Shown here: piece by piece, positions 1 to 64,000 of the stretch
Numbering within the stretch: position 1 is the stretch's first letter
Layout of the letters: each line of letters starts with the position of its first letter
From: Chlorobaculum limnaeum
GTDB taxonomy: Bacteria; Bacteroidota; Chlorobiia; Chlorobiales; Chlorobiaceae
DNA: 64,000 nt
Direction of reading: 5' to 3'
Assembly: GCF_001747405.1 (NCBI RefSeq)
Contig: NZ_CP017305.1
Location: 886,001 to 950,000 of the forward strand
The notes under the pieces: generated by a model
Told to the model about the DNA's origin: nothing
What the model saw: the letters and a program-made list of their open reading frames with translations, nothing else
Databases searched by the model: none
Position numbers and translations under genes: made by a program

Positions 1-732
1 GCTGCCCTCGACGCGGTAGCTGTTGACGAACTTCAGGCTGTGCGTCAGGTTTCGCGCACGGAGCTTCTGGCTGTCGAGAATCAACGTGTTGGCCGCTCTG
101 GAGGTCATGTCGCTGCCGGGTCTGAGCGGAATGACCACCGTCCGCTGCTGGCGCAATACCAGCGCGTCGAGGCGGGTAAGCGGCGGCTGATAGGCGGTAA
201 CGAGAAAATCCTGCTGATCATACGGGCTGAACGGCGAGAGCAGCGGCGCGAGGAAGGCGACCGAATAGAGCACGAAGATCACCATCGAGGCCGCCACCGA
301 AATGCCGTTGCGCTTGAAGGAGATCATGCCGAGCTGCCACAGGCTCGCTTCGCCCGATTGAGATTCATCGTTCTCCCGGAGTGCCTTGTGGTACGAACGC
401 ACGGAAAAGCGCAGGAGCAGGAATGGAACAACCAGAAGGAAGAGCGCGGCAATCCAGAATTCGAGCGTTTCAGGAGTGAATATCTGGCTCAGATCAGTGC
501 GCGATAGAAATAGCAGCGTCAAACCGGCGGCCATCGAGCGGAAGCTGATGACGACGAGATCGAAACGCGCGACGAAAAGGGCGAGAAACGCCGCCGTCGC
601 CAAAAGGTAAAAGAGGCCAAGTGAGCGTTTGCCCGCGCTCAGAAGGCCGAGTCCCGGCACGATGCGGTACATCGCCGGCATGGATGACTTATTCGCTCGT
701 TGCGCAACCATCGGGAACAGGTGAATTGACAT
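1..732 (-). CDS. ABC transporter permease, OppC/DppC-like (N-terminal part)
   Basis: The minus strand is open from an ATG at 730-732 to the window edge, so only the first 244 codons are visible. The translation has a hydrophobic stretch near residues 28-60, a second near 80-100, and then the pattern typical of OppC/DppC/YejE permeases: a basic SFKRNG segment followed by a membrane helix ending in FLAPLLSPFSPYD. A long periplasmic loop follows, as in YejE-like members. Such proteins form the inner-membrane channel of peptide or nickel importers. Internal ATGs at 709-711 and 679-681 are alternative starts; no clear ribosome binding site decides between them. The conserved EAA loop lies outside the window, so the family call rests on the N-terminal part only. 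Confidence 0.55.
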   Translation of the reverse strand, partial: MSIHLFPMVAQRANKSSMPAMYRIVPGLGLLSAGKRSLGLFYLLATAAFLALFVARFDLVVISFRSMAAGLTLLFLSRTDLSQIFTPETLEFWIAALFLLVVPFLLLRFSVRSYHKALRENDESQSGEASLWQLGMISFKRNGISVAASMVIFVLYSVAFLAPLLSPFSPYDQQDFLVTAYQPPLTRLDALVLRQQRTVVIPLRPGSDMTSRAANTLILDSQKLRARNLTHSLKFVNSYRVEGS

Positions 733-784
733 GTCTCAAAGTACCTAAAAAACGACACTTGCCGCACGGTTACAAACCGCGATC

Positions 785-820
785 CGAAAAAAAAGCCGCC
801 TCTTCGAAAAAAGGCGGCTC
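785..820 (-). terminator. Rho-independent terminator after rplY
   Basis: Arms GCCGCCT (795-801) and AGGCGGC (812-818) form a perfect 7-bp stem. On the minus strand the stem is followed by an unbroken T run (complement of A787-794). It sits about 35 bases past the rplY stop codon. Confidence 0.85.
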
Positions 821-851
821 GATCTCATTTCGCAAACCGTTCGATGGCGAA

Positions 852-1448
852 TCAGGCCTCAGCGGCTCCTTCGGCGGAGGCTTCAGCCTCTTTCCTCGGG
901 GCGGAGACTGAAACCACGGAGGCTTCAGCATCGCCGAGAATCTGGATGCCTTCCGGCGCGACGGCCTGAAGATCGCGGATATGCAGCGTCTGGCCCAGTT
1001 CGAGAGCGGAGACCTCGATGGTGAAGTGCTCCGGCATGGCTTCCGGCCTGCCCTTCAGGGTCAGCGTGTGCACGTTGATCTGGAGCTTGCCGCCGCCGAT
1101 CTTCACGCCGGGGCACTCGCCTTCGATGTGGATCGGAACTTCCATTTCGACCACTTCGTCAGCCGAGAAGAGCTGGAAGTCGGCGTGAATCACGCGGTCC
1201 GACACCGGGTCGAACTGCACCTCCTTGATGAACGAACGGACGCTTTTGCCATCCGGGTACTGAAGGTCGATCAGGTGCGATTCAGACGAGTGGACAAGCT
1301 TGTCCAGGCTGATTTCATCGACGCTGATGGCAACGGTGGCTTCTCCTTTATGGTAAACGACGGCTGGAACCTGGCCCTGGCGGCGCAGCTTTGCAGCTTC
1401 GTTTTTCTTGACTTCGCGAAGGTTGACAGACAATGCTCTTGTTTCCAT
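852..1448 (-). CDS. rplY: 50S ribosomal protein L25/general stress protein Ctc
   Basis: This 198-residue protein has the two-domain layout of the long (CTC-type) L25 family. An N-terminal 5S rRNA-binding beta barrel (about residues 1-90) starts with the usual METRALSVNLRE-like strand. A C-terminal TL5 domain (about 95-185) contains the family's GECPGVKIGGG turn. The tail is Ala/Glu rich, as in other long L25 proteins. It binds 5S rRNA in the large ribosomal subunit. It lies 38 bases downstream of prs on the same strand, a prs-rplY order that is common in bacteria, so the two are probably co-transcribed and stop at the hairpin at 795-818. Confidence 0.95.
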   Translation of the reverse strand: METRALSVNLREVKKNEAAKLRRQGQVPAVVYHKGEATVAISVDEISLDKLVHSSESHLIDLQYPDGKSVRSFIKEVQFDPVSDRVIHADFQLFSADEVVEMEVPIHIEGECPGVKIGGGKLQINVHTLTLKGRPEAMPEHFTIEVSALELGQTLHIRDLQAVAPEGIQILGDAEASVVSVSAPRKEAEASAEGAAEA

Positions 1449-1486
1449 GCTTTTCCTCTGGCTCCTTTAACAGTTAACGCTTGTAA

Positions 1487-2458
1487 TTAATGATGATTGG
1501 TGATTTTGTGAGTGATGTTCTTGCTGTCGAACAGGTAGCTGACCGACTCGCCGTCATAGATTCTCTTGATAGCCTCGCCGAACAGGTTGCTGATGGTGAC
1601 GGTCTCGATTTTCGAGCAGTAGTCATGTTCTGAAACCAGCGAATCGGTGACGATCACCTTTTCGAACACCGAGTTGTTGATGCGCTCGATGGCCGGGCCG
1701 GAGAGAATCGGGTGCGTGGCCGCTGCGTAGATTTTCAGGCCGCCGGCCTCCTTGATCGCCTTGGCGGCATTGACGATGGTACCTGCCGTGTCGATCATGT
1801 CATCGACGAGCAGCACGTTTTTGCCCTTCACGTCGCCGATGATGTTCATCACTTCGGCCACATTGGCTTTCGGACGGCGCTTGTCCACGATGACCAGCTC
1901 GCTGCCGAGCTCCGAGGCGAACTTGCGGGCGAGCTTCACGCCGCCTACGTCCGGCGAAGCCACGACGAGATTGTCGGCAATATCCATGTTCTTGACATGG
2001 TCGATCAGCACCACGCTCGAATAGAGGTGGTCGAACGGAATGTCGAAAAAGCCCTGAATCTGCGGAGCGTGCAGGTCCATGGTGAGAATCCTGTCGGCCC
2101 CGGCCTGCGTGAGCAGATTGGCCACGAGTTTGGCGGTGATCGCCACGCGCGGCTTGTCCTTCCTGTCCTGGCGGGCATAGCCGTAATAGGGCAGGACGGC
2201 GGTGATCCGGTGCGCTGAAGAGCGCTTGGCGGCGTCGATCATGATGAGCAGTTCCATCAGATTGTCAGCCGGGGGATTGGTGGACTGGATAATGAACATA
2301 TCCGAGCCCCTGATCGATTCGAAGTAGTTGACCGAAATCTCGCCGTCGGAAAAGTTCTCCGCCTTGGCATCGCACAGCGGCGTGCCGAGGTAATCGGCGA
2401 TTCTTTTGGCAAGTTCCGGATTGCTGCGTCCAGCGACAATTTTGATAGGTGTTTCCAT
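1487..2458 (-). CDS. prs: Ribose-phosphate pyrophosphokinase
   Basis: The 323-residue product makes PRPP from ribose 5-phosphate and ATP for purine, pyrimidine, His and Trp synthesis. Visible signatures are the N-terminal FSDGEI motif, the PYYGYARQDRKDK ATP-binding loop (about residues 95-108), the divalent-cation motif beginning DLHAPQIQGFF, and the PRPP-binding loop VLLVDDMIDTAGT near residue 220. Length is normal for class I PRPP synthetases. It is divergent from lpxD, with about 165 bases between the starts, and is followed by rplY. Confidence 0.96.
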   Translation of the reverse strand: METPIKIVAGRSNPELAKRIADYLGTPLCDAKAENFSDGEISVNYFESIRGSDMFIIQSTNPPADNLMELLIMIDAAKRSSAHRITAVLPYYGYARQDRKDKPRVAITAKLVANLLTQAGADRILTMDLHAPQIQGFFDIPFDHLYSSVVLIDHVKNMDIADNLVVASPDVGGVKLARKFASELGSELVIVDKRRPKANVAEVMNIIGDVKGKNVLLVDDMIDTAGTIVNAAKAIKEAGGLKIYAAATHPILSGPAIERINNSVFEKVIVTDSLVSEHDYCSKIETVTISNLFGEAIKRIYDGESVSYLFDSKNITHKITNHH

Positions 2459-2625
2459 CGTTCACTGCTTTTTCTGATGAAACGAATTATATTACGCCTC
2501 CATCTTCGGTTACCGGGTACGGCGCACTGCTTGTTAGTATCCGGAACGGTAAAAGGATTCAGAATATAGCAAAACGGATTAAAATTTTAAGAAAATTTCT
2601 GGCTTGCCTTGCAGGCGAGTAGAGC

Positions 2626-3687
2626 ATGAAGATTAATGATATCAAAGCCTTTCTCGGGCGCTATTTCGATCCGGTCGAGCTGGTCGGCGCGGATGACATC
2701 GAGATTACGGGACCAGCAAAGATCGAGGAGGCCGTAGCTGGCCAGGTCAGCTTCGTGGCCAATGAGAAGTATTACCGTCACATCGCCCGGACTGGCGCTT
2801 CGCTGATTGTCGTCGGCCAGAAGGCTCCGCTAGACGAGGCTCCTGCCGGAACCAGTTTTCTGAAGGTCGCCGATCCCTACACGGCCTTCGTCTTCATCCT
2901 CCAGCACTTTTCGGGCAAGCGCCGCATCGCGGCTCCCGGTATCGCCGCATCGGCATCTATTGCTGCATCGGCCCGTCTCGGCGAGAATGTCTCGATTGGC
3001 GAACACGTTGTCATCGGCGAGAACTGCGTCATCGGCAACGGCACGGTGATCGGTCCCAGCACAGTGCTCATGGATGGTGTGACCGTCGGCTCGGAATGCA
3101 CGCTCTATCCGCTCGTGACGATTTACGATGGCACGGTGATCGGCGACCGCGTCACGATTCACAGCGGCACGGTGATTGGCGCGGATGGCTTCGGCTTCGC
3201 GCCGCAGAAGGATGGCTCCTACATCAAGATTCCGCAAATGGGTACGGTCGAGATCGGCGACGATGTCGAGATCGGCGCGAACACCACCATCGACCGCGCG
3301 ACGATGGGCGCGACGGTGATCGAGAAGGGGGCCAAGATCGACAACCTCGTGCAGATCGCTCACAACTGCCGGATAGGCGGTGACACGGTCATCGCCTCGC
3401 AGACCGGAATATCGGGCAGCGTGAAGATCGGCCGCCAGTGCCTTATCGGCGGGCAGGCGGGGTTCGCGGGCCATCTCGAACTCGCCGATCGCACCTCGGT
3501 GGCGGCCAAAGCGGGGATTTCGAAATCCTTCATGGAACCGGGGCAGGCCATTCGCGGCGTACCCGCCCAGCCGATGCGCGACCAGCTCCGCCAGGAGGCG
3601 CAGGTGCGCGGACTTGGGGAGATGAAGTCGAAGCTCGATGCGCTGGAGAAGCAGTTGCGGGAGCTTCAGCAGGGTCTCGACGGGTAA
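2626..3687 (+). CDS. lpxD: UDP-3-O-acylglucosamine N-acyltransferase
   Basis: LpxD adds the second acyl chain, as an N-linked 3-hydroxyacyl group, in lipid A synthesis. The 353-residue product has the N-terminal uridine-binding domain (about 1-105). A left-handed parallel beta helix made of hexapeptide repeats ([20 protein letters not shown] and many more, about 110-310) follows, then a C-terminal helix. The catalytic His lies in [12 protein letters not shown] near residue 246. Length matches the family. It shows that this organism makes lipid A and has an LPS-type outer membrane. Confidence 0.95.
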
Positions 3688-3802
3688 TTGCGCCGCTTCC
3701 AGCTCAGCCTGCCGTGTTGTTTCTGTTCCGGTCGCAGGGCACAGAGCGCAGGCTGATATCTTGACGCATGGCGAACTGCGCCCCTTTCGGAGAAATTCGC
3801 TT

Positions 3803-5911
3803 TCAGGCGGGCTGGCTGATCTTGAGCATTGCCGTTACTTTTTGGAGGAACGGCTTGAGCTTGAGCGGCTTGATGAGGCTGTCGTTGATACCGCTCTCTT
3901 TGGCCTGTTTCATGGTTGCGTTGTCGAGGTTGCCGCTCATGCCGAGTATCGGTATATCGTGCCATGAAGAGGCGGTCGAGCGAATACGCCTCGCCGTTTC
4001 GAAGCCGTCGAGCACCGGCATTCTCATATCGATGATCAGCAGGTCGCAATGCTGCGATTTCAGTAGTTCCAGCGCTTCAAAGCCGTTCGAGGCTTCGAGG
4101 ATCGTGATGCCCAGCTTGTTGAGCATCAGTTTGATGACCCTGCGGTTGAAATCGAGATCGTCGGCCACCAGCACGGTCTTGCCCGAAAGCGACTCCTTGA
4201 GCGTTTCCCGAACCATCTCCATCGAGCTTTTCAGGGTGCCAAGCAGCTCGGGCAGCGCCGGAGGCATCAAGATCAGGGCATCGATGCCCTTCTGGGTTTC
4301 GATAGCCGGATTGGTCGAGGAGCTGCTCGCGACAACGGGAATATCCCGGCCACTGTTCTTGAGGTCGTTGGCCAGCTTTACTGCCCCATCTGGCGGCAGA
4401 CTGACATTGGCGAGCACAAGGTCATAGCGATTCGCTTCGATCATCTCAAGGGCTTTGTCGCTGTCATCGGCGTCATCCAGCCCGACTTTGAGCGGAGCGA
4501 GCTGGCGGCGAAGGAGCGGGGCGTATACTTCGGGAATTCCAGCCAAGAGCATTTTTTTTCCTGCAAAAAAGGGCGCGTATTCCTCATAAAGGTTCGATTC
4601 GTACCTGTTGATGGCGGTCTGTTCGAGCACCGGGAATTCCAGTGCGAATTCGGTGAACCTGCCCTCTTCGGAATTGCAGTTAATCTGCGCCTTGAAGGAT
4701 TGCATCACACGGCGGCAGAAAGCCAGACCAAGTCCGGTACCGCCTTTCTTTCCCGAAGTGAAGAATGGGTCGAAGATTTTGGGAAGGATGTCCGGAGGGA
4801 TGCCTGGTCCATTATCACGGATGAGAATCCTGTTGCACGATTCGCCACGCTCGATGGTGATATCGATACGGCCGTCAGGGACGGAGTGAAGAATCTGCAA
4901 GGCGTTGACCATCAGATTGTAAATAACCAGAATGTAGCTGTTCTCCTCGCCAAGGAACAGGAAATCTTCTCCCGGTTTGAGATGGATCATTTGCCGTTCC
5001 TGTTCCGAAGCGTAGCCATACTCTTCCAGCGCTTTGCGGGTGACAGTCATTGCCGACAGACAGGCAAGCTCTTCATTCGTGACGTCAGTACTTCTGAAAT
5101 TGCCCAGTGTCATGGTTATAACATGGAGGCCGCGATTGACAGCCATCTGGGCCTGGTTCAGGCGCTTGGTCATGATTTCGATAGTGGAGGCGGGAGCTGC
5201 GGCGATACTTTGCTCATCGTTGATATGCGGTAATGCGTGCAGAACTTCGTCGATATTGTGACGTATCTGAGAAAGCGGGTTACGCATTTCGTGAGCAATA
5301 CTGCCAGCAAGGGCTTCGAGGGCGCGATATTTTTCTTCGGCTTTTTCTCTTTCCAGTTCTTTAAGACTTTTCCAGTTACTCAAACTGAAAATGTAGCCAG
5401 CAAAAATGGAGAAGGCCATAACGAGACTGTAAACCGGTATGTTAAATTCCGGGTCTAATGGCACATTTGGGATTGATAACGAGTAAAAAATTACGGCGCC
5501 AACAACTCCAAGAATCAAGTCGATGGTAAATATCAACCAGTTCGGTACGAACATCATCAAAATGAAAACCATGGCAATTTCCGAGTACAGCCACAGTTCA
5601 TTAAAATTGTTCATGAACAGGTTTACAGTGAAGATAAAGGGAAGAGAGAGTATTAGTGTAAAGCGCCAGTAATATGATACGTAGGGTTGAAACGACGATG
5701 GAAAGCGATGTATAAAAATCAGACTGATACATAAACATGTGGCGATAAGTCGAAGCCAGATATTATCATAAGGCAGATGAAAACCATATACATAAACGAA
5801 GTAAAATAAAAAATGAGCAGAAGCTCCAAGCAAGCCGACTACCATGGCATTGTAGTGGGAGGCCAGAGTTCCTTCCTTGAGGTATTGTTTTAGATGGATG
5901 GGCTCCTTCAA
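3803..5911 (-). CDS. cqsS: CqsS-like hybrid sensor histidine kinase (CAI-1-type receptor)
   Basis: This 702-residue hybrid kinase matches Vibrio cholerae CqsS in length and domain order. About six membrane helices span residues 20-180. A HisKA domain has GSIAHEMRNPLS with the phospho-acceptor His207. A HATPase domain has DNGPGIPPDIL, then GGTGLGLAFCRRVM and GRFTEFALEFP, close to the CqsS equivalents. A degenerate receiver (about 450-565) has Asn at the position of the phospho-Asp. An intact C-terminal receiver (about 578-700) has Asp628 in LLIIDMRMP. CqsS senses alpha-hydroxyketone/aminoketone CAI-1 signals and in Vibrio passes phosphate to LuxU and LuxO. Neither partner is visible here, so the output is unknown. 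The gene is divergent from cqsA, which makes a ligand-receptor pair the simplest reading. Confidence 0.85.
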   Translation of the reverse strand: MKEPIHLKQYLKEGTLASHYNAMVVGLLGASAHFLFYFVYVYGFHLPYDNIWLRLIATCLCISLIFIHRFPSSFQPYVSYYWRFTLILSLPFIFTVNLFMNNFNELWLYSEIAMVFILMMFVPNWLIFTIDLILGVVGAVIFYSLSIPNVPLDPEFNIPVYSLVMAFSIFAGYIFSLSNWKSLKELEREKAEEKYRALEALAGSIAHEMRNPLSQIRHNIDEVLHALPHINDEQSIAAAPASTIEIMTKRLNQAQMAVNRGLHVITMTLGNFRSTDVTNEELACLSAMTVTRKALEEYGYASEQERQMIHLKPGEDFLFLGEENSYILVIYNLMVNALQILHSVPDGRIDITIERGESCNRILIRDNGPGIPPDILPKIFDPFFTSGKKGGTGLGLAFCRRVMQSFKAQINCNSEEGRFTEFALEFPVLEQTAINRYESNLYEEYAPFFAGKKMLLAGIPEVYAPLLRRQLAPLKVGLDDADDSDKALEMIEANRYDLVLANVSLPPDGAVKLANDLKNSGRDIPVVASSSSTNPAIETQKGIDALILMPPALPELLGTLKSSMEMVRETLKESLSGKTVLVADDLDFNRRVIKLMLNKLGITILEASNGFEALELLKSQHCDLLIIDMRMPVLDGFETARRIRSTASSWHDIPILGMSGNLDNATMKQAKESGINDSLIKPLKLKPFLQKVTAMLKISQPA

Positions 5912-6656
5912 GATAAATCTCCAATTTCTTTTTCAACTTACTCTACAGTTGCTCTGAAAAAAGCCTTCGGTTGATGTTCCGATGTGACAGTCTTCTGTAA
6001 TCCTGAGTGATAGAATACTTCAATATGCTTCTCTATGCATTCGAGTGGCGCATGAAGATTTGCGGGTTATACGCATATGTGTTTTGAAAAATATCAGTAT
6101 ACGATGGCCTGTTTAGAGTGAATTCTTATGTTTAAAATAAGGAGCGGTAAGCATTTCGCCAAGTTCCAATCACCTTTTCAGGAGGTGATCCGTATTTGTG
6201 TTTTTCAAGAATTCGATTGTGGCGTAAATTTAGTGAAATAGAGACTGTGCTCGAGACGGTTGACGACCTCTGTGTCCGTATTTCTTGATGTTTAGTTCCT
6301 GAAAAAACAATGGATGGATTTTTTTAGAAAGAGAACTTATCAGTATTTTAAAGTTGCTATTTTTGCCGGCGAAAAACTGATCTGGCGGAGTAAAACGGCT
6401 GTGATTCCTGGATTTCATTATGGCCCAATCAATGTTGATTGATTACAGACATGGCCGAAATAACGCTAACGGTAGCTTAGGATTTCTGGAAATGTTGAGT
6501 AGAAGTAATCTGTGCGAAATGACTTTTAATCGTTGTTTATTAAAGTTGTTCTGGTTTTGACCAGAATTTGGAATGATTCCAGTTTAATGGTGCAATGCGA
6601 GTACGTTATTTTTTGCATAGTAATATAAGAGCGGATAAGTTATAAAAAATAAACAT
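5912..6656. promoter_or_regulatory. Divergent regulatory region between cqsS and cqsA
   Basis: This 745-base AT-rich stretch separates the two divergent starts and I see no convincing gene in it. It contains three short perfect dyads near cqsA: AATCAA-TG-TTGATT (6427-6440), TTCTGGT-TTTG-ACCAGAA (6549-6566) and TGGAAT-G-ATTCCA (6569-6581). An AGGAGGTGATC string at 6180-6190 resembles a strong ribosome binding site, but no plausible reading frame follows it. The length and dyads suggest regulated divergent promoters or a small RNA, which cannot be settled by reading alone. Confidence 0.5.
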
Positions 6657-7886
6657 ATGATTACCGAATATTTTCAAGGGGTGATAAACTCCACCGATTT
6701 TCCCGATTTTATTGAGAAAAAACTTCGTCAGTGTGATGACGAAATGTTTAGTCCCAGAAAAAACAAAAAACCACTTGTTCTTGGCAATCGGCTGCCAGAT
6801 GCTGGTTCAATCATGTTACAAAGTAACGATTATCTGAACATCTCGAATCATCCCCGCATTCGAAAAGCACAGCTTGAAATGCTCACTGCCATGAACCGGG
6901 AGCCTCTCATGTCGGCGGTGTTTTTGCATGAAGACAGTGCAATGAATCAGTTTGAGAAAAGAATGGCTTTTTTCACAGGTTTCGAAAGCAGCATTCTCTG
7001 TCAGTCAGGCTGGGCGGCCAATGTCGGTCTTTTGCAGGTGATTGCCGACAGCTCGGTGCCCGTCTATATCGATTTTTTTGCCCATATGTCGCTGTGGGAC
7101 GGGATCAAAATTGCCGGTGCGACTTCATACGCATTCCGTCATAATGATGCCGCTCACCTCGAGCGCCTCATCACCGAGCATGGCCAGGGCATTGTGGCTA
7201 TCGATGCGCTCTACAGCACCTCTGGTGAAATCGCTCCTCTCAAGGATATTATTGAAGTGGCTAATCGACATGGATGCGTATCGGTTGTCGATGAATCCCA
7301 TTCTCTCGGCACCTATGGCACGCAGGGGGCGGGTCTGGTTAATGAATACGGGTTGACCGATCAGGTGCATTTCATTACGGCGAGCCTCGCCAAGGCGTTT
7401 GCTGGACGGGCGGGCATCATTTTGTGTCCATCGAGACTGGCAAAGTATTACCCATTCATGGCGTCCCCATCGATTTTCAGCAGTACGCTGCTCGACTACG
7501 AAATATCTGGATTGAACGCCACGCTCGATGTTATCATGGAGGAGGACGAGCGGCGAGCAGCGCTTCGTGAAAAATCAGAATATTTCAGACGTGGTCTTTC
7601 CTCGCTGGGATACTCTGTAGCCAGTCAATCCCAGATCGTCTCTATTCTGAGCGGTCTTGAACCCGATACCGAACAGCTTCGTGACGCGCTTGAAGCGAGG
7701 AATGTTTTCGGTTCAGCCTTCATGGCTCCGGCAACTCCGAAAACCCGATCCCTCATGCGTTTTTCGATTCACAGCGGTCTCACGATGGAGGAGCTTGATT
7801 ATGTTCTGAATGTTTGCGCGGATATTCGTGATGAAATCGGTATGTGGAACTGGAAATCGACGAAAACAAATCGGGTAAACCGTTGA
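6657..7886 (+). CDS. cqsA: CqsA-like CAI-1 autoinducer synthase (PLP-dependent acyl-CoA transferase)
   Basis: The 409-residue product belongs to the alpha-oxoamine synthase fold (like KBL and BioF) and aligns over its full length with Vibrio CqsA. Shared stretches include [33 protein letters not shown], the run from [36 protein letters not shown] and the PLP-lysine motif [13 protein letters not shown] (Lys246). [22 protein letters not shown] and the other CqsA-specific segments separate it from BioF and KBL. CqsA joins an acyl-CoA to a small amino donor to make the aminoketone precursor of the CAI-1 signal. It is divergent from the cognate sensor gene. The ATG start is preceded by an AT-rich leader without a strong Shine-Dalgarno. 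No biotin genes are nearby, which also argues against BioF. Confidence 0.88.
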
Positions 7887-8225
7887 TTCAACAGGCTCTT
7901 TCTGCTTGTGGCTTCTGTGCGCTGTTTGAAATCAGGAATGTCAATGGCTATCGTTCTTGTTCTTGGGCAAACACTTCATGGCTCGCAATTGACCTGATTT
8001 GCGGTGTAGCTGAATCACGAGATACTTTCGTTTGCGATTCAGACCATTGAAAAACAAAGAAAAAGCGGTGAATAAATACAGTGAAGACGGATTTTATTAG
8101 GTAATTGTTAACAATTGTTGATAATTGTGCCCGCTTTATTTTGCCGGCAATTGTTCAGCGCCGTAGCGAGAAATGTGGTGTTTGGCGAAACAGGTTTTTG
8201 CTCCGCCAAACCGTTCATTGGCGGG
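7887..8225. other. Intergenic region with AATTGTT repeats
   Basis: About 340 bases without a recognisable gene. It holds a palindrome AATTGTTAACAATT (8103-8116) followed by further AATTGT-type half sites to about 8128, and an inverted repeat TTTGGCG (8181-8187)/CGCCAAA (8204-8210). A short open frame continuing past the cqsA end (to 8050) resembles nothing I know. Confidence 0.4.
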
Positions 8226-8618
8226 TCATGACAGGTTTCTCGGAACCTGCGACGAGTGGTGGTGGATGATCGGGCGCTCATGCTCCAGATTGACGGCGAA
8301 GGTGAATCTGGATGGAAAGGTCAACAGAAGCTGATCGACCTCGAACTCGAAGGCGTAGATGCCGCCGAGTATCCAGGCGTTTCCGCCGAGAGACTGTTTC
8401 TTGAGCGATTTTTCATAGAGCCGCACCCGGAGGTTGTCTCTGGTGGCGAGCTGTTCGAAGTAGTTGCGGATGCCTTCCGGAGTGCTGACGGTATGAGGCG
8501 AAAAGGTCGGAATGAGCACCGCCTGTTCATGATAGAGCTGTTCGACTTTTTCGATCTCCCCGGTGCAGATTCCGGATATCCAGTTTGAAAGAACCTCTTC
8601 AGCGTTTTGGTAATGCAT
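8226..8618 (-). CDS. SnoaL/NTF2-like (SgcJ/EcaC-type) protein
   Basis: The likely start is the ATG at 8616-8618, giving 130 residues beginning MHYQNAEEVLSNW. The frame is open further upstream, but that part reads like non-coding sequence and runs through the terminator hairpin at 8697-8741. Features fit the NTF2-like fold: an N-terminal helix pair, IEKVEQLYHEQAVLIPTFS, TPEGIRNYFEQL and then long beta strands ending in PIIHHHSSQVP. SgcJ/EcaC-like members of this superfamily have diverse or unknown functions. No substrate can be assigned. It stands alone between cqsA and an OmpA lipoprotein gene on the same strand as the latter but separated from it by a terminator. Confidence 0.75.
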   Translation of the reverse strand: MHYQNAEEVLSNWISGICTGEIEKVEQLYHEQAVLIPTFSPHTVSTPEGIRNYFEQLATRDNLRVRLYEKSLKKQSLGGNAWILGGIYAFEFEVDQLLLTFPSRFTFAVNLEHERPIIHHHSSQVPRNLS

Positions 8619-8686
8619 GGCGTTTTGCTCGCTTGTGGTCGATACTCCTGATGGCATGATCGCTCGGCAATGCGTTGGCGATCCCG

Positions 8687-8741
8687 GAAAAATCATGCCC
8701 GTCCGGCGTCGGCCAAAACTGGCTGACAGAACCGGACGGGC
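8687..8741 (-). terminator. Rho-independent terminator after the OmpA-like gene
   Basis: A perfect 10-bp outer stem GCCCGTCCGG (8697-8706)/CCGGACGGGC (8732-8741) is extended inward by a near-perfect GTCGGCC/GGCTGAC pairing. On the minus strand it is followed by ATGATTTTT. It lies about 50 bases past the stop of the gene at 8792. Confidence 0.8.
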
Positions 8742-8791
8742 AAAGATAAGCATTTTTTCTTTCCGATACATGCGGCCGGATGACCGATGTC

Positions 8792-9481
8792 TCAGAGCCT
8801 CAACTCGCCAGTTTCGGCCTGATGCTTCAGCTCCTCGTTGGCGTAAATCAGCACCTCAACGCGCCTGTTCAGTCGTCTGCCAGCCTCGCTTTCGTTGGTG
8901 GCCACCGGGCGGGTTTCGCCATATCCGATCGCGGACAGACGATAGTCGGAGACGCCATAGGTTCTCAGGAGCGTGGCCACCGACTCGGCGCGGCGCTCGG
9001 AGAGCATCTGGTTCGCGGCTTCGCTGCCGATGCTGTCGGTATGTCCTTCGACGACCACGTTGGTATTGTCATACCTGCTCAAGATTCTGGCCAACTTCTC
9101 GATATTGTACCTGCTGTTTGCGTTGAGTGTCGCCGAGTCGGTCGAGAAGAGCAGGCCGGTGTCGAAGACCACGCGGATACCTTCGCCGATCCGCTCGACC
9201 TGCGCTCCTCTGACCTCCTGCCGGATCTCCTCGGCTTGCTTGTCCATATAGTCGCCGATGACCGCGCCAGCCGCGCCGCCGATGGCTGCGCCTATCAGCG
9301 CGCCCTGAACCCAGCTGCCGCTTCTGCTGCCGATGATGCCGCCGATCACCCCGCCTGCTGCTGCACCATAACCTGCGCCACGCCCGGCGTTCGATGATGA
9401 TTCGCAACCGGTGATCATCGTAGCTGTTGAAAAGAGCATGACAAAGGCGGCTGGCTTTGTAAGTTTCTGAATGGTATTCAT
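8792..9481 (-). CDS. OmpA family outer-membrane lipoprotein with glycine zipper
   Basis: The 229-residue protein has a lipoprotein signal peptide with lipobox MITGC (Cys26). A glycine-zipper segment (about 33-80, GYGAAAGGVIGGIIGSR and GALIGAAIGGAAGAVIG) and a C-terminal OmpA peptidoglycan-binding domain (about 105-215) follow. The domain has the motifs VVEGHTDSIGS, LSERRAESVATLLRTYGV and RRLNRRVEV. This layout is that of the YiaD/OmpA-like lipoproteins that tether the outer membrane to the cell wall. The start at 9481 fits the signal peptide exactly. The gene ends just before a strong terminator. Confidence 0.9.
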   Translation of the reverse strand: MNTIQKLTKPAAFVMLFSTATMITGCESSSNAGRGAGYGAAAGGVIGGIIGSRSGSWVQGALIGAAIGGAAGAVIGDYMDKQAEEIRQEVRGAQVERIGEGIRVVFDTGLLFSTDSATLNANSRYNIEKLARILSRYDNTNVVVEGHTDSIGSEAANQMLSERRAESVATLLRTYGVSDYRLSAIGYGETRPVATNESEAGRRLNRRVEVLIYANEELKHQAETGELRL

Positions 9482-9730
9482 CGTTGTTCTCGTTTTGTTT
9501 CTGGTAGAAAGCGTGCATCGTATGAATCAAGCCTGTCCGCGACAACTCCGGAGCCTGTCCGTACGTCTGCGGCAGCTCTCAGTTCAATGTATGAAAAACA
9601 CTCTTATTCTCCCGCTCTGCTTATGCCCTCAGCTTGGATGGGGGCACTGTTCGAGGTGAAAAATTATTTGCCGTTCTGTGCTGTTGTCAATTCAGTAAAA
9701 AGCTACAGTGTTTCCGATGATCATAAAATA

Positions 9731-10606
9731 ATGTTGCGAACACGAGAAGAGTGGCAGCAGACTGCCGAATCGGTTTTGCCGCCCAGAGAGCGGTACTCCG
9801 ACAGAAACCGCATGATTACCACCCGCTATGCAGGCTGGTACCTCGAAAATCCCGGAATCCTCAAATGGGCCGGGATGGCCGCATTTGCCTCCCGGCAGGT
9901 CGGCCTGGCCATTCTGGCTGCCGAGCTGATGACGGTTCCGGAGCGACAAAACGGCGATGGAAATCCGCTGCTGGCTTTGCATCGTTTTGGCACGGAACGG
10001 TTCATGCTGGCCGATTTCGAAGAAATAAGGAACGGTAACAACAATATTTACCGCGATATTGCCTGGGCTCACGCCGCCTACATCGGTGGCGGGATTGCCG
10101 AACTCGAAGCCTGCGCCGCCGAGCGCGAAGATGACCTGCTCGTCGAAGGGTTCGGTATGATTGATCGTGGGCGAAAGCTTTTGCGCCGGGATGCAAACGA
10201 TCAGGAGGGGGAGCGGCTCATCTGGGAGGGCAACATTTTTCTCTTGCGTCATGAGCAGGTTGATGTGCTTCAGCCGGTATTCGACAGGCTCAGTTCCGGC
10301 GGGCGAATCATCGCTTCGTTTGGGAGCGAGCTCGATTTCTCCGGCGACATGCTCTCCGATTCTCGGTACCGCGCCTCCTTCAGCTCTTTTCACGGCTATC
10401 TTGAAACGATTGCTGGACTGAAAAGCGTCGCCAGTCCGAGTGACCGGTGGCAGTGGGTCGAGCAGTGCGTGATTCCTTCATGGAAAGCTGCTGACCGCCA
10501 TATGGATCGTCAGTGGCCCGGCAGAAACGAAATGCAGAAAATTGCCGCCGGTCAGCAGGACATTGCCCAGCGCTTGTCCGCTTTTCTCAGCGCATTCGGC
10601 AAATAA
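9731..10606 (+). CDS. Conserved hypothetical protein, possibly DUF2515-like
   Basis: The frame is open from 9587, but the first 48 codons look non-coding, so I place the start at the ATG at 9731 (about 291 residues). An ATG at 9587 remains possible, and no clear ribosome binding site marks either. The core has TRYAGWYLENPGILKWAGMAAFASRQVG, a helical segment reminiscent of the DUF2515 (YppC-like) family, followed by EEIRNGNNNIYRDIAWAHAAYI. No signal peptide, membrane helix or catalytic motif is evident. It converges on the efflux operon that ends at 10640. Function unknown. Confidence 0.6.
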   Translation: MLRTREEWQQTAESVLPPRERYSDRNRMITTRYAGWYLENPGILKWAGMAAFASRQVGLAILAAELMTVPERQNGDGNPLLALHRFGTERFMLADFEEIRNGNNNIYRDIAWAHAAYIGGGIAELEACAAEREDDLLVEGFGMIDRGRKLLRRDANDQEGERLIWEGNIFLLRHEQVDVLQPVFDRLSSGGRIIASFGSELDFSGDMLSDSRYRASFSSFHGYLETIAGLKSVASPSDRWQWVEQCVIPSWKAADRHMDRQWPGRNEMQKIAAGQQDIAQRLSAFLSAFGK

Positions 10607-10639
10607 GGCTTTGCTGCGAGCGGCACGCGCGCGGGGTGT

Positions 10640-11884
10640 TCAGCGCGCCGCCCGGAGTGCCGTAACCGGGTCGAGGCGCGAGGCTTTCCAGGCCGGGAAG
10701 AGGCCGAAGGAGATGCCGATGACCGAACAGACCAGCAGCGACACGACGATCCACGCCCACGGCAGAATCACCGGCAGATTGAATTGCAGCGCCACCAGGT
10801 TGCCCGCGCCCGCTCCGGCGACGATGCCGAGCGCGCCGCCGCCGAGCGAGAGCAGCAGTGCTTCGAGCAGGAACTGCTCCAGAATCGTGCGACGGGGCGC
10901 CCCGACGGACATGCGGATGCCGATCTCGCGCGTGCGTTCGGTGACGCTTACCAGCATGATGTTCATGATGCCCACGCCCGCGGTGAGCAGCGCCATGAAG
11001 CTGATGATGAAGGCGCCTGTACCGACAATGCGCTGGATGTCGCGAAACGATTCGACCAGCGATTCGTTGGTTCGTATCTCGAAGTCGTTCGCTTTATTGA
11101 CGGTCAGCCCCCGTGCCAGCCGCATTGCGCCGATGGCCCGGTCGATGGTCTGCTTGTAGACTTTCTGCGAGGTCGCCTCGACCGTGATCGAGATGCTCGA
11201 CGTTTCGTTCACCTCGTCGAGATAGCGGGTGATCGGAATGAGCACGAAGTTGTCCTGGCTCTGGCCGAACGCGGCCCCCTTCTTGCTGAACACCCCGATG
11301 ACCGTATAGACCTTGCTGTTGACCCGTATCTGCTTGCCGACCGGATTTTCGCCCTGCCGGAAAAGATAGTCAGCTACATCGCTGCCGAGCACGGCTGTGT
11401 CAGAGGCGTAGCGGAGGTCGCTGTCGTTCAGGTTCCTGCCGGAGATGACGTCGAGCCCGTTGGCCGGAGCGAAGCTTTCGTCTCCGCCGGTCAGCGTTAC
11501 GTCAGGATTGGTATTTTCATTGCCGTAACTGGCCTGCGCGGCCTGGCTCGTGATGATGAAGCCGATGTTCCGGGCGCTCTCGCCCATGTATTTCCTAAAG
11601 AGCTGCGCCTGTTGCCAGGTGATGTCCTTGCGGTTGGCGTACAGATTCCGGCCATGGCCGCCGCCGAAGACCGTGGCGGGATTTTTCTGAATCTGGAAGG
11701 TGTTCGCGCCGAGACTCGACAGGCCCGATGCTATCGAACGGTCAACCGCGTCAAGCGCGGTCATCACCGCGATGATTGAGAAAACGCCCACCGCCACGCC
11801 GAGCGTCGTCAGTGCCGAGCGCAGCTTGTTGGCCGCCAGCGAAGTCGCGGCCTGCATCACGGTTTCGCGGATCGAGTGCATCAT
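10640..11884 (-). CDS. MacB-type ABC transporter permease (second permease of operon)
   Basis: The 414-residue protein has the MacB topology. The N-terminal helix is about residues 18-45 (LRSALTTLGVAVGVFSIIAVMTALD). A large periplasmic MacB_PCD domain spans about 50-270. A C-terminal FtsX domain with three helices (about 285-410) holds the signature TERTREIGIRMSVGAPRRTILEQF. It carries no ATPase domain and so depends on the separate ATPase at 13149-13841. It is the last gene of a five-gene efflux operon, two bases after its paralogue. The pair of permeases probably forms a heterodimer. Confidence 0.9.
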   Translation of the reverse strand: MMHSIRETVMQAATSLAANKLRSALTTLGVAVGVFSIIAVMTALDAVDRSIASGLSSLGANTFQIQKNPATVFGGGHGRNLYANRKDITWQQAQLFRKYMGESARNIGFIITSQAAQASYGNENTNPDVTLTGGDESFAPANGLDVISGRNLNDSDLRYASDTAVLGSDVADYLFRQGENPVGKQIRVNSKVYTVIGVFSKKGAAFGQSQDNFVLIPITRYLDEVNETSSISITVEATSQKVYKQTIDRAIGAMRLARGLTVNKANDFEIRTNESLVESFRDIQRIVGTGAFIISFMALLTAGVGIMNIMLVSVTERTREIGIRMSVGAPRRTILEQFLLEALLLSLGGGALGIVAGAGAGNLVALQFNLPVILPWAWIVVSLLVCSVIGISFGLFPAWKASRLDPVTALRAAR

Positions 11885-11886
11885 GG

Positions 11887-13152
11887 CTATTCGTATCTGA
11901 GTGAAACTGCCGGGTCGAGCCGTGATGCCGAAATCGCCGGAGCGAGGCCCGAAATGATGCCGGTGGCTACTGAAATCACCAGGCTCGCCAGCACGAGCAT
12001 CGGCGAGAAGCTGACGGGGAAGTCCGGCAGCAGGTTCTGGATGATCACGGTGATCGAGAGCGCCGTGGCGAGGCCGATGACGCCGCCGACGAGGCAGATC
12101 ATCACCGATTCGATGAGGAACTGCATGAGAATCGTGCGGCGTCGCGCGCCGAGTGCCTTGCGCAGGCCGATCTCGCGGGTGCGCTCCTTGACGGAGACGA
12201 AGGTGATGTTCATGATGCCGATCGCGCCGACGAACAGCGACATGCCGGTGATGAAGATGCCCGCCACGGCGATGCCGTTCTTGATCGGGTCGAGCTGGCT
12301 TTTGAACGCCTGCTGCTCGTTGATGCCGAAGTCGTCCGCCTTGCCGGGCGGCAGTCGCCGGATGCGGCGCATCAGCCCGGTCAGCTCCTCCTTGGCTTCC
12401 GGAACGCGCTTTTCATCCCTGATCTTGACCCTGATCGTTACCATCGGAGTTTTGCCATAGACTTTCGTGAACGCGCCGAGCGGCATGATGAGCTGGTTGT
12501 CGAAGCTGAAGAGGCCGAGGAACTTGCCCTGCTTTTTGAAGACGCCCACCACGCGCACGTTGTGATTCCGCAGGCGAACCGACTTGCCGACCGCGCGTCC
12601 GTCCGGGAACAATCCCGTGGCGATATCGTCCCCGATGACGCACACCGCGTCGCCCGTCGCCGACTCCTTCGCCGTGAAGAAGCGCCCCGCCGACAGGTCG
12701 CCGGAGGCCGTGAGCGGGTAGTCGTGGCTGGTGCCCATCGCGAAGATTTGCAGAATTTCGCGGTCGCGGTAGCGGGCCGAGGCCTGGATGGTGGACATCT
12801 GCGGTACGGCTACCACCAGTTCGGAGCCGGGGTTGCCCTCGATGATCCGGTTGATCTCGGCGGCATAGCGGGTCTCAATGTCGGGCCGGTTGCGGTAGCG
12901 CCACCACTGGCCCATCGTGCTCCATGAGCCTTTCTGCACATAGACCACGTCGTAGCCGATCATGGAGAGGCTTTTCTCGAAACCGAGGTCGATGCCGTTG
13001 ATGGCCGTGCCCATCATGGTGATCGCCACGATGCCGATGATGACGCCAAGCGCCGTCAGGAACGAGCGAACCTTGTTGGCCCGGATCTGGTACACGGCGA
13101 TGTTCAGGCTCTCACCCGTCTCGTACCGGAACTGCTGAAGCGAAGAGTTCAT
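11887..13152 (-). CDS. MacB-type ABC transporter permease (first permease of operon)
   Basis: The 421-residue protein is a paralogue of its downstream neighbour with the same order: an N-terminal helix ([21 protein letters not shown]), a MacB_PCD periplasmic domain and a C-terminal FtsX domain with [20 protein letters not shown]. Its start overlaps the ATPase stop by four bases, so translation is coupled. MacB-type machines do not move substrate through the membrane directly. They use mechanotransmission to drive export of periplasmic substrates such as peptides, lipoproteins or siderophores through a TolC duct. Substrate here is unknown. Confidence 0.9.
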
Positions 13153-13841
13153 GGCGCGGAATCGCTTTCGATCCGGCCGTCGCGCAGGCGGATGATTCGG
13201 CGGGTGAACTTGGCGATGTCCTCTTCGTGGGTGATGAGGATGATGGTGTTGCCCGCGTCGGAGAGCTTGCCGAACATCTCCATGATGTCGTGGCTGGTGG
13301 CCGTGTCGAGGTTGCCGGTGGGTTCGTCGGCGAGGATGATCGACGGGTGGTTCACCAGCGCCCGCGCAATCGCCACGCGCTGCGTCTGGCCGCCCGACAG
13401 CTCGCCGGGCTTGTGGTCGATCCGGTCGCCGAGGCCCACCTCCTCCAGCGCCTTGCGCGCCCGTTCGAGCCGCTCCTCCGGCGAGACGCCCGCGTAGATC
13501 AGCGGCAGCTCCACGTTGCGCAGGCAGTCGAGGCGCGGCAGGAGGTTGAAGGTCTGGAAGACGAAGCCGATCTCGCGGTTGCGTACTCGGGCCAGCTCGT
13601 CGTCATCCATCTCGGCCACGTTCTGGCCGTTCAGTTCGTAGCGCCCTGAAGTCGGCGTATCGAGGCAGCCGAGGATGTTCATCAGCGTTGACTTGCCGCT
13701 GCCTGACGGCCCCATGATGGCCGCGTAGTCGTTCTCGCGGAAATCGAGGTCGATCCTGTCGAGCGCCTTGACGAGCTGGTCGCCCATCATGTAGTGCTTC
13801 GAGAGCGAGCTGATCCTGATGATGAAGGGGCGCTCGCTCAC
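13149..13841 (-). CDS. ABC transporter ATP-binding protein, MacB/LolD type
   Basis: The 230-residue ATPase has Walker [11 protein letters not shown] loop, signature [15 protein letters not shown], Walker [13 protein letters not shown] and the H-loop ITHEED. The [10 protein letters not shown] segment and TGNLDTATS are typical of the LolD/MacB/FtsE subgroup. It overlaps the genes on both sides by four bases, showing a tightly coupled operon with the adaptor and permeases. Confidence 0.93.
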
Positions 13842-15106
13842 TGCCTCTCCTGCGCTTTGATGGCGCTGCCGTCGCGCAGCTCGCGGCTGATCGCGCTGTA
13901 GCTGCCCGACACTACCTCATCGCCCTCCTTCAGGCCGGAGAGCACGATGATGTGCGTGTTGTCGGTTGTTCCGGTTTTGACCTTCCTGAATCGCGCCCGC
14001 TTGCCTTCGACGACGAACACTCCTTCGCTCTCTTTCGGGGCATGAAGGGCAGAGGCGCTCTGCACCGCTTTGTTCTCGCTCGCGGATTCCGCCGGAGTCG
14101 CGTGGCTCTTGCCGGAGGCGTCGCGCATCGTGACGCTCTGGATCGGCACGACGAGCGCGTTGGGCACGCGCTGGGTCTCGATCTCCGCCGTGCCGCTCAT
14201 GCCGGGCTTGAGCAGGCGCTGATGGTTGAGAATTCTGATCTTGACGGCGAAGTTGGTCACCTCCTCCTGGGTGTTGGCGGCCTGCGTGGTGGCCGAGTTG
14301 GCGATTTCGCGCACCTCGCCCTGGAACTTGCGCTCGCCGAAGGCATCGACTGTGACCGTCACCGGATTGCCGACGCGCACGTTGACGATGTCGTTCTCGT
14401 TCACCTCCACTTCGAGCTGCATGCTGTCGAGGTTGGCGATGCGCAGCACCTCGGTGCCGGGGAACTGCCCCGTGCCGACGACGCGCTCGCCGGATTTGCT
14501 CTTCAGCGACACGATCGCGCCGTCGATAGGCGAGCGCACCACGGTTTTGCCGAGGCGCTCGTCGTTCTGGTCGAGCATACTCTGGTTCTGTTGGATGGAG
14601 AATCGCGAGGCGTCGTAAGCGGCGCGGCTGGCCTCGGCGTTGGTTTTCGACGTGAGCCAGTCGGTCTGTGAAATCAGCTTGTCCTTATATAATATAGAGG
14701 CTTTGCGGAAGTCGTCCTCCGCCTTGAGCATTCGCGCCCTGGCTTCCATGCTCTGCGCTTTCGCCAGATTGAGCTGCGCCTGGCTCTGCTTGACCTGGTT
14801 GACGTAAATATCGGGCTGAATCCGGAAGAGCAGGTCGCCGGTTTTCACCTCCTGACCCTCCACGACCGGCAGTTCGATGATCTCTCCCGACACGTCGGGC
14901 GACATGGCTACCTCGGTTTCGGGCTGGATTTTGCCGGTCGCCGTGACGGTGTGCACCACCTCCTTGCGGAAAACCTTTTCGGTGGTTACCTCCACCGCCT
15001 TTTCACGCATGTTCAGCCAGGCGAGAAGCCCGCCTCCGGCAATGATGAGCGCGGCGGCGATGATCAGAATGGTACGAAGCTTTCCGGAGCGTTGTGTCTT
15101 TGCCAT
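13838..15106 (-). CDS. MacA-like periplasmic adaptor (membrane fusion protein)
   Basis: The 422-residue protein has an N-terminal membrane anchor (about residues 10-30, [20 protein letters not shown]). A lipoyl/barrel-sandwich half ([21 protein letters not shown]), a helical hairpin (about 100-175), the second lipoyl half ([20 protein letters not shown]), and beta-barrel and membrane-proximal domains follow. This is the HlyD/RND adaptor layout that joins the inner-membrane transporter to a TolC channel. A Ser/Ala/Glu-rich insert near 325-355 is unusual and may be a disordered loop. It overlaps the ATPase start by four bases and follows the TolC-like gene by three bases. Confidence 0.92.
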
Positions 15107-15109
15107 AAA

Positions 15110-16534
15110 TCAGTGAAGTGATGCGTTGCTTTCCTGTTCGATGCTCATCGCGCCGCTGGTGTAGTCGAGCAGCGCCTTTTGCAGGGCGAGGTTGTAGAGC
15201 GCCTGCGTCAGCGTCGAGCGGGCGTTGAAAAGCGCCGCCCGGGCCGCGCTGAGTTCGACGAAGCCCGACGCGCCGAGATCGTACTTGCGCGTGATCCCCT
15301 GAGCCGCCGATTCTGAAGCTTTCAGGCTCTGTCGCGCTGCGCCGATCCGCGCGAAGGCCGCCCGGTAATCGCCCGCCACCTGCTTCAGGTCGATCTCGAT
15401 GCCCTCTTTCAGCTCCTCGTAGTCAAGTTGGCGGTTCCGGCTCGCTACCTTTGCCGACTCGACGTTGTAGCGTGTCATGAATCCGTCGAAGATCGTCCAC
15501 GAAAGGTTGAGCGAAATGGCGTGATCGATGCCGTTTTCGAGCTGCTTGCTAACCGGCGGGTAAGAGTAGTCGTAAGTCTGGCCAAGCATGGTTGTCTGGT
15601 AGGAGTCGATGGCGCCGCTGCTCATCGAGAAGGCGAGGTCGAGTTTGGGCAGACGCGAACCGGCGATACGACGCACATCCTGCCGCGCCGCGTCGCGTTC
15701 GAGGCCCTGCGCTCTGAGGTCGGCGCGTCGTTCGAGGCCCGAAGCGGTGAGCGCCGTGATGTCCACCTCGGGCGAGAGCTTCCCGATTGCCGCCGCATCC
15801 ACCGGTTTGAGCGCGATCTCCGTCGCCGGATCGATGCGCAGCCGTCGGACAAGCTCGAGCTTGCTGCGTCGGAGCTGGTTTTCGGCGTTGATGACGCCGA
15901 GGTCGCTGTTGCTCGTCTCCGCCTGCTGCTGGTAGAGGTCGGTGATCGACTTGAGGCCGATGCTGAACTGCCGGTCGGTCAGGGTAAGGAGGTCTTTGGC
16001 AGATTTGAGGTTTTCCCGCGCGATGTCGAGCAGCTCCTGGTCGAGCAGCACCTGGTAGTAGTGCTGCGTCACGTCATACGCGATGGTCTCGCGGGCGCGT
16101 TGCAGGGTGAATCCGGCAGCCTTTTTCCGGTCGAGCGCCGCTTGCAGGGCGGCATAATCGCTCAGACCGTTGAAAAGGTTGAGCGAAGCGGTAACGCTGA
16201 GATCGACTGAGGAGCTTCGGGAGGTCGTGTTGATGGCCGTATCCGATCCGATGCCGGAGAGCGGAGAGTAGGAGGCATAGGAGCGGCTGACCGAACGCGG
16301 CACGTACGATGCCGACGAGGTGACTTTGGGAAGGAAATTGCCGTAACTTCTCAGGAGATCGACGCCGCTGAGATGGCGGGCGTTTTCAGCTTTTTTGACC
16401 GAATAAGCTTTGTTGAGCGCGATCGAGATGCACTCCGGCAACAACAGGGTTTTCGTCTGTTGACTTTCTGCGTGAACAGTCACTACCGGAAGGAACAGGA
16501 GAAGAATACCAATGAAAACGTTTTTTTTCACCAT
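15110..16534 (-). CDS. TolC-family outer-membrane efflux channel
   Basis: I place the start at the ATG at 16532-16534, because it gives a clean signal peptide (MVKKNVFIGILLLFLPVVTVHA). The frame is open back to 16768, but that part crosses an interspersed repeat. The mature protein of about 450 residues has two OEP domains. Long helices in repeat 1 (about 60-240) include RETIAYDVTQHYYQVLLDQELLDIARENL. Repeat 2 (about 260-460) includes SLNLSWTIFDGFMTRYNVESAK. It is the outer-membrane duct of the operon and its first gene, so the promoter should lie between 16535 and 16700. Confidence 0.9.
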   Translation of the reverse strand: MVKKNVFIGILLLFLPVVTVHAESQQTKTLLLPECISIALNKAYSVKKAENARHLSGVDLLRSYGNFLPKVTSSASYVPRSVSRSYASYSPLSGIGSDTAINTTSRSSSVDLSVTASLNLFNGLSDYAALQAALDRKKAAGFTLQRARETIAYDVTQHYYQVLLDQELLDIARENLKSAKDLLTLTDRQFSIGLKSITDLYQQQAETSNSDLGVINAENQLRRSKLELVRRLRIDPATEIALKPVDAAAIGKLSPEVDITALTASGLERRADLRAQGLERDAARQDVRRIAGSRLPKLDLAFSMSSGAIDSYQTTMLGQTYDYSYPPVSKQLENGIDHAISLNLSWTIFDGFMTRYNVESAKVASRNRQLDYEELKEGIEIDLKQVAGDYRAAFARIGAARQSLKASESAAQGITRKYDLGASGFVELSAARAALFNARSTLTQALYNLALQKALLDYTSGAMSIEQESNASLH

Positions 16535-16704
16535 TCGACAGCTTGCGGTTTGACCTCGGTTATACGGCATCGTTGCATCATGTTGCCATGAATATACGCA
16601 ACGAGCAGGTAAAGCACATAGTTGCAACGGAATGGATGTGTAAAATCCGGATGATGAAAATGGAAATTTCGATGACGGTGCAGAAAATATAATACAAGAT
16701 AAAT

Positions 16705-16789
16705 TGTAGGGGCGGCCCTTGTGGTCGCCCTGTTCAGGAATACCGGAAATATCTCGACATGAGGGCAACCGCGAGGGCTGCCCCTACAG
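16705..16789. repeat. Interspersed palindromic repeat (REP-like), inverted pair
   Basis: Two arms of about 26 bases, TGTAGGGGCGGCCCTTGTGG... at 16705-16730 and the imperfect reverse complement ending GGGCTGCCCCTACA at 16763-16788, flank a spacer of about 32 bases. A single related copy lies at 45148-45173. The arrangement is like a bacterial interspersed mosaic element. Confidence 0.75.
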
Positions 16790-16827
16790 AACATCGTTTC
16801 AAACAGGAGGATTGCCTCAACGTCCCG

Positions 16828-17403
16828 TCACAGCTTTTCGAGCACCTGGTCGATGCAGTGGCGATAGTGATCCGCTTTCGAGGGATTGAGCTGGATGAGC
16901 GAGGTGAAGACCCGGATCGCTTTTTTATACGCGCCCTGGTCGATGAAGAGGTTGGCCAGCGACTCGGTCGGCACGGCAATCGAAGCGTCGTCGGGGAAGG
17001 GCTGCTTCTGCTCGACGAGCGGCGTCGGATCGAAGCACTCGGCAGCTCGCGGCGGCGTGAACCCGGCGAGCGCGATCGAAAGCTGCTCGAACTCCGCCGC
17101 GACCTTGTCGATGGCCGGTTTTCGCTCCGGTTCCTGCGCTTGCGACTGGAGCGTCTTGACCTCGATCAGCTCCCGCCAGGCGACCTGGTTCGACGGAGCG
17201 ATGCGGCAGCAGTGGCCGAGATGCTCGATGGCCTCGTCGTACCGTTTCAGCCCTCGCGTTGCCCGCGCGGAGAGCAGATGAAAGAGGTAGGATTCCGGAA
17301 GCCACCGCGCCATGCCGGTCAGCTTGTCAAGGGCCGGCTGGAACGCGCCGCATTTGATGTCCAGTGAAACTTCGGCGAAGATGAGATGCGGGTCACTGGT
17401 CAT
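16828..17403 (-). CDS. TPR-like repeat protein
   Basis: This 191-residue protein has helical pairs resembling tetratricopeptide repeats: FAEVSLDIKCGAFQPALDKLTGM, SYLFHLLSARATRGLKRYDEAIEHLG and, at the C-terminus, SLANLFIDQGAYKKAIRVFTSLIQLNP. A less conserved linker rich in Glu, Pro and Ala (about 85-140) separates the N- and C-terminal repeats. There is no signal peptide. TPR proteins are usually scaffolds. It lies between the efflux operon and ddl, 56 bases downstream of... no, upstream of the former and beyond the ddl stop, so it could be co-transcribed with ddl. Confidence 0.75.
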   Translation of the reverse strand: MTSDPHLIFAEVSLDIKCGAFQPALDKLTGMARWLPESYLFHLLSARATRGLKRYDEAIEHLGHCCRIAPSNQVAWRELIEVKTLQSQAQEPERKPAIDKVAAEFEQLSIALAGFTPPRAAECFDPTPLVEQKQPFPDDASIAVPTESLANLFIDQGAYKKAIRVFTSLIQLNPSKADHYRHCIDQVLEKL

Positions 17404-17436
17404 TCCGGTATCGGGGTCAAGGCGGTTCGGGAGAAA

Positions 17437-17453
17437 GGGAGCCAGGGGCTCCC
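17437..17453 (-). terminator. Hairpin downstream of ddl
   Basis: A perfect stem GGGAGCC (17437-17443)/GGCTCCC (17447-17453) lies just past the ddl stop. There is no clear T run, so it may be only a weak terminator or an mRNA-stabilising hairpin. Confidence 0.4.
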
Positions 17454-17459
17454 GAAAGC

Positions 17460-18554
17460 TCAGATTTTAGGCGTTATCGACCGCTTTTCCAAAGCCAAAA
17501 GCAGCAGTTTTTCAACGAGTTCGGCGAAACCGACGCCAGAGGCGGCCATCATCATCGGATACATGCTGATGTCGGTGAAGCCGGGTATCGTGTTGATTTC
17601 GTTCAGGATGACCCGGTTCGTGCCGTTTTCGACAAAGAAATCGACCCGCGACATGCCTTCGCAGCCGAGCGCTTTGAAGACGGTCAGCGCAGCTTTGCGC
17701 ACCTCCTCGGCCACCCCTTCAGGCAGGTCGGCGGGGATGACGAGCTTCGCTTCGTTTTTGATGTATTTGTCCTCGTAGCTGTAAAAATCGCTGCCGGGGA
17801 TGATTTCACCGGGCGCGGAGGCCACCGCGTCGCCGTTGCCGAGCACGGCCACCTCAATCTCGCGGCCTGAAATGGCGGCTTCAACGAGCACCTTGCTGTC
17901 GAGCTGGCAGGCGGATTCGAGCGCCTTTGCCAGCTCCTCGGCGTTGCGCACCTTCGAGATGCCGACCGACGAGCCGAGGCTCGCTGGCTTGACGAAGAGC
18001 GGCCAGCCGAAGCGTTTCGTTATTTCCACGACAATGCCCAGCGGATGGGCGGCGTAGTCGCGGCTCGTCACGGTCACGGACTCCGCCACCGCGACCCCTG
18101 CCTCAACCGCGCAGAGCTTGGTGAGCGCCTTGTCCATCGCCAGCGCCGAGGCGGTCAGGCCGCAGCCGGTGTAGGGAACGCCGAAGGTGTCGAGGCACCC
18201 CTGAATCTTGCCGTCCTCGCCGTTCGAGCCATGCAGCGCGATGAAGGCCACGTCGGTGCTTTCGAGGAACGCGCCGAAATCGAACCGCTCGCCGGATGCC
18301 GCCGCCGTCAGTTCCCGGAGCCGCGCACCGGCGGACTCGGGTGAGCCGCTCCGAAGAAGCGCGGCGATGTCGGTATCGAGCACCGCTTGCGAGCACTCGC
18401 GGGCGTGCCACTTGCCGTCGCGGTCGATGTAGAGCGGCGAAAGTTCGTACCGGTTCCGGTCGATCTCTGCCGCGATGGAGCGGGCGGAGATGATCGAAAT
18501 CTCGTGTTCGGCGGACTTGCCCCCAAAGATCAGGGCGACGGTTTGTTTGGACAT
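17460..18554 (-). CDS. ddl: D-alanine--D-alanine ligase
   Basis: The 364-residue ATP-grasp enzyme makes the D-Ala-D-Ala dipeptide for peptidoglycan. Motifs in order are FGGKSAEHEISIISA at the N-terminus, LHGSNGEDGKIQGCLD, GLTASALAMDKALTK, KPASLGSSVGISKV, the ATP-grasp metal-site region RVDFFVENG and NEINTIPGFTDISMYP near the end. Length is normal for long-type Ddl (DdlA-like). It lies upstream of the TPR gene and downstream of the CoA-binding protein gene, on the same strand. Confidence 0.94.
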   Translation of the reverse strand: MSKQTVALIFGGKSAEHEISIISARSIAAEIDRNRYELSPLYIDRDGKWHARECSQAVLDTDIAALLRSGSPESAGARLRELTAAASGERFDFGAFLESTDVAFIALHGSNGEDGKIQGCLDTFGVPYTGCGLTASALAMDKALTKLCAVEAGVAVAESVTVTSRDYAAHPLGIVVEITKRFGWPLFVKPASLGSSVGISKVRNAEELAKALESACQLDSKVLVEAAISGREIEVAVLGNGDAVASAPGEIIPGSDFYSYEDKYIKNEAKLVIPADLPEGVAEEVRKAALTVFKALGCEGMSRVDFFVENGTNRVILNEINTIPGFTDISMYPMMMAASGVGFAELVEKLLLLALEKRSITPKI

Positions 18555-18584
18555 AGCGATAATACTGAGTGTGAACGGAGATGG

Positions 18585-18989
18585 TCAGGATTCGAGGTAC
18601 TGGTGTTCGACGCTGATGCAGCGGTTCTGCACAACGTCGAGTCCGGCGTTTCTGGCTTTTTCCGCCGCGGCTTCGTTGGTGATGCCGAGCTGCATCCAGA
18701 CCACTTTCGCGCCGATGGCGATAGCCTCATCGACGACCGGCGGCACATCCTGCGGCTTGCGGAATATATCGACAATTTCGATCAGTTCGCGCTTTTCCGG
18801 CGGGATTGCGGACAGCGAGGGCCAGCATTCGAGGCCGAGCACGGTGCTGAGGGTCGGATTGACCGGATAGATGGTATAGCCCGCATGGATCAGGTAGCGG
18901 GCAACGGCATGGCTCGCCCGATCAGGCTTGTCCGAAACGCCGACGACGGCGATGTGTTTGTATTTCGTAAGTATCGTTGCGATGTCCAT
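18585..18989 (-). CDS. CoA-binding protein (YccU-like)
   Basis: From the ATG at 18987-18989 the product has 134 residues. A start nine codons upstream (19016) is also open, but its first residues do not match the family. It has the Rossmann-like CoA_binding fold: HIAVVGVSDKPDRASHAVAR, GYTIYPVNP, EIVDIFRKPQDVPPVVDEAIAIGAK, VWMQLGITNEAAAEKARNAG and the C-terminal NRCISVEH motif. These single-domain relatives of the succinyl-CoA synthetase alpha subunit are widespread, and their physiological role is poorly known. A 13-G tract lies about 100 bases upstream of the start. Confidence 0.88.
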   Translation of the reverse strand: MDIATILTKYKHIAVVGVSDKPDRASHAVARYLIHAGYTIYPVNPTLSTVLGLECWPSLSAIPPEKRELIEIVDIFRKPQDVPPVVDEAIAIGAKVVWMQLGITNEAAAEKARNAGLDVVQNRCISVEHQYLES

Positions 18990-19090
18990 CGTTATCAAAG
19001 TGTAGCGTTGCATCAAATCAACCGAAACAGAGCCGTTCCTGACGAGACTACCCCAAAATACCGGTCTGCCACCAGACTCACAACCGGTTT

Positions 19091-19103
19091 GGGGGGGGGG
19101 GGG
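19091..19103. repeat. Homopolymeric G13 tract
   Basis: Thirteen consecutive G residues on the plus strand lie between the CoA-binding protein gene (start 18989, minus) and the left end of the insertion sequence. Such a tract is prone to slipped-strand length change. It could affect a promoter of the minus-strand gene, or the length may be a sequencing uncertainty. Confidence 0.9.
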
Positions 19104-19150
19104 AATTTTGTGGTGGGAGTGGAGTTATTACTTCGGCCATTAAAACTCTT

Positions 19151-20507
19151 GGTTCATCGTAAGATTTAATGGTAACGCTCGTCATCAATTACGTCAACCG
19201 GTAATAGCCATGTTGAGCTTTCCACAGTAAAACAAAATCCTTATGCGGTAGCTGTGAAAGCTGTGGAACCCACGGGCCGATGCTTTGTACAACTGGATCT
19301 TGCTGTTCAGACCTTCGGAAACTGCGTTGGTCATTTCGTGCTCGAAATAGTTCAGGATGTTGTCGAGATGCCGCTTCAGCAGCTCTTTGACCTTGATCAT
19401 GGGTTTCAACGCTAACTGGTCAACGCGTTCAGACCAGTAATCGAAAAAGAAGCTTGCACTCTCTCGACAACCCAGCCGCCAGAACTCCCGAAACATGTTT
19501 TTCATCGACCAGGCTTTTCCGGTTTTCAGCTCACAGGCCATCAATTGATCAAAGCTTGTCCGCTGGCTTTCCGTCATGTTCTCCGGATTGCGCAGCCAGG
19601 TGAATTTCGAGCCAATCAGAGTCCTGTCCCCTGCATGATGAAGTTGACGGGACTCTTGGCGACGAACCGTGTCGACCGCCTCGTTCAGATATTTGCTGAT
19701 ATGGAAACGGTCATGCACAATATCGGCCTGCGGCAGATGCTTTTGGCAGCAATCGCGAAGGGTTTCCACATATCCATCGAGATCGATTTCACACCCTGGC
19801 GTTGCGATGCTTCAAAGCTGAGGAGTAGCGCTTCTGCTCCATCGGTCGTTCGGCTCTGGACCACCTCAAGTACCCGGCCACCTTTCAGGTCGTTCAGGAT
19901 CGTCACATACTGATGGCCTGCCCGGAAGCTCTTTTCATCAAGACCAAGATGAGCAATCGCCTCCTTATTCCGGCGGCTCAGGCCTCGCTTAACTGCACGG
20001 TTCATGATCTCGTTGGTTGCATGCCAGTTCAATCGCAAGAGCCTCGATGCCGACTGAATGCTTGAACACTCCTGAAGCAACTCGACAGCAAGCGCTTCAA
20101 ACTTCAGGGTGTAGCGCGAATAGCGCGTTGCCCACGGAACTTGAATTGTCTTGATCCTGTGCTCTTTGCACTCACACCGAGGCACCCTGGCTATCAGATG
20201 CGTCTCGTACTCCATGGTATCCAGATGCCGCCACCGTTGTTCTGGCGCCAGGTCATAAATTCGTCCGGCCTTGCCGCATTCAGGGCATTCGACTTTGGGT
20301 CCGATATACTCCAGATGGATTTCTATCCGGGGGCCGGACGTCGACAGCCGGACATCAGACACCTTCCATGTTTCTGGTAATCCTAATAACTGCTGGTAAT
20401 GGGCAATGAGGCTCGGCATACGTTGGGGTTAGTGTTTTGGCGTTCTTGGATAAATTACACCAAGCCACTCATTTTTACTACCAGCCCATTAAATTCTGCG
20501 AAGAGCC
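19151..20507 (-). mobile_element. ISL3-family insertion sequence, about 1.36 kb
   Basis: The element carries one ISL3-type transposase frame on the minus strand. It is bounded by imperfect terminal inverted repeats: GGTTCATCGTAAGATTTAATGG from 19151, and the reverse complement of the right end, GGCTCTTCGCAGAATTTAATGG, ending at 20507. ISL3 elements normally leave an 8-bp target duplication. The flanks AAACTCTT and AAATTATA do not match, so the duplication has decayed, the ends are off by a few bases, or a rearrangement removed one side. Confidence 0.8.
19194..20419 (-). pseudogene. ISL3-family transposase, frameshifted
   Basis: The N-terminal frame (20419 down to 19685, 244 codons) has the zinc-finger region (CPECGKAGRIYDL), the helix-turn-helix region and the DDE start LGLDEKSFRAGHQY with SISMDMWKPFAIAAK. 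The C-terminal frame (19769 down to 19194) continues with KHLPQADIVHDRFHISKYLNEAVD and ends with NAVSEGLNSKIQLYK. The frames join exactly if one A is added to, or read twice in, the run of four A on the coding strand (plus-strand T19741-19744). It is therefore a transposase with a 1-base deletion, or one that needs a -1 frameshift. ISL3 transposases are normally a single frame, which favours inactivation. Confidence 0.85.
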
Positions 20508-20715
20508 AAATTATAAAAAGCTTCGTAGAATTGTAAGGGTGTTATAATCAGTCGCCTTGTCAGTTTATTCGTAGTTTTAATCGTGTTTTATGTGTAAACT
20601 CTCAGGGTAAAGCACGAATCGCTTTTTTTGTGCCTTGTCAGCCCCATTATTTTGTTCAGGGTCGTTGAACTTTTTATCGCGAGCGTGCTTCAGCCGGAAC
20701 AAAATTTCTTCTATC

Positions 20716-23700
20716 ATGAGTACAACACTTTTCTTTATCGACAGTCGCGTTGCCGACAAAGATCTTCTCATTGCTCAATTTTCTACCGATACCGATTATT
20801 TGGTGCTTGATTCTTGTCGGGATGGTCTCGACCAGATGGCCGAGTACTTATCAGGTCGAACCGGCTACGACTCGATCCAGATTATCTCTCACGGTTCACC
20901 CGGTTCTATCATCATTGGCAGCACGGTACTCGACAACGGAACACTGACCGCCTATGCAGACCAGCTTGCCGCGATCGAGCGGTCGCTGACCGATGATGGC
21001 GATCTGCAGCTGTATGGTTGCAACGTAGGGCAAGGGGATGCAGGAGGTCAGTTTGTGAGCACGCTGGCCGAATTGACGGGCGCGGATGTCGCAGCGTCGG
21101 ATGACGTGACCGGGTCGTCTGTATTGGGTGGGGATTGGGAGCTGGAAATACATACAGGGGTAATCGAGACTGCTCCAGCATGGTCAAGCGAACCCGCAAT
21201 CTCCGGGACGCTGTCCACATTCTCCGACGATGAAAACTACGATTTAGCCACTTTTGCTCAACTGGCAAAGTTAAGTCGCCTTGCGTATGAAACAGGTGGA
21301 GAACTAAACAATCAATTACAGTGGATTGGCTGGAGTCTTCATAGTGAGGCTCGTTATGATGCTTTCGATGCTGGTGCGATATACATTAATGCACATGCCA
21401 TCTGTGCAGTCCGCAACGAGGACGGCAAAAAAGAGATGACAATAGCATTTCAGGGAAGCGATTTAATAGATTTTGTTACAACAGATATTGCGGGATACGG
21501 TTTTTCATTGTACTACAGATCTGTTCGGGCTGAAGTTGTTGCCTGGCTTAAAGAAGCTGTGGCGCAAGAGTACGATGCTATCTATATAACGGGTCACAGT
21601 CTGGGCGGTGCTGCAGCGCAAATTGCTTTGCTCGATATAATGGGAAACCAGAACCAGTCAATCTGGACTCTTTCAACGGTACCCCTGAATACAAATGATC
21701 GTATCACCGATGCCGGATTGACATCAGAGGAGTTGAGCTATGTCAGGTCACATATCAGCGGTGCAACATTTGGTGCACCCGATGTGCGATGGGACCCATT
21801 CAAGCCGAGTTTAATCTATGATGAGCTTGCACATTTAAATGACAATGTGTACGATGAGAGTTGGTTCAAGACACACTTGTACCAGTTTGAACATAAAAGT
21901 ACAGGGATTGATGGAGATCCCGTTGCTGCATTGGGAGATGAGATTGGTCAGTTCGTCGCTATTGATTTATCTGAAGATATAAAAGATCGCTATTGGGGAC
22001 TGAATCCGATCGCTTTTCTGCATTCAATGGACGCCTATAACGAATCCATGCTTCGTGCTTCAACTGGCAGCCCGTTGATTTCTTCCGGCAGCCTCCTTTA
22101 TGGCGAACTCATTGATTCACTCTCGACTAATCCAGGTGAAGGTAATGACCGTATAGTTCTTACGCAGGCAAAGTTCAATGCCCAGCCTCTTAACGACAGA
22201 CTTAATGCTTCTGCCGGTAACGATATTCTTATAACAAATTCAACGACCCCTCAATCGGCTTTGGTTATTGGTGGCGACGGGCACGATACGTATATCGTAC
22301 ATGATTCGGGAGTCGATATAAAAATCAGCGGACCTTCGGGCGAGCATATTGATAATCTATACTTCAATCAGATAGGCCAGATATCCACGTATGTCAATGA
22401 GGATAATCTTGTTGTGCTTATCAGCAATTATGATGAATCCAGCAGAGTAGAAATTATTGGCTGGTATTCATCTGAGGAAACTTATCGAATTGGACAAATA
22501 GGAGTAATCCAGCCGTCAGATGACTTTTACTGGAGTTTCCGGAATATTTCGTTAGAAAGTCTGAACATACCGTTATTCAGAGAAGGTCTGGACTACAGCG
22601 ATGACGTTATCGTTGGCCTCTACGCTGAAGACGATATAATGAACGGCTATGGCGGAAACGATACCATGGAAGGGCGTGGTGGCAACGATGAGATCAATCC
22701 GGGTCTGGACAGTGACTGGGTTGATGCGGGATCAGGCGACGACACGGTGAATGTTGTTGCGGTTGGCTGGTATAGCCAGTCGGATACGCTTGACGGAGGC
22801 AGTGGCAGTGATATACTGAATCTGGATTATTCAGATGAGCGGTACAACTCCTGGGGTTACGATTATGCAGCTTGGTTCCACTACGGCATCTACGATGCAG
22901 AGGATACAAGAACGACGCTGACAAATGGTTCCAGCCTGAACGAGATACAGGCGGCACTTGGTTCATCGGTGAAGGTGATGTTTGACGGTTATAATACCGA
23001 TGTGGTAGCCAGCAATTTCGAGGAAATCAATCTTAAGGGCTCGCAAACCGACAACCTTTTGATTTGCCAGATGGTCGGTAGCTACGACGGTCAGGGCGGC
23101 ACGGACACGTTCTATGCGGACTGGAGCGGAAAGAGCACGGCGGTGAATTGGACGAACATCGGAGAGGCCTATACCTACGAAGGCTTTACGGTAAGCAACG
23201 TGGAGCGTCTGTTGCTGCAAACGGGCAGCGGATCGGATGTAATCGACAACACGGCATACGGTACTAATGATGACGTTCGCACCGGTGCGGGTGATGATGC
23301 GATCAGTCTTGGTTGGGGTAACGACTACATTGACGGCGAATCTGGCATGGATACGATGGATGGAGGATTTGGCAATGATACGTACGTTGTGGACAACGCC
23401 GGAGATGTGGTAAAGGAAGCCGCTGATGGCGGCGCAGATACGATAGAATCAAGCATAACGTACACTCTGGGAACCTGTTTTGAAAATCTGACACTGACGG
23501 GGACGAAGTCAATAAATGGTACGGGTAACGTACTGGACAACATTTTGACAGGTAACAGTGGAAGCAACATCTTGAATGGTGGATATGGCATAGATACGAT
23601 GGATGGAGGATTTGGCAATGATACTTATGTTGTGGACAACGCTGGAGATGTGGTGGAGGAATCGTTTGGGGCTGGTACAGATACGGTTCGTTCGATCATC

Positions 23701-24480
23701 TCGTATATTTTGGGCAGCAACGTAGAAAACTTGATGCTCACAGGTAGTAATGCGATCAATGGAACAGGCAATAGCCTGAACAACATCATCACTGGAAACG
23801 GAGCCGACAACGTATTGGACGGTGGCACTGGTGCGGATATGATGGTTGGAGGCCAGGGTAATGATGTGTACGTGGTAGACAATACCGGAGATGTGGTAAA
23901 GGAATTGGCAGGAGCCGGAACTGACATCGTTCGTTCCGGCATCTCGTATACATTGGGTACCAACATAGAAAACCTGACGTTGAAAGGTAGTGATGCGATC
24001 AATGGAAAAGGTAACGTTCTGAATAACGTTATTAACGGAAACGATGCTGCCAATGTGTTGAACGGAGCGACCGGAAACGACACGATTTTTGGTGGCGGCG
24101 GAAACGATACGATCACAGGAGGGCTTGGTATAGACGAGATGAGCGGCGGCGAGGGAAATGATCTTTTCATATTTGATTACCTTGCAACGTCGGAGAGTGG
24201 AATCGTTACGACGAGTCGTGATATCATCACCGATTTTGTAACGGGTCATGACCGGCTGGAGCTTTCAGCTATCGATGCGAACGTTAGGGTGGCGAATAAT
24301 CAAACATTCGATAGTATGATCCTGTTGGGCCAGATGCACTTTACGGCCGCAGGCCAACTGTGCTTTGATAGCGCAACGGGGATGTTGTACGGTAACACAG
24401 ATAACAATGTCTTGACAGCAGAGCTTTCGATACAGCTTATAGGTGTCACCAGTTTGGCGCCCGATGACATTTCTTTATGA
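20716..24480 (+). CDS. Giant secreted protein: DUF4347, class 3 lipase domain, RTX repeats
   Basis: I start at the ATG at 20716, which aligns with the start of the paralogue at 32267; the frame is open from 20635. The 1254-residue protein begins with a DUF4347 domain (about 1-165: TLFFIDSRVADKDLL, IQIISHGSPGSIIIGS, LQLYGCNVGQGDAG). A class 3 lipase-like alpha/beta hydrolase domain follows (about 175-400) with nucleophile elbow GHSLGG at 294-299. RTX-type nonapeptide repeats lie at about 640-700 and 870-1150 (GGNDTMEGRGGND, GGFGNDTYVVDNAGDVV several times, GGGGNDTITGGLGID). RTX repeats bind calcium outside the cell, and the C-terminal position fits type I secretion. There is no N-terminal signal peptide. 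No type I transporter is adjacent. Its tail is paralogous to that of the giant gene ending at 37227. Confidence 0.85.
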   Translation: MSTTLFFIDSRVADKDLLIAQFSTDTDYLVLDSCRDGLDQMAEYLSGRTGYDSIQIISHGSPGSIIIGSTVLDNGTLTAYADQLAAIERSLTDDGDLQLYGCNVGQGDAGGQFVSTLAELTGADVAASDDVTGSSVLGGDWELEIHTGVIETAPAWSSEPAISGTLSTFSDDENYDLATFAQLAKLSRLAYETGGELNNQLQWIGWSLHSEARYDAFDAGAIYINAHAICAVRNEDGKKEMTIAFQGSDLIDFVTTDIAGYGFSLYYRSVRAEVVAWLKEAVAQEYDAIYITGHSLGGAAAQIALLDIMGNQNQSIWTLSTVPLNTNDRITDAGLTSEELSYVRSHISGATFGAPDVRWDPFKPSLIYDELAHLNDNVYDESWFKTHLYQFEHKSTGIDGDPVAALGDEIGQFVAIDLSEDIKDRYWGLNPIAFLHSMDAYNESMLRASTGSPLISSGSLLYGELIDSLSTNPGEGNDRIVLTQAKFNAQPLNDRLNASAGNDILITNSTTPQSALVIGGDGHDTYIVHDSGVDIKISGPSGEHIDNLYFNQIGQISTYVNEDNLVVLISNYDESSRVEIIGWYSSEETYRIGQIGVIQPSDDFYWSFRNISLESLNIPLFREGLDYSDDVIVGLYAEDDIMNGYGGNDTMEGRGGNDEINPGLDSDWVDAGSGDDTVNVVAVGWYSQSDTLDGGSGSDILNLDYSDERYNSWGYDYAAWFHYGIYDAEDTRTTLTNGSSLNEIQAALGSSVKVMFDGYNTDVVASNFEEINLKGSQTDNLLICQMVGSYDGQGGTDTFYADWSGKSTAVNWTNIGEAYTYEGFTVSNVERLLLQTGSGSDVIDNTAYGTNDDVRTGAGDDAISLGWGNDYIDGESGMDTMDGGFGNDTYVVDNAGDVVKEAADGGADTIESSITYTLGTCFENLTLTGTKSINGTGNVLDNILTGNSGSNILNGGYGIDTMDGGFGNDTYVVDNAGDVVEESFGAGTDTVRSIISYILGSNVENLMLTGSNAINGTGNSLNNIITGNGADNVLDGGTGADMMVGGQGNDVYVVDNTGDVVKELAGAGTDIVRSGISYTLGTNIENLTLKGSDAINGKGNVLNNVINGNDAANVLNGATGNDTIFGGGGNDTITGGLGIDEMSGGEGNDLFIFDYLATSESGIVTTSRDIITDFVTGHDRLELSAIDANVRVANNQTFDSMILLGQMHFTAAGQLCFDSATGMLYGNTDNNVLTAELSIQLIGVTSLAPDDISL

Positions 24481-24663
24481 TTTTGCGCAAGCTTTGAGGT
24501 ATTAAACCTTGAACATGCATAATTGACTGATTGAGATCGAACCGTTCTCTGATATTTATACGGATTTGGCATCTGGTCATTCGGGTTTTCTTTTCTCTGG
24601 TTAACACGAATGACTTTATTTTGCGGGCTTTTCGAAACATTTTCAACCATAAAGAACCAAAGC

Positions 24664-25278
24664 ATGAAAAAAAAATTGGCCCTGGTAGCTGGAGTGCTTC
24701 TGACATCAGGAATGGCAAATCAAGCGTTTGCCGATATAATTGCCTTGTCATTTACGGATGGGATTCCGAGCTCCTTCGTAGACGATCCATTACCCAATAT
24801 TGTTGGCTGGGAGTTTACTATTTCTTCGCCAGTAACGGTGACAAGCCTCGGGTTTTATGATTATGACAATGACGGGCTTGTTAACGATCATGCAGTGTCC
24901 ATCTGGGACAGTTCAGCTTATGTGGTGGTTTCTGCATCGATAACCAATTCCGGCTGGAGTGATGCGGGGTATGTTTGGGAAACGGTTACGCCCGTTACTC
25001 TTTCTGCTGGCACATACAGAATTGGTGCGGAAATTTTTGGGAATGACTATTATTATTCGGCAGCTACTTCGGTGATAACGGCGACTCCGGTATCCTATTC
25101 AGGGGGCGTTTATGCCGTTGGCGGTTTTGAATATCCTGGAAATGTCAGTATGAATAATGGTCGCTTTGGGCCGAACTTTTCATTTAACGTTGTGCCAGAG
25201 CCGACAAGCATGCTGCTTTTGGGCATGGGCCTTGTAGGTTTGACGGCTTTACGAAGGAGAAAAACAGACGGGGTCTGA
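24664..25278 (+). CDS. DUF4082-like PEP-CTERM sorting-signal protein (copy 1)
   Basis: This 204-residue protein has a signal peptide (MKKKLALVAGVLLTSGMANQAFA), one beta-rich domain like DUF4082 (about 24-180) and a C-terminal VPEPTSMLLLGMGLVGLTALRRR tail. The tail is a textbook PEP-CTERM signal: PEP motif, membrane helix, basic cluster. Such proteins are handled by exosortase and anchored or released at the cell surface. No exosortase gene is in this window. It follows the lipase-RTX giant by 183 bases and has a close paralogue at 37333-37947 in the same relative position. I start at the ATG at 24664 because it begins the signal peptide. Confidence 0.9.
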   Translation: MKKKLALVAGVLLTSGMANQAFADIIALSFTDGIPSSFVDDPLPNIVGWEFTISSPVTVTSLGFYDYDNDGLVNDHAVSIWDSSAYVVVSASITNSGWSDAGYVWETVTPVTLSAGTYRIGAEIFGNDYYYSAATSVITATPVSYSGGVYAVGGFEYPGNVSMNNGRFGPNFSFNVVPEPTSMLLLGMGLVGLTALRRRKTDGV

Positions 25279-25310
25279 ATATATCGCCGAGTGTTTATAG
25301 GAATGGTAAT

Positions 25311-25457
25311 AATATGGAGTTCGACATGCGGCTCATGCGGGCGTTTGGCGAGGGCTGCTGTCTTTGGCGCTTCTATGCGTGGTCGCCTCCGGCGATGTCG
25401 CTTGGGCGGAGCCAGAACCCGGCAGAGATTGACCGGGAGCGGTGCCGTGCCGATGGC
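25311..25457 (+). pseudogene. 5' fragment of a lipoate-protein ligase gene
   Basis: This stretch is nearly identical to 38163-38336, the 5' part of the intact ligase gene, and encodes MEFDMRLMRAFGEGCCLW and onward to AEIDRERCRADG before similarity stops. It lacks 27 bases that in the intact gene lie between two 11-bp copies of GCGGGCGTTTG (38189 and 38216), so the deletion probably came from repeat recombination. The fragment marks the distal edge of a duplicated block. Confidence 0.88.
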
Positions 25458-25876
25458 AGAATTGTCGGATTCCGAAAAGAGCACATTTTCTCTATCCTCT
25501 GGATCGACTGCAAATACGAACTGTTCGATCACGGATCGTAGCCCTCCGGTTCATCCGTTTCCCCCATCATCGCTCCGACCAATCACCCTCGCGTTTCTAT
25601 CTTCCCAACCCCACCTTTTCCCCATACTGTACAACCACTTGCGAATCAACTGCATCAGGCAGGCGTCACGCACTTGTAACCATGGTTTTCGCTCCTGTAA
25701 CCCATCCTCAATGAGCCGGTAACAGGGGCTGAGTAAATTTGTGGCGTACCAGTAACTCGTGTTATTACAATCCTTAGGTCAAGGTCAGGCATTCATGCGC
25801 AGGGTCTGATGCTTGCAATGTTTACCGGTCAGGATTGTGCACGAAAACAGAAGTCCAACACTTATACGGAGAAGCC
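25458..25876. other. Non-coding stretch upstream of the 2006-residue protein gene
   Basis: About 420 bases follow the ligase fragment. I see no recognisable gene. Short open frames here have no family character. The stretch should contain the promoter of the gene starting at 25877, whose GGAGAA ribosome binding site is at 25868-25873. Confidence 0.5.
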
Positions 25877-28800
25877 ATGGTAATCAATCCCAACCCGTTG
25901 CTCAATGCCAGCGTGGACGGTCCCGGCAACGTCGTGACCCTCTATTTTTCGGACAAGCTCGATACGTCGAGTGTTCCGGCGCTTGACCAGTTTGCCGTTT
26001 TCAGCGATGGCATCGAACAGGTAATCACCGCCATCCAGCTGGTGAATAACCAGGTCATTCTGACCCTGGCCGCATCACTCGACAGCCTGCTGCCGGTCAC
26101 GGTCTCCTATACCTCCTCTTCCGATACTCTCCAGAACATCAACGGTGACGACGTCGCCTCCTTCGAGGATGCCGAGGTCGACAATCAGCTTTCGCTGACG
26201 GCTTCCGAGAGCGAGTCGTTCACGTTTGCTTCGACCATTACAATGGATTACGGCGCGGAAATTTCCGCATTCGATCCTTCGAGCCAGCGCCTGTTCGTGA
26301 CCTCTCCGGAGGGTGGCTTGCAGATTCTCGGAATCGACGATCAGTTGCAGATGACCAAATTCGCAACCATCGAGCTCGGGAGCAATATGGTCAACAGCGT
26401 GGCCGTCAAGAATGGTATCGTGGCTGTCGCGGTTGCCGATGCTGACAAAACCCAGCCGGGCAAGGTCTATTTCCTTGATGCAGGTGCGACGATTCTTGAT
26501 GCTTCGATGATTCTTGGCAGCGTCGAGGTCGGCGCCAATCCCGACATGCTGACCTTCACGCCCGACGGCAGCAAGGTGCTGGTGGCCAACGAGGGTGAAA
26601 TGGCAAGCGAATCCAGCGATCCCGAAGGTTCGGTGAGCATCATCGATCTCAGCGAGGTTCTTGCCGGTAAGGCTACCGAGCCGACCGTCACCACCGCCGG
26701 CTTCACCGCGTTCAACTCGCAGCTCGACGCGCTCAAGGAGGCTGGCGTCAGGCTCTTTGCCGGTGAGGATGGTTTTGAAAGCACGACAGTCGCCCAGGAC
26801 CTCGAACCGGAATACATCAGTATCTCTCCCGATGGCACGACGGCGTTCGTGACGCTTCAGGAGAACAATGCTATCGCGATTCTCGATATCGCTTCCGGTA
26901 CGTTTACCGGTATTGTTCCCCTTGGTCTGAAGAGCTTCTCCAGCCTTCCGTTTGACGGCAGCGACAAGGACGGGATCGATCTCCAGACAGGCCAGCCGGT
27001 CTATGGTAAGTACATGCCGGATGCCATCGCTTCCTTCACCGGCTCCGACGGCAAGACCTACTACGTGATCGCCAATGAGGGCGATGATCGCGACGATTTT
27101 CTCGCCACACCGGAGACCGCGCGCGTCAAAGACCTCGTGCTCGATTCGACGGTGTTTCCAGATGCGGCGACGCTTCAGGGCAATAACGAGCTGGGACGTC
27201 TCACAGTCTCAAATGCGTCTGGTAACAACGGCGACACCGATGGCGATGGCGACATCGATCAGCTTCTTGCCTACGGTGCTCGCTCTTTCAGCATTCTTGA
27301 CTCGGAGGGCAATATTGTTTTCGACAGCGCCTCGCATATCGAGCAGTTCGTCGCCCAATATGGTCTGTACACCGGTGCCGCCGGAGCCGGGCTTTTTGAT
27401 GATGGCCGTTCCGACAACAAGGGCCCGGAGCCTGAGGGCATTACCGTCGGAGTCGTGGATGGCAAAACCCTCGCCTTCGTGACGCTCGAACGGGGTGGCG
27501 GTGGCGTGATGGTCTATGATGTGACCAATCCGGAAGAGGTCAGCTTTGTGCAGTACCTCGCCCATTCCGGTGATGTGAGTCCGGAAGGGGTACTGTTCAT
27601 TTCGGCTGCTGACAGCCCGACCGGCCATGAACTGCTGATCGTCAGCAACGAGGTCTCCAACACGGTCACCATCTTTCAGGAAAATCATGCACCTGAGCTC
27701 GTTGACGGATACAGTGATGTGACCGTCATGGAGGATCAGGCATTCGACAGGGTGCTGGTGGTTGAAAACATGTTCAGTGATGCCGATGAGGACGATACGC
27801 TGACCTACACGGTGACGCTGGCCAACGGTGATCCACTGCCGACGTGGCTGACAGTGAGTGAGACGGAGCAAAACCTGGACGAAATGCTGGATTACTTCAA
27901 GTCCGGGGGACAGTGGCCTGCGACGGACTCGGCATCTGCCGGAACGGCAATTGCCACGGGAGTGAAGACAGTGGATGGCAACATCGCCTGGGAGCGTACC
28001 GACAGCGCTGGAGGCGAGATCGAGACCATCGCTGAAACGTTGCGGGGCGAGCTTGGCTACGCGATCGGTGTCGCCAGCACGGTGCCGTTCTCGCACGCCA
28101 CTCCGGCGACCTTCGTGAGCCACGATGTGAGCCGCAACAACTACTGGGACATCGCGCACGAGATTCTGTTCGAGACGCAGCCGGAGGTGGTGATTGGTGG
28201 TGGCATGGAGAACAGCAACTTTGCCAAAGCGGTCAAATCGGCAGGTAACGTTGACCGTGACCTCGATGACAACGGCTACAACGATGATTACGATGCGTTT
28301 GTCAACGATACCGACGGTACGGAGTATGTGTTCGTCAAACGCGAAGAGGGCGAGGACGGCGGAGATACGCTGGCAGCGGCTGCGGCGACGGTCGATCTCT
28401 CTGCGGGCGAGAAGCTTTTCGGCCTTTATGGTACCTCAGGCGGCAACTTTGAATACTACAATGTGTATGACACTCCGGGCATTGCAACCATCACGCGCAG
28501 CACGACCGACGCGACGCCGACGGTTGACGAAGACCCGACGCTGGCCGAGGTGACGAACGTCTCGTTGTCGGTGCTTAACCAGGATGCGGATGGCTTCTTC
28601 ATCATGATCGAGCAGGGCGACATCGACTGGAGAAACCACGCCAACGACTACGAAAACATGATTGGCGGCGTCTATGATCTCGAAATGGCGGTCACCGCAG
28701 CCGAGAACTATGTGGCTTCGGGAGTCAACGGCATCGACTGGTCGAACACGCTGGTGATCGTCACGAGCGACCACTCGAACAGCTACCTGCGAGCACAGGA

Positions 28801-31800
28801 AGAGCTGGGCATGGGTGACCTTCCGGAGCAGAACGGAAAGAGCTATCCTGATGGTGAGGTTACCTATGCTTCGGGTGGTCACACCAACGAGCTGGTTACG
28901 GTCTCGGCACGCGGCGCGGGTGCCACGTATTTTGGCGAGCTTGCCGGTCAGATTTACGATGGTACGGAGATCATCGACAACACGCAGATTTACGAGGCGA
29001 TGATGAAAGCCGCCACGGAGGCCGGAGCGGAGCATATCATCCTCTTCATCGGCGACGGCATGAACGTGGAACACGAAATCGCCGGAAGTCGCTATCTGTA
29101 CGGGGAGGATTTCGGCCTGACGTGGCATGACTGGGGTACGCTGGAGGATGGCTGGTCTGGCTATGCGAGCACCTGGGACGTGACGGCGTACAACAAGTAC
29201 GCGAGCATGGCCGGGGTGGATTCCTACAGCGAGACCACCTTCGATCCGCTGATCGGCTACGATCCGGCAAAGGGCGGCGTGACGCCGTACCCTGTAGAGA
29301 TGCCCGAATCGTTTACGCTGAGTGGCACACCGGGCAACGATGAGGTCGGTTCCATTGAGATCAAGGTGACCGCTACCGACAAGAGTGGCGTCAGCGTCAG
29401 CGATACGTTCACGCTGACGGTGGAGAACACCAACGATGCGCCGATGGTGGCCAACGCGATAGCCGATCAGGGCGCAACCGAAGACGCAGCCTTCAGCTTC
29501 ACAGTTCCATCAAATACCTTCAATGATGTGGATGCGGGCGACACGTTGAGCTACACGGCAACGCTGGCCGATGGCAGTGTGCTGCCCGGCTGGCTGAGCT
29601 TCAATGCCGGAACACGAACCTTCAGCGGCACACCGGACAACGATGAGGTGGGCTCCATCGAGATCAAAGTGACGGCCACCGACGAGAGTGGCGTCAGCGT
29701 CAGCGATACGTTCACGCTGACGGTGGAGAACACTAACGATGCGCCGGAAGTTGGCAGGGCCATCGAGAATGTGACCGTGCTGGAAGATGGCAAGCTCAAC
29801 TACCATGTACTCTCAAACAGCTTCACGGATGTGGATGCAGGCGACACGTTCACCTACACCGCGACCCTGGCCAACGGCGATCCACTGCCAGATTGGCTGA
29901 ACTTCGATGCATCGAGCCACAATCTGGAGACGATGGAGAAGTACTTCCTGGCTGGCGGTTCGGCGAAGAAAGCCACGGACTCGGCATCTGCCGGAACGGC
30001 AATTGCCACGGGAGTGAAGACAGTGGATGGCAACATCGCCTGGGAGCGTACCGACAGCGCTGGAGGCGAGATCGAGACCATCGCTGAAACGTTGCGGGGC
30101 GAGCTTGGCTACGCGATCGGTGTCGCCAGCACGGTGCCGTTCTCGCACGCCACTCCGGCGACCTTCGTGAGCCACGATGTGAGCCGCAACAACTACTGGG
30201 ACATCGCGCACGAGATTCTGTTCGAGACGCAGCCGGAGGTGGTGATTGGTGGTGGCATGGAGAACAGCAACTTTGCCAAAGCGGTCAAATCGGCAGGTAA
30301 CGTTGACCGTGACCTCGATGACAACGGCTACAACGATGATTACGATGCGTTTGTCAACGATACCGACGGTACGGAGTATGTGTTCGTCAAACGCGAAGAG
30401 GGCGAGGACGGCGGAGATACGCTGGCAGCGGCTGCGGCGACGGTCGATCTCTCTGCGGGCGAGAAGCTTTTCGGCCTTTATGGTACCTCAGGCGGCAACT
30501 TTGAATACTACAATGTGTATGACACTCCGGGCATTGCAACCATCACGCGCAGCACGACCGACGCGACGCCGACGGTTGACGAAGACCCGACGCTGGCCGA
30601 GGTGACGAACGTCTCGTTGTCGGTGCTTAACCAGGATGCGGATGGCTTCTTCATCATGATCGAGCAGGGCGACATCGACTGGAGAAACCACGCCAACGAC
30701 TACGAAAACATGATTGGCGGCGTCTATGATCTCGAAATGGCGGTCACCGCAGCCGAGAACTATGTGGCTTCGGGAGTCAACGGCATCGACTGGTCGAACA
30801 CGCTGGTGATCGTCACGAGCGACCACTCGAACAGCTACCTGCGAGCACAGGAAGAGCTGGGCATGGGTGACCTTCCGGAGCAGAACGGAAAGAGCTATCC
30901 TGATGGTGAGGTTACCTATGCTTCGGGTGGTCACACCAACGAGCTGGTTACGGTCTCGGCACGCGGCGCGGGTGCCACGTATTTTGGCGAGCTTGCCGGT
31001 CAGATTTACGATGGTACGGAGATCATCGACAACACGCAGATTTACGAGGCGATGATGAAAGCCGCCACGGAGGCCGGAGCGGAGCATATCATCCTCTTCA
31101 TCGGCGACGGCATGAACGTGGAACACGAAATCGCCGGAAGTCGCTATCTGTACGGGGAGGATTTCGGCCTGACGTGGCATGACTGGGGTACGCTGGAGGA
31201 TGGCTGGTCTGGCTATGCGAGCACCTGGGACGTGACGGCGTACAACACCTATGCAGGGCTGAACGGAGTCGATGACTACGTTGATTTCGATAGCGCCAAT
31301 AAGGTGATTGGCTACGACCCTGCGCAGGGCGGCGAGACCCCCTATCCGGTCGCGATGACCTTCAGCGGCACGCCGGGCCACGAAGATGTCGGCTCCATCG
31401 AGATCAAGGTAACCGCCACCGACAAGAGTGGCGTCAGCGTCAGCGATACGTTCACGCTGACGGTGGTGGATGATGTTGCACCGACGGTTACCGCCTCCAA
31501 TCCTGCGGACGAAGCGGCAGCGGTGGACGTCAACGGCACCATCACTTTCGAATTCAGCGAAGAGATCGAGCTCCTCGATGAGACCGGTGTGGTGCTGCAT
31601 GCCGGCTCGGTGGATGGCACCGTGGTGGATGCTGACGTTTCAGTCACCGGCTCGACGCTGATGGTCGATCCGACGGGCGCGCTGGTCAACGGCACCGAGT
31701 ACTACCTGACCTTCGATGGCGATGCAGTCTGTGACCTCGCTGGCAATTACTACGATGACGATGAGTCTGATGTTTTCCACTTCACGACGCTCGAAGCAGC

Positions 31801-31897
31801 TGTTGCGGCCACTGGAGGTTCTTCGGATGGCCTTGGCGCTGGTGAAATGCTGGCTGGCGTGGCCGGAATCGGCCTTCTCGCCTTCCTGATTTTCTGA
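25877..31897 (+). CDS. Giant surface protein: choice-of-anchor I domain and two permuted alkaline phosphatase domains within Ig-like repeats
   Basis: The ATG at 25877 has a good GGAGAA ribosome binding site; the product is 2006 residues. Residues about 5-95 resemble an SwmB-type Ig domain. About 118-605 form a beta-propeller-like choice-of-anchor I domain (YISISPDGTTAFVTLQENNA, PEGITVGVVDGKTLAFVTLE). He_PIG/cadherin-like Ig domains follow. Two of them contain inserted alkaline phosphatase sequence. In copy 1, the nucleophile motif DSASAGTA (Ser685), SDH (965-966) and GGHTNE (His1002) come before the metal motif IGDGMN (Asp1060), the reverse of PhoA order. Copy 2 repeats this 684 residues later (Ser1369, Asp1744). 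A C-terminal Big_5/SbsA-like Ig domain precedes a Gly/Ser linker and a final hydrophobic stretch (EMLAGVAGIGLLAFLIF) that may be an anchor. No classical signal peptide is evident. The likely role is extracellular phosphatase or adhesin; whether the permuted domains are active is untested. Confidence 0.85.
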   Translation: MVINPNPLLNASVDGPGNVVTLYFSDKLDTSSVPALDQFAVFSDGIEQVITAIQLVNNQVILTLAASLDSLLPVTVSYTSSSDTLQNINGDDVASFEDAEVDNQLSLTASESESFTFASTITMDYGAEISAFDPSSQRLFVTSPEGGLQILGIDDQLQMTKFATIELGSNMVNSVAVKNGIVAVAVADADKTQPGKVYFLDAGATILDASMILGSVEVGANPDMLTFTPDGSKVLVANEGEMASESSDPEGSVSIIDLSEVLAGKATEPTVTTAGFTAFNSQLDALKEAGVRLFAGEDGFESTTVAQDLEPEYISISPDGTTAFVTLQENNAIAILDIASGTFTGIVPLGLKSFSSLPFDGSDKDGIDLQTGQPVYGKYMPDAIASFTGSDGKTYYVIANEGDDRDDFLATPETARVKDLVLDSTVFPDAATLQGNNELGRLTVSNASGNNGDTDGDGDIDQLLAYGARSFSILDSEGNIVFDSASHIEQFVAQYGLYTGAAGAGLFDDGRSDNKGPEPEGITVGVVDGKTLAFVTLERGGGGVMVYDVTNPEEVSFVQYLAHSGDVSPEGVLFISAADSPTGHELLIVSNEVSNTVTIFQENHAPELVDGYSDVTVMEDQAFDRVLVVENMFSDADEDDTLTYTVTLANGDPLPTWLTVSETEQNLDEMLDYFKSGGQWPATDSASAGTAIATGVKTVDGNIAWERTDSAGGEIETIAETLRGELGYAIGVASTVPFSHATPATFVSHDVSRNNYWDIAHEILFETQPEVVIGGGMENSNFAKAVKSAGNVDRDLDDNGYNDDYDAFVNDTDGTEYVFVKREEGEDGGDTLAAAAATVDLSAGEKLFGLYGTSGGNFEYYNVYDTPGIATITRSTTDATPTVDEDPTLAEVTNVSLSVLNQDADGFFIMIEQGDIDWRNHANDYENMIGGVYDLEMAVTAAENYVASGVNGIDWSNTLVIVTSDHSNSYLRAQEELGMGDLPEQNGKSYPDGEVTYASGGHTNELVTVSARGAGATYFGELAGQIYDGTEIIDNTQIYEAMMKAATEAGAEHIILFIGDGMNVEHEIAGSRYLYGEDFGLTWHDWGTLEDGWSGYASTWDVTAYNKYASMAGVDSYSETTFDPLIGYDPAKGGVTPYPVEMPESFTLSGTPGNDEVGSIEIKVTATDKSGVSVSDTFTLTVENTNDAPMVANAIADQGATEDAAFSFTVPSNTFNDVDAGDTLSYTATLADGSVLPGWLSFNAGTRTFSGTPDNDEVGSIEIKVTATDESGVSVSDTFTLTVENTNDAPEVGRAIENVTVLEDGKLNYHVLSNSFTDVDAGDTFTYTATLANGDPLPDWLNFDASSHNLETMEKYFLAGGSAKKATDSASAGTAIATGVKTVDGNIAWERTDSAGGEIETIAETLRGELGYAIGVASTVPFSHATPATFVSHDVSRNNYWDIAHEILFETQPEVVIGGGMENSNFAKAVKSAGNVDRDLDDNGYNDDYDAFVNDTDGTEYVFVKREEGEDGGDTLAAAAATVDLSAGEKLFGLYGTSGGNFEYYNVYDTPGIATITRSTTDATPTVDEDPTLAEVTNVSLSVLNQDADGFFIMIEQGDIDWRNHANDYENMIGGVYDLEMAVTAAENYVASGVNGIDWSNTLVIVTSDHSNSYLRAQEELGMGDLPEQNGKSYPDGEVTYASGGHTNELVTVSARGAGATYFGELAGQIYDGTEIIDNTQIYEAMMKAATEAGAEHIILFIGDGMNVEHEIAGSRYLYGEDFGLTWHDWGTLEDGWSGYASTWDVTAYNTYAGLNGVDDYVDFDSANKVIGYDPAQGGETPYPVAMTFSGTPGHEDVGSIEIKVTATDKSGVSVSDTFTLTVVDDVAPTVTASNPADEAAAVDVNGTITFEFSEEIELLDETGVVLHAGSVDGTVVDADVSVTGSTLMVDPTGALVNGTEYYLTFDGDAVCDLAGNYYDDDESDVFHFTTLEAAVAATGGSSDGLGAGEMLAGVAGIGLLAFLIF
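27923..29195 (+). repeat. 1273-bp direct repeat within the phosphatase gene, copy 1
   Basis: Wherever I compared them, this segment matched 29975-31247 base for base, at a constant offset of 2052 bases. It covers the permuted phosphatase domain from DSASAGTA to just past IGDGMN. Confidence 0.9.
29975..31247 (+). repeat. 1273-bp direct repeat within the phosphatase gene, copy 2
   Basis: Second copy of the 27923-29195 repeat. Flanking sequence (start of the YF-containing helix, and the segment from YNTYAG to PYPV) differs between copies, so identity stops sharply at both ends. Confidence 0.9.
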
Positions 31898-31917
31898 CGT
31901 CAGGAAGCAACGCTTCA

Positions 31918-32037
31918 GGTTCCGCGAGACGGCTTTTCGATGTCTTGCGGAACCGTGTCGCCGCGCTCTGAGCGGATTTCCTATTGCTTTTTATACCCTC
32001 TTCTCCCGGCTGTGTGGCGGGGGGAGAGGATTTTTTT
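31918..32037 (+). terminator. Hairpins and probable terminator after the 2006-residue protein gene
   Basis: A strong hairpin has arms GGTTCCGCGAGAC (31918-31930) and GTCTTGCGGAACC (31942-31954), with a single G-U pair. Further on, a C-rich/G-rich imperfect stem (about 31997-32029) is followed by seven T residues (32031-32037), which fits a rho-independent terminator. The rest of the 31898-32266 gap holds no gene that I can see and should include the promoter of the next giant gene. Confidence 0.6.
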
Positions 32038-32266
32038 GTAAACACTGCGTTTCTGGCGTTGTTCTGACGAAAATATTTTGATATAATTTTCGCGATCGCC
32101 ACCGGTATTTACGCCTTGTCAAAAGAGATCATTCTGATCCTGCCGTGCCATTCGACCGCCTGTCATGCTCGTCGAGTGAAGCGCTTGCAGAGACCCCGCC
32201 TGTAGTTTTGGGCGAAAAGCGATGTTCAGTTTTTCTGGATTATCAACTCCCCAACCCCGTCCGATT

Positions 32267-35200
32267 ATGGTTAGCATCGTTTTCATCGACAGCCGCGTCG
32301 AGCAGAAGGAGCGCCTGATTGCGGCGTTCTCAGACGACACGGAGTACCATGTGCTCAGTGAAGAGCGCGACGGCATCGACCAGATCGCCGACACGCTTTC
32401 CGGCAAAAGCGGCTACTCTTCCATCCACATCATTTCCCACGGTTCGCCGGGCAGCATCACCATCGGCAGCACACTGCTCGACGACGCGAATCTCGACCAC
32501 TACGCAGACGCCCTGTCGCAGATTGGCTACGCATTTCAGACCAACGCCGACCTGCTGCTCTACGGATGCAATGTCGGCGCGGGTGACGCCGGGCAAGCGT
32601 TCATCGAGCACCTCTCGCAACTGACCAGCCTCGACGTCGCCGCCTCGAACGACGCAACCGGCGGTACGCTGGCTGGCGGCGACTGGGAGCTGGAGGTGCA
32701 GGCGGGGGCGGTGGAAGAAGCGCCGGTGGTCGTCTCTGAGAGTTACCAGGTGCTGCTGGGAAACCAAGACCCAAAGATTTCTGTAACGGCGACAATTTCT
32801 TTTTCTGCGAAGGTCGATTATGCAACAGGTGCGAAGCCAGTGTTTTTAACAAGCATTGATATTGATGGCGATAGCGATGTTGATGTGATTGTCGCAAACC
32901 AAGATGGCGATACGGTATCGGTGCTGAAAAACAACGGCAACGGCACCTTTGCGGCGAAGGTCAATTATGTAACGGGCGATAGGCCGTATTCAGTGACCAG
33001 TGCGGACGTGGATGGGGATGGAGATTCCGACCTGCTTGTGGCCAACTCGAATATCGATACAGTTTCAGTGCTGAAGAACAGTGGTAACGGTACCTTTGCG
33101 GCGAAGGTCAATTATGTAACGGGAGACGCTCCGCAGTCTGTGACCAGCGCTGACGTGGATGGCGATGGCGATGCCGATCTGCTTGTTGCAAACTGGGGTA
33201 GCAATACAGTTTCGGTGCTGAAAAACAAAGGGAATGGCACCTTTGTGACGAAAGTCGATTATGCAACAGGCGTTCACCCTGTTTCGGTGACCAGCGCGGA
33301 TGTGGATGGCGATGGCGATGCCGATCTGATTGTTGCCAATCGGGATAACGATACAGTCTCGGTGCTGAAGAACAAAGGGAACGGTACCTTTTCCGCGAAG
33401 GTCGATTATGCAACGGGCGATTATCCAACTTCTGTGACCAGCGCGGATGTTAATAGAGATGGTGATTGCGACCTGATTGTTGCGAATGGGATTAGCGATA
33501 CAATCTCGGTGCTGAAGAACAATGGTAACGGTACCTTTGCGGCGAAGGTCGGTTATGAGACGGGAGATTTGCCGAGGTCGGTAACCAGCGCGGATGTGGA
33601 TGGCGATGGCGATGCCGATCTGCTTGTTGCAAACTATAATAGCGATACCGTATCGGTACTGAAGAACAACGGGAACGGCACCTTTTCCGCGAAGGTCGAT
33701 TATGCGACAGGTGATGGGCCAGTTTCGGTGACGAGTGCGGACGTTGATGGCGATGGCGATGCCGATATGCTGGTGCCAAACTGGTATAGCGATACGGTGT
33801 CGGTGCTGCTGAATACCTCAATGCCAGCGAAGACTGTTGCGTTAGAACAAACCGCGGTGCCGGTATCTTCCGGCGTACTCATCAGTGATCCTGACGGTGA
33901 TGCATCATGGCATGGTGGATCGCTTCAGGTGCAAATATGGATGTCTGCTGAAGCAGGTGATACGTTGTCATTGCCTGGCGAGAACCCCGGAGATGGCGCT
34001 ATCTGGTTCAACGCCGGAGCGTTGGAGTTAATGGCAGGCGATGTACAGATCGGCACGGGCGATGCGGCATCGGTATCGAACAACGCCCTGTGGACGCTGA
34101 CCTTCAACTCCAACGCGACGAATGCGTTGGTGCAGGAGGTTGCTCGTTCGATGCAGTTCACCAACAGCAGCGATGATCCGGGCACGGACGATCGAACCAT
34201 ACAGTTCACGGTGACTGACAATGAGGGGGGAACGGCGCATGTGGATCAGGAGGTGAGAGTGGAAGCGGTAAACGATGCGCCAACCCTGACGGGATTCATC
34301 AGTGAGGCTGTCGTATCCGCTGATGAAGATACTATGGTAGAAATCAGTTTTGCCGATCTGCTTGCAAAGGGAGATGAAGCTGACGTTGATGGCGCGGTGG
34401 AAGGGTTTGTGGTCAAGGGCGTGACCAGCGGAACATTGAAGATTGGTATATCTGCAGAAAGCGCTCAAGCATGGAGCTTCTCGGCGAACAATACAATCGA
34501 TGCAGCACACCATGCGTACTGGTTGTCTGGTTCAAATTCCTATGGCAACATCGAAGCCTTTTCTGTGGTTGCCGTGGATGATGGTGGAGCAGAGTCGCTG
34601 ACTGCGATTGATGTTGGGGTTGAAGTGAATCCTGTCAGTGATTTGCCGGAAATTTCAATACCGGCCCTACTCTCTTTTGCCGCGAAGGTCGATTATGCGA
34701 CGGGTTGGTCGCCGTCTTCGGTGACAAGCGCGGATATTGATGGAGATGGCGATGCTGACGTGATTGTGGCAAACTCCGATAGCGATACGGTGTCGGTGCT
34801 GAAAAACAACGGTAATGGTACATTTGCTGCAAAGGTCGATTATGCGACGGGCGATGATCCAACTTCTGTGATAGGTACGGACATCGACAGCGATGGCGAT
34901 GCTGACGTGATTGTGGCAAACTTCTATAGCGATACGGTCTCGGTGCTGCTGAACAACGGGAATGGCACCTTTGCCGCTAAGGTGGATTATACAACGGGCG
35001 ATGCGCCGCTAAGGTTGATCAGCGCGGACGTGGATGGCGATGGTTATGCCGATATGATCGTTGTTAACGAGGGCAGTGGTACAGTGTCAGTTCTGAAGAA
35101 TAACAGGAATGGCACCTTTGCCGCTAAGGTGGATTATACAACGGGCGATTTACCGGTTTCGGTTACAAGTGCGGACGTTGATGGCGATGGGATGCCGACC

Positions 35201-37227
35201 TGCTTGTGTCAAACTATGGGAGCGACACGGTATCGGTGCTGAAGAATAAGGGGAACGGCACCTTTGCTCCAAGGGTCGATTATGCGACGGGCGATGGGCC
35301 GTGGTCGGCGATCAGTGCGGACGTGGATGGTGATGGCGATGTCGATGTGCTTGTGTCGAATCCGGCTAGCGATACGGTATCGGTTCTGAAGAACTACGGA
35401 GATGGCTGGTTTGATACGAAGGCGGATTACGCAACGGGAGATCGTCCATTGTTGTTGAACATAGCTGATTTAGATAGTGATGGCGATTCCGATATGATGG
35501 TTACCAACAGGGATAGCGATACGGCATCGGTGCTGAAGAACAACGGTGACGGCACCTTTGCTGCAAAAGTCGATTATGTGACGGGCGATGTGCCGGTTTC
35601 GGTGACGAGTGCGGACGTTGATGGCGATGGCGATGCCGATATGCTGGTGGCAAACTATGGTAGTAACACGGTGTCGGTGTTGCTGAATACCTCGATGCCA
35701 GCGGAGACCGTGGCGTTAGAGCAAACAGCGGTGCCGGTATCTCCCGGTGTGCTCATCAGTGATCCTGACGGTGATGCATCATGGGACGGCGGTACGTTGC
35801 AGGTGCAAATATGGACGTCTGCTGAAGCAGGTGATACGTTGTCATTGCCTGGTGAGAACCCCGGAGATGGCGCTATCTGGTTCAACGCAGGAGCGTTGCA
35901 GTTAATGGCAGGCGATGTACAGATCGGCACGGGCGATGCGGCATCGGTATCGAACAACGCCCTGTGGACGCTGACCTTCAACTCCAACGCGACGAATGCG
36001 TTGGTGCAGGAGGTTGCTCGTTCGATGCAGTTCACCAACAGCAGCGATGATCCGGGCACGGACGAGCGGGTCGTAAGGTTCACGGTGACCGATAATGAGG
36101 GCGCTACAGCCTTTACGGATCAGACGCTGAGGGTGGTAGCGGTCAACGATGCTCCGACCCTGACGGTGTTCAGTGATCCTGTGGCATCGACCAATGAAGA
36201 TACGATGGTAGGGATCAGCGTTGGCCAGTTGCTTGCAAAGGGCAACGAGGCTGATGTTGACGGCACGGTGACAGGCTTTATGGTGAAGTCAGTCACTTCT
36301 GGTACGCTGCGCATCGGCGCGGACGCAGCAAGCGCGACAGCGTGGGATGCGGCAACGAACAACCTGATCGACGCCACGCACTCCGCTTGGTGGACACCTG
36401 AGGTCGATAATCACGGTGTGCTCGGTGCATTCACGGTGGTGGTCAAAGATAATGACGGTCTGGAATCATCAACGCCAGTGCAAGTGACTGTGGACGTGCT
36501 TAACGCCATTACGGGAACCGGGGGCAATGATAAACTTTTCGGAGAGGACGGTAACGATCTGCTGGACGGTGGAACCGGCGCTGACTGGATGGAAGGTGGT
36601 GCAGGCGATGATGTCTATGTGGTTGACAACACGAAAGATGTGGTGAAGGAGTTGGCGGGAGCCGGGACGGATACCGTACAGGCGAGCGTGACATACAAAA
36701 TGCCAAGCAATATCGAAAACCTCACGCTCACTGGAGGGGAATCGATCAGTGGCAAAGGTAACGCGGGAGCCAACGTTATTACCGGAAACGACGCCGACAA
36801 TCTGATGGATGGCGCTACCGGAGCCGACACGATTGACGGATGTGGCGGAAACGACACGATCAAAGGTGGCCTCGGAGTTGACCAGATGACCGGAGGTGCG
36901 GGTAACGACACGTTCATTTTCGATTATCTGGCGGTTTCGGAAAGCGGCATCATCATGACAAGCCACGACATCATAACCGATTTCGTTTCAGGCGAGGATC
37001 TACTGGATTTGTCGGCAGTTGATGCGAATGTTGCCACACCGGGAAATCAGGTGTTCGGCTCTTTGGTCATCTCTGCTACAAATCCCTTTACCGCTCCCGG
37101 TCAATTATGGTTTGACAACGCAACAGGCCTGCTGTCAGGCAATACGGACAGCAATCTCATGACAGCAGAGATAACCATCCAGTTAGTCGGTGTAACCAGC
37201 CTGGTGGTGGATGACATTGTTTTCTGA
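32267..37227 (+). pseudogene. Giant secreted protein: DUF4347, two FG-GAP arrays, cadherin-like and RTX domains; split by a 1-base deletion
   Basis: The 5' frame runs 32267-35242 and the 3' frame 35206-37227. Order: DUF4347 (about 1-160); seven 49-residue FG-GAP/VCBS repeats of the form SADVDGDGDADLLVAN...DTVSVLKNNGNGTF (32807-33820); a VALEQTA cadherin-like block; an EDTMVEI Ig-like domain; a second array of seven FG-GAP repeats (34682-35700); the same two blocks again; then RTX repeats (GGAGDDVYVVDNTKDVV, GGNDTIKGGLGVD) and a C-terminal tail paralogous to the gene ending at 24480. In the second array GATGGCGATGGCGATGCC reads GATGGCGATGGGATGCC, a missing C near 35190. The spacing between matching points of the two internal copies falls from 1875 to 1874 bases there. 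Without it the protein would be about 1650 residues. It may be a real mutation, phase variation or a sequence error. Confidence 0.85.
32807..36555 (+). repeat. Internal tandem duplication of 1875 bp (FG-GAP array plus cadherin-like block)
   Basis: Unit 1 (about 32807-34681) and unit 2 (about 34682-36555) each contain seven 147-base FG-GAP repeats followed by the VALEQTA block and an EDTMV-type domain. The VALEQTA blocks are almost identical at DNA level (33841 and 35715 are matching points). Confidence 0.85.
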
Positions 37228-37246
37228 ATTGAGAGTGTCGTGTAGA

Positions 37247-37303
37247 AAAAAAACCAGATTACGATAAAGCCAGGATGAATGAAATCAGTAATCTGGTTTT
37301 TCT
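37247..37303 (+). terminator. Terminator after the second giant gene
   Basis: Long arms AAAAACCAGATTAC (ending 37262) and GTAATCTGGTTTTT (37288-37301) form a 14-bp stem ending in a T run, 20 bases past the stop at 37227. The next gene starts at 37333, so its leader lies just beyond. Confidence 0.7.
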
Positions 37304-37332
37304 AAGCTTTATCAACCATAAAAAATCAAAGC

Positions 37333-37947
37333 ATGAAAAAAGTATTGTCATTGGCAACCGGAGTGCTCCTGATGTCAGGAATAGCAAATCAGGCGTTTGC
37401 AGATGTTATCGCCATGTCTTTTACAGCTGGGACTGAATTTCCCTATGTCAGTGATCCGTTACCCAATACCGTTGGCTGGGAGTTTACTCTTTCTTCGCCA
37501 GTTACGGTGACAAGCCTCGGTTTTTACGATTTTGACGATGACGGGCTTGTAAATGATCATGATGTGTCAATCTGGGACAGTTCGGCTAACGTGGTGGTTT
37601 CTGCATCGGTAACCACTTCAGGTTGGAGTGATGCGGGGTATTTTTGGGAATCGGTGACTCCCGTTACCCTTTCTGCAGGCACCTACAGGATCGGCGCAGC
37701 AATTTATGGAGATGATTATTATTACTCGGGAGCATCTTCGGTGATAACGGCAACTCCTGTAACCTACTCTGGTGGAGTCTATGCTGTTGGCAGTTTTGAT
37801 TATCCCGATAACCTCAGTTCGAATAATGGACGTTTCGGGCCAAACTTTACCTTCACTGCCGTACCGGAACCGGCAACCATGTTGCTTCTGGGCACGGGGC
37901 TTGCAGTGTTGACGGCTTTACGAAGAGAAAAAACAGACGTAGTCTGA
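37333..37947 (+). CDS. DUF4082-like PEP-CTERM sorting-signal protein (copy 2)
   Basis: The 204-residue paralogue of the protein at 24664-25278 is collinear and the same length. It has a signal peptide (MKKVLSLATGVLLMSGIANQAFA), the DUF4082-like beta domain with GWEFTLSSPVTVTSLGFYDF, and a PEP-CTERM tail from VPEPATMLLLGTGLAVLTALRR to the basic end. Like copy 1 it directly follows a DUF4347-RTX giant, so a surface partnership between the two products is plausible but unproven. It ends at a strong terminator. Confidence 0.92.
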   Translation: MKKVLSLATGVLLMSGIANQAFADVIAMSFTAGTEFPYVSDPLPNTVGWEFTLSSPVTVTSLGFYDFDDDGLVNDHDVSIWDSSANVVVSASVTTSGWSDAGYFWESVTPVTLSAGTYRIGAAIYGDDYYYSGASSVITATPVTYSGGVYAVGSFDYPDNLSSNNGRFGPNFTFTAVPEPATMLLLGTGLAVLTALRREKTDVV

Positions 37948-37983
37948 GTTTCGCAGAGCGTTACAGAAAGAGTAAGTTTTCAG

Positions 37984-38020
37984 AGGCCTCCTTTTTCAAA
38001 ACGGGAGGCCTTTTTCTTTT
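37984..38020 (+). terminator. Rho-independent terminator after the PEP-CTERM gene
   Basis: Stem AGGCCTCC (37984-37991)/GGAGGCCT (38004-38011) is followed by TTTTCTTTT. Confidence 0.88.
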
Positions 38021-38102
38021 CCTATATTTCCGCAACGAGCGCGGAGCTCTGCCGCCGCGTTCGTGAACTCTCCGGCAGGATGACTCTTGTTTCGTTACCC
38101 TC

Positions 38103-38903
38103 ATGGAACCTCTTTTTTCATCAGTCTATTGCGTCGATTCCGGGGCAGGCTCTGGTCAGTATAATATGGAGTTCGACATGCGGCTCATGCGGGCGTTTGC
38201 CGATGGGGCGTTCCGGCGGGCGTTTGGCGAGGGGAGTTGCCTGTGGCGCTTCTATCGGTGGTCGCCTCCGGCGGTGTCGCTCGGGCGGAACCAGAATCCG
38301 GCGGAGATCGACCGGGAGCGGTGCCGCGCCGATGGCGTCGATGTGGTGGTGCGGCCAACCGGCGGGCGGGCGGTGTTTCATGCCGACGAGCTGACCTACT
38401 CCTTTTTCGCCACCACGCCGCTGCCGAATGAAGTGATCTACCAGATGGTGCACGAAACCATCGCGCGGGCGCTCTCCAGAGTCGGCGTCGAGGCGGAGTT
38501 CTGCCGGTCGCAGCCGGACTTCCGGGCGCGGTACGCATCTCCCGAATCGGTCTCCTGTTTCACCGCCTCGGCCCGTTACGAATTGCAGGTGAATGGGCGC
38601 AAAATCGTCGGCTCGGCGCAGCGGCGCAACGGAAATGTGCTCCTTCAGCACGGTTCTTTGCCACTTTCGATGCGGCACAGGCAACTTTCGCGTTATCTTG
38701 CGGGTGCGTCCCGCGAACTTGTCGAGTCGGTCGATGCCGACATGGAGCGCAAAACCGCGTCGCTCGACGAGTTCACCGATGCGGGCTATGCCGATCTCGT
38801 GCCGCTCATCATCGCCGAAGCGGGCAACTCCGCCGGATCGGCCACGAAAATTCTGACTCCCGGAGAGATCGAGCGTCTCGACGGTTTTCAACAATCACTC
38901 TAA
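38103..38903 (+). CDS. Lipoate-protein ligase A family protein
   Basis: The 266-residue product has the biotin/lipoate protein ligase fold. It starts with the VYCVDSGAGSGQYNMEFDMRLMRA element equivalent to the WRLIDTG...NMALDEAL start of LplA proteins. The motifs SLGRNQNPAEID, VVVRPTGGRAVFHADELTYS, the KIVGSAQRR lysine region and VLLQHGSLPL follow. The N-terminal match supports 38103 over the internal ATG at 38166. It should attach or transfer lipoyl or octanoyl groups to dehydrogenase or glycine-cleavage proteins. LplA-, LipM- and LipL-type roles cannot be separated by reading. Its 5' end is duplicated at 25311. Confidence 0.88.
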   Translation: MEPLFSSVYCVDSGAGSGQYNMEFDMRLMRAFADGAFRRAFGEGSCLWRFYRWSPPAVSLGRNQNPAEIDRERCRADGVDVVVRPTGGRAVFHADELTYSFFATTPLPNEVIYQMVHETIARALSRVGVEAEFCRSQPDFRARYASPESVSCFTASARYELQVNGRKIVGSAQRRNGNVLLQHGSLPLSMRHRQLSRYLAGASRELVESVDADMERKTASLDEFTDAGYADLVPLIIAEAGNSAGSATKILTPGEIERLDGFQQSL

Positions 38904-38915
38904 CTGACGACCATC

Positions 38916-39749
38916 ATGAACCAGCCCTCCGGCAATAAACTGCCTCACGTCACGACCCGCAGGATGCTCGATATGAAGCAGCGCGGCGAAAAGATCGCCA
39001 TGCTGACCGCCTATGACTACACGATGGCGCGGATTCTCGATCGCTCGGGCGTTGACGCGATTCTTGTCGGTGATTCGGCGAGCAACGTCTTCGCCGGGCA
39101 TAACACCACGTTGCCGATGACCGTCGAGGAGATGATCTACCACGCCAAGGCGGTGGTGCGCGGTGTGCAGGCCGAGACGCGGCGAGCGATGGTGATCGTC
39201 GATATGCCCTTCATGAGCTACCAGCTTTCGCCGGAGGATGCCGTGCGCAACGCTGGAAAAATCATGAAAGAGCACGAGTGCGACGCGGTCAAGATGGAGG
39301 GGGGCAAGGTGATCGCCGAGGCGGTCAAGCGGATCACCGACATCGGCATTCCGGTCATGGGCCACCTCGGCCTCATGCCGCAATCGATCTACAAATATGG
39401 CAGCTACAAGGTTCGCGCCATGGAGGAGGAGGAGGCCCGCCAGCTCATCGAGGACGCGAAGATCATCGAAGAGGCGGGCGCTTTCGCCATCGTGCTCGAA
39501 AAGATTCCCTCGAAGCTCGCCGGGGAGGTGAGCCGTTCGCTGACGATTCCGACCATCGGCATCGGCGCGGGGCCTGAGTGCGACGGCCAGGTGCTGGTGA
39601 TCAACGACATGCTCGGCCTCAACAACGAGTTCCACCCGCGCTTCGTCCGGCGCTACGCCGATCTCTCCTCGGTGATCGAACAGGCCGTGAAAAACTACGT
39701 CGATGACGTGCGCAGCAACAGCTTCCCGTCCGAAGACGAGAGTTACTGA
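38916..39749 (+). CDS. panB: 3-methyl-2-oxobutanoate hydroxymethyltransferase
   Basis: PanB makes ketopantoate in pantothenate/CoA synthesis. The 277-residue product shows the family's start [68 protein letters not shown], the catalytic Glu in [14 protein letters not shown] and [16 protein letters not shown]. Length is typical. It follows the ligase gene by 12 bases and is probably co-transcribed with it. Confidence 0.95.
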
Positions 39750-40273
39750 AGGGAATCTCGATAAAACGTATTCAGGTTGTATCGGAAGGTTTTTTTCAGA
39801 GACAAACGAATCGTTGTTCGATTGTCATACTGACTACGGCTTGTCGGAAGATGAATCCGGTTTTTTGTAGAAATAAGTGAATGATGCGTAATGCTTTACG
39901 AGGATTTTCCGGCTGTTCCGCCCTGCTTCTCAGGACTTCCGGCGAGTCGGGACAGGAGCGGATGAGGTGTTGACCCTGAGCAGAAACCGTATAAGCGACG
40001 CCTGTCTGTTATGGAAATGGAACAGGACAGTCTCAACGAAAGAGTTTTTTGTCGATGTCCTGAAATGCCGGTTGAACTCTTTGTTGTAAAAGATTGCCGG
40101 AATCGCTTACTTTTCAAAACTTTTGCAGGATATAGGCGCGCCGGTTCGGTCTGCTTTTGGCAGAGATTCCGAGGGCAGTTGTTTGCTGATGGCCTGACGG
40201 ATCGACCAGATGGTTTCCTTGCCTGTGAATGAAGGGGTTGCTGAAAACGGCGAACGCTACGGAAGTAAAATAT
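39750..40273. other. Intergenic region between panB and pssA
   Basis: About 520 bases in which I see no convincing gene. A 73-codon open frame (40011-40232) has no family character and does not resemble phosphatidylserine decarboxylase, which often precedes pssA. A promoter for pssA is expected here. Confidence 0.45.
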
Positions 40274-41074
40274 ATGAGTACAGAGGAAAGAAAAGCTCGG
40301 CAAAAACGCTATCCACCAGTTTTGCATGACGGCGGAGAGAAGTCTCTGCGGCGCTTTCCCTTCGTTTCGCGCTCGTTCGTGCCGTCGGTCTTCACGGTCA
40401 TGAACATGGTGTCGGGCTATGTTTCCATCGTCATGTCGGGCGAGGGTAATTTCATCATCGCCGGATGGCTCATCTTCGTGGCGGCCTTTTTCGACACCAT
40501 CGACGGCTTCGTGGCGCGGCTGACCAACAGCTCCTCCGAGTTCGGCGTGGAGCTCGATTCGCTCTCCGACCTCGTCTCCTTCGGCGCCGCGCCAGCCTAC
40601 CTTGTTTACCAGTTTGGCCTCTCGACTCTCGGAATGCCGCTGGGACTGGTGTTCAGCTCTCTTCTGATGGTTGGCAGCGGGTTGCGTCTGGCCCGTTTCA
40701 ACATCAACCTGATCGATTATCACAAGGACTCCTTTTCCGGTTTGCCCACGCCCGCGCAGGCGATGACCGTCGCCTCGTTCATTCTCTGGATGTCTGTCGA
40801 GCCACTGTTCACAGGTCTCGCGCTTCAGCAGGTGCTGCTGGTGCTTACTGTTTCGCTCGCCATTCTCATGGTCAGCAAGGTCAACTACGACGCTCTGCCC
40901 AAGCCGACCCTCGACTCCTTTCGCCGCCACCCGTTACAGATGATTTCGTATGTGATTGCGATCTTCTGCGTGCTGGTCTTTCAGGCCAAGGCTTTTTTTG
41001 TGGCCATGTTATTGTATATTCTGCTCGGAATCGTCAGGTCCGTGACGCTCATGGTCAGGCAATGGCAGCTCTGA
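40274..41074 (+). CDS. pssA: CDP-diacylglycerol--serine O-phosphatidyltransferase
   Basis: I place the start at the ATG at 40274 (MSTEERK...); the frame is open from 40229. The 266-residue integral membrane protein has the CDP-alcohol phosphatidyltransferase signature D-G-x2-A-R-x8-G-x3-D-x3-D as DGFVARLTNSSSEFGVELDSLSD. It also has about seven hydrophobic segments and a class II PssA pattern (LPTPAQAM). It makes phosphatidylserine, the precursor of phosphatidylethanolamine. The purS and purQ genes follow on the same strand. Confidence 0.9.
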   Translation: MSTEERKARQKRYPPVLHDGGEKSLRRFPFVSRSFVPSVFTVMNMVSGYVSIVMSGEGNFIIAGWLIFVAAFFDTIDGFVARLTNSSSEFGVELDSLSDLVSFGAAPAYLVYQFGLSTLGMPLGLVFSSLLMVGSGLRLARFNINLIDYHKDSFSGLPTPAQAMTVASFILWMSVEPLFTGLALQQVLLVLTVSLAILMVSKVNYDALPKPTLDSFRRHPLQMISYVIAIFCVLVFQAKAFFVAMLLYILLGIVRSVTLMVRQWQL

Positions 41075-41116
41075 CGGGTCGTTCCGGCCTTCTCAACATG
41101 CAACGTAACCATTTCT

Positions 41117-41371
41117 ATGGCATTCAAGGCTAAGATCAAAGTGACCCTTCGTCCCTCGATTCTCGATGTTCAGGGCAAGGCGGCGCAGCACGCGCTTGAA
41201 AATCTCGGGTATTCGAGCGTCGAATCGATCCGCATCGGCAAATACATGGAGGTGACCATCGGCGAAGAGTCTCGCGCCGAGGCCGAAAGAGTCTGCAACG
41301 AAATCTGTCAGAAGCTCCTCTCCAACCCGATCATGGAAGATTTCAGTTTCGAACTGGAACCCGTCAACTAA
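41117..41371 (+). CDS. purS: Phosphoribosylformylglycinamidine synthase, PurS subunit
   Basis: The 84-residue protein is the small subunit that bridges PurL and PurQ in FGAM synthase of non-proteobacterial type. Typical features are KVTLRPSILDVQGKAAQHALENLGY, the VESIRIGKYMEV strand and a short C-terminal helix. It is immediately followed by purQ, 15 bases on. The purL gene is not in the window. Confidence 0.93.
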   Translation: MAFKAKIKVTLRPSILDVQGKAAQHALENLGYSSVESIRIGKYMEVTIGEESRAEAERVCNEICQKLLSNPIMEDFSFELEPVN

Positions 41372-41386
41372 ACTCCGCACGCTCCT

Positions 41387-42091
41387 ATGGCTGATGTTAC
41401 CGTTGGAATCGTGGTTTTTCCCGGTTCGAACTGCGATCACGATACCGAATATGCCGTCGCTTCGTTTCCCGGCGTGAAGCCGGTGATGCTCTGGCATAAC
41501 GACCACGACCTGAAGGGGTGCGACGCCGTCATCCTTCCCGGCGGCTTCTCCTACGGCGACTATCTCCGCTGCGGCTCCATCGCCCGCTTTTCGCCGCTCA
41601 TGCGCGAGGTGATCGATTTCGCTGGCAAAGGGCGTCCGGTGCTCGGCATCTGCAACGGCTTCCAGGTGCTGGTCGAGAGTGGCCTGCTCGAAGGAGCGCT
41701 TATCCGCAACGCCGGGCGGAAGTTCGTCTCCCGCCAGACCACCATCAGCGTCGTCAACAACGCGACGATCTTCACCGACCGTTACGAAAAAGGCGAGGTG
41801 CTGCGCGTGCCGGTGGCGCACGGGGAGGGCAACTACTACGCCTCGCCCGAGACCATTGAGAGCCTCGAAGCGAACGGCCAGGTGGCGTTCCGCTACACTG
41901 ACGCCGAGGGCAACGCGACCGCCGAAGCCAACTTCAACGGCTCGATGAACAACATCGCCGGCATCGTCAACAGGCAGGGCAACGTGCTTGGCCTGATGCC
42001 GCATCCTGAACGCGCCAGCGAGAAGCTCCTCGGTTCGGAGGATGGCCGGAAGCTGTTCGAATCGCTCTTCGCGCATCTCGCCGGAGCGTAA
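41387..42091 (+). CDS. purQ: Phosphoribosylformylglycinamidine synthase, glutaminase subunit
   Basis: The 234-residue class I glutamine amidotransferase supplies ammonia for FGAM synthesis. The nucleophile Cys is in VLGICNGFQVL (about residue 87) and the catalytic His/Glu pair in LMPHPERASE near the C-terminus. The N-terminal VGIVVFPGSNCDHDTEYA is diagnostic of PurQ. Together with PurS this implies a separate small-type PurL elsewhere. Confidence 0.95.
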   Translation: MADVTVGIVVFPGSNCDHDTEYAVASFPGVKPVMLWHNDHDLKGCDAVILPGGFSYGDYLRCGSIARFSPLMREVIDFAGKGRPVLGICNGFQVLVESGLLEGALIRNAGRKFVSRQTTISVVNNATIFTDRYEKGEVLRVPVAHGEGNYYASPETIESLEANGQVAFRYTDAEGNATAEANFNGSMNNIAGIVNRQGNVLGLMPHPERASEKLLGSEDGRKLFESLFAHLAGA

Positions 42092-42103
42092 GTCGGCCTT
42101 CCG

Positions 42104-43411
42104 ATGGGCATGAACGACACATCGCCAAAGGCCCGGATTTTCTCTTGGCTGCTGTTCGATTTCGCCAATACGTCGTTCAGCGTCATGATGGTGACGTTCG
42201 CCTTTCCGCTCTACTTCAAGAATATCATCTGCCAGGGGGAACCCCGGGGCGACGCGCTCTGGGGCATGAGCGTCAGCGTCTCGATGCTGCTCGTGGCGCT
42301 CATTTCGCCGGTACTCGGCGCGCAGGCGGACTACTCGGGGCGTCGCAAGCGCTTTCTCTTCGCCTTCACGCTCATCTCGGTGCTCTCGACCGCGCTGCTC
42401 TCCTTTTCCGGACCGGGCATGGTGCTCGTGGCGGCGGCTCTCTTCATTCTCGCCAACATCGGCTTTGAGGGTGGCCTCGTCTTTTACGACGCCTGGTTGC
42501 CAGAAATTACGTCGCCTCGCAGTATCGGCAGGGTCTCCGGCTACGGCTTCGCGATGGGCTACCTCGGCGCGTTCGCCATCCTCCTGATCAATCTGCCGCT
42601 GCTCTCGAAGGGGATCGTGCCCGCAAACATTCCCAACCTCAAGCTCAGCTTTCTCATCGTCGCTCTCTTTTTCGCCCTTTTCTCCGCTCCGCTTTTCCTG
42701 ATGCTGCGCGATACGAAAGGTTTGTCGGATTCGTCATCCAACGGAGCGCAGCGGCGGGAACGCGGCTCTTCGTTCGTGCACTCGATCAAAGAGGTCGGTT
42801 ACACGATCCGGCACATCATGAGCTATCCCGATCTCGCGAGGTTCCTGCTCGCCTACTTTTTCTACAACGACGCGATTCTGACGGTCATCGCCTTCTCGTC
42901 GATCTACGCGCAGAACACGCTCGGATTCACGACGGGTGAGCTGATCACCTTTTTCATGACCGTGCAGACGACAGCCATTCTCGGTTCGGTGGTTTTCGGC
43001 TTCGTCACCGACAAGATCGGCCCGAAGCGCACCATCGTGCTGACGCTCTTCATCTGGTTCGCCGTGATCCTCCTTGCGATCCTCTCGGCGACGAAGCAGA
43101 CCTTTTACATCACCGGCCTCGTCGCCGGGATGTCGATGGGGTCGTCGCAGGCGGCCTCCCGCTCGCTCATGGCGCGGCTGACGCCGAAGGAGCACGTCAC
43201 GGAATTTTTCGGCTTCTACGACGGCAGTTTCGGCAAAGCCTCGGCGGTCATCGGCCCGCTCGTGTTTGGAATCGTCTCCGCCCAGGCCGGAAGCCAGAAG
43301 ATCGCGCTCGCCTCGCTGCTCGTTTTCTTCGGCCTCGGCCTTCTGATTCTCATCGGCGTCAGGACGCGAGCCACCGCCGAAGCCGCGCCGGAAGTGTCTC
43401 GAATCGAGTGA
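42104..43411 (+). CDS. MFS transporter, UMF1/Atg22-like
   Basis: The 435-residue protein has about 12 hydrophobic segments. It also has the UMF1-like start WLLFDFANTSFSVMMVTFAFPLYF and the motif GAQADYSGRRKR after helix 2. YDAWLPEITSPRSIGRVSGYGFAMGYLGA is characteristic of this subfamily, which includes fungal Atg22 vacuolar amino-acid exporters. Substrates of bacterial members are mostly unknown. It begins 12 bases after purQ, so co-transcription is likely. ATGs at 42104 and 42110 are both possible starts. Confidence 0.88.
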   Translation: MGMNDTSPKARIFSWLLFDFANTSFSVMMVTFAFPLYFKNIICQGEPRGDALWGMSVSVSMLLVALISPVLGAQADYSGRRKRFLFAFTLISVLSTALLSFSGPGMVLVAAALFILANIGFEGGLVFYDAWLPEITSPRSIGRVSGYGFAMGYLGAFAILLINLPLLSKGIVPANIPNLKLSFLIVALFFALFSAPLFLMLRDTKGLSDSSSNGAQRRERGSSFVHSIKEVGYTIRHIMSYPDLARFLLAYFFYNDAILTVIAFSSIYAQNTLGFTTGELITFFMTVQTTAILGSVVFGFVTDKIGPKRTIVLTLFIWFAVILLAILSATKQTFYITGLVAGMSMGSSQAASRSLMARLTPKEHVTEFFGFYDGSFGKASAVIGPLVFGIVSAQAGSQKIALASLLVFFGLGLLILIGVRTRATAEAAPEVSRIE

Positions 43412-43430
43412 AGGCGGCGTCTAACCCATT

Positions 43431-44123
43431 TTGAAAATGACTGTTATGAACGATGAACCGAGGCCGGATAACTCCGGTAACGAACGCGGCTGCGTGGAGT
43501 GCCACACGATGAGCTGCTACCGCAAGGAGAAGCGCCTGCCGGACGGCTGCCTCAGCGAGGCGGTTGGCAAGGAGCAGCTCGACGAGAGCCTCGAACTGTA
43601 CCGTGGCGACGGCATTGACGCCAGGATCGCCCGCGCCGCCGCCGAAGTCGAGGGGCTTTATTACGGAAAGCTGACGCGAGTCGAGGAGACCGTCGCCTTC
43701 GCCCGGAGAATTGGCGCGAAAAAGATTGGCCTTGCCACCTGCGTCGGGTTGGCCGGAGAGGCCCGCGTTTTTGCGAAGATTCTCGAAGCCAACGGATTCG
43801 AGCCGTTCTCGGCGCTCTGCAAGGCGGGTGCGGTGGACAAAAGCGACATCGGTCTCGACGAGGAGCTGAAACTCAAACCCGGAAGCCACGAATCGCTCTG
43901 CAATCCGGTGCTGCAAGCCCGCGTCATGAACGAAAAGCCGACCGACCTGAACGTCGTCATCGGCCTCTGCGTCGGCCACGACAGCCTCTTCGCGAAACAC
44001 TCCGACGCTCCGGTCACGACGCTCGTCGTCAAGGATCGGGTGCTCGGCCACAACCCAGCCGCCGCGCTCTATACCACCGGATCGTACTACAAACGCCTGA
44101 TGGAGCCGGGCCGCGAGCTTTGA
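43431..44123 (+). CDS. DUF1847 domain protein (putative metal-binding)
   Basis: The 230-residue soluble protein starts with a Cys-rich motif CVECHTMSCYR, followed by RKEKRLPDGCL, a helical region, KIGLATCVGLAGEARVFAKIL, SHESLCNPVLQA and the C-terminal VVIGLCVGHDSLFAKHSDAPVTTLVVKDRVLGHNP. The conserved cysteines and histidines match DUF1847, which is common in anaerobes and is thought to bind metal. No reaction is known to me. It follows the MFS gene by 20 bases. Confidence 0.82.
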   Translation: MKMTVMNDEPRPDNSGNERGCVECHTMSCYRKEKRLPDGCLSEAVGKEQLDESLELYRGDGIDARIARAAAEVEGLYYGKLTRVEETVAFARRIGAKKIGLATCVGLAGEARVFAKILEANGFEPFSALCKAGAVDKSDIGLDEELKLKPGSHESLCNPVLQARVMNEKPTDLNVVIGLCVGHDSLFAKHSDAPVTTLVVKDRVLGHNPAAALYTTGSYYKRLMEPGREL

Positions 44124-44212
44124 GCGATGTGCTGGCGAGTTATGTAGCGCCAGTTTCGCCATGAAGCGTCGCGACTCCGTGATGCGTCGGGAATCCTGTT
44201 GAAAAAATTGTC

Positions 44213-44677
44213 ATGAAAAGATCATTGTGGATAGGCATCATCGCGTTGCTTTCGCTGCATCTGCCTTCGGCGTCGAAGTACGTCATCGCTGCCGAGGCGG
44301 CGGGTTCCGGCACGATCACGATCCGGATTGCCGGTTTGCGCAACACCAACGGAAATTTGTCGGTGGCGCTGTTCGATGCGAAAAAGGGATTTCCCGGCAA
44401 GTTCGAGAATGCGATCAGGAAAGCCGTCGTTCCGGCAGCGGGCACCGAGCATTTTGCGGTTTTTGGTGATGTGCCCTTCGGCAGGTATGCGGTGGCCGTC
44501 CGGCACGACGAGAACGGCAATGGCAAGCTCGACACCAACATTCTCGGAATGCCGAAAGAGGGGGTTGGCACCTCCAACAATCCCAAATCGAAATTTGGCC
44601 CGCCATCGTTCGACGATGCCGCTTTCTTGCTCGACAGCGACAGCAGAGAGCTGGTCGTCAATCTCCGTTATCTCTGA
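44213..44677 (+). CDS. DUF2141 secreted protein
   Basis: The 154-residue protein has an N-terminal signal peptide or anchor (SLWIGIIALLSLHLPSAS). A compact beta domain with the DUF2141 pattern follows: NTNGNLSVALFDAKKGFP, FGDVPFGRYAVAVRHDENGNGKLD and GVGTSNNP. The DENGNGKLD turn resembles a calcium-binding loop. DUF2141 proteins are exported and uncharacterised. It lies alone between the DUF1847 and MOSC genes on the plus strand. Confidence 0.85.
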   Translation: MKRSLWIGIIALLSLHLPSASKYVIAAEAAGSGTITIRIAGLRNTNGNLSVALFDAKKGFPGKFENAIRKAVVPAAGTEHFAVFGDVPFGRYAVAVRHDENGNGKLDTNILGMPKEGVGTSNNPKSKFGPPSFDDAAFLLDSDSRELVVNLRYL

Positions 44678-44700
44678 AAAATCAAGTGGTTAAGTGACTC

Positions 44701-45135
44701 ATGGGCGTACTCGAAGCAGTTTGCATCAGCGTTGAAAAAGGGACGGTCAAGGTGCCGGTTCCGTCGGCGGAACTCCGTGAAAACTGGGGAATCGAGGGCG
44801 ATGCTCACGCTGGCGAGTGGCACCGGCAGATTTCGCTGCTGGCAGGCGAGAGCATCGATGCGGTGCGCGCGGTGCTGCCTGAACTCGAGTACGGCATGTT
44901 CGGCGAAAACCTCGTGACGCGAGGCATCGATCTTCCCAGGCTTCATGTCGGCGACCGGTTACAGGTCGGCGATGCGGTGCTGCTCGAAGTGACGCAGATC
45001 GGCAAAGAGTGCCACAACGGCGGCTGCGTCATCCAGCAGGCAACCGGCGACTGCATCATGCCCCGCGAGGGGATTTTCTGCCGGGTTCTGGCCGGGGGGC
45101 AAGTTGCGCCGGGGAGTTCGGTGGTGGTTGTATAG
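44701..45135 (+). CDS. MOSC domain protein
   Basis: The 144-residue single-domain MOSC protein shows NWGIEGDAHAGEWHRQISLLAGESID, GMFGENLVTRGID, LHVGDRLQVGDAVLLEVTQIGKECHNGGC (Cys likely to hold sulfur or metal) and PREGIFCRVLAGG. MOSC domains are the C-terminal module of Moco sulfurases; stand-alone forms often accompany molybdenum cofactor genes. The convergent Moco operon 50 bases away fits a role in cofactor handling. Confidence 0.9.
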   Translation: MGVLEAVCISVEKGTVKVPVPSAELRENWGIEGDAHAGEWHRQISLLAGESIDAVRAVLPELEYGMFGENLVTRGIDLPRLHVGDRLQVGDAVLLEVTQIGKECHNGGCVIQQATGDCIMPREGIFCRVLAGGQVAPGSSVVVV

Positions 45136-45147
45136 CATTCCCCACAA

Positions 45148-45173
45148 GGGCAGGCGCGAGGCCTGCCCCTACA
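45148..45173. repeat. Single copy of the 16705-16789 interspersed repeat
   Basis: GGGCAGGCGCGAGGCCTGCCCCTACA resembles the right arm of the repeat at 16763-16788. Its internal GGGCAGGC/GCCTGCCC can form a hairpin that could serve as a terminator between the convergent MOSC and moaA genes. Confidence 0.7.
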
Positions 45174-45182
45174 GTTAGTTTT

Positions 45183-46184
45183 CTATCCTCCAATTCGCGA
45201 CATGCTCGATGCGGCGGTGTCGTGGCTGCTTTTCAGGCCGTCTTTGGGTTTTTGTTGCACGGCTTCGATGATCCGCTTTTTTATCTCCTCTTCATTCATT
45301 TCACCCTTCAGGGCTGGCGCGAGGTCGATGCTTTCGTGGTGGTAGAGGCAGGCGAGCAGACGGGCGTCGGCGGTGATCCGGAGCTTCGAGCAGTCGTTGC
45401 AGAAGTTGCGGGAGAAGGCCGGGATGATGGCGATCGAGCCGCGGTGGCCGGGCAGGCGAAAGCTGTAGTGCTCGGTCGAGTGACCGGTAACGGCGTTGAG
45501 TTCCGGGCAGGCGCTGACGAGCCGCTCGCGGATCATCTCCGCCCCCATGAACCTGCCGGTGCGCCAGATTTGCCTGTCGTCGAAAGGTTGCAGCTCCATG
45601 AAGCGCACGGTGACGGCGTGGTTGCGCGTCAGCTCGACGAATGCCGGGATTTCGTCGCTGTTGATGCCCCGTAGCATGAGCGTGTTGATCTTCACCGTGA
45701 GGCCGGAGGTGGCGAGCAGCCGGTCGAGCGCTTTGCGAACTTGCTCGAAGCGGTCGCGCCGCGTGATCGATTTGAACTTTTCGCGGTCGAGGGTGTCGAG
45801 GCTGAGGTTGACGCCGTCCAGCCCGGCCTTGACGAGGGCGTCGAGCTGACGGTCGAGCAGTACGCCGTTGGTGGTGATCCGGATGGTGTCGATGCCGGGA
45901 GTCGTTTTGGCGATGCTGACCAGCTCGGCGATGCCTGGGTGAAGCAGCGGTTCGCCGCCGGTGAAGCGGATTTTCCTGACGCCCATTTCCGCCAGAACGC
46001 GGATGAGCCGCGAGGCGTCGCCAGCGTCGAGCTGCCGCGTCTTTTGCGGCGCTTCGGACTCGTCACGGAGGCAGTAGGTGCAACGCAAATTGCAGGCGCT
46101 GGTGACGGCGATACGCACGTAATCGACCGCGCGCCCGAAACGGTCGGTCAGCTCCGCGCGGCTTTGTCCGGCATCTCGCGTCAT
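45183..46184 (-). CDS. moaA: GTP 3',8-cyclase
   Basis: MoaA is the radical SAM enzyme that starts molybdenum cofactor synthesis by rearranging GTP. The 333-residue product has the N-terminal cluster motif CNLRCTYC (Cys31, 35, 38), FTGGEPLLHPG and LSLDTLD. The C-terminal second 4Fe-4S site is NFCNDCSKLRITADARLLACL. The chain ends in the conserved diglycine (RIGG). Its ATG overlaps the stop of the mobB-mobA gene by four bases, and it is the last gene of the operon. Confidence 0.95.
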   Translation of the reverse strand: MTRDAGQSRAELTDRFGRAVDYVRIAVTSACNLRCTYCLRDESEAPQKTRQLDAGDASRLIRVLAEMGVRKIRFTGGEPLLHPGIAELVSIAKTTPGIDTIRITTNGVLLDRQLDALVKAGLDGVNLSLDTLDREKFKSITRRDRFEQVRKALDRLLATSGLTVKINTLMLRGINSDEIPAFVELTRNHAVTVRFMELQPFDDRQIWRTGRFMGAEMIRERLVSACPELNAVTGHSTEHYSFRLPGHRGSIAIIPAFSRNFCNDCSKLRITADARLLACLYHHESIDLAPALKGEMNEEEIKKRIIEAVQQKPKDGLKSSHDTAASSMSRIGG

Positions 46185-47287
46185 CGCTTGTATCCGTTTC
46201 CCATCATACGCAGGACTTTACCGAGCGCTTCGGGATCGTTGGCATTGAAGAGCGCCAACGGGTTGCGTGGTTCGACAAGCGCCACCCGGTTGCTGCGGAG
46301 AAACGAGCGGAGCGAGTCGTTGCCTGAAGCGTGCGCTTCGAGAAGGCGGCGGCGCGATTTTGGCTCGTAGATCGCCAGCAGCGGCTCCGGGCCTCCGTCG
46401 CCCGCCGCAAACGCCGTGGCGAAGCGGAACGGATTTCGCGCTTCCGTGAGCGTTGCAATCACCGCTTTGTCGAGCAGTGGAAAGTCGCACGCAGCCACGA
46501 GCCAGCCAGCGTGCGGACGTTGGCGCTGTGCGGAGAGGAGGCCGCCGAGTGGCCCCATGTCGAGATAGCTGTCGGCGATGGCCGGAAAATTCGCGCTTGT
46601 CGCATAGTTTTCGACCTGCTCGGCCCGGCAAGAGATGAACACTTGATTGCAGACATCGCCAAGCAGCGCTGCCGTGCGTTCGAGCTGGTTCGGGCCGTGG
46701 TAGTTGAGCGTCGCTTTGTCCCGGCCCATGCGCGAGCTTTGACCCCCCGCGAGCACGAGGCCGTGGAGTGGAATGGCTTCGGCGCGTTTGCGGAACCACT
46801 CCTCCACGAAGATGCTGATCGCGGGCACGTCATCCCGGTGGAACAGCGGCAGGTCGAACCGTTCGAGTTCGTCCGAATCGCCGCTGTGCACGAGCGCGAG
46901 CACCTGCGGGATGGCGTCGTCTTCAAGCATCGGCAGTACGGCGCGGTCGCGATCCACCATCAGCAGCTTCGGCGCCGGCAGCTCTTTCAGCCCTTCGATG
47001 AAAAGCAAATCTGCCGACAGTACGGAACCGGCGATGTCGAGTCGTCCCGTCCCTTGAGATATGAGCGCCTCTTTATCTCGGTCGGCGATCAGCACCGGCA
47101 CCGCGCCTGCTTTGCCGAAGCGGTCGGAGTCCTTGCCCTCGCGGTCGATCTCGAAGCGGTGGCAACCGTGCTTGAAGGCTGCGACCTCGAATCCATTTTC
47201 CGAGAATCGACGGATCAGCTTTTCGACGAGGGTGGTCTTGCCCGAGCCGGAGAGGCCGCCAATGGCTATTTCAAAGGGATGGAACAT
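46181..47287 (-). CDS. mobBA: MobB-MobA fusion: molybdopterin-guanine dinucleotide biosynthesis
   Basis: From the ATG at 47285-47287 the product has 368 residues; a GTG at 47329 is also in frame but would overlap moeA. The N-terminal half (about 1-160) is MobB, a P-loop GTPase-like adaptor with GGLSGSGKTTL and LLFIEGLKELPAPKL. The C-terminal half (about 172-368) is MobA, the guanylyltransferase, with LHGLVLAGGQSSRMGRDK, MGPLGGLLSA and VAACDFPLLD. The protein links GMP to molybdopterin. In most bacteria the two are separate proteins, so the fusion with MobB first is notable. Confidence 0.93.
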   Translation of the reverse strand: MFHPFEIAIGGLSGSGKTTLVEKLIRRFSENGFEVAAFKHGCHRFEIDREGKDSDRFGKAGAVPVLIADRDKEALISQGTGRLDIAGSVLSADLLFIEGLKELPAPKLLMVDRDRAVLPMLEDDAIPQVLALVHSGDSDELERFDLPLFHRDDVPAISIFVEEWFRKRAEAIPLHGLVLAGGQSSRMGRDKATLNYHGPNQLERTAALLGDVCNQVFISCRAEQVENYATSANFPAIADSYLDMGPLGGLLSAQRQRPHAGWLVAACDFPLLDKAVIATLTEARNPFRFATAFAAGDGGPEPLLAIYEPKSRRRLLEAHASGNDSLRSFLRSNRVALVEPRNPLALFNANDPEALGKVLRMMGNGYKR

Positions 47288-47301
47288 CTTGTCGCGTTGT
47301 A

Positions 47302-48528
47302 TCAAAATGCGTTTGCCCACGGAAGCCACGAGCAGGTGACGAGCGATCCGGCGGGGAGCGGTTCTGGCGACGCTTCGGCTTCGATCAGGCAGTCGGCTTC
47401 ACGAAGCGCCGTGAGCATGTGGGAGTCGGTCTGCTGCGAAATGCGGCAGCGAATTTCTCCATTTTCAATCTGTGTCGCGCCGAACAGGAAGCGGTAGCGC
47501 TTGCGGTCGGCGGGGAACGGCTCGTCGAGCGTTGCCGTGAACTTCGGCGCTGGCGTCGCGCCCTGCATCAGTGCGAGGGCGGGGAGGGCGTATTCGAGCA
47601 GGCAGACCAGCGCCGAGACCGGGTTGCCCGGCAGCGCGAAGACAAGCTTGCCCGCAGCGGTCGCGCCGAAGTAAACCGGCTTGCCGGGCTTCTGCGCCAC
47701 CTTCCAGAAGCGCTGTTCGACGCCGAGCGCATCGAGCGCTTCGTGCATGAAGTCGAACTCGCCGGTCGAGATGCCGCCCGCCGTGACGATAACGTCCGAC
47801 TCCGCGATGGCCGCAGCCAGCGCTTCGCGAATCGCTTGCCGGTCGTCCCGCAACTGGCGCGTCTGCGTGACCTCGGCTCCGGCGGCTTCGACGCACGTTT
47901 CGAGCAGCGGCAGGTTGCTGTTGTAGATGGCGAGCGGCTCGATCGGTTCGCCGGGCAGGCGCAGCTCGTCGCCGACTGTGATGATCGAGACTCGCGGCTG
48001 CGGCCTCACGAGCGCCGAAGCGACGCCGAAGGTGGCGAGCAAGGCGATTTCGGCAGGCGTCACGCGGGTTCCGGCGGCGGCGAGCAGTGCGCCCGCGACG
48101 ACCTCCTCGCCCGCGTGGCGGATGTTCGCGCCCTGTTTGGGCGCTTTGTAGAACTCGACGGCGGCGCTCTCGAAGCCGCTGGTTTGCTCGAAGGGCACGA
48201 CGGTGTCGGCCCCCTCCGGCACGGGCGCGCCGGTCATGATCCTTGCGCAGGTTTGCGGCGCGAGCGGCGCTACACGGAGCGCTCCGGCAGCAAGCTCCTG
48301 CGAGACCGGCAGCGTAACGGGCGCGTCCTCCGACGCTCCGGCGATCTCGTTGTGCCTGACGGCGAAGCCGTCCATCGCGGCGTTGGTGAAGCGCGGCATG
48401 GCGAATCCGGCGCGAATCTCTTCGGCGAGCACCCGGCCACGGAGCTGGCGCAACGGCGCGGCAACCGCCGGGCCGCATGGCGTGACCGTGGCGGTGATGA
48501 TTTCGTGAGCTTCGTGAACAGTAATCAT
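47302..48528 (-). CDS. moeA: Molybdopterin molybdenumtransferase
   Basis: The 408-residue MoeA inserts molybdate into adenylylated molybdopterin. It has LRGRVLAEEIRAGFAMPRFTNAAMDGFAV near the N-terminus, GAPVPEGADTVVPFE, the MoCF-binding domain motif VTAGGISTGEFDF, VYFGATAAGKLVFALPGNPVSALVC and a C-terminal domain IV. Its ATG overlaps the moaC-moaB stop by four bases, indicating translational coupling. Confidence 0.95.
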   Translation of the reverse strand: MITVHEAHEIITATVTPCGPAVAAPLRQLRGRVLAEEIRAGFAMPRFTNAAMDGFAVRHNEIAGASEDAPVTLPVSQELAAGALRVAPLAPQTCARIMTGAPVPEGADTVVPFEQTSGFESAAVEFYKAPKQGANIRHAGEEVVAGALLAAAGTRVTPAEIALLATFGVASALVRPQPRVSIITVGDELRLPGEPIEPLAIYNSNLPLLETCVEAAGAEVTQTRQLRDDRQAIREALAAAIAESDVIVTAGGISTGEFDFMHEALDALGVEQRFWKVAQKPGKPVYFGATAAGKLVFALPGNPVSALVCLLEYALPALALMQGATPAPKFTATLDEPFPADRKRYRFLFGATQIENGEIRCRISQQTDSHMLTALREADCLIEAEASPEPLPAGSLVTCSWLPWANAF

Positions 48529-49466
48529 GCGTGGCCCTCCCCTTTGAGCATCGGAAATGCGTGGAAAATACCAGGCACAATCGCTTCAAGCGCGTCCCTG
48601 GCCGCGCCCGTGCTGCCGGGCAGGCAGACGACCACCGTGCTGCCGATCACTCCGGCGGCGAGCCGCGAAAGCATCGCGGTTCGGACTTTACCCTGCCCCC
48701 ACCGGAAAAGCTCCTGCTCCACGCCGGGCAGCCGCCGGGTAAACTTCGGCGCGAGCGTGTCGATGGTGAGGTCGCGCGGCCCGAGACCGGTGCCGCCGGA
48801 GGTGACGACGAGCTCGACGCCTTGCGTGATCCACGCTTCGACCGTCGCGACGATCTGTTCCGGTTCGTCCGACACGACGCTCAGCGCCTCTACCGCGCAT
48901 CCCGCTTTTTCGAACCCGTCGCGCAAAATCGCGCCGGAGCGGTCGGTGCCCCGTCCGGCGGCAATCGAGTCCGACATGACAAGGATCGCCGTGCGCGGGC
49001 GATACTCCGCCGTTGCCGCCGACTTGCCGCCGGTCTTCTTTTCGAGCCGGATGCCGGAAATCTCCATCGTTTTGTCCACCGCCTTGCACATATCGTAAAT
49101 GGTGAGCGCCGCCACCGACACTGCGGTCAGCGCCTCCATCTCCACGCCGGTCGCTTCTCTGGTGATCGCCGTTGCCGTGATGCCGACAGCGTTGTCATGC
49201 AGCTCGAAGCCGATGTCGATCCAGGAGAGGTTGAGCTGATGGCAGAGCGGGATGAGCGCCGAGGTCTGCTTGGCCGCCTGGATGGCCGCGATCTTGGCTG
49301 CCGCCAGTACGTTGCCCTTGGGCAGCTCCTCCTGGCGGAGCAGCGCGATGGTCTCCGGCTTCATGACGATCCGGCCCGAAGCGCGAGCTTCACGCCGGGT
49401 CGGTGGTTTTCCGGAAACGTCAACCATGCGGAGCGTGCCGCTGTCGTCGAGGTGAGTGAATTCCAT
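48525..49466 (-). CDS. moaCB: MoaC-MoaB fusion: cyclic pyranopterin monophosphate synthase and molybdopterin adenylyltransferase
   Basis: The start at 49464-49466 gives 313 residues beginning MEFTHLDDSGTLRMVDVSGK, a standard MoaC N-terminus; the frame is open further upstream but without family match. MoaC (about 1-160) has PLCHQLNLSWIDIGFEL and GVEMEALTAVSVAALTIYDMCKA. MoaB/MogA (about 165-313) has ILVMSDSIAAGRGTDRSG, VVTSGGTGLGPRDLT and VVVCLPGSTGAARDALE. MoaC makes cPMP after MoaA, and the MogA-like domain adenylylates molybdopterin for MoeA. The first gene of the operon therefore encodes two non-consecutive steps. Confidence 0.93.
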   Translation of the reverse strand: MEFTHLDDSGTLRMVDVSGKPPTRREARASGRIVMKPETIALLRQEELPKGNVLAAAKIAAIQAAKQTSALIPLCHQLNLSWIDIGFELHDNAVGITATAITREATGVEMEALTAVSVAALTIYDMCKAVDKTMEISGIRLEKKTGGKSAATAEYRPRTAILVMSDSIAAGRGTDRSGAILRDGFEKAGCAVEALSVVSDEPEQIVATVEAWITQGVELVVTSGGTGLGPRDLTIDTLAPKFTRRLPGVEQELFRWGQGKVRTAMLSRLAAGVIGSTVVVCLPGSTGAARDALEAIVPGIFHAFPMLKGEGHA

Positions 49467-49785
49467 GATGAAAAAGAGTTGGCTCGACCGGAACGTGCCC
49501 GTCAGGCGGTCAGGCTCCGGGATTGAAAAAGCAGCGCGGAGAGGGCAGGTATCGATCCGCTCTCCACGCCCGAATATAGGCAATCTTGACGCTTTTCCCC
49601 TCTATCGCATCGGGAACGCCGTTTCCTTGTCGCGGGCGTGCTTCTCGTTTTTGCCCTTTTTTAGCAAATGCTTGGAACTCATTTGAAAAAATAGGAGTAT
49701 AATGAGTGGTGATAATACCTGCCGAATTGAGGCGCGGGGACAGACAGACAAACCAGCAACCCCATTCAATCAAAGTAATAACGCC

Positions 49786-50280
49786 ATGGGAACCAAAGGA
49801 CGTGAAATCGTAGGCGAGCATATCGAACGTGTGCTCGAACTGCTGAACAAGGCATTCGCTGACGAGTGGCTGGCATACTACCAGTACTGGATCGGCTCCA
49901 AAATCGTGGAGGGGCCGATGAAGGACGCGGTCATCGCCGAACTCTTGCAGCACGCCGCCGATGAGCTTCGCCATGCAGACATGGTCAGCATGCGCATCAT
50001 TCAGCTTGGCGGCACTCCGCTGACCAGCCCGAAACAGTGGTTCGAGTGGACCAACTGCGGCTATGAGGCTCCGGATGACAAGTTCGTCCAGATGATTCTC
50101 GAACAGAACATCTCCGGCGAGCAGTGTGCCATCACCACCTACAACAACATCATCCAGGAGATCGGCATGAAGGATCCGGTCACGTACAACCTCGCAGTGC
50201 AGATTCTTCAGGACGAGGTCGAACACGAAGAAGACCTCCAGTCCCTGCTCGAAGACCTCGGCGTCTTCCTCCGGAAATGA
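49786..50280 (+). CDS. Ferritin-like protein (Dps-like/bacterioferritin-like)
   Basis: I start at the ATG at 49786 (MGTKGREIVGEHIERV); the frame is open from 49702 but the upstream part looks untranslated. The 164-residue four-helix-bundle protein has iron-ligand patterns ADEWLAYYQYWIG, LQHAADELRHADMVSMRI, LEQNISGEQCAITTYN and LQDEVEHEEDLQSLLEDL. Two cysteines (WTNCGY and GEQCAI) recall the thioferritin/DPSL group that stores iron while consuming peroxide. It is followed by rubrerythrin and a PerR-like regulator, which supports a role in peroxide defence of an anaerobe. Confidence 0.85.
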   Translation: MGTKGREIVGEHIERVLELLNKAFADEWLAYYQYWIGSKIVEGPMKDAVIAELLQHAADELRHADMVSMRIIQLGGTPLTSPKQWFEWTNCGYEAPDDKFVQMILEQNISGEQCAITTYNNIIQEIGMKDPVTYNLAVQILQDEVEHEEDLQSLLEDLGVFLRK

Positions 50281-50315
50281 TTCATCATTCATAACTCATA
50301 ACTCAGCATTCATTT

Positions 50316-50816
50316 ATGCCAACGACCCACGAAAATCTCAAGAACGCCTTTGCCGGCGAGAGCCAGGCATTCATGAAGTACACCACCTTCGCCGAAAAAG
50401 CGGAGAAAGAGGGCTTCAGGAACGCGGCAAAACTCTTCAGAACCACCGCGCAGGCCGAGCGCATCCACGCACAGGGCCACATGGCTGCCGATGACGCCAT
50501 CGGCTCGACGGCCGACAATCTCGTAACCGCAATCGGCGGCGAGACCTACGAGCACAACGAGATGTATCCGCCGATGTACGAGCAGGCTGTGGCCGAGGGG
50601 CACAAGGCCAAACGCATGTTCGGTTACGCCGTCGAGGCCGAGAAGGTTCACGCCGCGCTGTATCAGAAGGCCCTCGAAGCGGTCAAGGCGGGTAACGACA
50701 TCACCGAAAGCGACATCTGGCTCTGCCCAGTTTGCGGCCACATCGAGCTTGGCGCTCCGCCGGAGCACTGCCCGATCTGCAACGTCAAGGCTTCGGTCTA
50801 CGTCCAGATCGCCTGA
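50316..50816 (+). CDS. rbr: Rubrerythrin
   Basis: The 166-residue rubrerythrin has an N-terminal diiron four-helix domain (about 1-130: ENLKNAFAGESQAFMKYTTFAEKAEKEG, RTTAQAERIHAQGH, MFGYAVEAEKVHAALY) and a C-terminal rubredoxin-like FeS4 site (CPVCGH and CPIC). It reduces hydrogen peroxide with electrons from rubredoxin or NADH-linked donors. It lies 36 bases after the ferritin-like gene and probably shares its transcript. A strong terminator follows. Confidence 0.95.
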   Translation: MPTTHENLKNAFAGESQAFMKYTTFAEKAEKEGFRNAAKLFRTTAQAERIHAQGHMAADDAIGSTADNLVTAIGGETYEHNEMYPPMYEQAVAEGHKAKRMFGYAVEAEKVHAALYQKALEAVKAGNDITESDIWLCPVCGHIELGAPPEHCPICNVKASVYVQIA

Positions 50817-50835
50817 TCGCTGCCCCCGCATCGAA

Positions 50836-50875
50836 AAACGCAAAAGCCCTCCGGCATCACCGGAGGGCTTTTTAT
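50836..50875 (+). terminator. Bidirectional terminator between rbr and the fur-family gene
   Basis: A perfect 12-bp stem AAAGCCCTCCGG (50843-50854)/CCGGAGGGCTTT (50860-50871) with a 5-base loop is followed by T-rich sequence on the plus strand and A-rich on the left, so it can end transcripts from both sides. Confidence 0.88.
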
Positions 50876-50928
50876 TTCGGGAGAAAAAGAGAGGAGCGGA
50901 ATCGGCGAACGCTTTCTTGCGATGCTTT

Positions 50929-51399
50929 TTATCTCGCGCAACCGGCGCAGATGCCGCTGATGACTACCCGCGTGCCGGTAACGGTAAAACCGTTATCGAT
51001 GTGCGCGGGAACCGGTACATTGTCGAGTGACGAGTCACGTACATCGGTGATCTGGCCGCATTTGACGCAGTGGAGATGATGATGTTTTTCTGTCTGCGAG
51101 TCGAAACGCCGGGAGGGAGAGAAGGACTCGACCATGTCGATCACGCCGATTTCGGCGAAGGTCAGTAGCGTTCTGTTGACTGTATCGAAGGATATGGTGG
51201 GCCAGGCGACAGTTATTTTGCGATACACCCAGTCCGCCGAGGGGTGATCGGTGCAGTCCATCAGCAGTTTGTAAATGGCAAGGCGTTGAGGGGTGATTTT
51301 CAGGCCAGCCTGATGGCAGTTTTCGATGAACCGATTTATTCTCTCTTCCTTCGGTTCTGATCGATCCATCGGCTCTATTGCCGTTGCGGTATCCGCCAT
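50929..51399 (-). CDS. Fur-family transcriptional regulator, PerR-like
   Basis: From the ATG at 51397-51399 the product has 156 residues. It has the winged helix (about 30-95: LKITPQRLAIYKLLM, HPSADWVYRKI, ISFDTVNRTLLTFAEIGVID) and a dimerisation domain with KHHHLHCVKCGQITDV and a C-terminal ISGICAGC pair. The HHHLHC and CxxC pairs are the metal sites of Fur/PerR proteins. With rubrerythrin and ferritin genes next door, a peroxide-responsive PerR role is likely, but Fur or Zur cannot be excluded. A dyad ACAATT-ATGA-AATTGT at 51446-51461 upstream may be its own operator. Confidence 0.88.
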   Translation of the reverse strand: MADTATAIEPMDRSEPKEERINRFIENCHQAGLKITPQRLAIYKLLMDCTDHPSADWVYRKITVAWPTISFDTVNRTLLTFAEIGVIDMVESFSPSRRFDSQTEKHHHLHCVKCGQITDVRDSSLDNVPVPAHIDNGFTVTGTRVVISGICAGCAR

Positions 51400-51445
51400 G
51401 AACTTCGATTGCAAAATTTGTTCCGGTTTGTCAGCATTGACGTTA

Positions 51446-51461
51446 ACAATTATGAAATTGT
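51446..51461 (-). promoter_or_regulatory. Candidate Fur/PerR-family operator
   Basis: A perfect dyad with 6-bp arms, ACAATT (51446-51451) and AATTGT (51456-51461), lies about 50 bases upstream of the regulator start in AT-rich sequence. It resembles the AT-rich inverted repeats bound by PerR-type regulators. The divergent gene at 51622 could share it. Confidence 0.5.
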
Positions 51462-51621
51462 GCAAGGGAATTTATAAAAAATACAGTGAAAAACCGAGTT
51501 CTTCGCCGTCGCTGAAGGCTGTTTTTGTTTTATATCAGGTGTTATATACCTTGATCTGATGGCGCTCCGGGTATTACCGGCGGCGCGGGATGGTGGCTTG
51601 ATCGAACCCAGATGCGACGCT

Positions 51622-52887
51622 ATGAAGGCAACCAAGGACAACGGTGGAGATGCGAGAGCATGGTTGCGCAACGCAGCGCGGTCGTCATCCGCTTTTGCTT
51701 CGTTCATGTGGCGGCACTCCGTGCACGACCGGATCATCATGAGCGCCGGTTCGCTCGCTTTTCAGACGCTGCTTTCGCTGGTGCCGCTCATGGCCGTGAC
51801 GCTGTCGATTTTGAAGGTTTTTCCGGTTTTCGCCTCGCTCAAGCACCAGATCGGCGATTTTCTGTTCCAGAACTTCGCTCCGGCCCAGGGGGCGCTTTTG
51901 AAAGGCTATCTGTGGGAGTTCATCGACAAAACCTCCTCGCTCTCGACGGTTGGCGGACTTTTTCTCATCGTCATCGCGCTCTTCCTGATCTCGACCATCG
52001 ACCAGACGCTCAACGACATCTGGGAGGTGCAGACTCCGCGCCGGCGCTTGCTGGGCTTCACGCTCTACTGGACGGTGCTGACGCTCGGCCCGCTCTTCAT
52101 CGGCACCAGCGTCGCGGCCAGTTCGTTCGTCTGGTATTCGGTGCTTTCCGGCGCGGAGCTGCTTGAAATGAAGATGCGGCTGCTGTCGTTCGTGCCGTTG
52201 TTCAACACCGCTATCGCCTTTTTCCTGCTCTACATGCTGGTGCCGAACCGCAAGGTTCGATTCACCCATGCGCTGGCGGGGGGCGTACTCGCTGCCGTGC
52301 TTTTCGAGCTTGCCAAGCGGTGGTTCACCTTTTACGTTTCGAGTTTCGCCACCTTCGAGCACATTTACGGTGCGTTGTCGGTGGTGCCGATGCTTTTTTT
52401 CTGGATATACCTCGAATGGGTGGTGGTGCTGACCGGCGCGGAGTTCGTCTTTTCGCTCGGTTACTTCAGGCCGGTGGCGTGTCGTGCCAGGGAGTTCGAT
52501 CCGTTGCAGGGGGTGCCGGAGGTGGTCGCTGTGTTGCGGGCGGTGTGGCTTGCGCAGGCTTCGGGCAGTTTTGTGACCGGGAAACAACTTCTGGCGTCGG
52601 AAAATAGTGCCGACCGTAGTAAATTGGGCCTTGCCGTCGAATTTCTGAAGCGCAGCGGAGTTCTGCACCAGACTGCCGACGGCGGACTTGCCGTCAGCGC
52701 GGATCTTCACGCCGTCACCCTTTACGATCTCTACGCCATGCTTCCGAGGGAGCTTGCTGGCGGGGAGGGGTGCGCGGATGACGGGGAGGGGAGTGGCGAA
52801 TTCGAGCCACTCCGCGCCGAAGTCCGCGAGGCGCTCAGGGGCGCGATGAAGACGCCGCTGATTGCGCTCTTGAACGGACAGCTCTAA
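51622..52887 (+). CDS. YihY/UPF0761 family membrane protein
   Basis: From the ATG at 51622 (MKATKDNG) the product has 421 residues; the frame is open from 51559. The YihY domain (about 30-290) has about six helices with [67 protein letters not shown] and [30 protein letters not shown]-terminal region (about 300-421) looks like a winged-helix module ([29 protein letters not shown]). These proteins were once called ribonuclease BN, an assignment now considered wrong. The real function is unknown. Confidence 0.88.
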
Positions 52888-53042
52888 AAACCTGTTGCGC
52901 GGCTCGATTGCTACGTTGGGTGGTGCTCGAAATCCTCACGTACTTCAATGTACGCTCCGGTTTCTGCGCTCCATCCGCCTTGCGCTCCAGACGCTCACGA
53001 CGCTTTTTAGAAGTGTCCTAACGATTCAACGAAACAGGATTC

Positions 53043-54896
53043 ATGAGTTATCAGGTTATAGCGCGAAAGTATCGTCCGGCACGGTTTGCCGACATTACCG
53101 CGCAGGAGCACATTACCGGAACGATCCAGAACTCGCTCAGGATGGGCAGGGTCGGCCATGGCTATATCTTTTCGGGACTTCGCGGCGTGGGCAAGACCAC
53201 GGCGGCGCGCGTGTTCGCCAAGGCGGTCAACTGCGAGCGGATGATCGACGATCCGAAGTACCTCAAGGAGGTGACCGAGCCGTGCGGCGAGTGCGAGAGC
53301 TGCCGCGACTTCGACGCGGGCGCGAGCCTGAACATCTCCGAGTTTGACGCCGCCTCCAACAACGGCGTGGACGACATTCGCCTGCTTCGCGAGAACGTGC
53401 GCTACGGCCCGCAGAAGGGGCGTTACCGCGTCTACATCATCGACGAGGTGCACATGCTCACGACGGCGGCCTTCAACGCCTTCCTCAAGACGCTCGAAGA
53501 GCCGCCACCGCACGCGATCTTCATCTTCGCCACCACCGAGCTGCACAAGATTCCGGCCACCATCGCCTCGCGATGCCAGCGCTTCAACTTCAAGCGCATC
53601 CCGATCGACCGCATCCAGGGCCAGCTCCAGCAGATATGCGACGCCGAGGGCATCCAGGCCGACGCCGACGCGCTCCAGCTCGTCGCCCGCAAGGCGCAGG
53701 GATCGATGCGCGACGCGCAGAGCATTCTCGACCAGGTGATCGCCTTCGCCCTCGACAACGAGGGGGAGCGGGCCATCCGCTACGAAAAGGTCTCCGACCT
53801 GTTGAGCTACATCGACGACGACCACTTTTTCATGGTGACCGACGCCATCGCCAACGCTGACGCCGCCGCGATGCTCGACCTGGCGGGCATGGTGCACCGC
53901 AACGGCTACGACGAGCAGGATTTCATCGAAAAGCTCATCGAGCATTTCCGCAACTTCCTCATCATCCACAACTTGCGGTCGAGCAAGCTGATCGAGCGCC
54001 CGGAGCCGGTCAAGGAGCGCTACCAGCGCGACGCCTTGCGCCTGACGCCTGCGGCGATCATGGCGATGACCGACTTTCTCATGCAGACGCAACGCGAGCT
54101 GAAGTTCTACGCCGAGCACCAGTTCCGCTTTGAGCTGGCGCTGCTCAAGCTGATCGAGCTTGGCCGTGGAACCTCGCAGACTCCAACCGCTCCGGCGGAC
54201 GAAAAAAAAAAGCCTGAGCCTGTAGCCCCGCCCTCCGCATCTCCAGCTCCATCGAAGCCTGCGGCCTCCGCCCGCCGCTCGAAAACCGCGTCCACTCCAG
54301 AATCCAGCGCAACCCCGTCCGGATTGCCGCTGGTGCCTGAACCGCCGCCCGCGCCTCCGGCAGGGCGCACCGCTCCGCGCCAGTCCGGTTCCAAACCGGC
54401 AGCCGCCATCGACCTCGGCTCGTGGAAGCAGGCTTTCTCCAAATTCGGCAGCAACGCCGACCAGCATCTTCCGGCGCGAAACCGCTCGCAAGTAGAGGAG
54501 AGCGGCGTCGGCGACAGCGGCGCTCCTGTCGCCGTGCTCGAACAGTTGCGCATGGAGTGGGGGCGCTTCCTCGAACACCTTTCCGCCAAGGGTTTGCAGG
54601 TGCTCGTGTCGCATCTTCACGCCAGCGAGCTGATGGCGTGCAGCCCGTCGGGCGTGGTGCAGCTCGGCTGCTGCCGGAAATTCTCGTTCGAAGAGCTTCA
54701 GCACGACTCCGCCCTGCTCGAAAGCGAGCTCTCCGATTTCTACAAACTCCCGCTCAAACTCGCTGTCCGCTACGACGCCGAACGCGACGCCTGCACCCGC
54801 GAAAAGAGCGTCTTCACGATGTTCCAGGAGCTGACGGAGACGAACGAGGTCGTGCGGTATCTGATAACCGAGTTCGGCGCGGAGCTGGCGTATTGA
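53043..54896 (+). CDS. dnaX: DNA polymerase III subunits gamma and tau
   Basis: The 617-residue tau form is the clamp-loader ATPase and replisome organiser. It has the N-terminus YQVIARKYRPARFADITAQEH, Walker A GLRGVGKTT, a zinc site with CGECESC, Walker B IIDEVHMLTTAAFNAFLKTLEEPP and SRC sensor (IASRCQRFNFK). Domain III follows to about residue 370, then a Pro/Ala/Ser-rich linker (about 380-465) and a C-terminal tau domain. At 54201-54212 the coding frame reads GAA AAA AAA AAG, an A10 run. A slip into the -1 frame meets TGA at 54215-54217, and into the +1 frame TAG at 54223-54225, giving a gamma form of about 391-393 residues. Confidence 0.95.
   Translation: MSYQVIARKYRPARFADITAQEHITGTIQNSLRMGRVGHGYIFSGLRGVGKTTAARVFAKAVNCERMIDDPKYLKEVTEPCGECESCRDFDAGASLNISEFDAASNNGVDDIRLLRENVRYGPQKGRYRVYIIDEVHMLTTAAFNAFLKTLEEPPPHAIFIFATTELHKIPATIASRCQRFNFKRIPIDRIQGQLQQICDAEGIQADADALQLVARKAQGSMRDAQSILDQVIAFALDNEGERAIRYEKVSDLLSYIDDDHFFMVTDAIANADAAAMLDLAGMVHRNGYDEQDFIEKLIEHFRNFLIIHNLRSSKLIERPEPVKERYQRDALRLTPAAIMAMTDFLMQTQRELKFYAEHQFRFELALLKLIELGRGTSQTPTAPADEKKKPEPVAPPSASPAPSKPAASARRSKTASTPESSATPSGLPLVPEPPPAPPAGRTAPRQSGSKPAAAIDLGSWKQAFSKFGSNADQHLPARNRSQVEESGVGDSGAPVAVLEQLRMEWGRFLEHLSAKGLQVLVSHLHASELMACSPSGVVQLGCCRKFSFEELQHDSALLESELSDFYKLPLKLAVRYDAERDACTREKSVFTMFQELTETNEVVRYLITEFGAELAY
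54202..54211 (+). promoter_or_regulatory. A10 slippery tract in dnaX (predicted frameshift or transcript slippage site)
   Basis: Ten consecutive A residues lie at the junction between the ATPase/domain III part and the linker. Both alternative frames stop within five codons of the tract. The position and outcome match the known tau/gamma switches of Escherichia coli (ribosomal) and Thermus thermophilus (transcriptional slippage). Confidence 0.7.
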
Positions 54897-55095
54897 GCTC
54901 GGCGATGGTTGCGCTGTTATTGTAGGAATGGATCTGCGTGTCTGCCCTTTCGCACGTTGACTGGATGTTTGACGTGGCTTTGTCAATCGGTAACGAAATC
55001 AATATGTTCAGCGTATGAGATGCTGGGCAGGTTTGGCAACTGTCTTAAAAGTCTCAATCGGGGATGCGCTGTTTTGGCAAGTAACTGAAAGCTCT

Positions 55096-55734
<639 letters not shown>

Positions 55735-55806
55735 AACCTGAAAAATTGTGTGATAGTTATTTTTCGTTGTAACTGAGTTAACGTATTTTTGCTGTCTATT
55801 ATCTGA

Positions 55807-56679
55807 TTAGATGCTTTTTTTATCGATTAATAATAATCTTTTTCTTTTTTCTATCTCTTGCTTTAATTCGTTTAGTAAAACTAAAAGTTCTTGGTGATTA
55901 TCTTTGCTTGAGTATGGCAAGATATATAGTTTCCTATGACTTTTCATGATTTTGATTTTTCTGTCTGAAGTATAGTCAGGCAGAAAAGCATAATGAGGCC
56001 TGCTTCTTGGATATTTCTTGGCATAAACAGCAAGGATGTTAGTGATTGTTGCATCATCCATTGAGAAGCCAATAAAAAGTACTGTATGCGTATTTAGTAA
56101 TGTTTCTATAAATGTGCTGTATTGCCAGTTTGCATGTGCTTTTGATGCATAGTCGCTTAATGAAAAAATTATTGTATCAGGCGCATTGATACTGGCGTGA
56201 ATTTTTATTAAATAATCTTTTTCGTCGCGAAAGACTGAAAAGCAGTCTGCTGATATACCGTTTTTTATTTGTAGGTTGTGTGTTGCGTCTGTGTTAATTA
56301 AATCCCAATTACGTTCTATAAAAAGATCAAAATTTGTTGTTACTATAATTCTTTGTTTAAGCTCAAGGACGGCTTTTTGTAGTTCTGTTATTTCTCCTAT
56401 TTTTTCATATTCAGATTTTAATATGGTTTCCCATTCATCTGCAAAATGGTCTTTAAGAAGTTCGCAAGCAAACAAGTAGTCTTTCCTGTCAAGGAATTCT
56501 TTAACTTCACTAATTAGTTCATCTTGTCCAGTTTTTTTTGAGGTTTCAATTAGAAACTCGGCCCAAGTCTTGACGGATTCACCTGTTCGCGTATGAACAC
56601 CAGCGCTTATGCCTGCACCTAAAAAAAACGCGACTTTACGAGTAATAAAATCATCAAGTAAATCAGGGGTAAAATCCAT
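55807..56679 (-). CDS. SIR2-like domain protein (putative defence NADase)
   Basis: The 290-residue protein has a SIR2_2-type domain: the NAD loop GAGISAG (21-27), TTNFD (114-118), a candidate catalytic His161 in LIKIHASINAP, and LFIGFSMDDATITNIL (201-216). The C-terminal part ends PYSSKDNHQELLVLLNELKQEI. Bacterial SIR2 domains of this kind usually act as NAD-depleting effectors in anti-phage systems rather than deacetylases. It lies 13 bases downstream of a ParA-like ATPase on the same strand. The DNA is markedly AT-rich compared with dnaX and aspS on either side, which points to horizontal acquisition. Confidence 0.85.
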   Translation of the reverse strand: MDFTPDLLDDFITRKVAFFLGAGISAGVHTRTGESVKTWAEFLIETSKKTGQDELISEVKEFLDRKDYLFACELLKDHFADEWETILKSEYEKIGEITELQKAVLELKQRIIVTTNFDLFIERNWDLINTDATHNLQIKNGISADCFSVFRDEKDYLIKIHASINAPDTIIFSLSDYASKAHANWQYSTFIETLLNTHTVLFIGFSMDDATITNILAVYAKKYPRSRPHYAFLPDYTSDRKIKIMKSHRKLYILPYSSKDNHQELLVLLNELKQEIEKRKRLLLIDKKSI

Positions 56680-56692
56680 GTTTTATACTCCC

Positions 56693-57667
56693 TTACTGAT
56701 CAGATATATTTGCAAGAAATCTTGCTGCTAGCTGACTGAATATTTCTCTTGCTTGTTTTCTTGAAGTTGTGTAACTACCTCTTGCCACCACCTTAATCAT
56801 AGGTGTGTGTGTGGATTGAGATTTAGGCGCAAGACTTGCTAAGTGCTTAATTTCTCCAAGATTCGGATTGATTGTTTCGTTGGCAAATATGGTTTCGAAC
56901 GTATCTTTAATAATGTTTGGAAATTGTTTGCTAATGGCGTTATAAGCCTCAACCATTCTTATACTGTCCTTCTCTTTTCGCTCCTTGTGCTGCTGCATTA
57001 CATATCCAAGAAACTTGACTTTCTTGTTGTTGTGGATCGGTAGCTCTTCTGGGTCTTCAGCATTATTTATTCCATTCTCTAAATCTTTTTGCCAGGTAGA
57101 TAAGGCTGTTCCGATATTTTTTATTGCCCATTTAGAAAAAATGTCGATTGTGGCTGGCAAAATAAAGAAATCTGATACTAATAAAATAGAGCGATTTATT
57201 GCTCCTAAAGATGGCCCCATATCGAAGAAAATGAAGTCGTATTTATTTGCTTTAACGATAAGGTCGTAAAAAACAAAAGTGGTTCTGAGACCCCTAGTGC
57301 CACCGGCTCTTGCCTCTCTCCAGTCCTGAGATAGCAAGTCTTCTTTCATCGCTAAACGGGGATCTCCAATGATCACGTCGCAACCGAAGCTGCTAACATT
57401 TCTGATTGGGAGTTTTTCCTTGTAACCCTTTCCAATGGAAAGAGGATGAATTACAGAATAGATGGTGAGCGGTTCATCTTTATCGTATTCTTCTATATAT
57501 TCATCATCTGATAAAAGGTATTGTGTAAGATTGCATTGAGGGTCTGCATCAATAAGCAAAATCTTCTTTTCACTATTAAATGCGAGTTCAGCTGCTAGAT
57601 TTGCAATTAACGTTGTCTTTCCGACACCACCCTTGTTGTTAAAAAAGCATACAGACTTTGATCCCAT
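56693..57667 (-). CDS. ParA/Soj-like ATPase associated with SIR2 protein
   Basis: The 324-residue protein has the deviant Walker A motif NKGGVGKTT at about 10-18, LLIDADPQCNLTQYLL, and the switch/Walker B region FIFFDMGPSLGAINRSILL, followed by KFLGYVMQQHKERKEKDS. This is the MinD/ParA fold of plasmid and phage partition ATPases. There is no ParB gene, centromere-like array or replication gene nearby, so partition is unlikely. It is the first gene of a two-gene AT-rich operon with the SIR2 protein and may be the sensor or regulator of that effector. Confidence 0.88.
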   Translation of the reverse strand: MGSKSVCFFNNKGGVGKTTLIANLAAELAFNSEKKILLIDADPQCNLTQYLLSDDEYIEEYDKDEPLTIYSVIHPLSIGKGYKEKLPIRNVSSFGCDVIIGDPRLAMKEDLLSQDWREARAGGTRGLRTTFVFYDLIVKANKYDFIFFDMGPSLGAINRSILLVSDFFILPATIDIFSKWAIKNIGTALSTWQKDLENGINNAEDPEELPIHNNKKVKFLGYVMQQHKERKEKDSIRMVEAYNAISKQFPNIIKDTFETIFANETINPNLGEIKHLASLAPKSQSTHTPMIKVVARGSYTTSRKQAREIFSQLAARFLANISDQ

Positions 57668-58213
57668 CTTTTGTCTTTTTACGTTTTAATGAAACTTCTT
57701 ATAGAAATTATACGGAAATAAGTCGATAAAGCAAGAACCTTCATAAGCCTGATAGACAAATTTTAAAAGAACTACATGACTTCTCTATCTCATTCAAGAA
57801 CAACCTTTTAGGTTCCTTGAACATATCGGCATTCTCTCATGGTCAACGAGGCAACAATACCCATCTAAAGCCGTTTCGGAAAGGGTAAAAAAGCTCGACA
57901 GCATGGCGATAATTATATATGCACAAAGACTACGCCTGAATTTCAGGTGAATTCTTTTTCCCATTCCTCAAAAAATCACCACCAAAGCTCACCCCCTCAT
58001 TCTCCACAGGCGCAACCGAGGCCCGATCTTTCCCCGCAAATCGATCCCTCGGCGCTTTTTCGCCTCGCCCCGATCCAGCGTTTTACAATTCGTCCAAAAT
58101 TCCTGATATTCAGGGTCGTCTCTACAACTTTCTGACCCGGCTTTGGTCGGTGTCATTGCATTTTTTCACTTCAAGTCCGCAGGGACTTTCAAAACGGTTT
58201 ATACACATAGTTT
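57668..58213. other. Intergenic region upstream of parA-like gene and aspS
   Basis: About 550 bases separate the divergent parA-like and aspS starts. The left 280 bases are AT-rich like the island, and the right part returns to host composition. The shift near 57950 may mark the island boundary. A 62-codon frame (57947-58135) looks spurious. I see no attachment-site repeat or tRNA fragment. Confidence 0.5.
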
Positions 58214-60025
58214 ATGAGCAAGGAGCCAACAACGGCCTTAAGTTTGCAGAACAGATTCAGAACGCACTATTGCAGCCTGTTGAACCGCAAGTCGGAGGGC
58301 GAGTCGGTGCGGCTTGGTGGCTGGGTGCACCGCATCCGCGACCACGGCGGCCTGATCTTCATCGATTTGCGCGACCACACCGGCATCTGCCAGCTCGTGG
58401 TGCTGCCCGAAAACGAAAGCCAGTTCAAGGCGGCCGAAGGGCTGCACTCCGAATCGGTGATCTCCGCCGAAGGCTCGGTGGTGCTCCGCTCCGACGAAAC
58501 GGTCAATCCGAGGCTCGCGTCGGGCGCGATCGAGGTGGTGGTCAACTCGATCCAGATCGAAAGCAACGCCCATCCGCTGCCCTTCCCGGTGGCCGACGAC
58601 ATGCCGACCTCCGAGGAGCTTCGTCTCAAATTCCGCTTCCTCGACCTGCGCCGCGAAAAGCTGCACGAGAACATCATCTTCCGCAGCAAGCTCACCGCCG
58701 CCGTGCGCAAATATCTGACCGATCTGGACTTCATCGAAATCCAGACGCCGATCCTCACCTCCAGCTCGCCCGAGGGCGCGCGCGATTTTCTCGTGCCGAG
58801 CCGCCTGCATCCCGGCAAGTTCTACGCGCTGCCGCAGGCTCCGCAGCAGTTCAAGCAGCTCCTGATGGTAGCCGGTTTTCCGCGCTACTTCCAGATCGCG
58901 CCCTGCTTCCGCGACGAGGACGCCCGCGCCGACCGCAGCCCCGGCGAGTTCTACCAGATCGATATCGAGATGTCCTTTGTCGAGCAGGACGACCTCTTCG
59001 TCATTCTCGAAGGGATGTTCAAGCACCTGGTCGAGAATATGTCGCAGAAGCGCATCGCGCAGTTCCCGTTCCCGCGCATCAGCTACAAGGATGTCATGAA
59101 CCGCTACGGCTCGGACAAGCCCGACCTGCGCATTCCACTCGAGATTCAGGATGTGACCGAACTGTTCGTCAACTCCGGCTTCAAGGTGTTCGCCTCGAAC
59201 ACGGTGGAAGGCTCGTGCGTCAAGGCGATGGTGCTGAAAGGGATGGGCGGTGAGTCGCGCCTCTTCTACGACAAGGCCGAGAAACGCGCTCGCGAGCTGG
59301 GTTCGGCGGGTCTGGCCTACATCCAGTTCCGCGAAGAGGGGCCGAAAGGGCCGGTGGTGAAGTTCCTCAAGGAGGAGGAGATGGCGGCGCTCAAGGAGCG
59401 GCTCGGCATCGTGACCGGCGATGTGGTGTTCTTCGGCGCCGGCAAGTGGGAGAAGACCTGCAAGATTATGGGCGGCATGAGAAATTACTTCGCCGACATC
59501 TTCCCGCTCGACAGGGACGAGCTGTCGTTCTGCTGGATCGTCGATTTCCCGATGTACGAGTACAACGAAGAGGCGAAAAAGATCGACTTCTCGCACAACC
59601 CCTTCTCGATGCCGCAGGGCGAGATGGAGGCGCTCGAATCGAAATTCCCGCTCGACATCCTCGCCTACCAGTACGACATCGTCTGCAACGGCATCGAACT
59701 CTCCAGCGGCGCGATCAGGAACCACCGCCCCGACATCATGTACAAAGCCTTCGAGATCGCGGGCTATCCGAAGGAAGAGGTTGACGCCCGTTTCGGCCAC
59801 ATGATCGAAGCCTTCAAGCACGGTGCGCCGCCGCACGGAGGCATCGCCCCCGGCCTCGACCGTCTGGTGATGATCCTGCGCGACGAGCAGAACATCCGCG
59901 AAGTGATCGCATTCCCGATGAACCAGTCCGCCCAGGATCTCATGATGGCGGCCCCGTCGGAAGTCACCCTCCAGCAGCTCAAGGAGCTTTGCATCAGGAT
60001 CGAACTGCCGGAAGCCGAGAAGTAA
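58214..60025 (+). CDS. aspS: Aspartyl-tRNA synthetase
   Basis: The 603-residue class II synthetase has the N-terminal OB anticodon-binding domain (about 30-130: [22 protein letters not shown]) and motif 1/2 regions ([64 protein letters not shown]). The bacterial GAD insertion (about 300-420) and motif 3 ([14 protein letters not shown]) follow. Length is typical of bacterial enzymes. Whether it is discriminating or also charges tRNA-Asn depends on the presence of gatCAB, not visible here. Confidence 0.96.
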
Positions 60026-60060
60026 CGGCAGGCTGATCTGAAATATTGGTTGTAAATGAA

Positions 60061-60097
60061 AACTCCCACAAGACACATGGTTTTGTGGGAGTTTTTT
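60061..60097 (+). terminator. Rho-independent terminator after aspS
   Basis: Stem AACTCCCACAA (60061-60071)/TTGTGGGAGTT (60083-60093) is followed by TTTTG. It lies 35 bases past the aspS stop. The A-rich left side may let it also serve the convergent ZIP gene. Confidence 0.88.
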
Positions 60098-60135
60098 GTT
60101 CTGGAAATATTTCCCTCTTCGAAGTAAGAGCCTCT

Positions 60136-60942
60136 TCACAAAAACAGCAACAAGCTCACGGCCATGACCAGCATTCCGCCGACCAGGCCGCCGATGGCAA
60201 GGTGGTGTTCGCCGTACTCTTCGGCGGTGGGGAGGAGCTCGTCGAGCGAGATGTAGACCATGATTCCGGCGACGCTGGCGAAGACGAGGCCAAAGGTGAG
60301 GTCGTTGAAGAGCGAGCGCAGGAGGAAAAAGCCGATGATCGCTCCGACCGGTTCGGCCAGGCCGGAGAGGAACGAAAGCACGAAGGCTTTTTTCCGGCTT
60401 TTAGTCGCGAAGTAGATCGGGGCCGAGACCGCCAGCCCTTCCGGAATGTTGTGGATGGCGATGGCGACGGCGATGCTGATGCCGAGGGCCGGGTTCGACA
60501 GGCCGCTCATGAAGGTCGCCAGCCCTTCGGGGAAGTTGTGAATGGCGATGGCGAGCGCGGAAAACAGCCCCATCCGCAGCAGTTTGGCGCGCTCTTTTTC
60601 CGACGCCTCCTCGATGATTTTCTCGGTGTTGACCTCGTGCGGGTTTTCGTAGGCGGGTACCAGCCGGTCGATCAGCGCGATCACGAAAATACCGGCGAAA
60701 AAGGCGATCACCGTACACGCATAACCCGCCTTGCTGCCCAAAGCAACCGACAGCGAATCCTTTGCCTTGACGAAGATTTCGATCATCGAAACATAGAGCA
60801 TGACGCCTGCCGAAAAGCCGAGGGAGATGGTCAGTACTTTCGGGTTGACCTGTTTCGAGAGAAGGCCGATCAGGCTGCCAACGCCGGTGGAGAGGCCGGC
60901 GAACAGGGTGAGGAGAAATGCGAAGAGAATGTTTTCCGGCAT
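60136..60942 (-). CDS. zupT: ZIP family metal transporter
   Basis: From the ATG at 60940-60942 (MPENILFAFLLTLFAG) the product has 268 residues and about eight membrane helices. The metal-binding motifs of helices 4 and 5 are AIAIHNFPEGLATF and AIAIHNIPEGLAVS, and a Glu/Lys-rich cytoplasmic loop (about 105-130) lies between helices 3 and 4. This is the ZupT pattern for uptake of zinc, iron and other divalent metals. The frame is open to 61101, but that part has no family match. Confidence 0.92.
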   Translation of the reverse strand: MPENILFAFLLTLFAGLSTGVGSLIGLLSKQVNPKVLTISLGFSAGVMLYVSMIEIFVKAKDSLSVALGSKAGYACTVIAFFAGIFVIALIDRLVPAYENPHEVNTEKIIEEASEKERAKLLRMGLFSALAIAIHNFPEGLATFMSGLSNPALGISIAVAIAIHNIPEGLAVSAPIYFATKSRKKAFVLSFLSGLAEPVGAIIGFFLLRSLFNDLTFGLVFASVAGIMVYISLDELLPTAEEYGEHHLAIGGLVGGMLVMAVSLLLFL

Positions 60943-61141
60943 GGGTTGTCGCGAAATTGAACGGCTCGTTAAAAAGAGTAGCAAGAGTAACTTACCATTC
61001 TTCAGGAATGTCGTCAAGGCGTTTAAGTTTTGTGCTTGACGGTCGTTCAAAAAAACAGGACATATAGGTCTTAAAGTCCTGAATGTCCTGTGAAATTTCA
61101 ATTGCGAGAACCCCCGCCGATGTCATCCGATTTTTTGGGGA

Positions 61142-62593
61142 TTACAGGTATATCTCCGGCGTCAGTTTGCGGGTGAAGCGGTTCATGAGGAAGTTGACGA
61201 ACCAGACCCAGTTGAGCGGCTTGCCCTGCATTCGCTGCATGATGGCACGGCCTTTATAGACTTCGCGCTGGAGCTTGATGAAGTTTTCGAGCAGTTTTTC
61301 GCCCGAAATCTTTTTCGGCTCGAACATGTAGTGGTAGGTGTCGTATTTGTCCCAGTCCAGATGGCGCACCCTGTCCTTCATCTCTTCGAAGTAAGGTGTA
61401 CCGGGGAAGGGGGTTACCAGCGAGAAGACCGGGAACTCGATGCGGTTCTCCATGATGAAGTCGTAGGTCGCCTGGAAGCTCTTTTCGTTGTCGTCGTCGA
61501 AGCCGAACATGAAGTAACCCTGGATGGCGATCTTGTGCTTGTGCAGGTTGCTGACGACGTTCGAGTAGTTTTGCAGGCGGTTGGAGCCTTTGTTCATGCT
61601 CTTGAGAATGTCGGGGTTCAGCGACTCGAAGCCGATGCTCATGAGGTCGCAACCCGAACGTCCGGCGATTTCAGCCACCTCCGGCTTGTGCAGGAAGTTC
61701 ATCGAGATGTTGGCGTTCCAGCGCACGCCGAGTTTTTCCATGCCTTCGAGCAGCTCGGTGAAGTACTGCGGGCGGAAGCTGATGTTGTCGTCCATGAACG
61801 AAAAGCGCACGAGCTGTTTGCCGAGCCGCTCCTGATGCGAGCGCATTTCGTCGAGCACCAGTTCCATTTCGCGGTAGCGGAAGCTTTTGCCGTAAACGGT
61901 GGGCGTCGTGCAGAAGCTGCATCCGACCGGGCACCCCTTGGTGGCGAGTATCGGAATGAGCTGGCTGTATTTCTTGGCGTGCGGCGAGTTGAGAGCGAAA
62001 CTGAAATCGGGCGGAGTCATGGCCGTCATCGGCTTCAGCTCGCTGGCCTTGTAGATGCTTTTCATCTTGCCACGAAAAATATCCGTTGCAAGCTCCTCCC
62101 AGACCGACTCTATTTCGCCGTAAATCACGCTGGTGCAGTGCGATGTGGCCTCATCACGCAGCATGGTCGGGTGAACGCCGCCGAGCAGCACGATTTTGCC
62201 CTGCGCCTTGGCGCGGTCAGCGATGCTGTAGGCGTTTTTGGCGTTGAGCGTGCGCGAGGTGATGGCCACGACGTCGTAGCCCGAGAAGTCCTGCGGAATC
62301 GTATCGCCGGTGCGCTCGTCGAGGAAGGTCACGTCAAAGAACTTGCTGGCGAGGGTGGCGACCATGATCAGGTTCAGCGGCATACTCACCGTGCCGGAAT
62401 CGACCATCATGCTGGTCTGGCTCCTGGGCTGGACGAGCAGCCATTTTTTTCTGCTCTTCTGTTCTGCGGCGAGTATTTCGAGGGATGGCGCCGCGCCGTT
62501 CGAACGGGAAGCGGTGGATTCGGCTGTCTGAAGATCGTCTGCCAGCATGCCTTTCGAGGATAATATGGTGAGGACTACGGAACGAAACCACAA
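61142..62593 (-). CDS. B12-binding radical SAM protein, candidate bacteriochlorophyll methyltransferase (BchQ/BchR/BchE-like)
   Basis: The 483-residue protein has an N-terminal cobalamin-binding Rossmann domain (about 50-190: WLLVQPRSQTSMMVDSG, LLGGVHPTMLRDEA) and a radical SAM domain with CPVGCSFCTTPTVYG, FSFMDDNISFRP, GFESLNPDILKSMNKG and GYFMFGFDDDNEKSF. The C-terminal extension ends NRFTRKLTPEIYL. This is the class B methyltransferase layout shared by BchE, BchQ and BchR, the latter two adding methyl groups at C8 and C12 of bacteriochlorophyll c. The gene is monocistronic here, so the substrate cannot be fixed by context. An internal ATG 15 codons downstream is an alternative start. Confidence 0.7.
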   Translation of the reverse strand: MWFRSVVLTILSSKGMLADDLQTAESTASRSNGAAPSLEILAAEQKSRKKWLLVQPRSQTSMMVDSGTVSMPLNLIMVATLASKFFDVTFLDERTGDTIPQDFSGYDVVAITSRTLNAKNAYSIADRAKAQGKIVLLGGVHPTMLRDEATSHCTSVIYGEIESVWEELATDIFRGKMKSIYKASELKPMTAMTPPDFSFALNSPHAKKYSQLIPILATKGCPVGCSFCTTPTVYGKSFRYREMELVLDEMRSHQERLGKQLVRFSFMDDNISFRPQYFTELLEGMEKLGVRWNANISMNFLHKPEVAEIAGRSGCDLMSIGFESLNPDILKSMNKGSNRLQNYSNVVSNLHKHKIAIQGYFMFGFDDDNEKSFQATYDFIMENRIEFPVFSLVTPFPGTPYFEEMKDRVRHLDWDKYDTYHYMFEPKKISGEKLLENFIKLQREVYKGRAIMQRMQGKPLNWVWFVNFLMNRFTRKLTPEIYL

Positions 62594-62932
62594 GGTATGA
62601 AAATTTCCCTAAAAACCCTGTTAAGGCTTGAAAATCAGCGGGTCGATCAGGATGTAAAAATCAGGGCGTCGCAAGCATTGCTGTCAGGTTCGCGGATAGA
62701 TGGTTATCTCGTGGATTGCCGCGTCGCTGCGCTCCTCGCAATGACAGGTGGTAGGCAAGGTTACAAGAGGTAGGGCTGAAGCCCGGATTTATTGTGATGA
62801 ACTCTCACCCCGGCTTGAAAGCCGGGGCCAGCGAGCGTCAAAGTAAGGTCGAATGTCCGCCGGGTTAAAACCCGGCTGAATGCGGGAAATCTGGGGCAAT
62901 GTGACTATTTCTCTGCTTCGAACTCGATTCTC
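62594..62932. repeat. Intergenic region with a cluster of short hairpins
   Basis: No gene is seen. Three short palindromes lie close together: GGGC-TGAA-GCCC (62773-62784), CCCCGGC-TTGAAA-GCCGGGG (62808-62827) and GCCGGGTT-AA-AACCCGGC (62859-62876). They resemble an interspersed palindromic repeat family and may serve as terminators downstream of the thioesterase gene. Confidence 0.65.
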
Positions 62933-63382
62933 TTACCCCCGCTTTTCCAGCACGGCGACGGTGAAGCGGCTGACGCAGACGAGGCGGCCCTGGTCGTCGC
63001 GTATTCTGATGTCCCAGACCTGCGAGGTGCGTCCGAGGTGGAGCGGCGTGGCGGTGGCGTGCACGGAGCATTCGCCCTGGCGTACGGCGCGGAGGTGGTT
63101 GGCGTTGATCTCTTGGCCAACGATGAAATACTTCTCGCGATCCACGCAGTAAGATGCTGCAATGCTTCCGACCGTTTCGGCGAGGGCGAGCGAGGCGCCG
63201 CCGTGCAGAATGCCGATGCGCTGGATGGTGCGGTGATCGACGGGCATCGTGGCCGTCATGGAGTCGGGGCCGACAGCGGTGATTTCGATGCCGAGGTGGC
63301 GGGCCATCTGGCCTTCGACGATCTGCGAAGCGTTGACCTCTTCGGGAGTGACCGGAACGGTGAAAATCGAATCCTGTGTCAT
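62933..63382 (-). CDS. Hotdog-fold thioesterase, PaaI/YdiI family (possible MenI)
   Basis: From the ATG at 63380-63382 the product has 149 residues. It aligns closely with Escherichia coli YdiI/MenI: HLGIEITAVGPDSMTATMPVDHRT, ILHGGASLALAETVGSIAASY, GQEINANHLRAVRQGECSV and HLGRTSQVWDIRI. HGGASLALAET contains the catalytic region of this hotdog family. YdiI hydrolyses 1,4-dihydroxy-2-naphthoyl-CoA in menaquinone synthesis. Green sulfur bacteria make menaquinone, so the role is plausible, but related enzymes act on phenylacetyl-CoA and other substrates. The gene starts just downstream of a tRNA pair on the same strand. Confidence 0.85.
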   Translation of the reverse strand: MTQDSIFTVPVTPEEVNASQIVEGQMARHLGIEITAVGPDSMTATMPVDHRTIQRIGILHGGASLALAETVGSIAASYCVDREKYFIVGQEINANHLRAVRQGECSVHATATPLHLGRTSQVWDIRIRDDQGRLVCVSRFTVAVLEKRG

Positions 63383-63442
63383 GGGAAGAAAGTGTTGGGC
63401 TGGAGAGGAGCCGCAGCGTGGAACTGTCCGTCGTTGCCGGAG

Positions 63443-63515
63443 AGCGGGTGACGAGATTCGAACTCGCGACATTTTGCTTGGGAAGCAAACACTCTACCAA
63501 CTGAGTTACACCCGC
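63443..63515 (-). tRNA. tRNA-Gly (CCC)
   Basis: Read on the minus strand, a 7-bp acceptor GCGGGTG/CACCCGC, a D arm, the anticodon stem TTTGC/GCAAA with loop TTCCCAA (anticodon CCC) and a T arm GAGTTCGAATCTC fold as a cloverleaf. The CCA end is not encoded. Confidence 0.9.
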
Positions 63516-63564
63516 TTGTTCGATGCATCCCGCTTGCCGGTTGGTCAAGCGGGTGCTGTTCGGG

Positions 63565-63638
63565 TGGTGAGGGAGGGAGTTGAACCCTCGACCTCAGGGT
63601 TATGAATCCTGTGCTCTAACCAACTGAGCTACCTCACC
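63565..63638 (-). tRNA. tRNA-Met/Ile2 (anticodon CAT)
   Basis: A minus-strand cloverleaf has acceptor GGTGAGG/CCTCACC, the D-arm GCTCAGTTGGTTAGAGC, an anticodon loop TTCATAA (CAT) and T-arm GAGGGTTCAACTCCCTC. It looks like elongator tRNA-Met; CAT could also be a lysidine-modified tRNA-Ile. It lies about 50 bases upstream of tRNA-Gly in the same direction. Confidence 0.9.
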
Positions 63639-63692
63639 TTAAGGGCCACTAATATACGGCGTCGCTTTGCCAAAAGCAAGTGCCGGACAGGA

Positions 63693-64000
63693 TTAATTTT
63701 TCGATTTTCTCGCTTTCAGTCCGGCCAGGATCGCTTCACCGATGAAGACATCTTCGGGCGTGGTGATCTTGATGTTGTGGTAGCCGGTTTCGTAAGTCCT
63801 GATCTGCTGCTGCGGGAAATAGCGTTCCACCAGTGCGGCGTCGTCCGTGGCGTACCAGGCATCTTCCGCGGCGAGGCGGTGGGCTTCGATGAGTTTTCCA
63901 GGCGCGAATCCCTGCGGCGTCTGCACCTGGAGCAGGCGGCTGCGGTCGAGTGTTTCGCCGAAAATCTCCGGATTGCAGCCGACGTACTTGATCGTGTCCT
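63693..64000 (-). CDS. ispD: 2-C-methyl-D-erythritol 4-phosphate cytidylyltransferase, C-terminal part
   Basis: The minus-strand frame is open to the window edge, giving the last 102 codons. It has the IspD region VQTPQGFAPGKLIEAHRLA, then ATDDAALVE and TGYHNIKITTPEDVFIGEAILAG, which match the C-terminal third of IspD: the TPQ motif, TDD Asp and NIKITTPED. It is the MEP-pathway enzyme that makes CDP-methylerythritol for isoprenoids, needed here for bacteriochlorophyll tails, carotenoids and quinones. The N-terminal half is outside the window. Confidence 0.93.
   Translation of the reverse strand, partial: DTIKYVGCNPEIFGETLDRSRLLQVQTPQGFAPGKLIEAHRLAAEDAWYATDDAALVERYFPQQQIRTYETGYHNIKITTPEDVFIGEAILAGLKARKSKN

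Follow-up and report, generated by a model that had tools for sequence, protein, structure and literature searches.

How can signal and receptor be altered jointly while communication is maintained? This question is raised by a locus of the green sulfur bacterium Chlorobaculum limnaeum, at which a cqsA gene and a gene for a CqsS-type hybrid sensor kinase lie side by side within a window of 64 kb, i.e., the whole stretch of DNA that was analyzed. The divergent arrangement of the two ORFs given in a preliminary description was confirmed (Table 1). The bare occurrence of such genes is not new, since a passage of PMC5289986, citing Tiaden et al. 2010, mentions homologs in Chlorobium and Prosthecochloris, and a passage of PMC10158934 gives CAI-1 as the only system found in the genomes of green sulfur bacteria, with cqsA and cqsS always adjacent.

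Table 1. Features of the cqsA-sensor locus; positions refer to the window.
Feature	Position	Strand	Description
cqsA, alpha-hydroxyketone/aminoketone-type autoinducer synthase	6657..7886	+	409 aa, ATG start; PLP Lys246 codon 7392-7394
Relic of FAD oxidoreductase gene	5911..6579	-	corresponds to about the C-terminal half and contains many stops; location and strand agree with those of the intact sibling gene
CqsS-type hybrid sensor kinase	3803..5911	-	702 aa, TTG start; 6-helix-type membrane domain, DHp/HATPase, degenerate receiver, intact receiver; no HPt; AfsA-linked receptor clade
Membrane receptor domain, about aa 1-185	5357..5911	-	homology to CqsS membrane domains (hhalign)
Trp107	5591..5593	-	aligned with V. 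cholerae CqsS W104
Ser110, codon TCG	5582..5584	-	aligned with V. cholerae CqsS S107; TGG (Trp) in AfsA-/methyltransferase-linked relatives
His207, predicted phospho-acceptor	5291..5293	-	alignment
Asp628, predicted receiver phospho-acceptor	4028..4030	-	alignment

The synthase scored 595.3 bits with the CqsA equivalog model NF005526 of NCBIfam (cut-off 428) and remained under the cut-offs of the BioF and KBL models, and its best match in the PDB was Vibrio CqsA (3hqt, 2.6e-112). The PLP lysine motif pointed out in the preliminary description was found again, with Lys246 located inside TASLAK, and Asp212 lies inside DESHS. The protein shares 60-75% identity with other green-sulfur CqsAs and about 44-54% with those of Vibrionaceae; the nearest named record is CqsA of C. 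thiosulfatiphilum (87%). A tree, for which the two paralogs of the same genome with their very long branches served as outgroup and which did not include Legionella LqsA by name, placed the window synthase inside the green-sulfur CqsA clade, together with L034, and apart from the BioF/KBL-type paralogs. The cqsA gene of L034 adjoins another type of sensor, which is fused to an HPt domain. In three species, cqsA is under purifying selection (dN/dS 0.085-0.117), and genes over the cut-off are present in 30 of 98 Chlorobiia genomes. Judged by its sequence, the window synthase is a true CqsA.

The domain structure proposed previously for the sensor could also be recovered. The membrane domain of the window kind reached 98.7%, 98.8% and 99.1% in hhalign comparisons with green-sulfur, Rickettsiales and Vibrionaceae profiles, respectively, and reversed and column-shuffled control profiles yielded 0.1-2.3%. 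HATPase and C-terminal receiver are present, the latter intact, the central receiver is degenerate and falls short of the cut-off (27.6 versus 30.2 bits), and His207 and Asp628 align with H194 and D618 of V. mimicus. An AlphaFold (AF2) model of the membrane domain was poor (pLDDT 46.7) and left unused. The claimed match to the Vibrio proteins holds for CqsA, but the sensor shares only about 25-29% identity with Vibrionaceae CqsS. Two of the three gatekeeper positions do not match, as M165 (F in L033), F167 and A171 are found in place of F160, F162 and F166 of V. cholerae; gatekeeper residues vary among relatives, e.g., in LqsS, according to a passage of PMC3376566. The sensor gene is likewise under purifying selection in three species (dN/dS 0.07-0.15, depending on the domain), and no second CqsS-type sensor was found in the window genome.

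Using a profile of the window-kind membrane domain, 116 ORFs for CqsS-type sensors were detected in 46 of 98 Chlorobiia genomes, which include 14 CqsA-less genomes of the genus to which the window belongs; in a sample of the phylum, such sensors were found in 46 of 394 genomes, all from two green-sulfur genera. The 52 class A sensors lie beside AfsA and FAD genes (27), with only the FAD gene in reach (2), beside a methyltransferase (7), beside CqsA (4) or beside none of these (12, some at contig ends). All 13 class B sensors adjoin a hotdog-thioesterase-like/LCM methyltransferase gene, 26 of the 49 class C/D sensors adjoin CqsA and 23 none, and two fragments are unclassed. CqsA-adjoining sensors are of two kinds: proteins of about 850 aa to which an HPt domain is fused, and proteins of 702-756 aa, the window kind, which occur in four genomes only (the window clade). 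The fused HPt domain was detected by Pfam in both of the ~850-aa sensors tested, and its motif is present in most full-length ones.

The sensor phylogeny was based on 130 of 188 ORFs, 129 of which are in the tree; the duplicates of one contig, most Vibrionaceae and fragments below 440 aa were dropped. The window sensor is nested in a clade whose members adjoin other enzymes, and its nearest relatives lie beside AfsA and FAD genes. AU tests, which covered 38 of the 130 rows and left out columns 110 and 113, rejected one group of the four window-clade sensors and the HPt-fused, CqsA-linked green-sulfur sensors (p = 1e-5) as well as a grouping of the window clade with Vibrionaceae CqsS (p = 8e-43). 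By the criterion set in the preliminary description, the sensor thus lies away from both groups, and the earlier view that it is simply CqsS is not supported. Its place among the AfsA-linked Chlorobaculum sensors is firm on phylogenetic grounds, its exact sister is not. Compared with these siblings, the membrane domain is less conserved (61%) than the kinase (68.5%), whereas the reverse is true for sibling pairs (72.7 versus 65.7%). As far as the trees can tell, the window pair is not an inherited CqsA-CqsS pair, and its sensor is a member of another receptor clade.

The gene order around the locus, rplY-prs-lpxD-locus-CaMKII_AD-ompA, is kept across the genus; the flanking genes are presumably those named here, save where Pfam supplied the names. 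The gene block at the locus is low in GC. In siblings without cqsA, the locus contains an operon for a PF03756 AfsA-domain (hotdog) protein, a flavin amine-oxidase-like FAD oxidoreductase and the sensor, often with overlaps of 4 bases. In G004, G009 and G016, a class I SAM methyltransferase, putatively PhcB-like by a motif, is encoded beside the sensor instead. In total, 28 afsA genes are present in 27 of the 98 Chlorobiia genomes, and 27 of them adjoin a class A sensor; the exceptional gene (G071) is located on a different contig from that of its sensor fragment. None of the four window-clade genomes, the window genome included, has an afsA gene. Comparison of the AfsA protein with plasmids gave no match, and that of the SAM methyltransferase revealed distant methyltransferases only. 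No Rfam match was obtained for positions 3600-8300 at E<=0.1.

Sensor and cqsA are separated by a spacer of 745 bases. With nine of 27 sibling FAD proteins, a match in the 64-kb window was obtained (E<=1e-3; best 3e-13, L180), which is located at about 5911-6585 on the minus strand. The match adjoins the sensor start directly and spans about residues 216-437 of the FAD protein; nucleotide similarity to sibling FAD genes reaches 66% over 278 bases, and a profile search gave 3.6e-9, compared to a best value of 0.063 in 200 shuffles. Weaker FAD remnants were detected in L031 (8e-5) and L032 (0.01); in L033, the relic is not significant as a protein, and only a short stretch of 82 bases could be matched as nucleotides (E 3e-6, small database). 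Such a relic between the two genes directly attests to the displacement of an older pair of genes by cqsA. Of 26 AfsA proteins, none matched the 64-kb window at E<=0.01, and the loss of afsA is therefore deduced from the siblings.

The head-group specificity of V. cholerae CqsS is set by W104 and S107, as stated in a passage of the review PMC3376566; V. cholerae positions were numbered here through V. mimicus as a stand-in. All four window-clade sensors carry the corresponding W107 and S110. Ser110 is also found in all 48 other CqsA-linked sensors (25 green-sulfur, 5 Rickettsiales, 18 Vibrionaceae), while all 32 relatives beside AfsA or a methyltransferase possess Trp110; this set of 32 leaves out class A2 sensors without enzyme (Trp in 6 of 7, one gap), class B sensors beside LCM (6 Cys and 6 Ala, n = 12), class D and tandem second sensors, and two of the 130 rows (L202, L235) are ungrouped. 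The two states, TGG and TCG, differ by a single base. In a scan of 695 columns, the window clade had approached the CqsA-linked state most strongly at positions 110 and 113 (4.25 and 3.17; maximum of 2.36 in a control clade). In a separate sample of Gammaproteobacteria, in which 18 of 369 genomes have such sensors, Ser was present in five of five sensors with CqsA nearby and in four of 15 others (Fisher p = 0.008, uncorrected for kinship). Ser110 is, however, no proof of pairing, since it also occurs without adjoining cqsA in all three tandem second sensors (L182, L183, L187), all 11 unlinked HPt-fused class C sensors and three of 11 class D sensors. All these sensors may detect signals of foreign origin, or Ser may just be a frequent residue at this position. 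From its residues, the window sensor looks retuned at the CqsS head-group site. The earlier suggestion that the bacterium makes and senses its own aminoketone or hydroxyketone thus remains plausible because of the true CqsA, the homologous membrane domain and the W104/S107 pair, albeit with a sensor that is not simply CqsS.

Taken together, the locus is probably a signaling pair that was formed by replacement of the synthase beside a resident, retuned sensor. As judged from the siblings, the ancestral Chlorobaculum locus between lpxD and the CaMKII_AD-like gene would have been an operon of an afsA-like gene, a FAD oxidoreductase gene and a gene for a CqsS-type sensor. The lineage that comprises the window and three relatives would then have gained a cqsA gene akin to those of other green sulfur bacteria, which, divergently oriented, replaced afsA-like together with the first half of the FAD gene; the remainder of the latter decays as the relic seen today. 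At that time or shortly before, Trp110 of the sensor changed to Ser and Phe113 to a small residue, which may have restored the CqsS head-group site. CqsA is predicted to convert acyl-CoA and SAM to an alpha-aminoketone or hydroxyketone; in the sensor, F175 stands in the place of C170, a hint that the tail of this ligand may be shorter (C8-like). Binding of the ligand by the membrane domain would switch the kinase between phosphorylation and dephosphorylation of D628.

The order of events could also have been reversed, with a Ser110 sensor that heard the aminoketones of neighbors and a cqsA gene that was captured afterwards. Such a course would fit the observation that Ser110 has at least three origins, which lie in the tandem second sensors of the cqsA-less G004, G006 and G011 as well as in the window clade, and that one membrane-domain clade of all Ser110 class A sensors, i.e., the window clade and the tandem sensors, was rejected (AU 2e-4). 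Within the window clade, however, Ser110 is found only together with cqsA (4 of 4), so that the order is not readable, and we consider an eavesdropping ancestor unlikely. Still somewhat more doubtful is the idea that cqsA is a mere passenger and that the sensor continues to detect an AfsA-type signal from other cells: the relatives of the sensor pair with AfsA and the block is low in GC, but Ser110 and the change of residue 113 fall precisely on the head-group site, purifying selection acts on both genes, and the window genome has no other CqsS-type sensor that was found. A straightforward CqsA-CqsS pair, inherited jointly from a green-sulfur ancestor, is highly improbable and is rejected by trees and relic: although the genes are adjacent and divergent, as in most other cqsA-bearing green sulfur bacteria, CqsA belongs to the green-sulfur clade and the W104/S107 pair is present, the AU tests exclude the sensor from both CqsS groups, its membrane domain shows a mean identity of only ~24% to CqsA-linked green-sulfur sensors despite the 60-75% of their CqsAs, and it lacks the HPt domain of these sensors.

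If the replaced synthase and the retuned sensor indeed work together, their output would probably differ from that of Vibrio. The preliminary description reported that LuxU and LuxO are missing from the window, and searches of the whole genome, a single contig of 2,797,276 bases, agree with this: no HPt domain over the cut-off and no receiver-sigma54 (LuxO-type) protein were found, as none of five sigma54-activator matches coincides with a receiver match. The best, weak HPt candidate, at genome position 2,682,246, is spurious and lies antisense to a ribosomal-protein-like gene, presumably rpsG. The LuxU-LuxO route is thus not supported, and the phosphoryl group would pass to a partner other than any detected HPt or LuxO-type protein; an unrecognized HPt protein may serve as partner, or an orphan receiver may be the target of the kinase.

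In Streptomyces, AfsA/ScbA belong to butyrolactone systems with a TetR-type receptor. The sibling loci also encode a PF03756 AfsA-domain protein, but its NCBIfam ScbA/BarX score is 36.7 (cut-off 200) and its partner is a membrane kinase rather than a TetR-type receptor. With the Vibrio CqsA/CqsS (CAI-1) system, the window shares a CqsA-family enzyme, a homologous membrane domain, the W104/S107 equivalents, phospho-His and receiver Asp, and adjacent genes; it differs in the clade of the sensor, two of three gatekeeper positions, the lack of a detected LuxU/LuxO and the FAD relic. The other green-sulfur systems, whose occurrence is given in PMC10158934, resemble the window in CqsA and in the mostly divergent gene order, but their HPt-fused sensors form a separate clade. 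Legionella LqsA-LqsR-LqsS, with LqsT as second receptor according to a passage of PMC10653808, belongs to the same CqsA and 6-helix kinase families; in contrast, the window has no response-regulator gene between or beside the pair, and its kinase is a hybrid. The literature searched, which was partly judged by title, contained no report of a CqsS-type sensor with AfsA or of an AfsA-type system in green sulfur bacteria.

Elsewhere, too, receptor and enzyme seem to move jointly. Judged by their membrane domains, the methyltransferase-linked sensors of G004, G009 and G016 make up a single clade (100/100), which their kinase domains reject (AU 7e-42); in at least one of these sensors, a resident kinase therefore seems to have had its membrane domain exchanged. 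The sibling species show one locus before and after the replacement, a specificity residue known from experiments is strongly correlated, and the joint change of signal and receptor thus becomes testable with few constructs. The data suggest that CqsS-type receptors serve several acyl-derived signals and that the cqsA-less sibling G019 has an undescribed AfsA-family signaling operon. We lean towards the view that the CqsS membrane domain serves green sulfur bacteria as a common receptor fold for four types of candidate signal enzyme, namely CqsA, AfsA-like protein plus FAD oxidoreductase, class I SAM methyltransferase and a fusion of a hotdog-thioesterase-like part with an LCM carboxyl methyltransferase. 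Each type would have a receptor subclass to itself, and enzyme and receptor specificity would be exchanged at a fixed locus. The window would then be an exchange caught while the relic of the old enzyme and the change in receptor specificity are still visible, and among the signals of the family would be one of the AfsA type that is detected by a histidine kinase of the membrane.

The kinase and membrane-domain trees of the methyltransferase-linked sensors at loci L187, L205 and L213 were in strong conflict (AU 7e-42), which suggests that domain exchange went along with the methyltransferase. A hotdog-thioesterase-like/LCM carboxyl methyltransferase fusion adjoined the class B sensors in 13 of 13 cases and is a candidate enzyme for a fatty-acid methyl ester signal. 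Throughout the genus, the variable locus is bounded on its right side by the conserved CaMKII_AD-like gene.

Coordinates of the features
Feature	Position	Remark
Sensor with conflicting domain trees	L187:4134-6248	
Sensor with conflicting domain trees	L205:6224-8716	
Sensor with conflicting domain trees	L213:6466-8619	
Hotdog-thioesterase-like/LCM fusion	L222:2830-4290	beside class B sensor
Hotdog-thioesterase-like/LCM fusion	L210:10818-12227	beside class B sensor
CaMKII_AD-like gene	window 8226-8771	Pfam PF08332
Tandem second sensor with Ser110	L182:8876-11092	genome without cqsA
Tandem second sensor with Ser110	L183:10496-12652	genome without cqsA
Tandem second sensor with Ser110	L187:1590-3752	genome without cqsA

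Five MAG records labelled Rickettsiales, Alphaproteobacteria or Proteobacteria (L044, L045, L047, L048 and L049; contamination possible) carry a CqsS-type sensor downstream of CqsA and in the same orientation, and their CqsA is 54-57% identical to that of the window. The Rickettsia typhi label on one of these records is probably a misnomer.

A few genomes from the same genus as the window contain divergent CqsS-type sensors, both in arrays and as single copies (L244, L248-L253); no synthase was found among their neighbouring genes, and most contain an HPt-like motif. The Ser110 tandem second sensors are candidate listeners to foreign aminoketones.

Follow-up and report, generated by a model that had tools for sequence, protein, structure and literature searches.

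The window, a stretch of 64,000 nucleotides from Chlorobaculum limnaeum, contains an open reading frame of 2020 amino acids in which Pfam detects a choice-of-anchor I domain, two Alk_phosphatase (PF00245) matches, four He_PIG stretches and a Big_5 domain (Table 1). The PF00245 match to the protein scores 228.7 bits against a curated cut-off of 24.4 bits, or about 110 bits for each alkaline phosphatase (AP) copy. No Sec signal was evident when the N-termini of the window protein and its homologues were inspected by eye.

Table 1. Features of the AP locus in the window (Ig, immunoglobulin-like)
Feature	Position	Strand	Remark
Whole open reading frame, 2020 aa	25835..31897	+	Homologues start at a Met matching Met15 (nt 25877)
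Choice-of-anchor I domain (PF22494 / NF038117), residues 140-614	26252..27676	+	Pfam
Host Ig 1 (He_PIG), N-terminal part, ending in LPTWLTVSETEQ	27692..27871	+	
AP copy 1, canonical C-half	27872..29026	+	
Perfect 1273-bp direct repeat, copy 1	27923..29195	+	
AP copy 1, canonical N-half (IGDGMN, Asp1074), downstream of C-half	29027..29302	+	
Host Ig 1, C-terminal part, starting with TLSGTPG	29315..29425	+	
Unbroken He_PIG domain (residues 1203-1297), the intact Ig used for comparison within the protein	29441..29725	+	Pfam
Host Ig 2, N-terminal part, ending in LPDWLNFDASSH	29732..29920	+	
AP copy 2, canonical C-half	29921..31078	+	
Perfect 1273-bp direct repeat, copy 2	29975..31247	+	
AP copy 2, canonical N-half	31079..31357	+	
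Host Ig 2, C-terminal part, starting with TFSGTPG	31358..31474	+	
Big_5 Ig-like domain, residues 1879-1985	31469..31789	+	Pfam
C-terminal tail GGSSDGLGAGEMLAGVAGIGLLAFLIF	31790..31894	+	

The locus is preceded by a D-Ala-D-Ala ligase gene and followed by a lipoate ligase gene, both in the window and in a single-contig genome of 2,289,249 bp (G012); the lipoate ligase is also found 3’ of the locus in a further genome (G006). Other giant surface proteins are clustered here. A DUF4347/FG-GAP/RTX protein (32222-35242 and 35206-37227) is apparently split by a frameshift near 35190, where the first reading frame leaves the repeat frame (GDGMPTCLCQ...) and the second carries on the FG-GAP repeats. 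The cluster is flanked by PEP-CTERM-type proteins at 24610-25278 (recognized by eye) and 37333-37947 (Pfam).

The C-terminal tail, of the pattern ATGGxSDGLxxGExLAGVAGxGLLAFxIF, recurs in an RTX/Ig protein of 1151 amino acids that belongs to the same genome and is in other respects unlike the window protein (locus L165, 954-4409, at G000:C1 ~1605456), and a similar tail occurs in homologues from other Chlorobiaceae. It is possibly a sorting or secretion tail of an undescribed kind.

Order of the phosphatase halves and their Ig host

A motif scan of the protein gave the order DSASAGTA, TSDH, GGHTNE, IGDGMN in both copies, with starts in copy 1 and copy 2 at residues 698 and 1382 (DSASAGTA), 978 and 1662 (SDH), 1014 and 1698 (GGHTNE), and 1072 and 1756 (IGDGMN). 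The collinear IGDGM-DSA-SDH-H412 order is thus absent from both copies. The Ig boundary motifs start at 668 (LPTWL) and 1351 (LPDWL) on the upstream side and at 1163 and 1844 (SGTP) on the downstream side. An earlier note on this DNA had described the same motif order and had placed the Ig boundaries at these breaks and resumptions. Both observations were confirmed; its residue numbers are 14 lower than those used here, that is, they count from Met15.

In each copy, the PF00245 match is limited to profile positions from ~54-57 up to 313, as the part that corresponds to the first ~54 sits downstream. Across 118 genomes, full-length canonical matches began at profile positions 1-5 and those of permuted genes at 42-58. 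As the N-half follows the C-half in all homologues that have both, these proteins are classed as a permuted variant of PF00245 and not as ordinary members.

When the halves were rejoined in canonical order, the scores against AP proteins encoded on Calothrix and Nostoc plasmids rose from 136 to 150 bits and from 127 to 134 bits, respectively, and coverage rose from 78% to 84%, with the match spanning the cut. The formation of the new termini thus cost little sequence. Where the old termini are fused, the last helix is followed by the first strand after no more than a short linker (about ATEAGAEH). Through this linker, the original C-terminal helix would lead into what was the first strand (IIDNTQIYEAMMKAATEAGAEHIILFIGDGM). 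The new termini would have arisen in the loop that joins GYDPxxGGxTPYPV to (N)LETMxxYF, directly upstream of the nucleophile segment. Since they were adjacent in the parent chain, a hairpin of a He_PIG/cadherin-like Ig domain can take up the enzyme without being distorted.

The unbroken He_PIG copy of the same protein reads LPGWLSFNAGTRTFSGTP. In the host domains, the WL(S/T)F strand precedes the AP insert and the (T)FSGTP strand follows it. In homologues, the He_PIG profile match stops at ~57 and restarts at ~61; for example, residues 626-680 of L033 correspond to profile positions 4-57, and residues 1175-1210 of L044 to positions 61-96. An Ig-like domain is therefore interrupted at a single loop and finished beyond the insert, as in a split domain. 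RTX repeats are present in both of these homologues and absent from the window protein.

Conservation, pairing of the halves and the repeat

Copy 1 was compared with 101 related genomes, and collinear full-length matches of 69-87% identity were found in about 17 Chlorobiaceae genomes. A scan of GTDB contigs, which reaches close relatives only, returned records exclusively from Chlorobiaceae/Chlorobiota. At about 15 Chlorobiaceae loci, exactly one copy is present per reading frame, arranged as LPxWL, C-half, N-half and SGTP; two copies per reading frame also occur at L034 and L058. An alignment of 20 blocks, two of them from the window protein and 18 from loci elsewhere, has a single shared cut point and a single Ig host (LPxWL...SGTP) in all rows. 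The same order and boundaries in 20 blocks imply that the arrangement did not arise by chance.

Profiles built solely from canonical APs (28 genomic and 3 plasmid-borne) placed the N-half downstream of the C-half whenever a homologue had both, and detected no N-half upstream in the single-copy reading frames. The earlier note had named canonical-order homologues, with this gene as a relic, as one result that would count against a permuted enzyme. None emerged among 394 Bacteroidota genomes, where every close homologue is permuted. Viral contigs yielded only four relatives, at 26-31% identity, phages gave only weak matches, and the fused-termini peptide, searched against plasmids, led to no convincing permuted gene.

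The single-copy loci bear directly on how the halves pair. In the window protein, the N-half of copy 1, the two Ig domains and the C-half of copy 2 read in canonical order, and swapping is physically possible between copies of identical sequence. The earlier note offered as its alternative that the middle IGDGMN half pairs with the second DSASAGTA half, which would leave an orphan half at each end. Such pairing cannot apply to the one-copy proteins of about 15 loci, which keep all catalytic residues and in which the Ig host is likewise completed within one copy. With one copy per reading frame, the N- and C-halves must pair with each other. Cross-copy pairing is thereby refuted as the general arrangement, and we consider it very improbable in the window protein as well. 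The same loci support the note's main proposal of a circularly permuted AP in an Ig loop, and each copy is very probably a complete, circularly permuted PhoA-type AP, nested in an Ig loop and closing its own metal site.

A 1273-bp block is perfectly identical between the two AP copies of the window and breaks off abruptly; the edges around it are just 57% identical in protein, and those of copy 2 are closer to several related genomes than are those of copy 1. Such a block could raise the suspicion that misassembly or misannotation of a repeat created a false order. The same order, however, recurs across many genomes that were assembled separately. Among them is the 2,289,249-bp single-contig genome, which has one copy, in a protein of 1236 amino acids (L055), and no such repeat, and recombination within the repeat could alter the copy number but never the order of the halves. 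An artefact of this kind is scarcely credible. The perfect block with diverged edges suggests gene conversion instead, so the copies would be older paralogues that were homogenised in this way; a collapsed assembly is the less likely reading of the identity.

Active site and predicted structure

In copy 1, the C-half contains the nucleophile Ser699 together with His754, Thr756, Arg767, Glu926, Asp931, His935, Asp979, His980 and His1016. All 13 checked active-site positions, including the catalytic Ser, Arg166 and the Zn/Mg ligands, are invariant in the 20 sequences. By E. coli numbering these are D51, D101, S102, D153 (here His), T155, R166, E322, D327, K328 (here Trp), H331, D369, H370 and H412. 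The metal site of each copy would combine Asp1074, from the downstream half, with Ser699, Asp931, His935, Asp979, His980 and His1016 of the upstream half, and a Mg-type site would be formed by His754/Thr756/Glu926. The His153/Trp328 pair is of the type found in Vibrio and TAB5 AP, both of which are among the PDB matches.

In ten pairwise comparisons, dN/dS was 0.06-0.19 for the C-half and 0.00-0.21 for the N-half, with one N-half value saturated. Such ratios indicate strong purifying selection on each half.

A first AlphaFold2 (AF2) run with the 20 permuted rows alone reached a pLDDT of 64.6, with much of the N-half below 50. For the second run, permuted relatives and canonical N- and C-fragments of AP were added, so that the alignment of each half was aided by canonical sequences. 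The structure prediction that the earlier note had proposed, carried out in this way on copy 2 with its host Ig, gave a confident single-copy fold (pLDDT 82.6, pTM 0.78), in which the IGDGM strand has a pLDDT of ~98 and host-Ig strands are predicted on both sides of the insert. Foldseek matched the model to E. coli AP (E = 7e-16) and to TAB5 AP (target TM 0.67); its search is order-dependent, so the AP match concerns mainly the C-half. The single-copy homologues and the local confidence of the model together suggest that the site closes within one copy.

Whether the permuted AP still serves as an enzyme must also be considered, as it might be a non-catalytic relic or a ligand-binding module, the cargo of a split domain as in RTX adhesins. 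The split Ig architecture has otherwise been described for ligand-binding domains (PMC12077191), and Foldseek weakly matched the first model to the split-domain structure of FrhA. On the other hand, the nucleophile, the Arg166 equivalent and every metal ligand are unchanged throughout 20 sequences at least 63% identical to the query, selection acts strongly on both halves, and homologues fuse the permuted AP to other phosphohydrolase domains. Loss of catalysis is therefore unlikely. The order is kept in about 20 genomes together with all catalytic residues, so this rearrangement of a textbook enzyme is real and probably functional.

Function, origin and comparison with known systems

The permuted AP likely serves, on its Ig stalk, as an extracellular enzyme for scavenging phosphate, although we infer its activity, surface location and scavenging role. 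The choice-of-anchor I domain, Ig repeats, Big_5 and hydrophobic tail would form the extracellular stalk, from which the Ig acting as split domain would bud off the enzyme to hydrolyze phosphomonoesters outside the cell. Homologues add metallophosphatase, phytase-like and 5’-nucleotidase domains. A giant multi-phosphatase at L058 (2546-13882; 3779 amino acids) carries metallophosphatase, choice_anch_I/phytase-like and 5’-nucleotidase C-terminal domains and two permuted APs. No other PhoA, and no PhoX or PhoD, was found in the genome, and a scan of the window revealed no Pho-box-like site above chance. In some green sulfur bacteria, the permuted AP may serve as the principal secreted alkaline phosphatase. 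A more speculative idea is that an active natural PhoA permutant serves as an enzyme-display device, in which the Ig stalk, attached beside the nucleophile loop, may couple its own conformation or its attachment to the surface with active-site access.

The arrangement probably originated by in-frame tandem fusion of AP, after which a C-N segment entered an Ig loop. Natural permutation of a classic metalloenzyme together with its nesting in another domain presents a clean case of permutation enabling domain insertion, because the termini come to stand side by side. Order-dependent annotation sees such enzymes only in part, as Pfam did here by matching from ~55 only. No published natural circular permutant of AP was found in a search of the open literature. 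The fully conserved active site in about 20 genomes makes foldability and activity directly testable against canonical relatives and the engineered permutants of E. coli AP.

Several known systems resemble the window protein. It has significant Pfam and PDB sequence matches to the PhoA-type APs (PF00245; E. coli PhoA, Vibrio AP and TAB5 AP) and has the catalytic Ser, the phosphate-binding Arg and the metal ligands in common with them. It differs from them in that the halves are permuted, the old termini are fused and the new termini lie inside an Ig domain, and in that the AP is one part of a giant multidomain protein in which no signal peptide is evident. The cyanobacterial plasmid APs (Calothrix PCC 7716 BDA76163.1 and Nostoc WP_245246239.1) share ~28-30% identity but have canonical order and no Ig insertion; their GYDPxxGGxTPW ... 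Y ... DSA segment is continuous, whereas the Chlorobiaceae protein is cut there.

Engineered circular permutants of E. coli AP are reported to have high specific activity (Kojima 2005, by its title as cited in PMC3281007). New termini thus leave the PhoA fold active, but those permutants are artificial and not nested in another domain. In the split domains of RTX adhesins (PMC12077191, PMC10865825), an Ig-like domain is likewise interrupted by an inserted domain whose termini are adjacent and which buds off from the stalk. Those adhesins carry a carbohydrate-binding, an RTX or a vWFA ligand-binding domain as cargo, whereas here the cargo is a whole permuted metalloenzyme.
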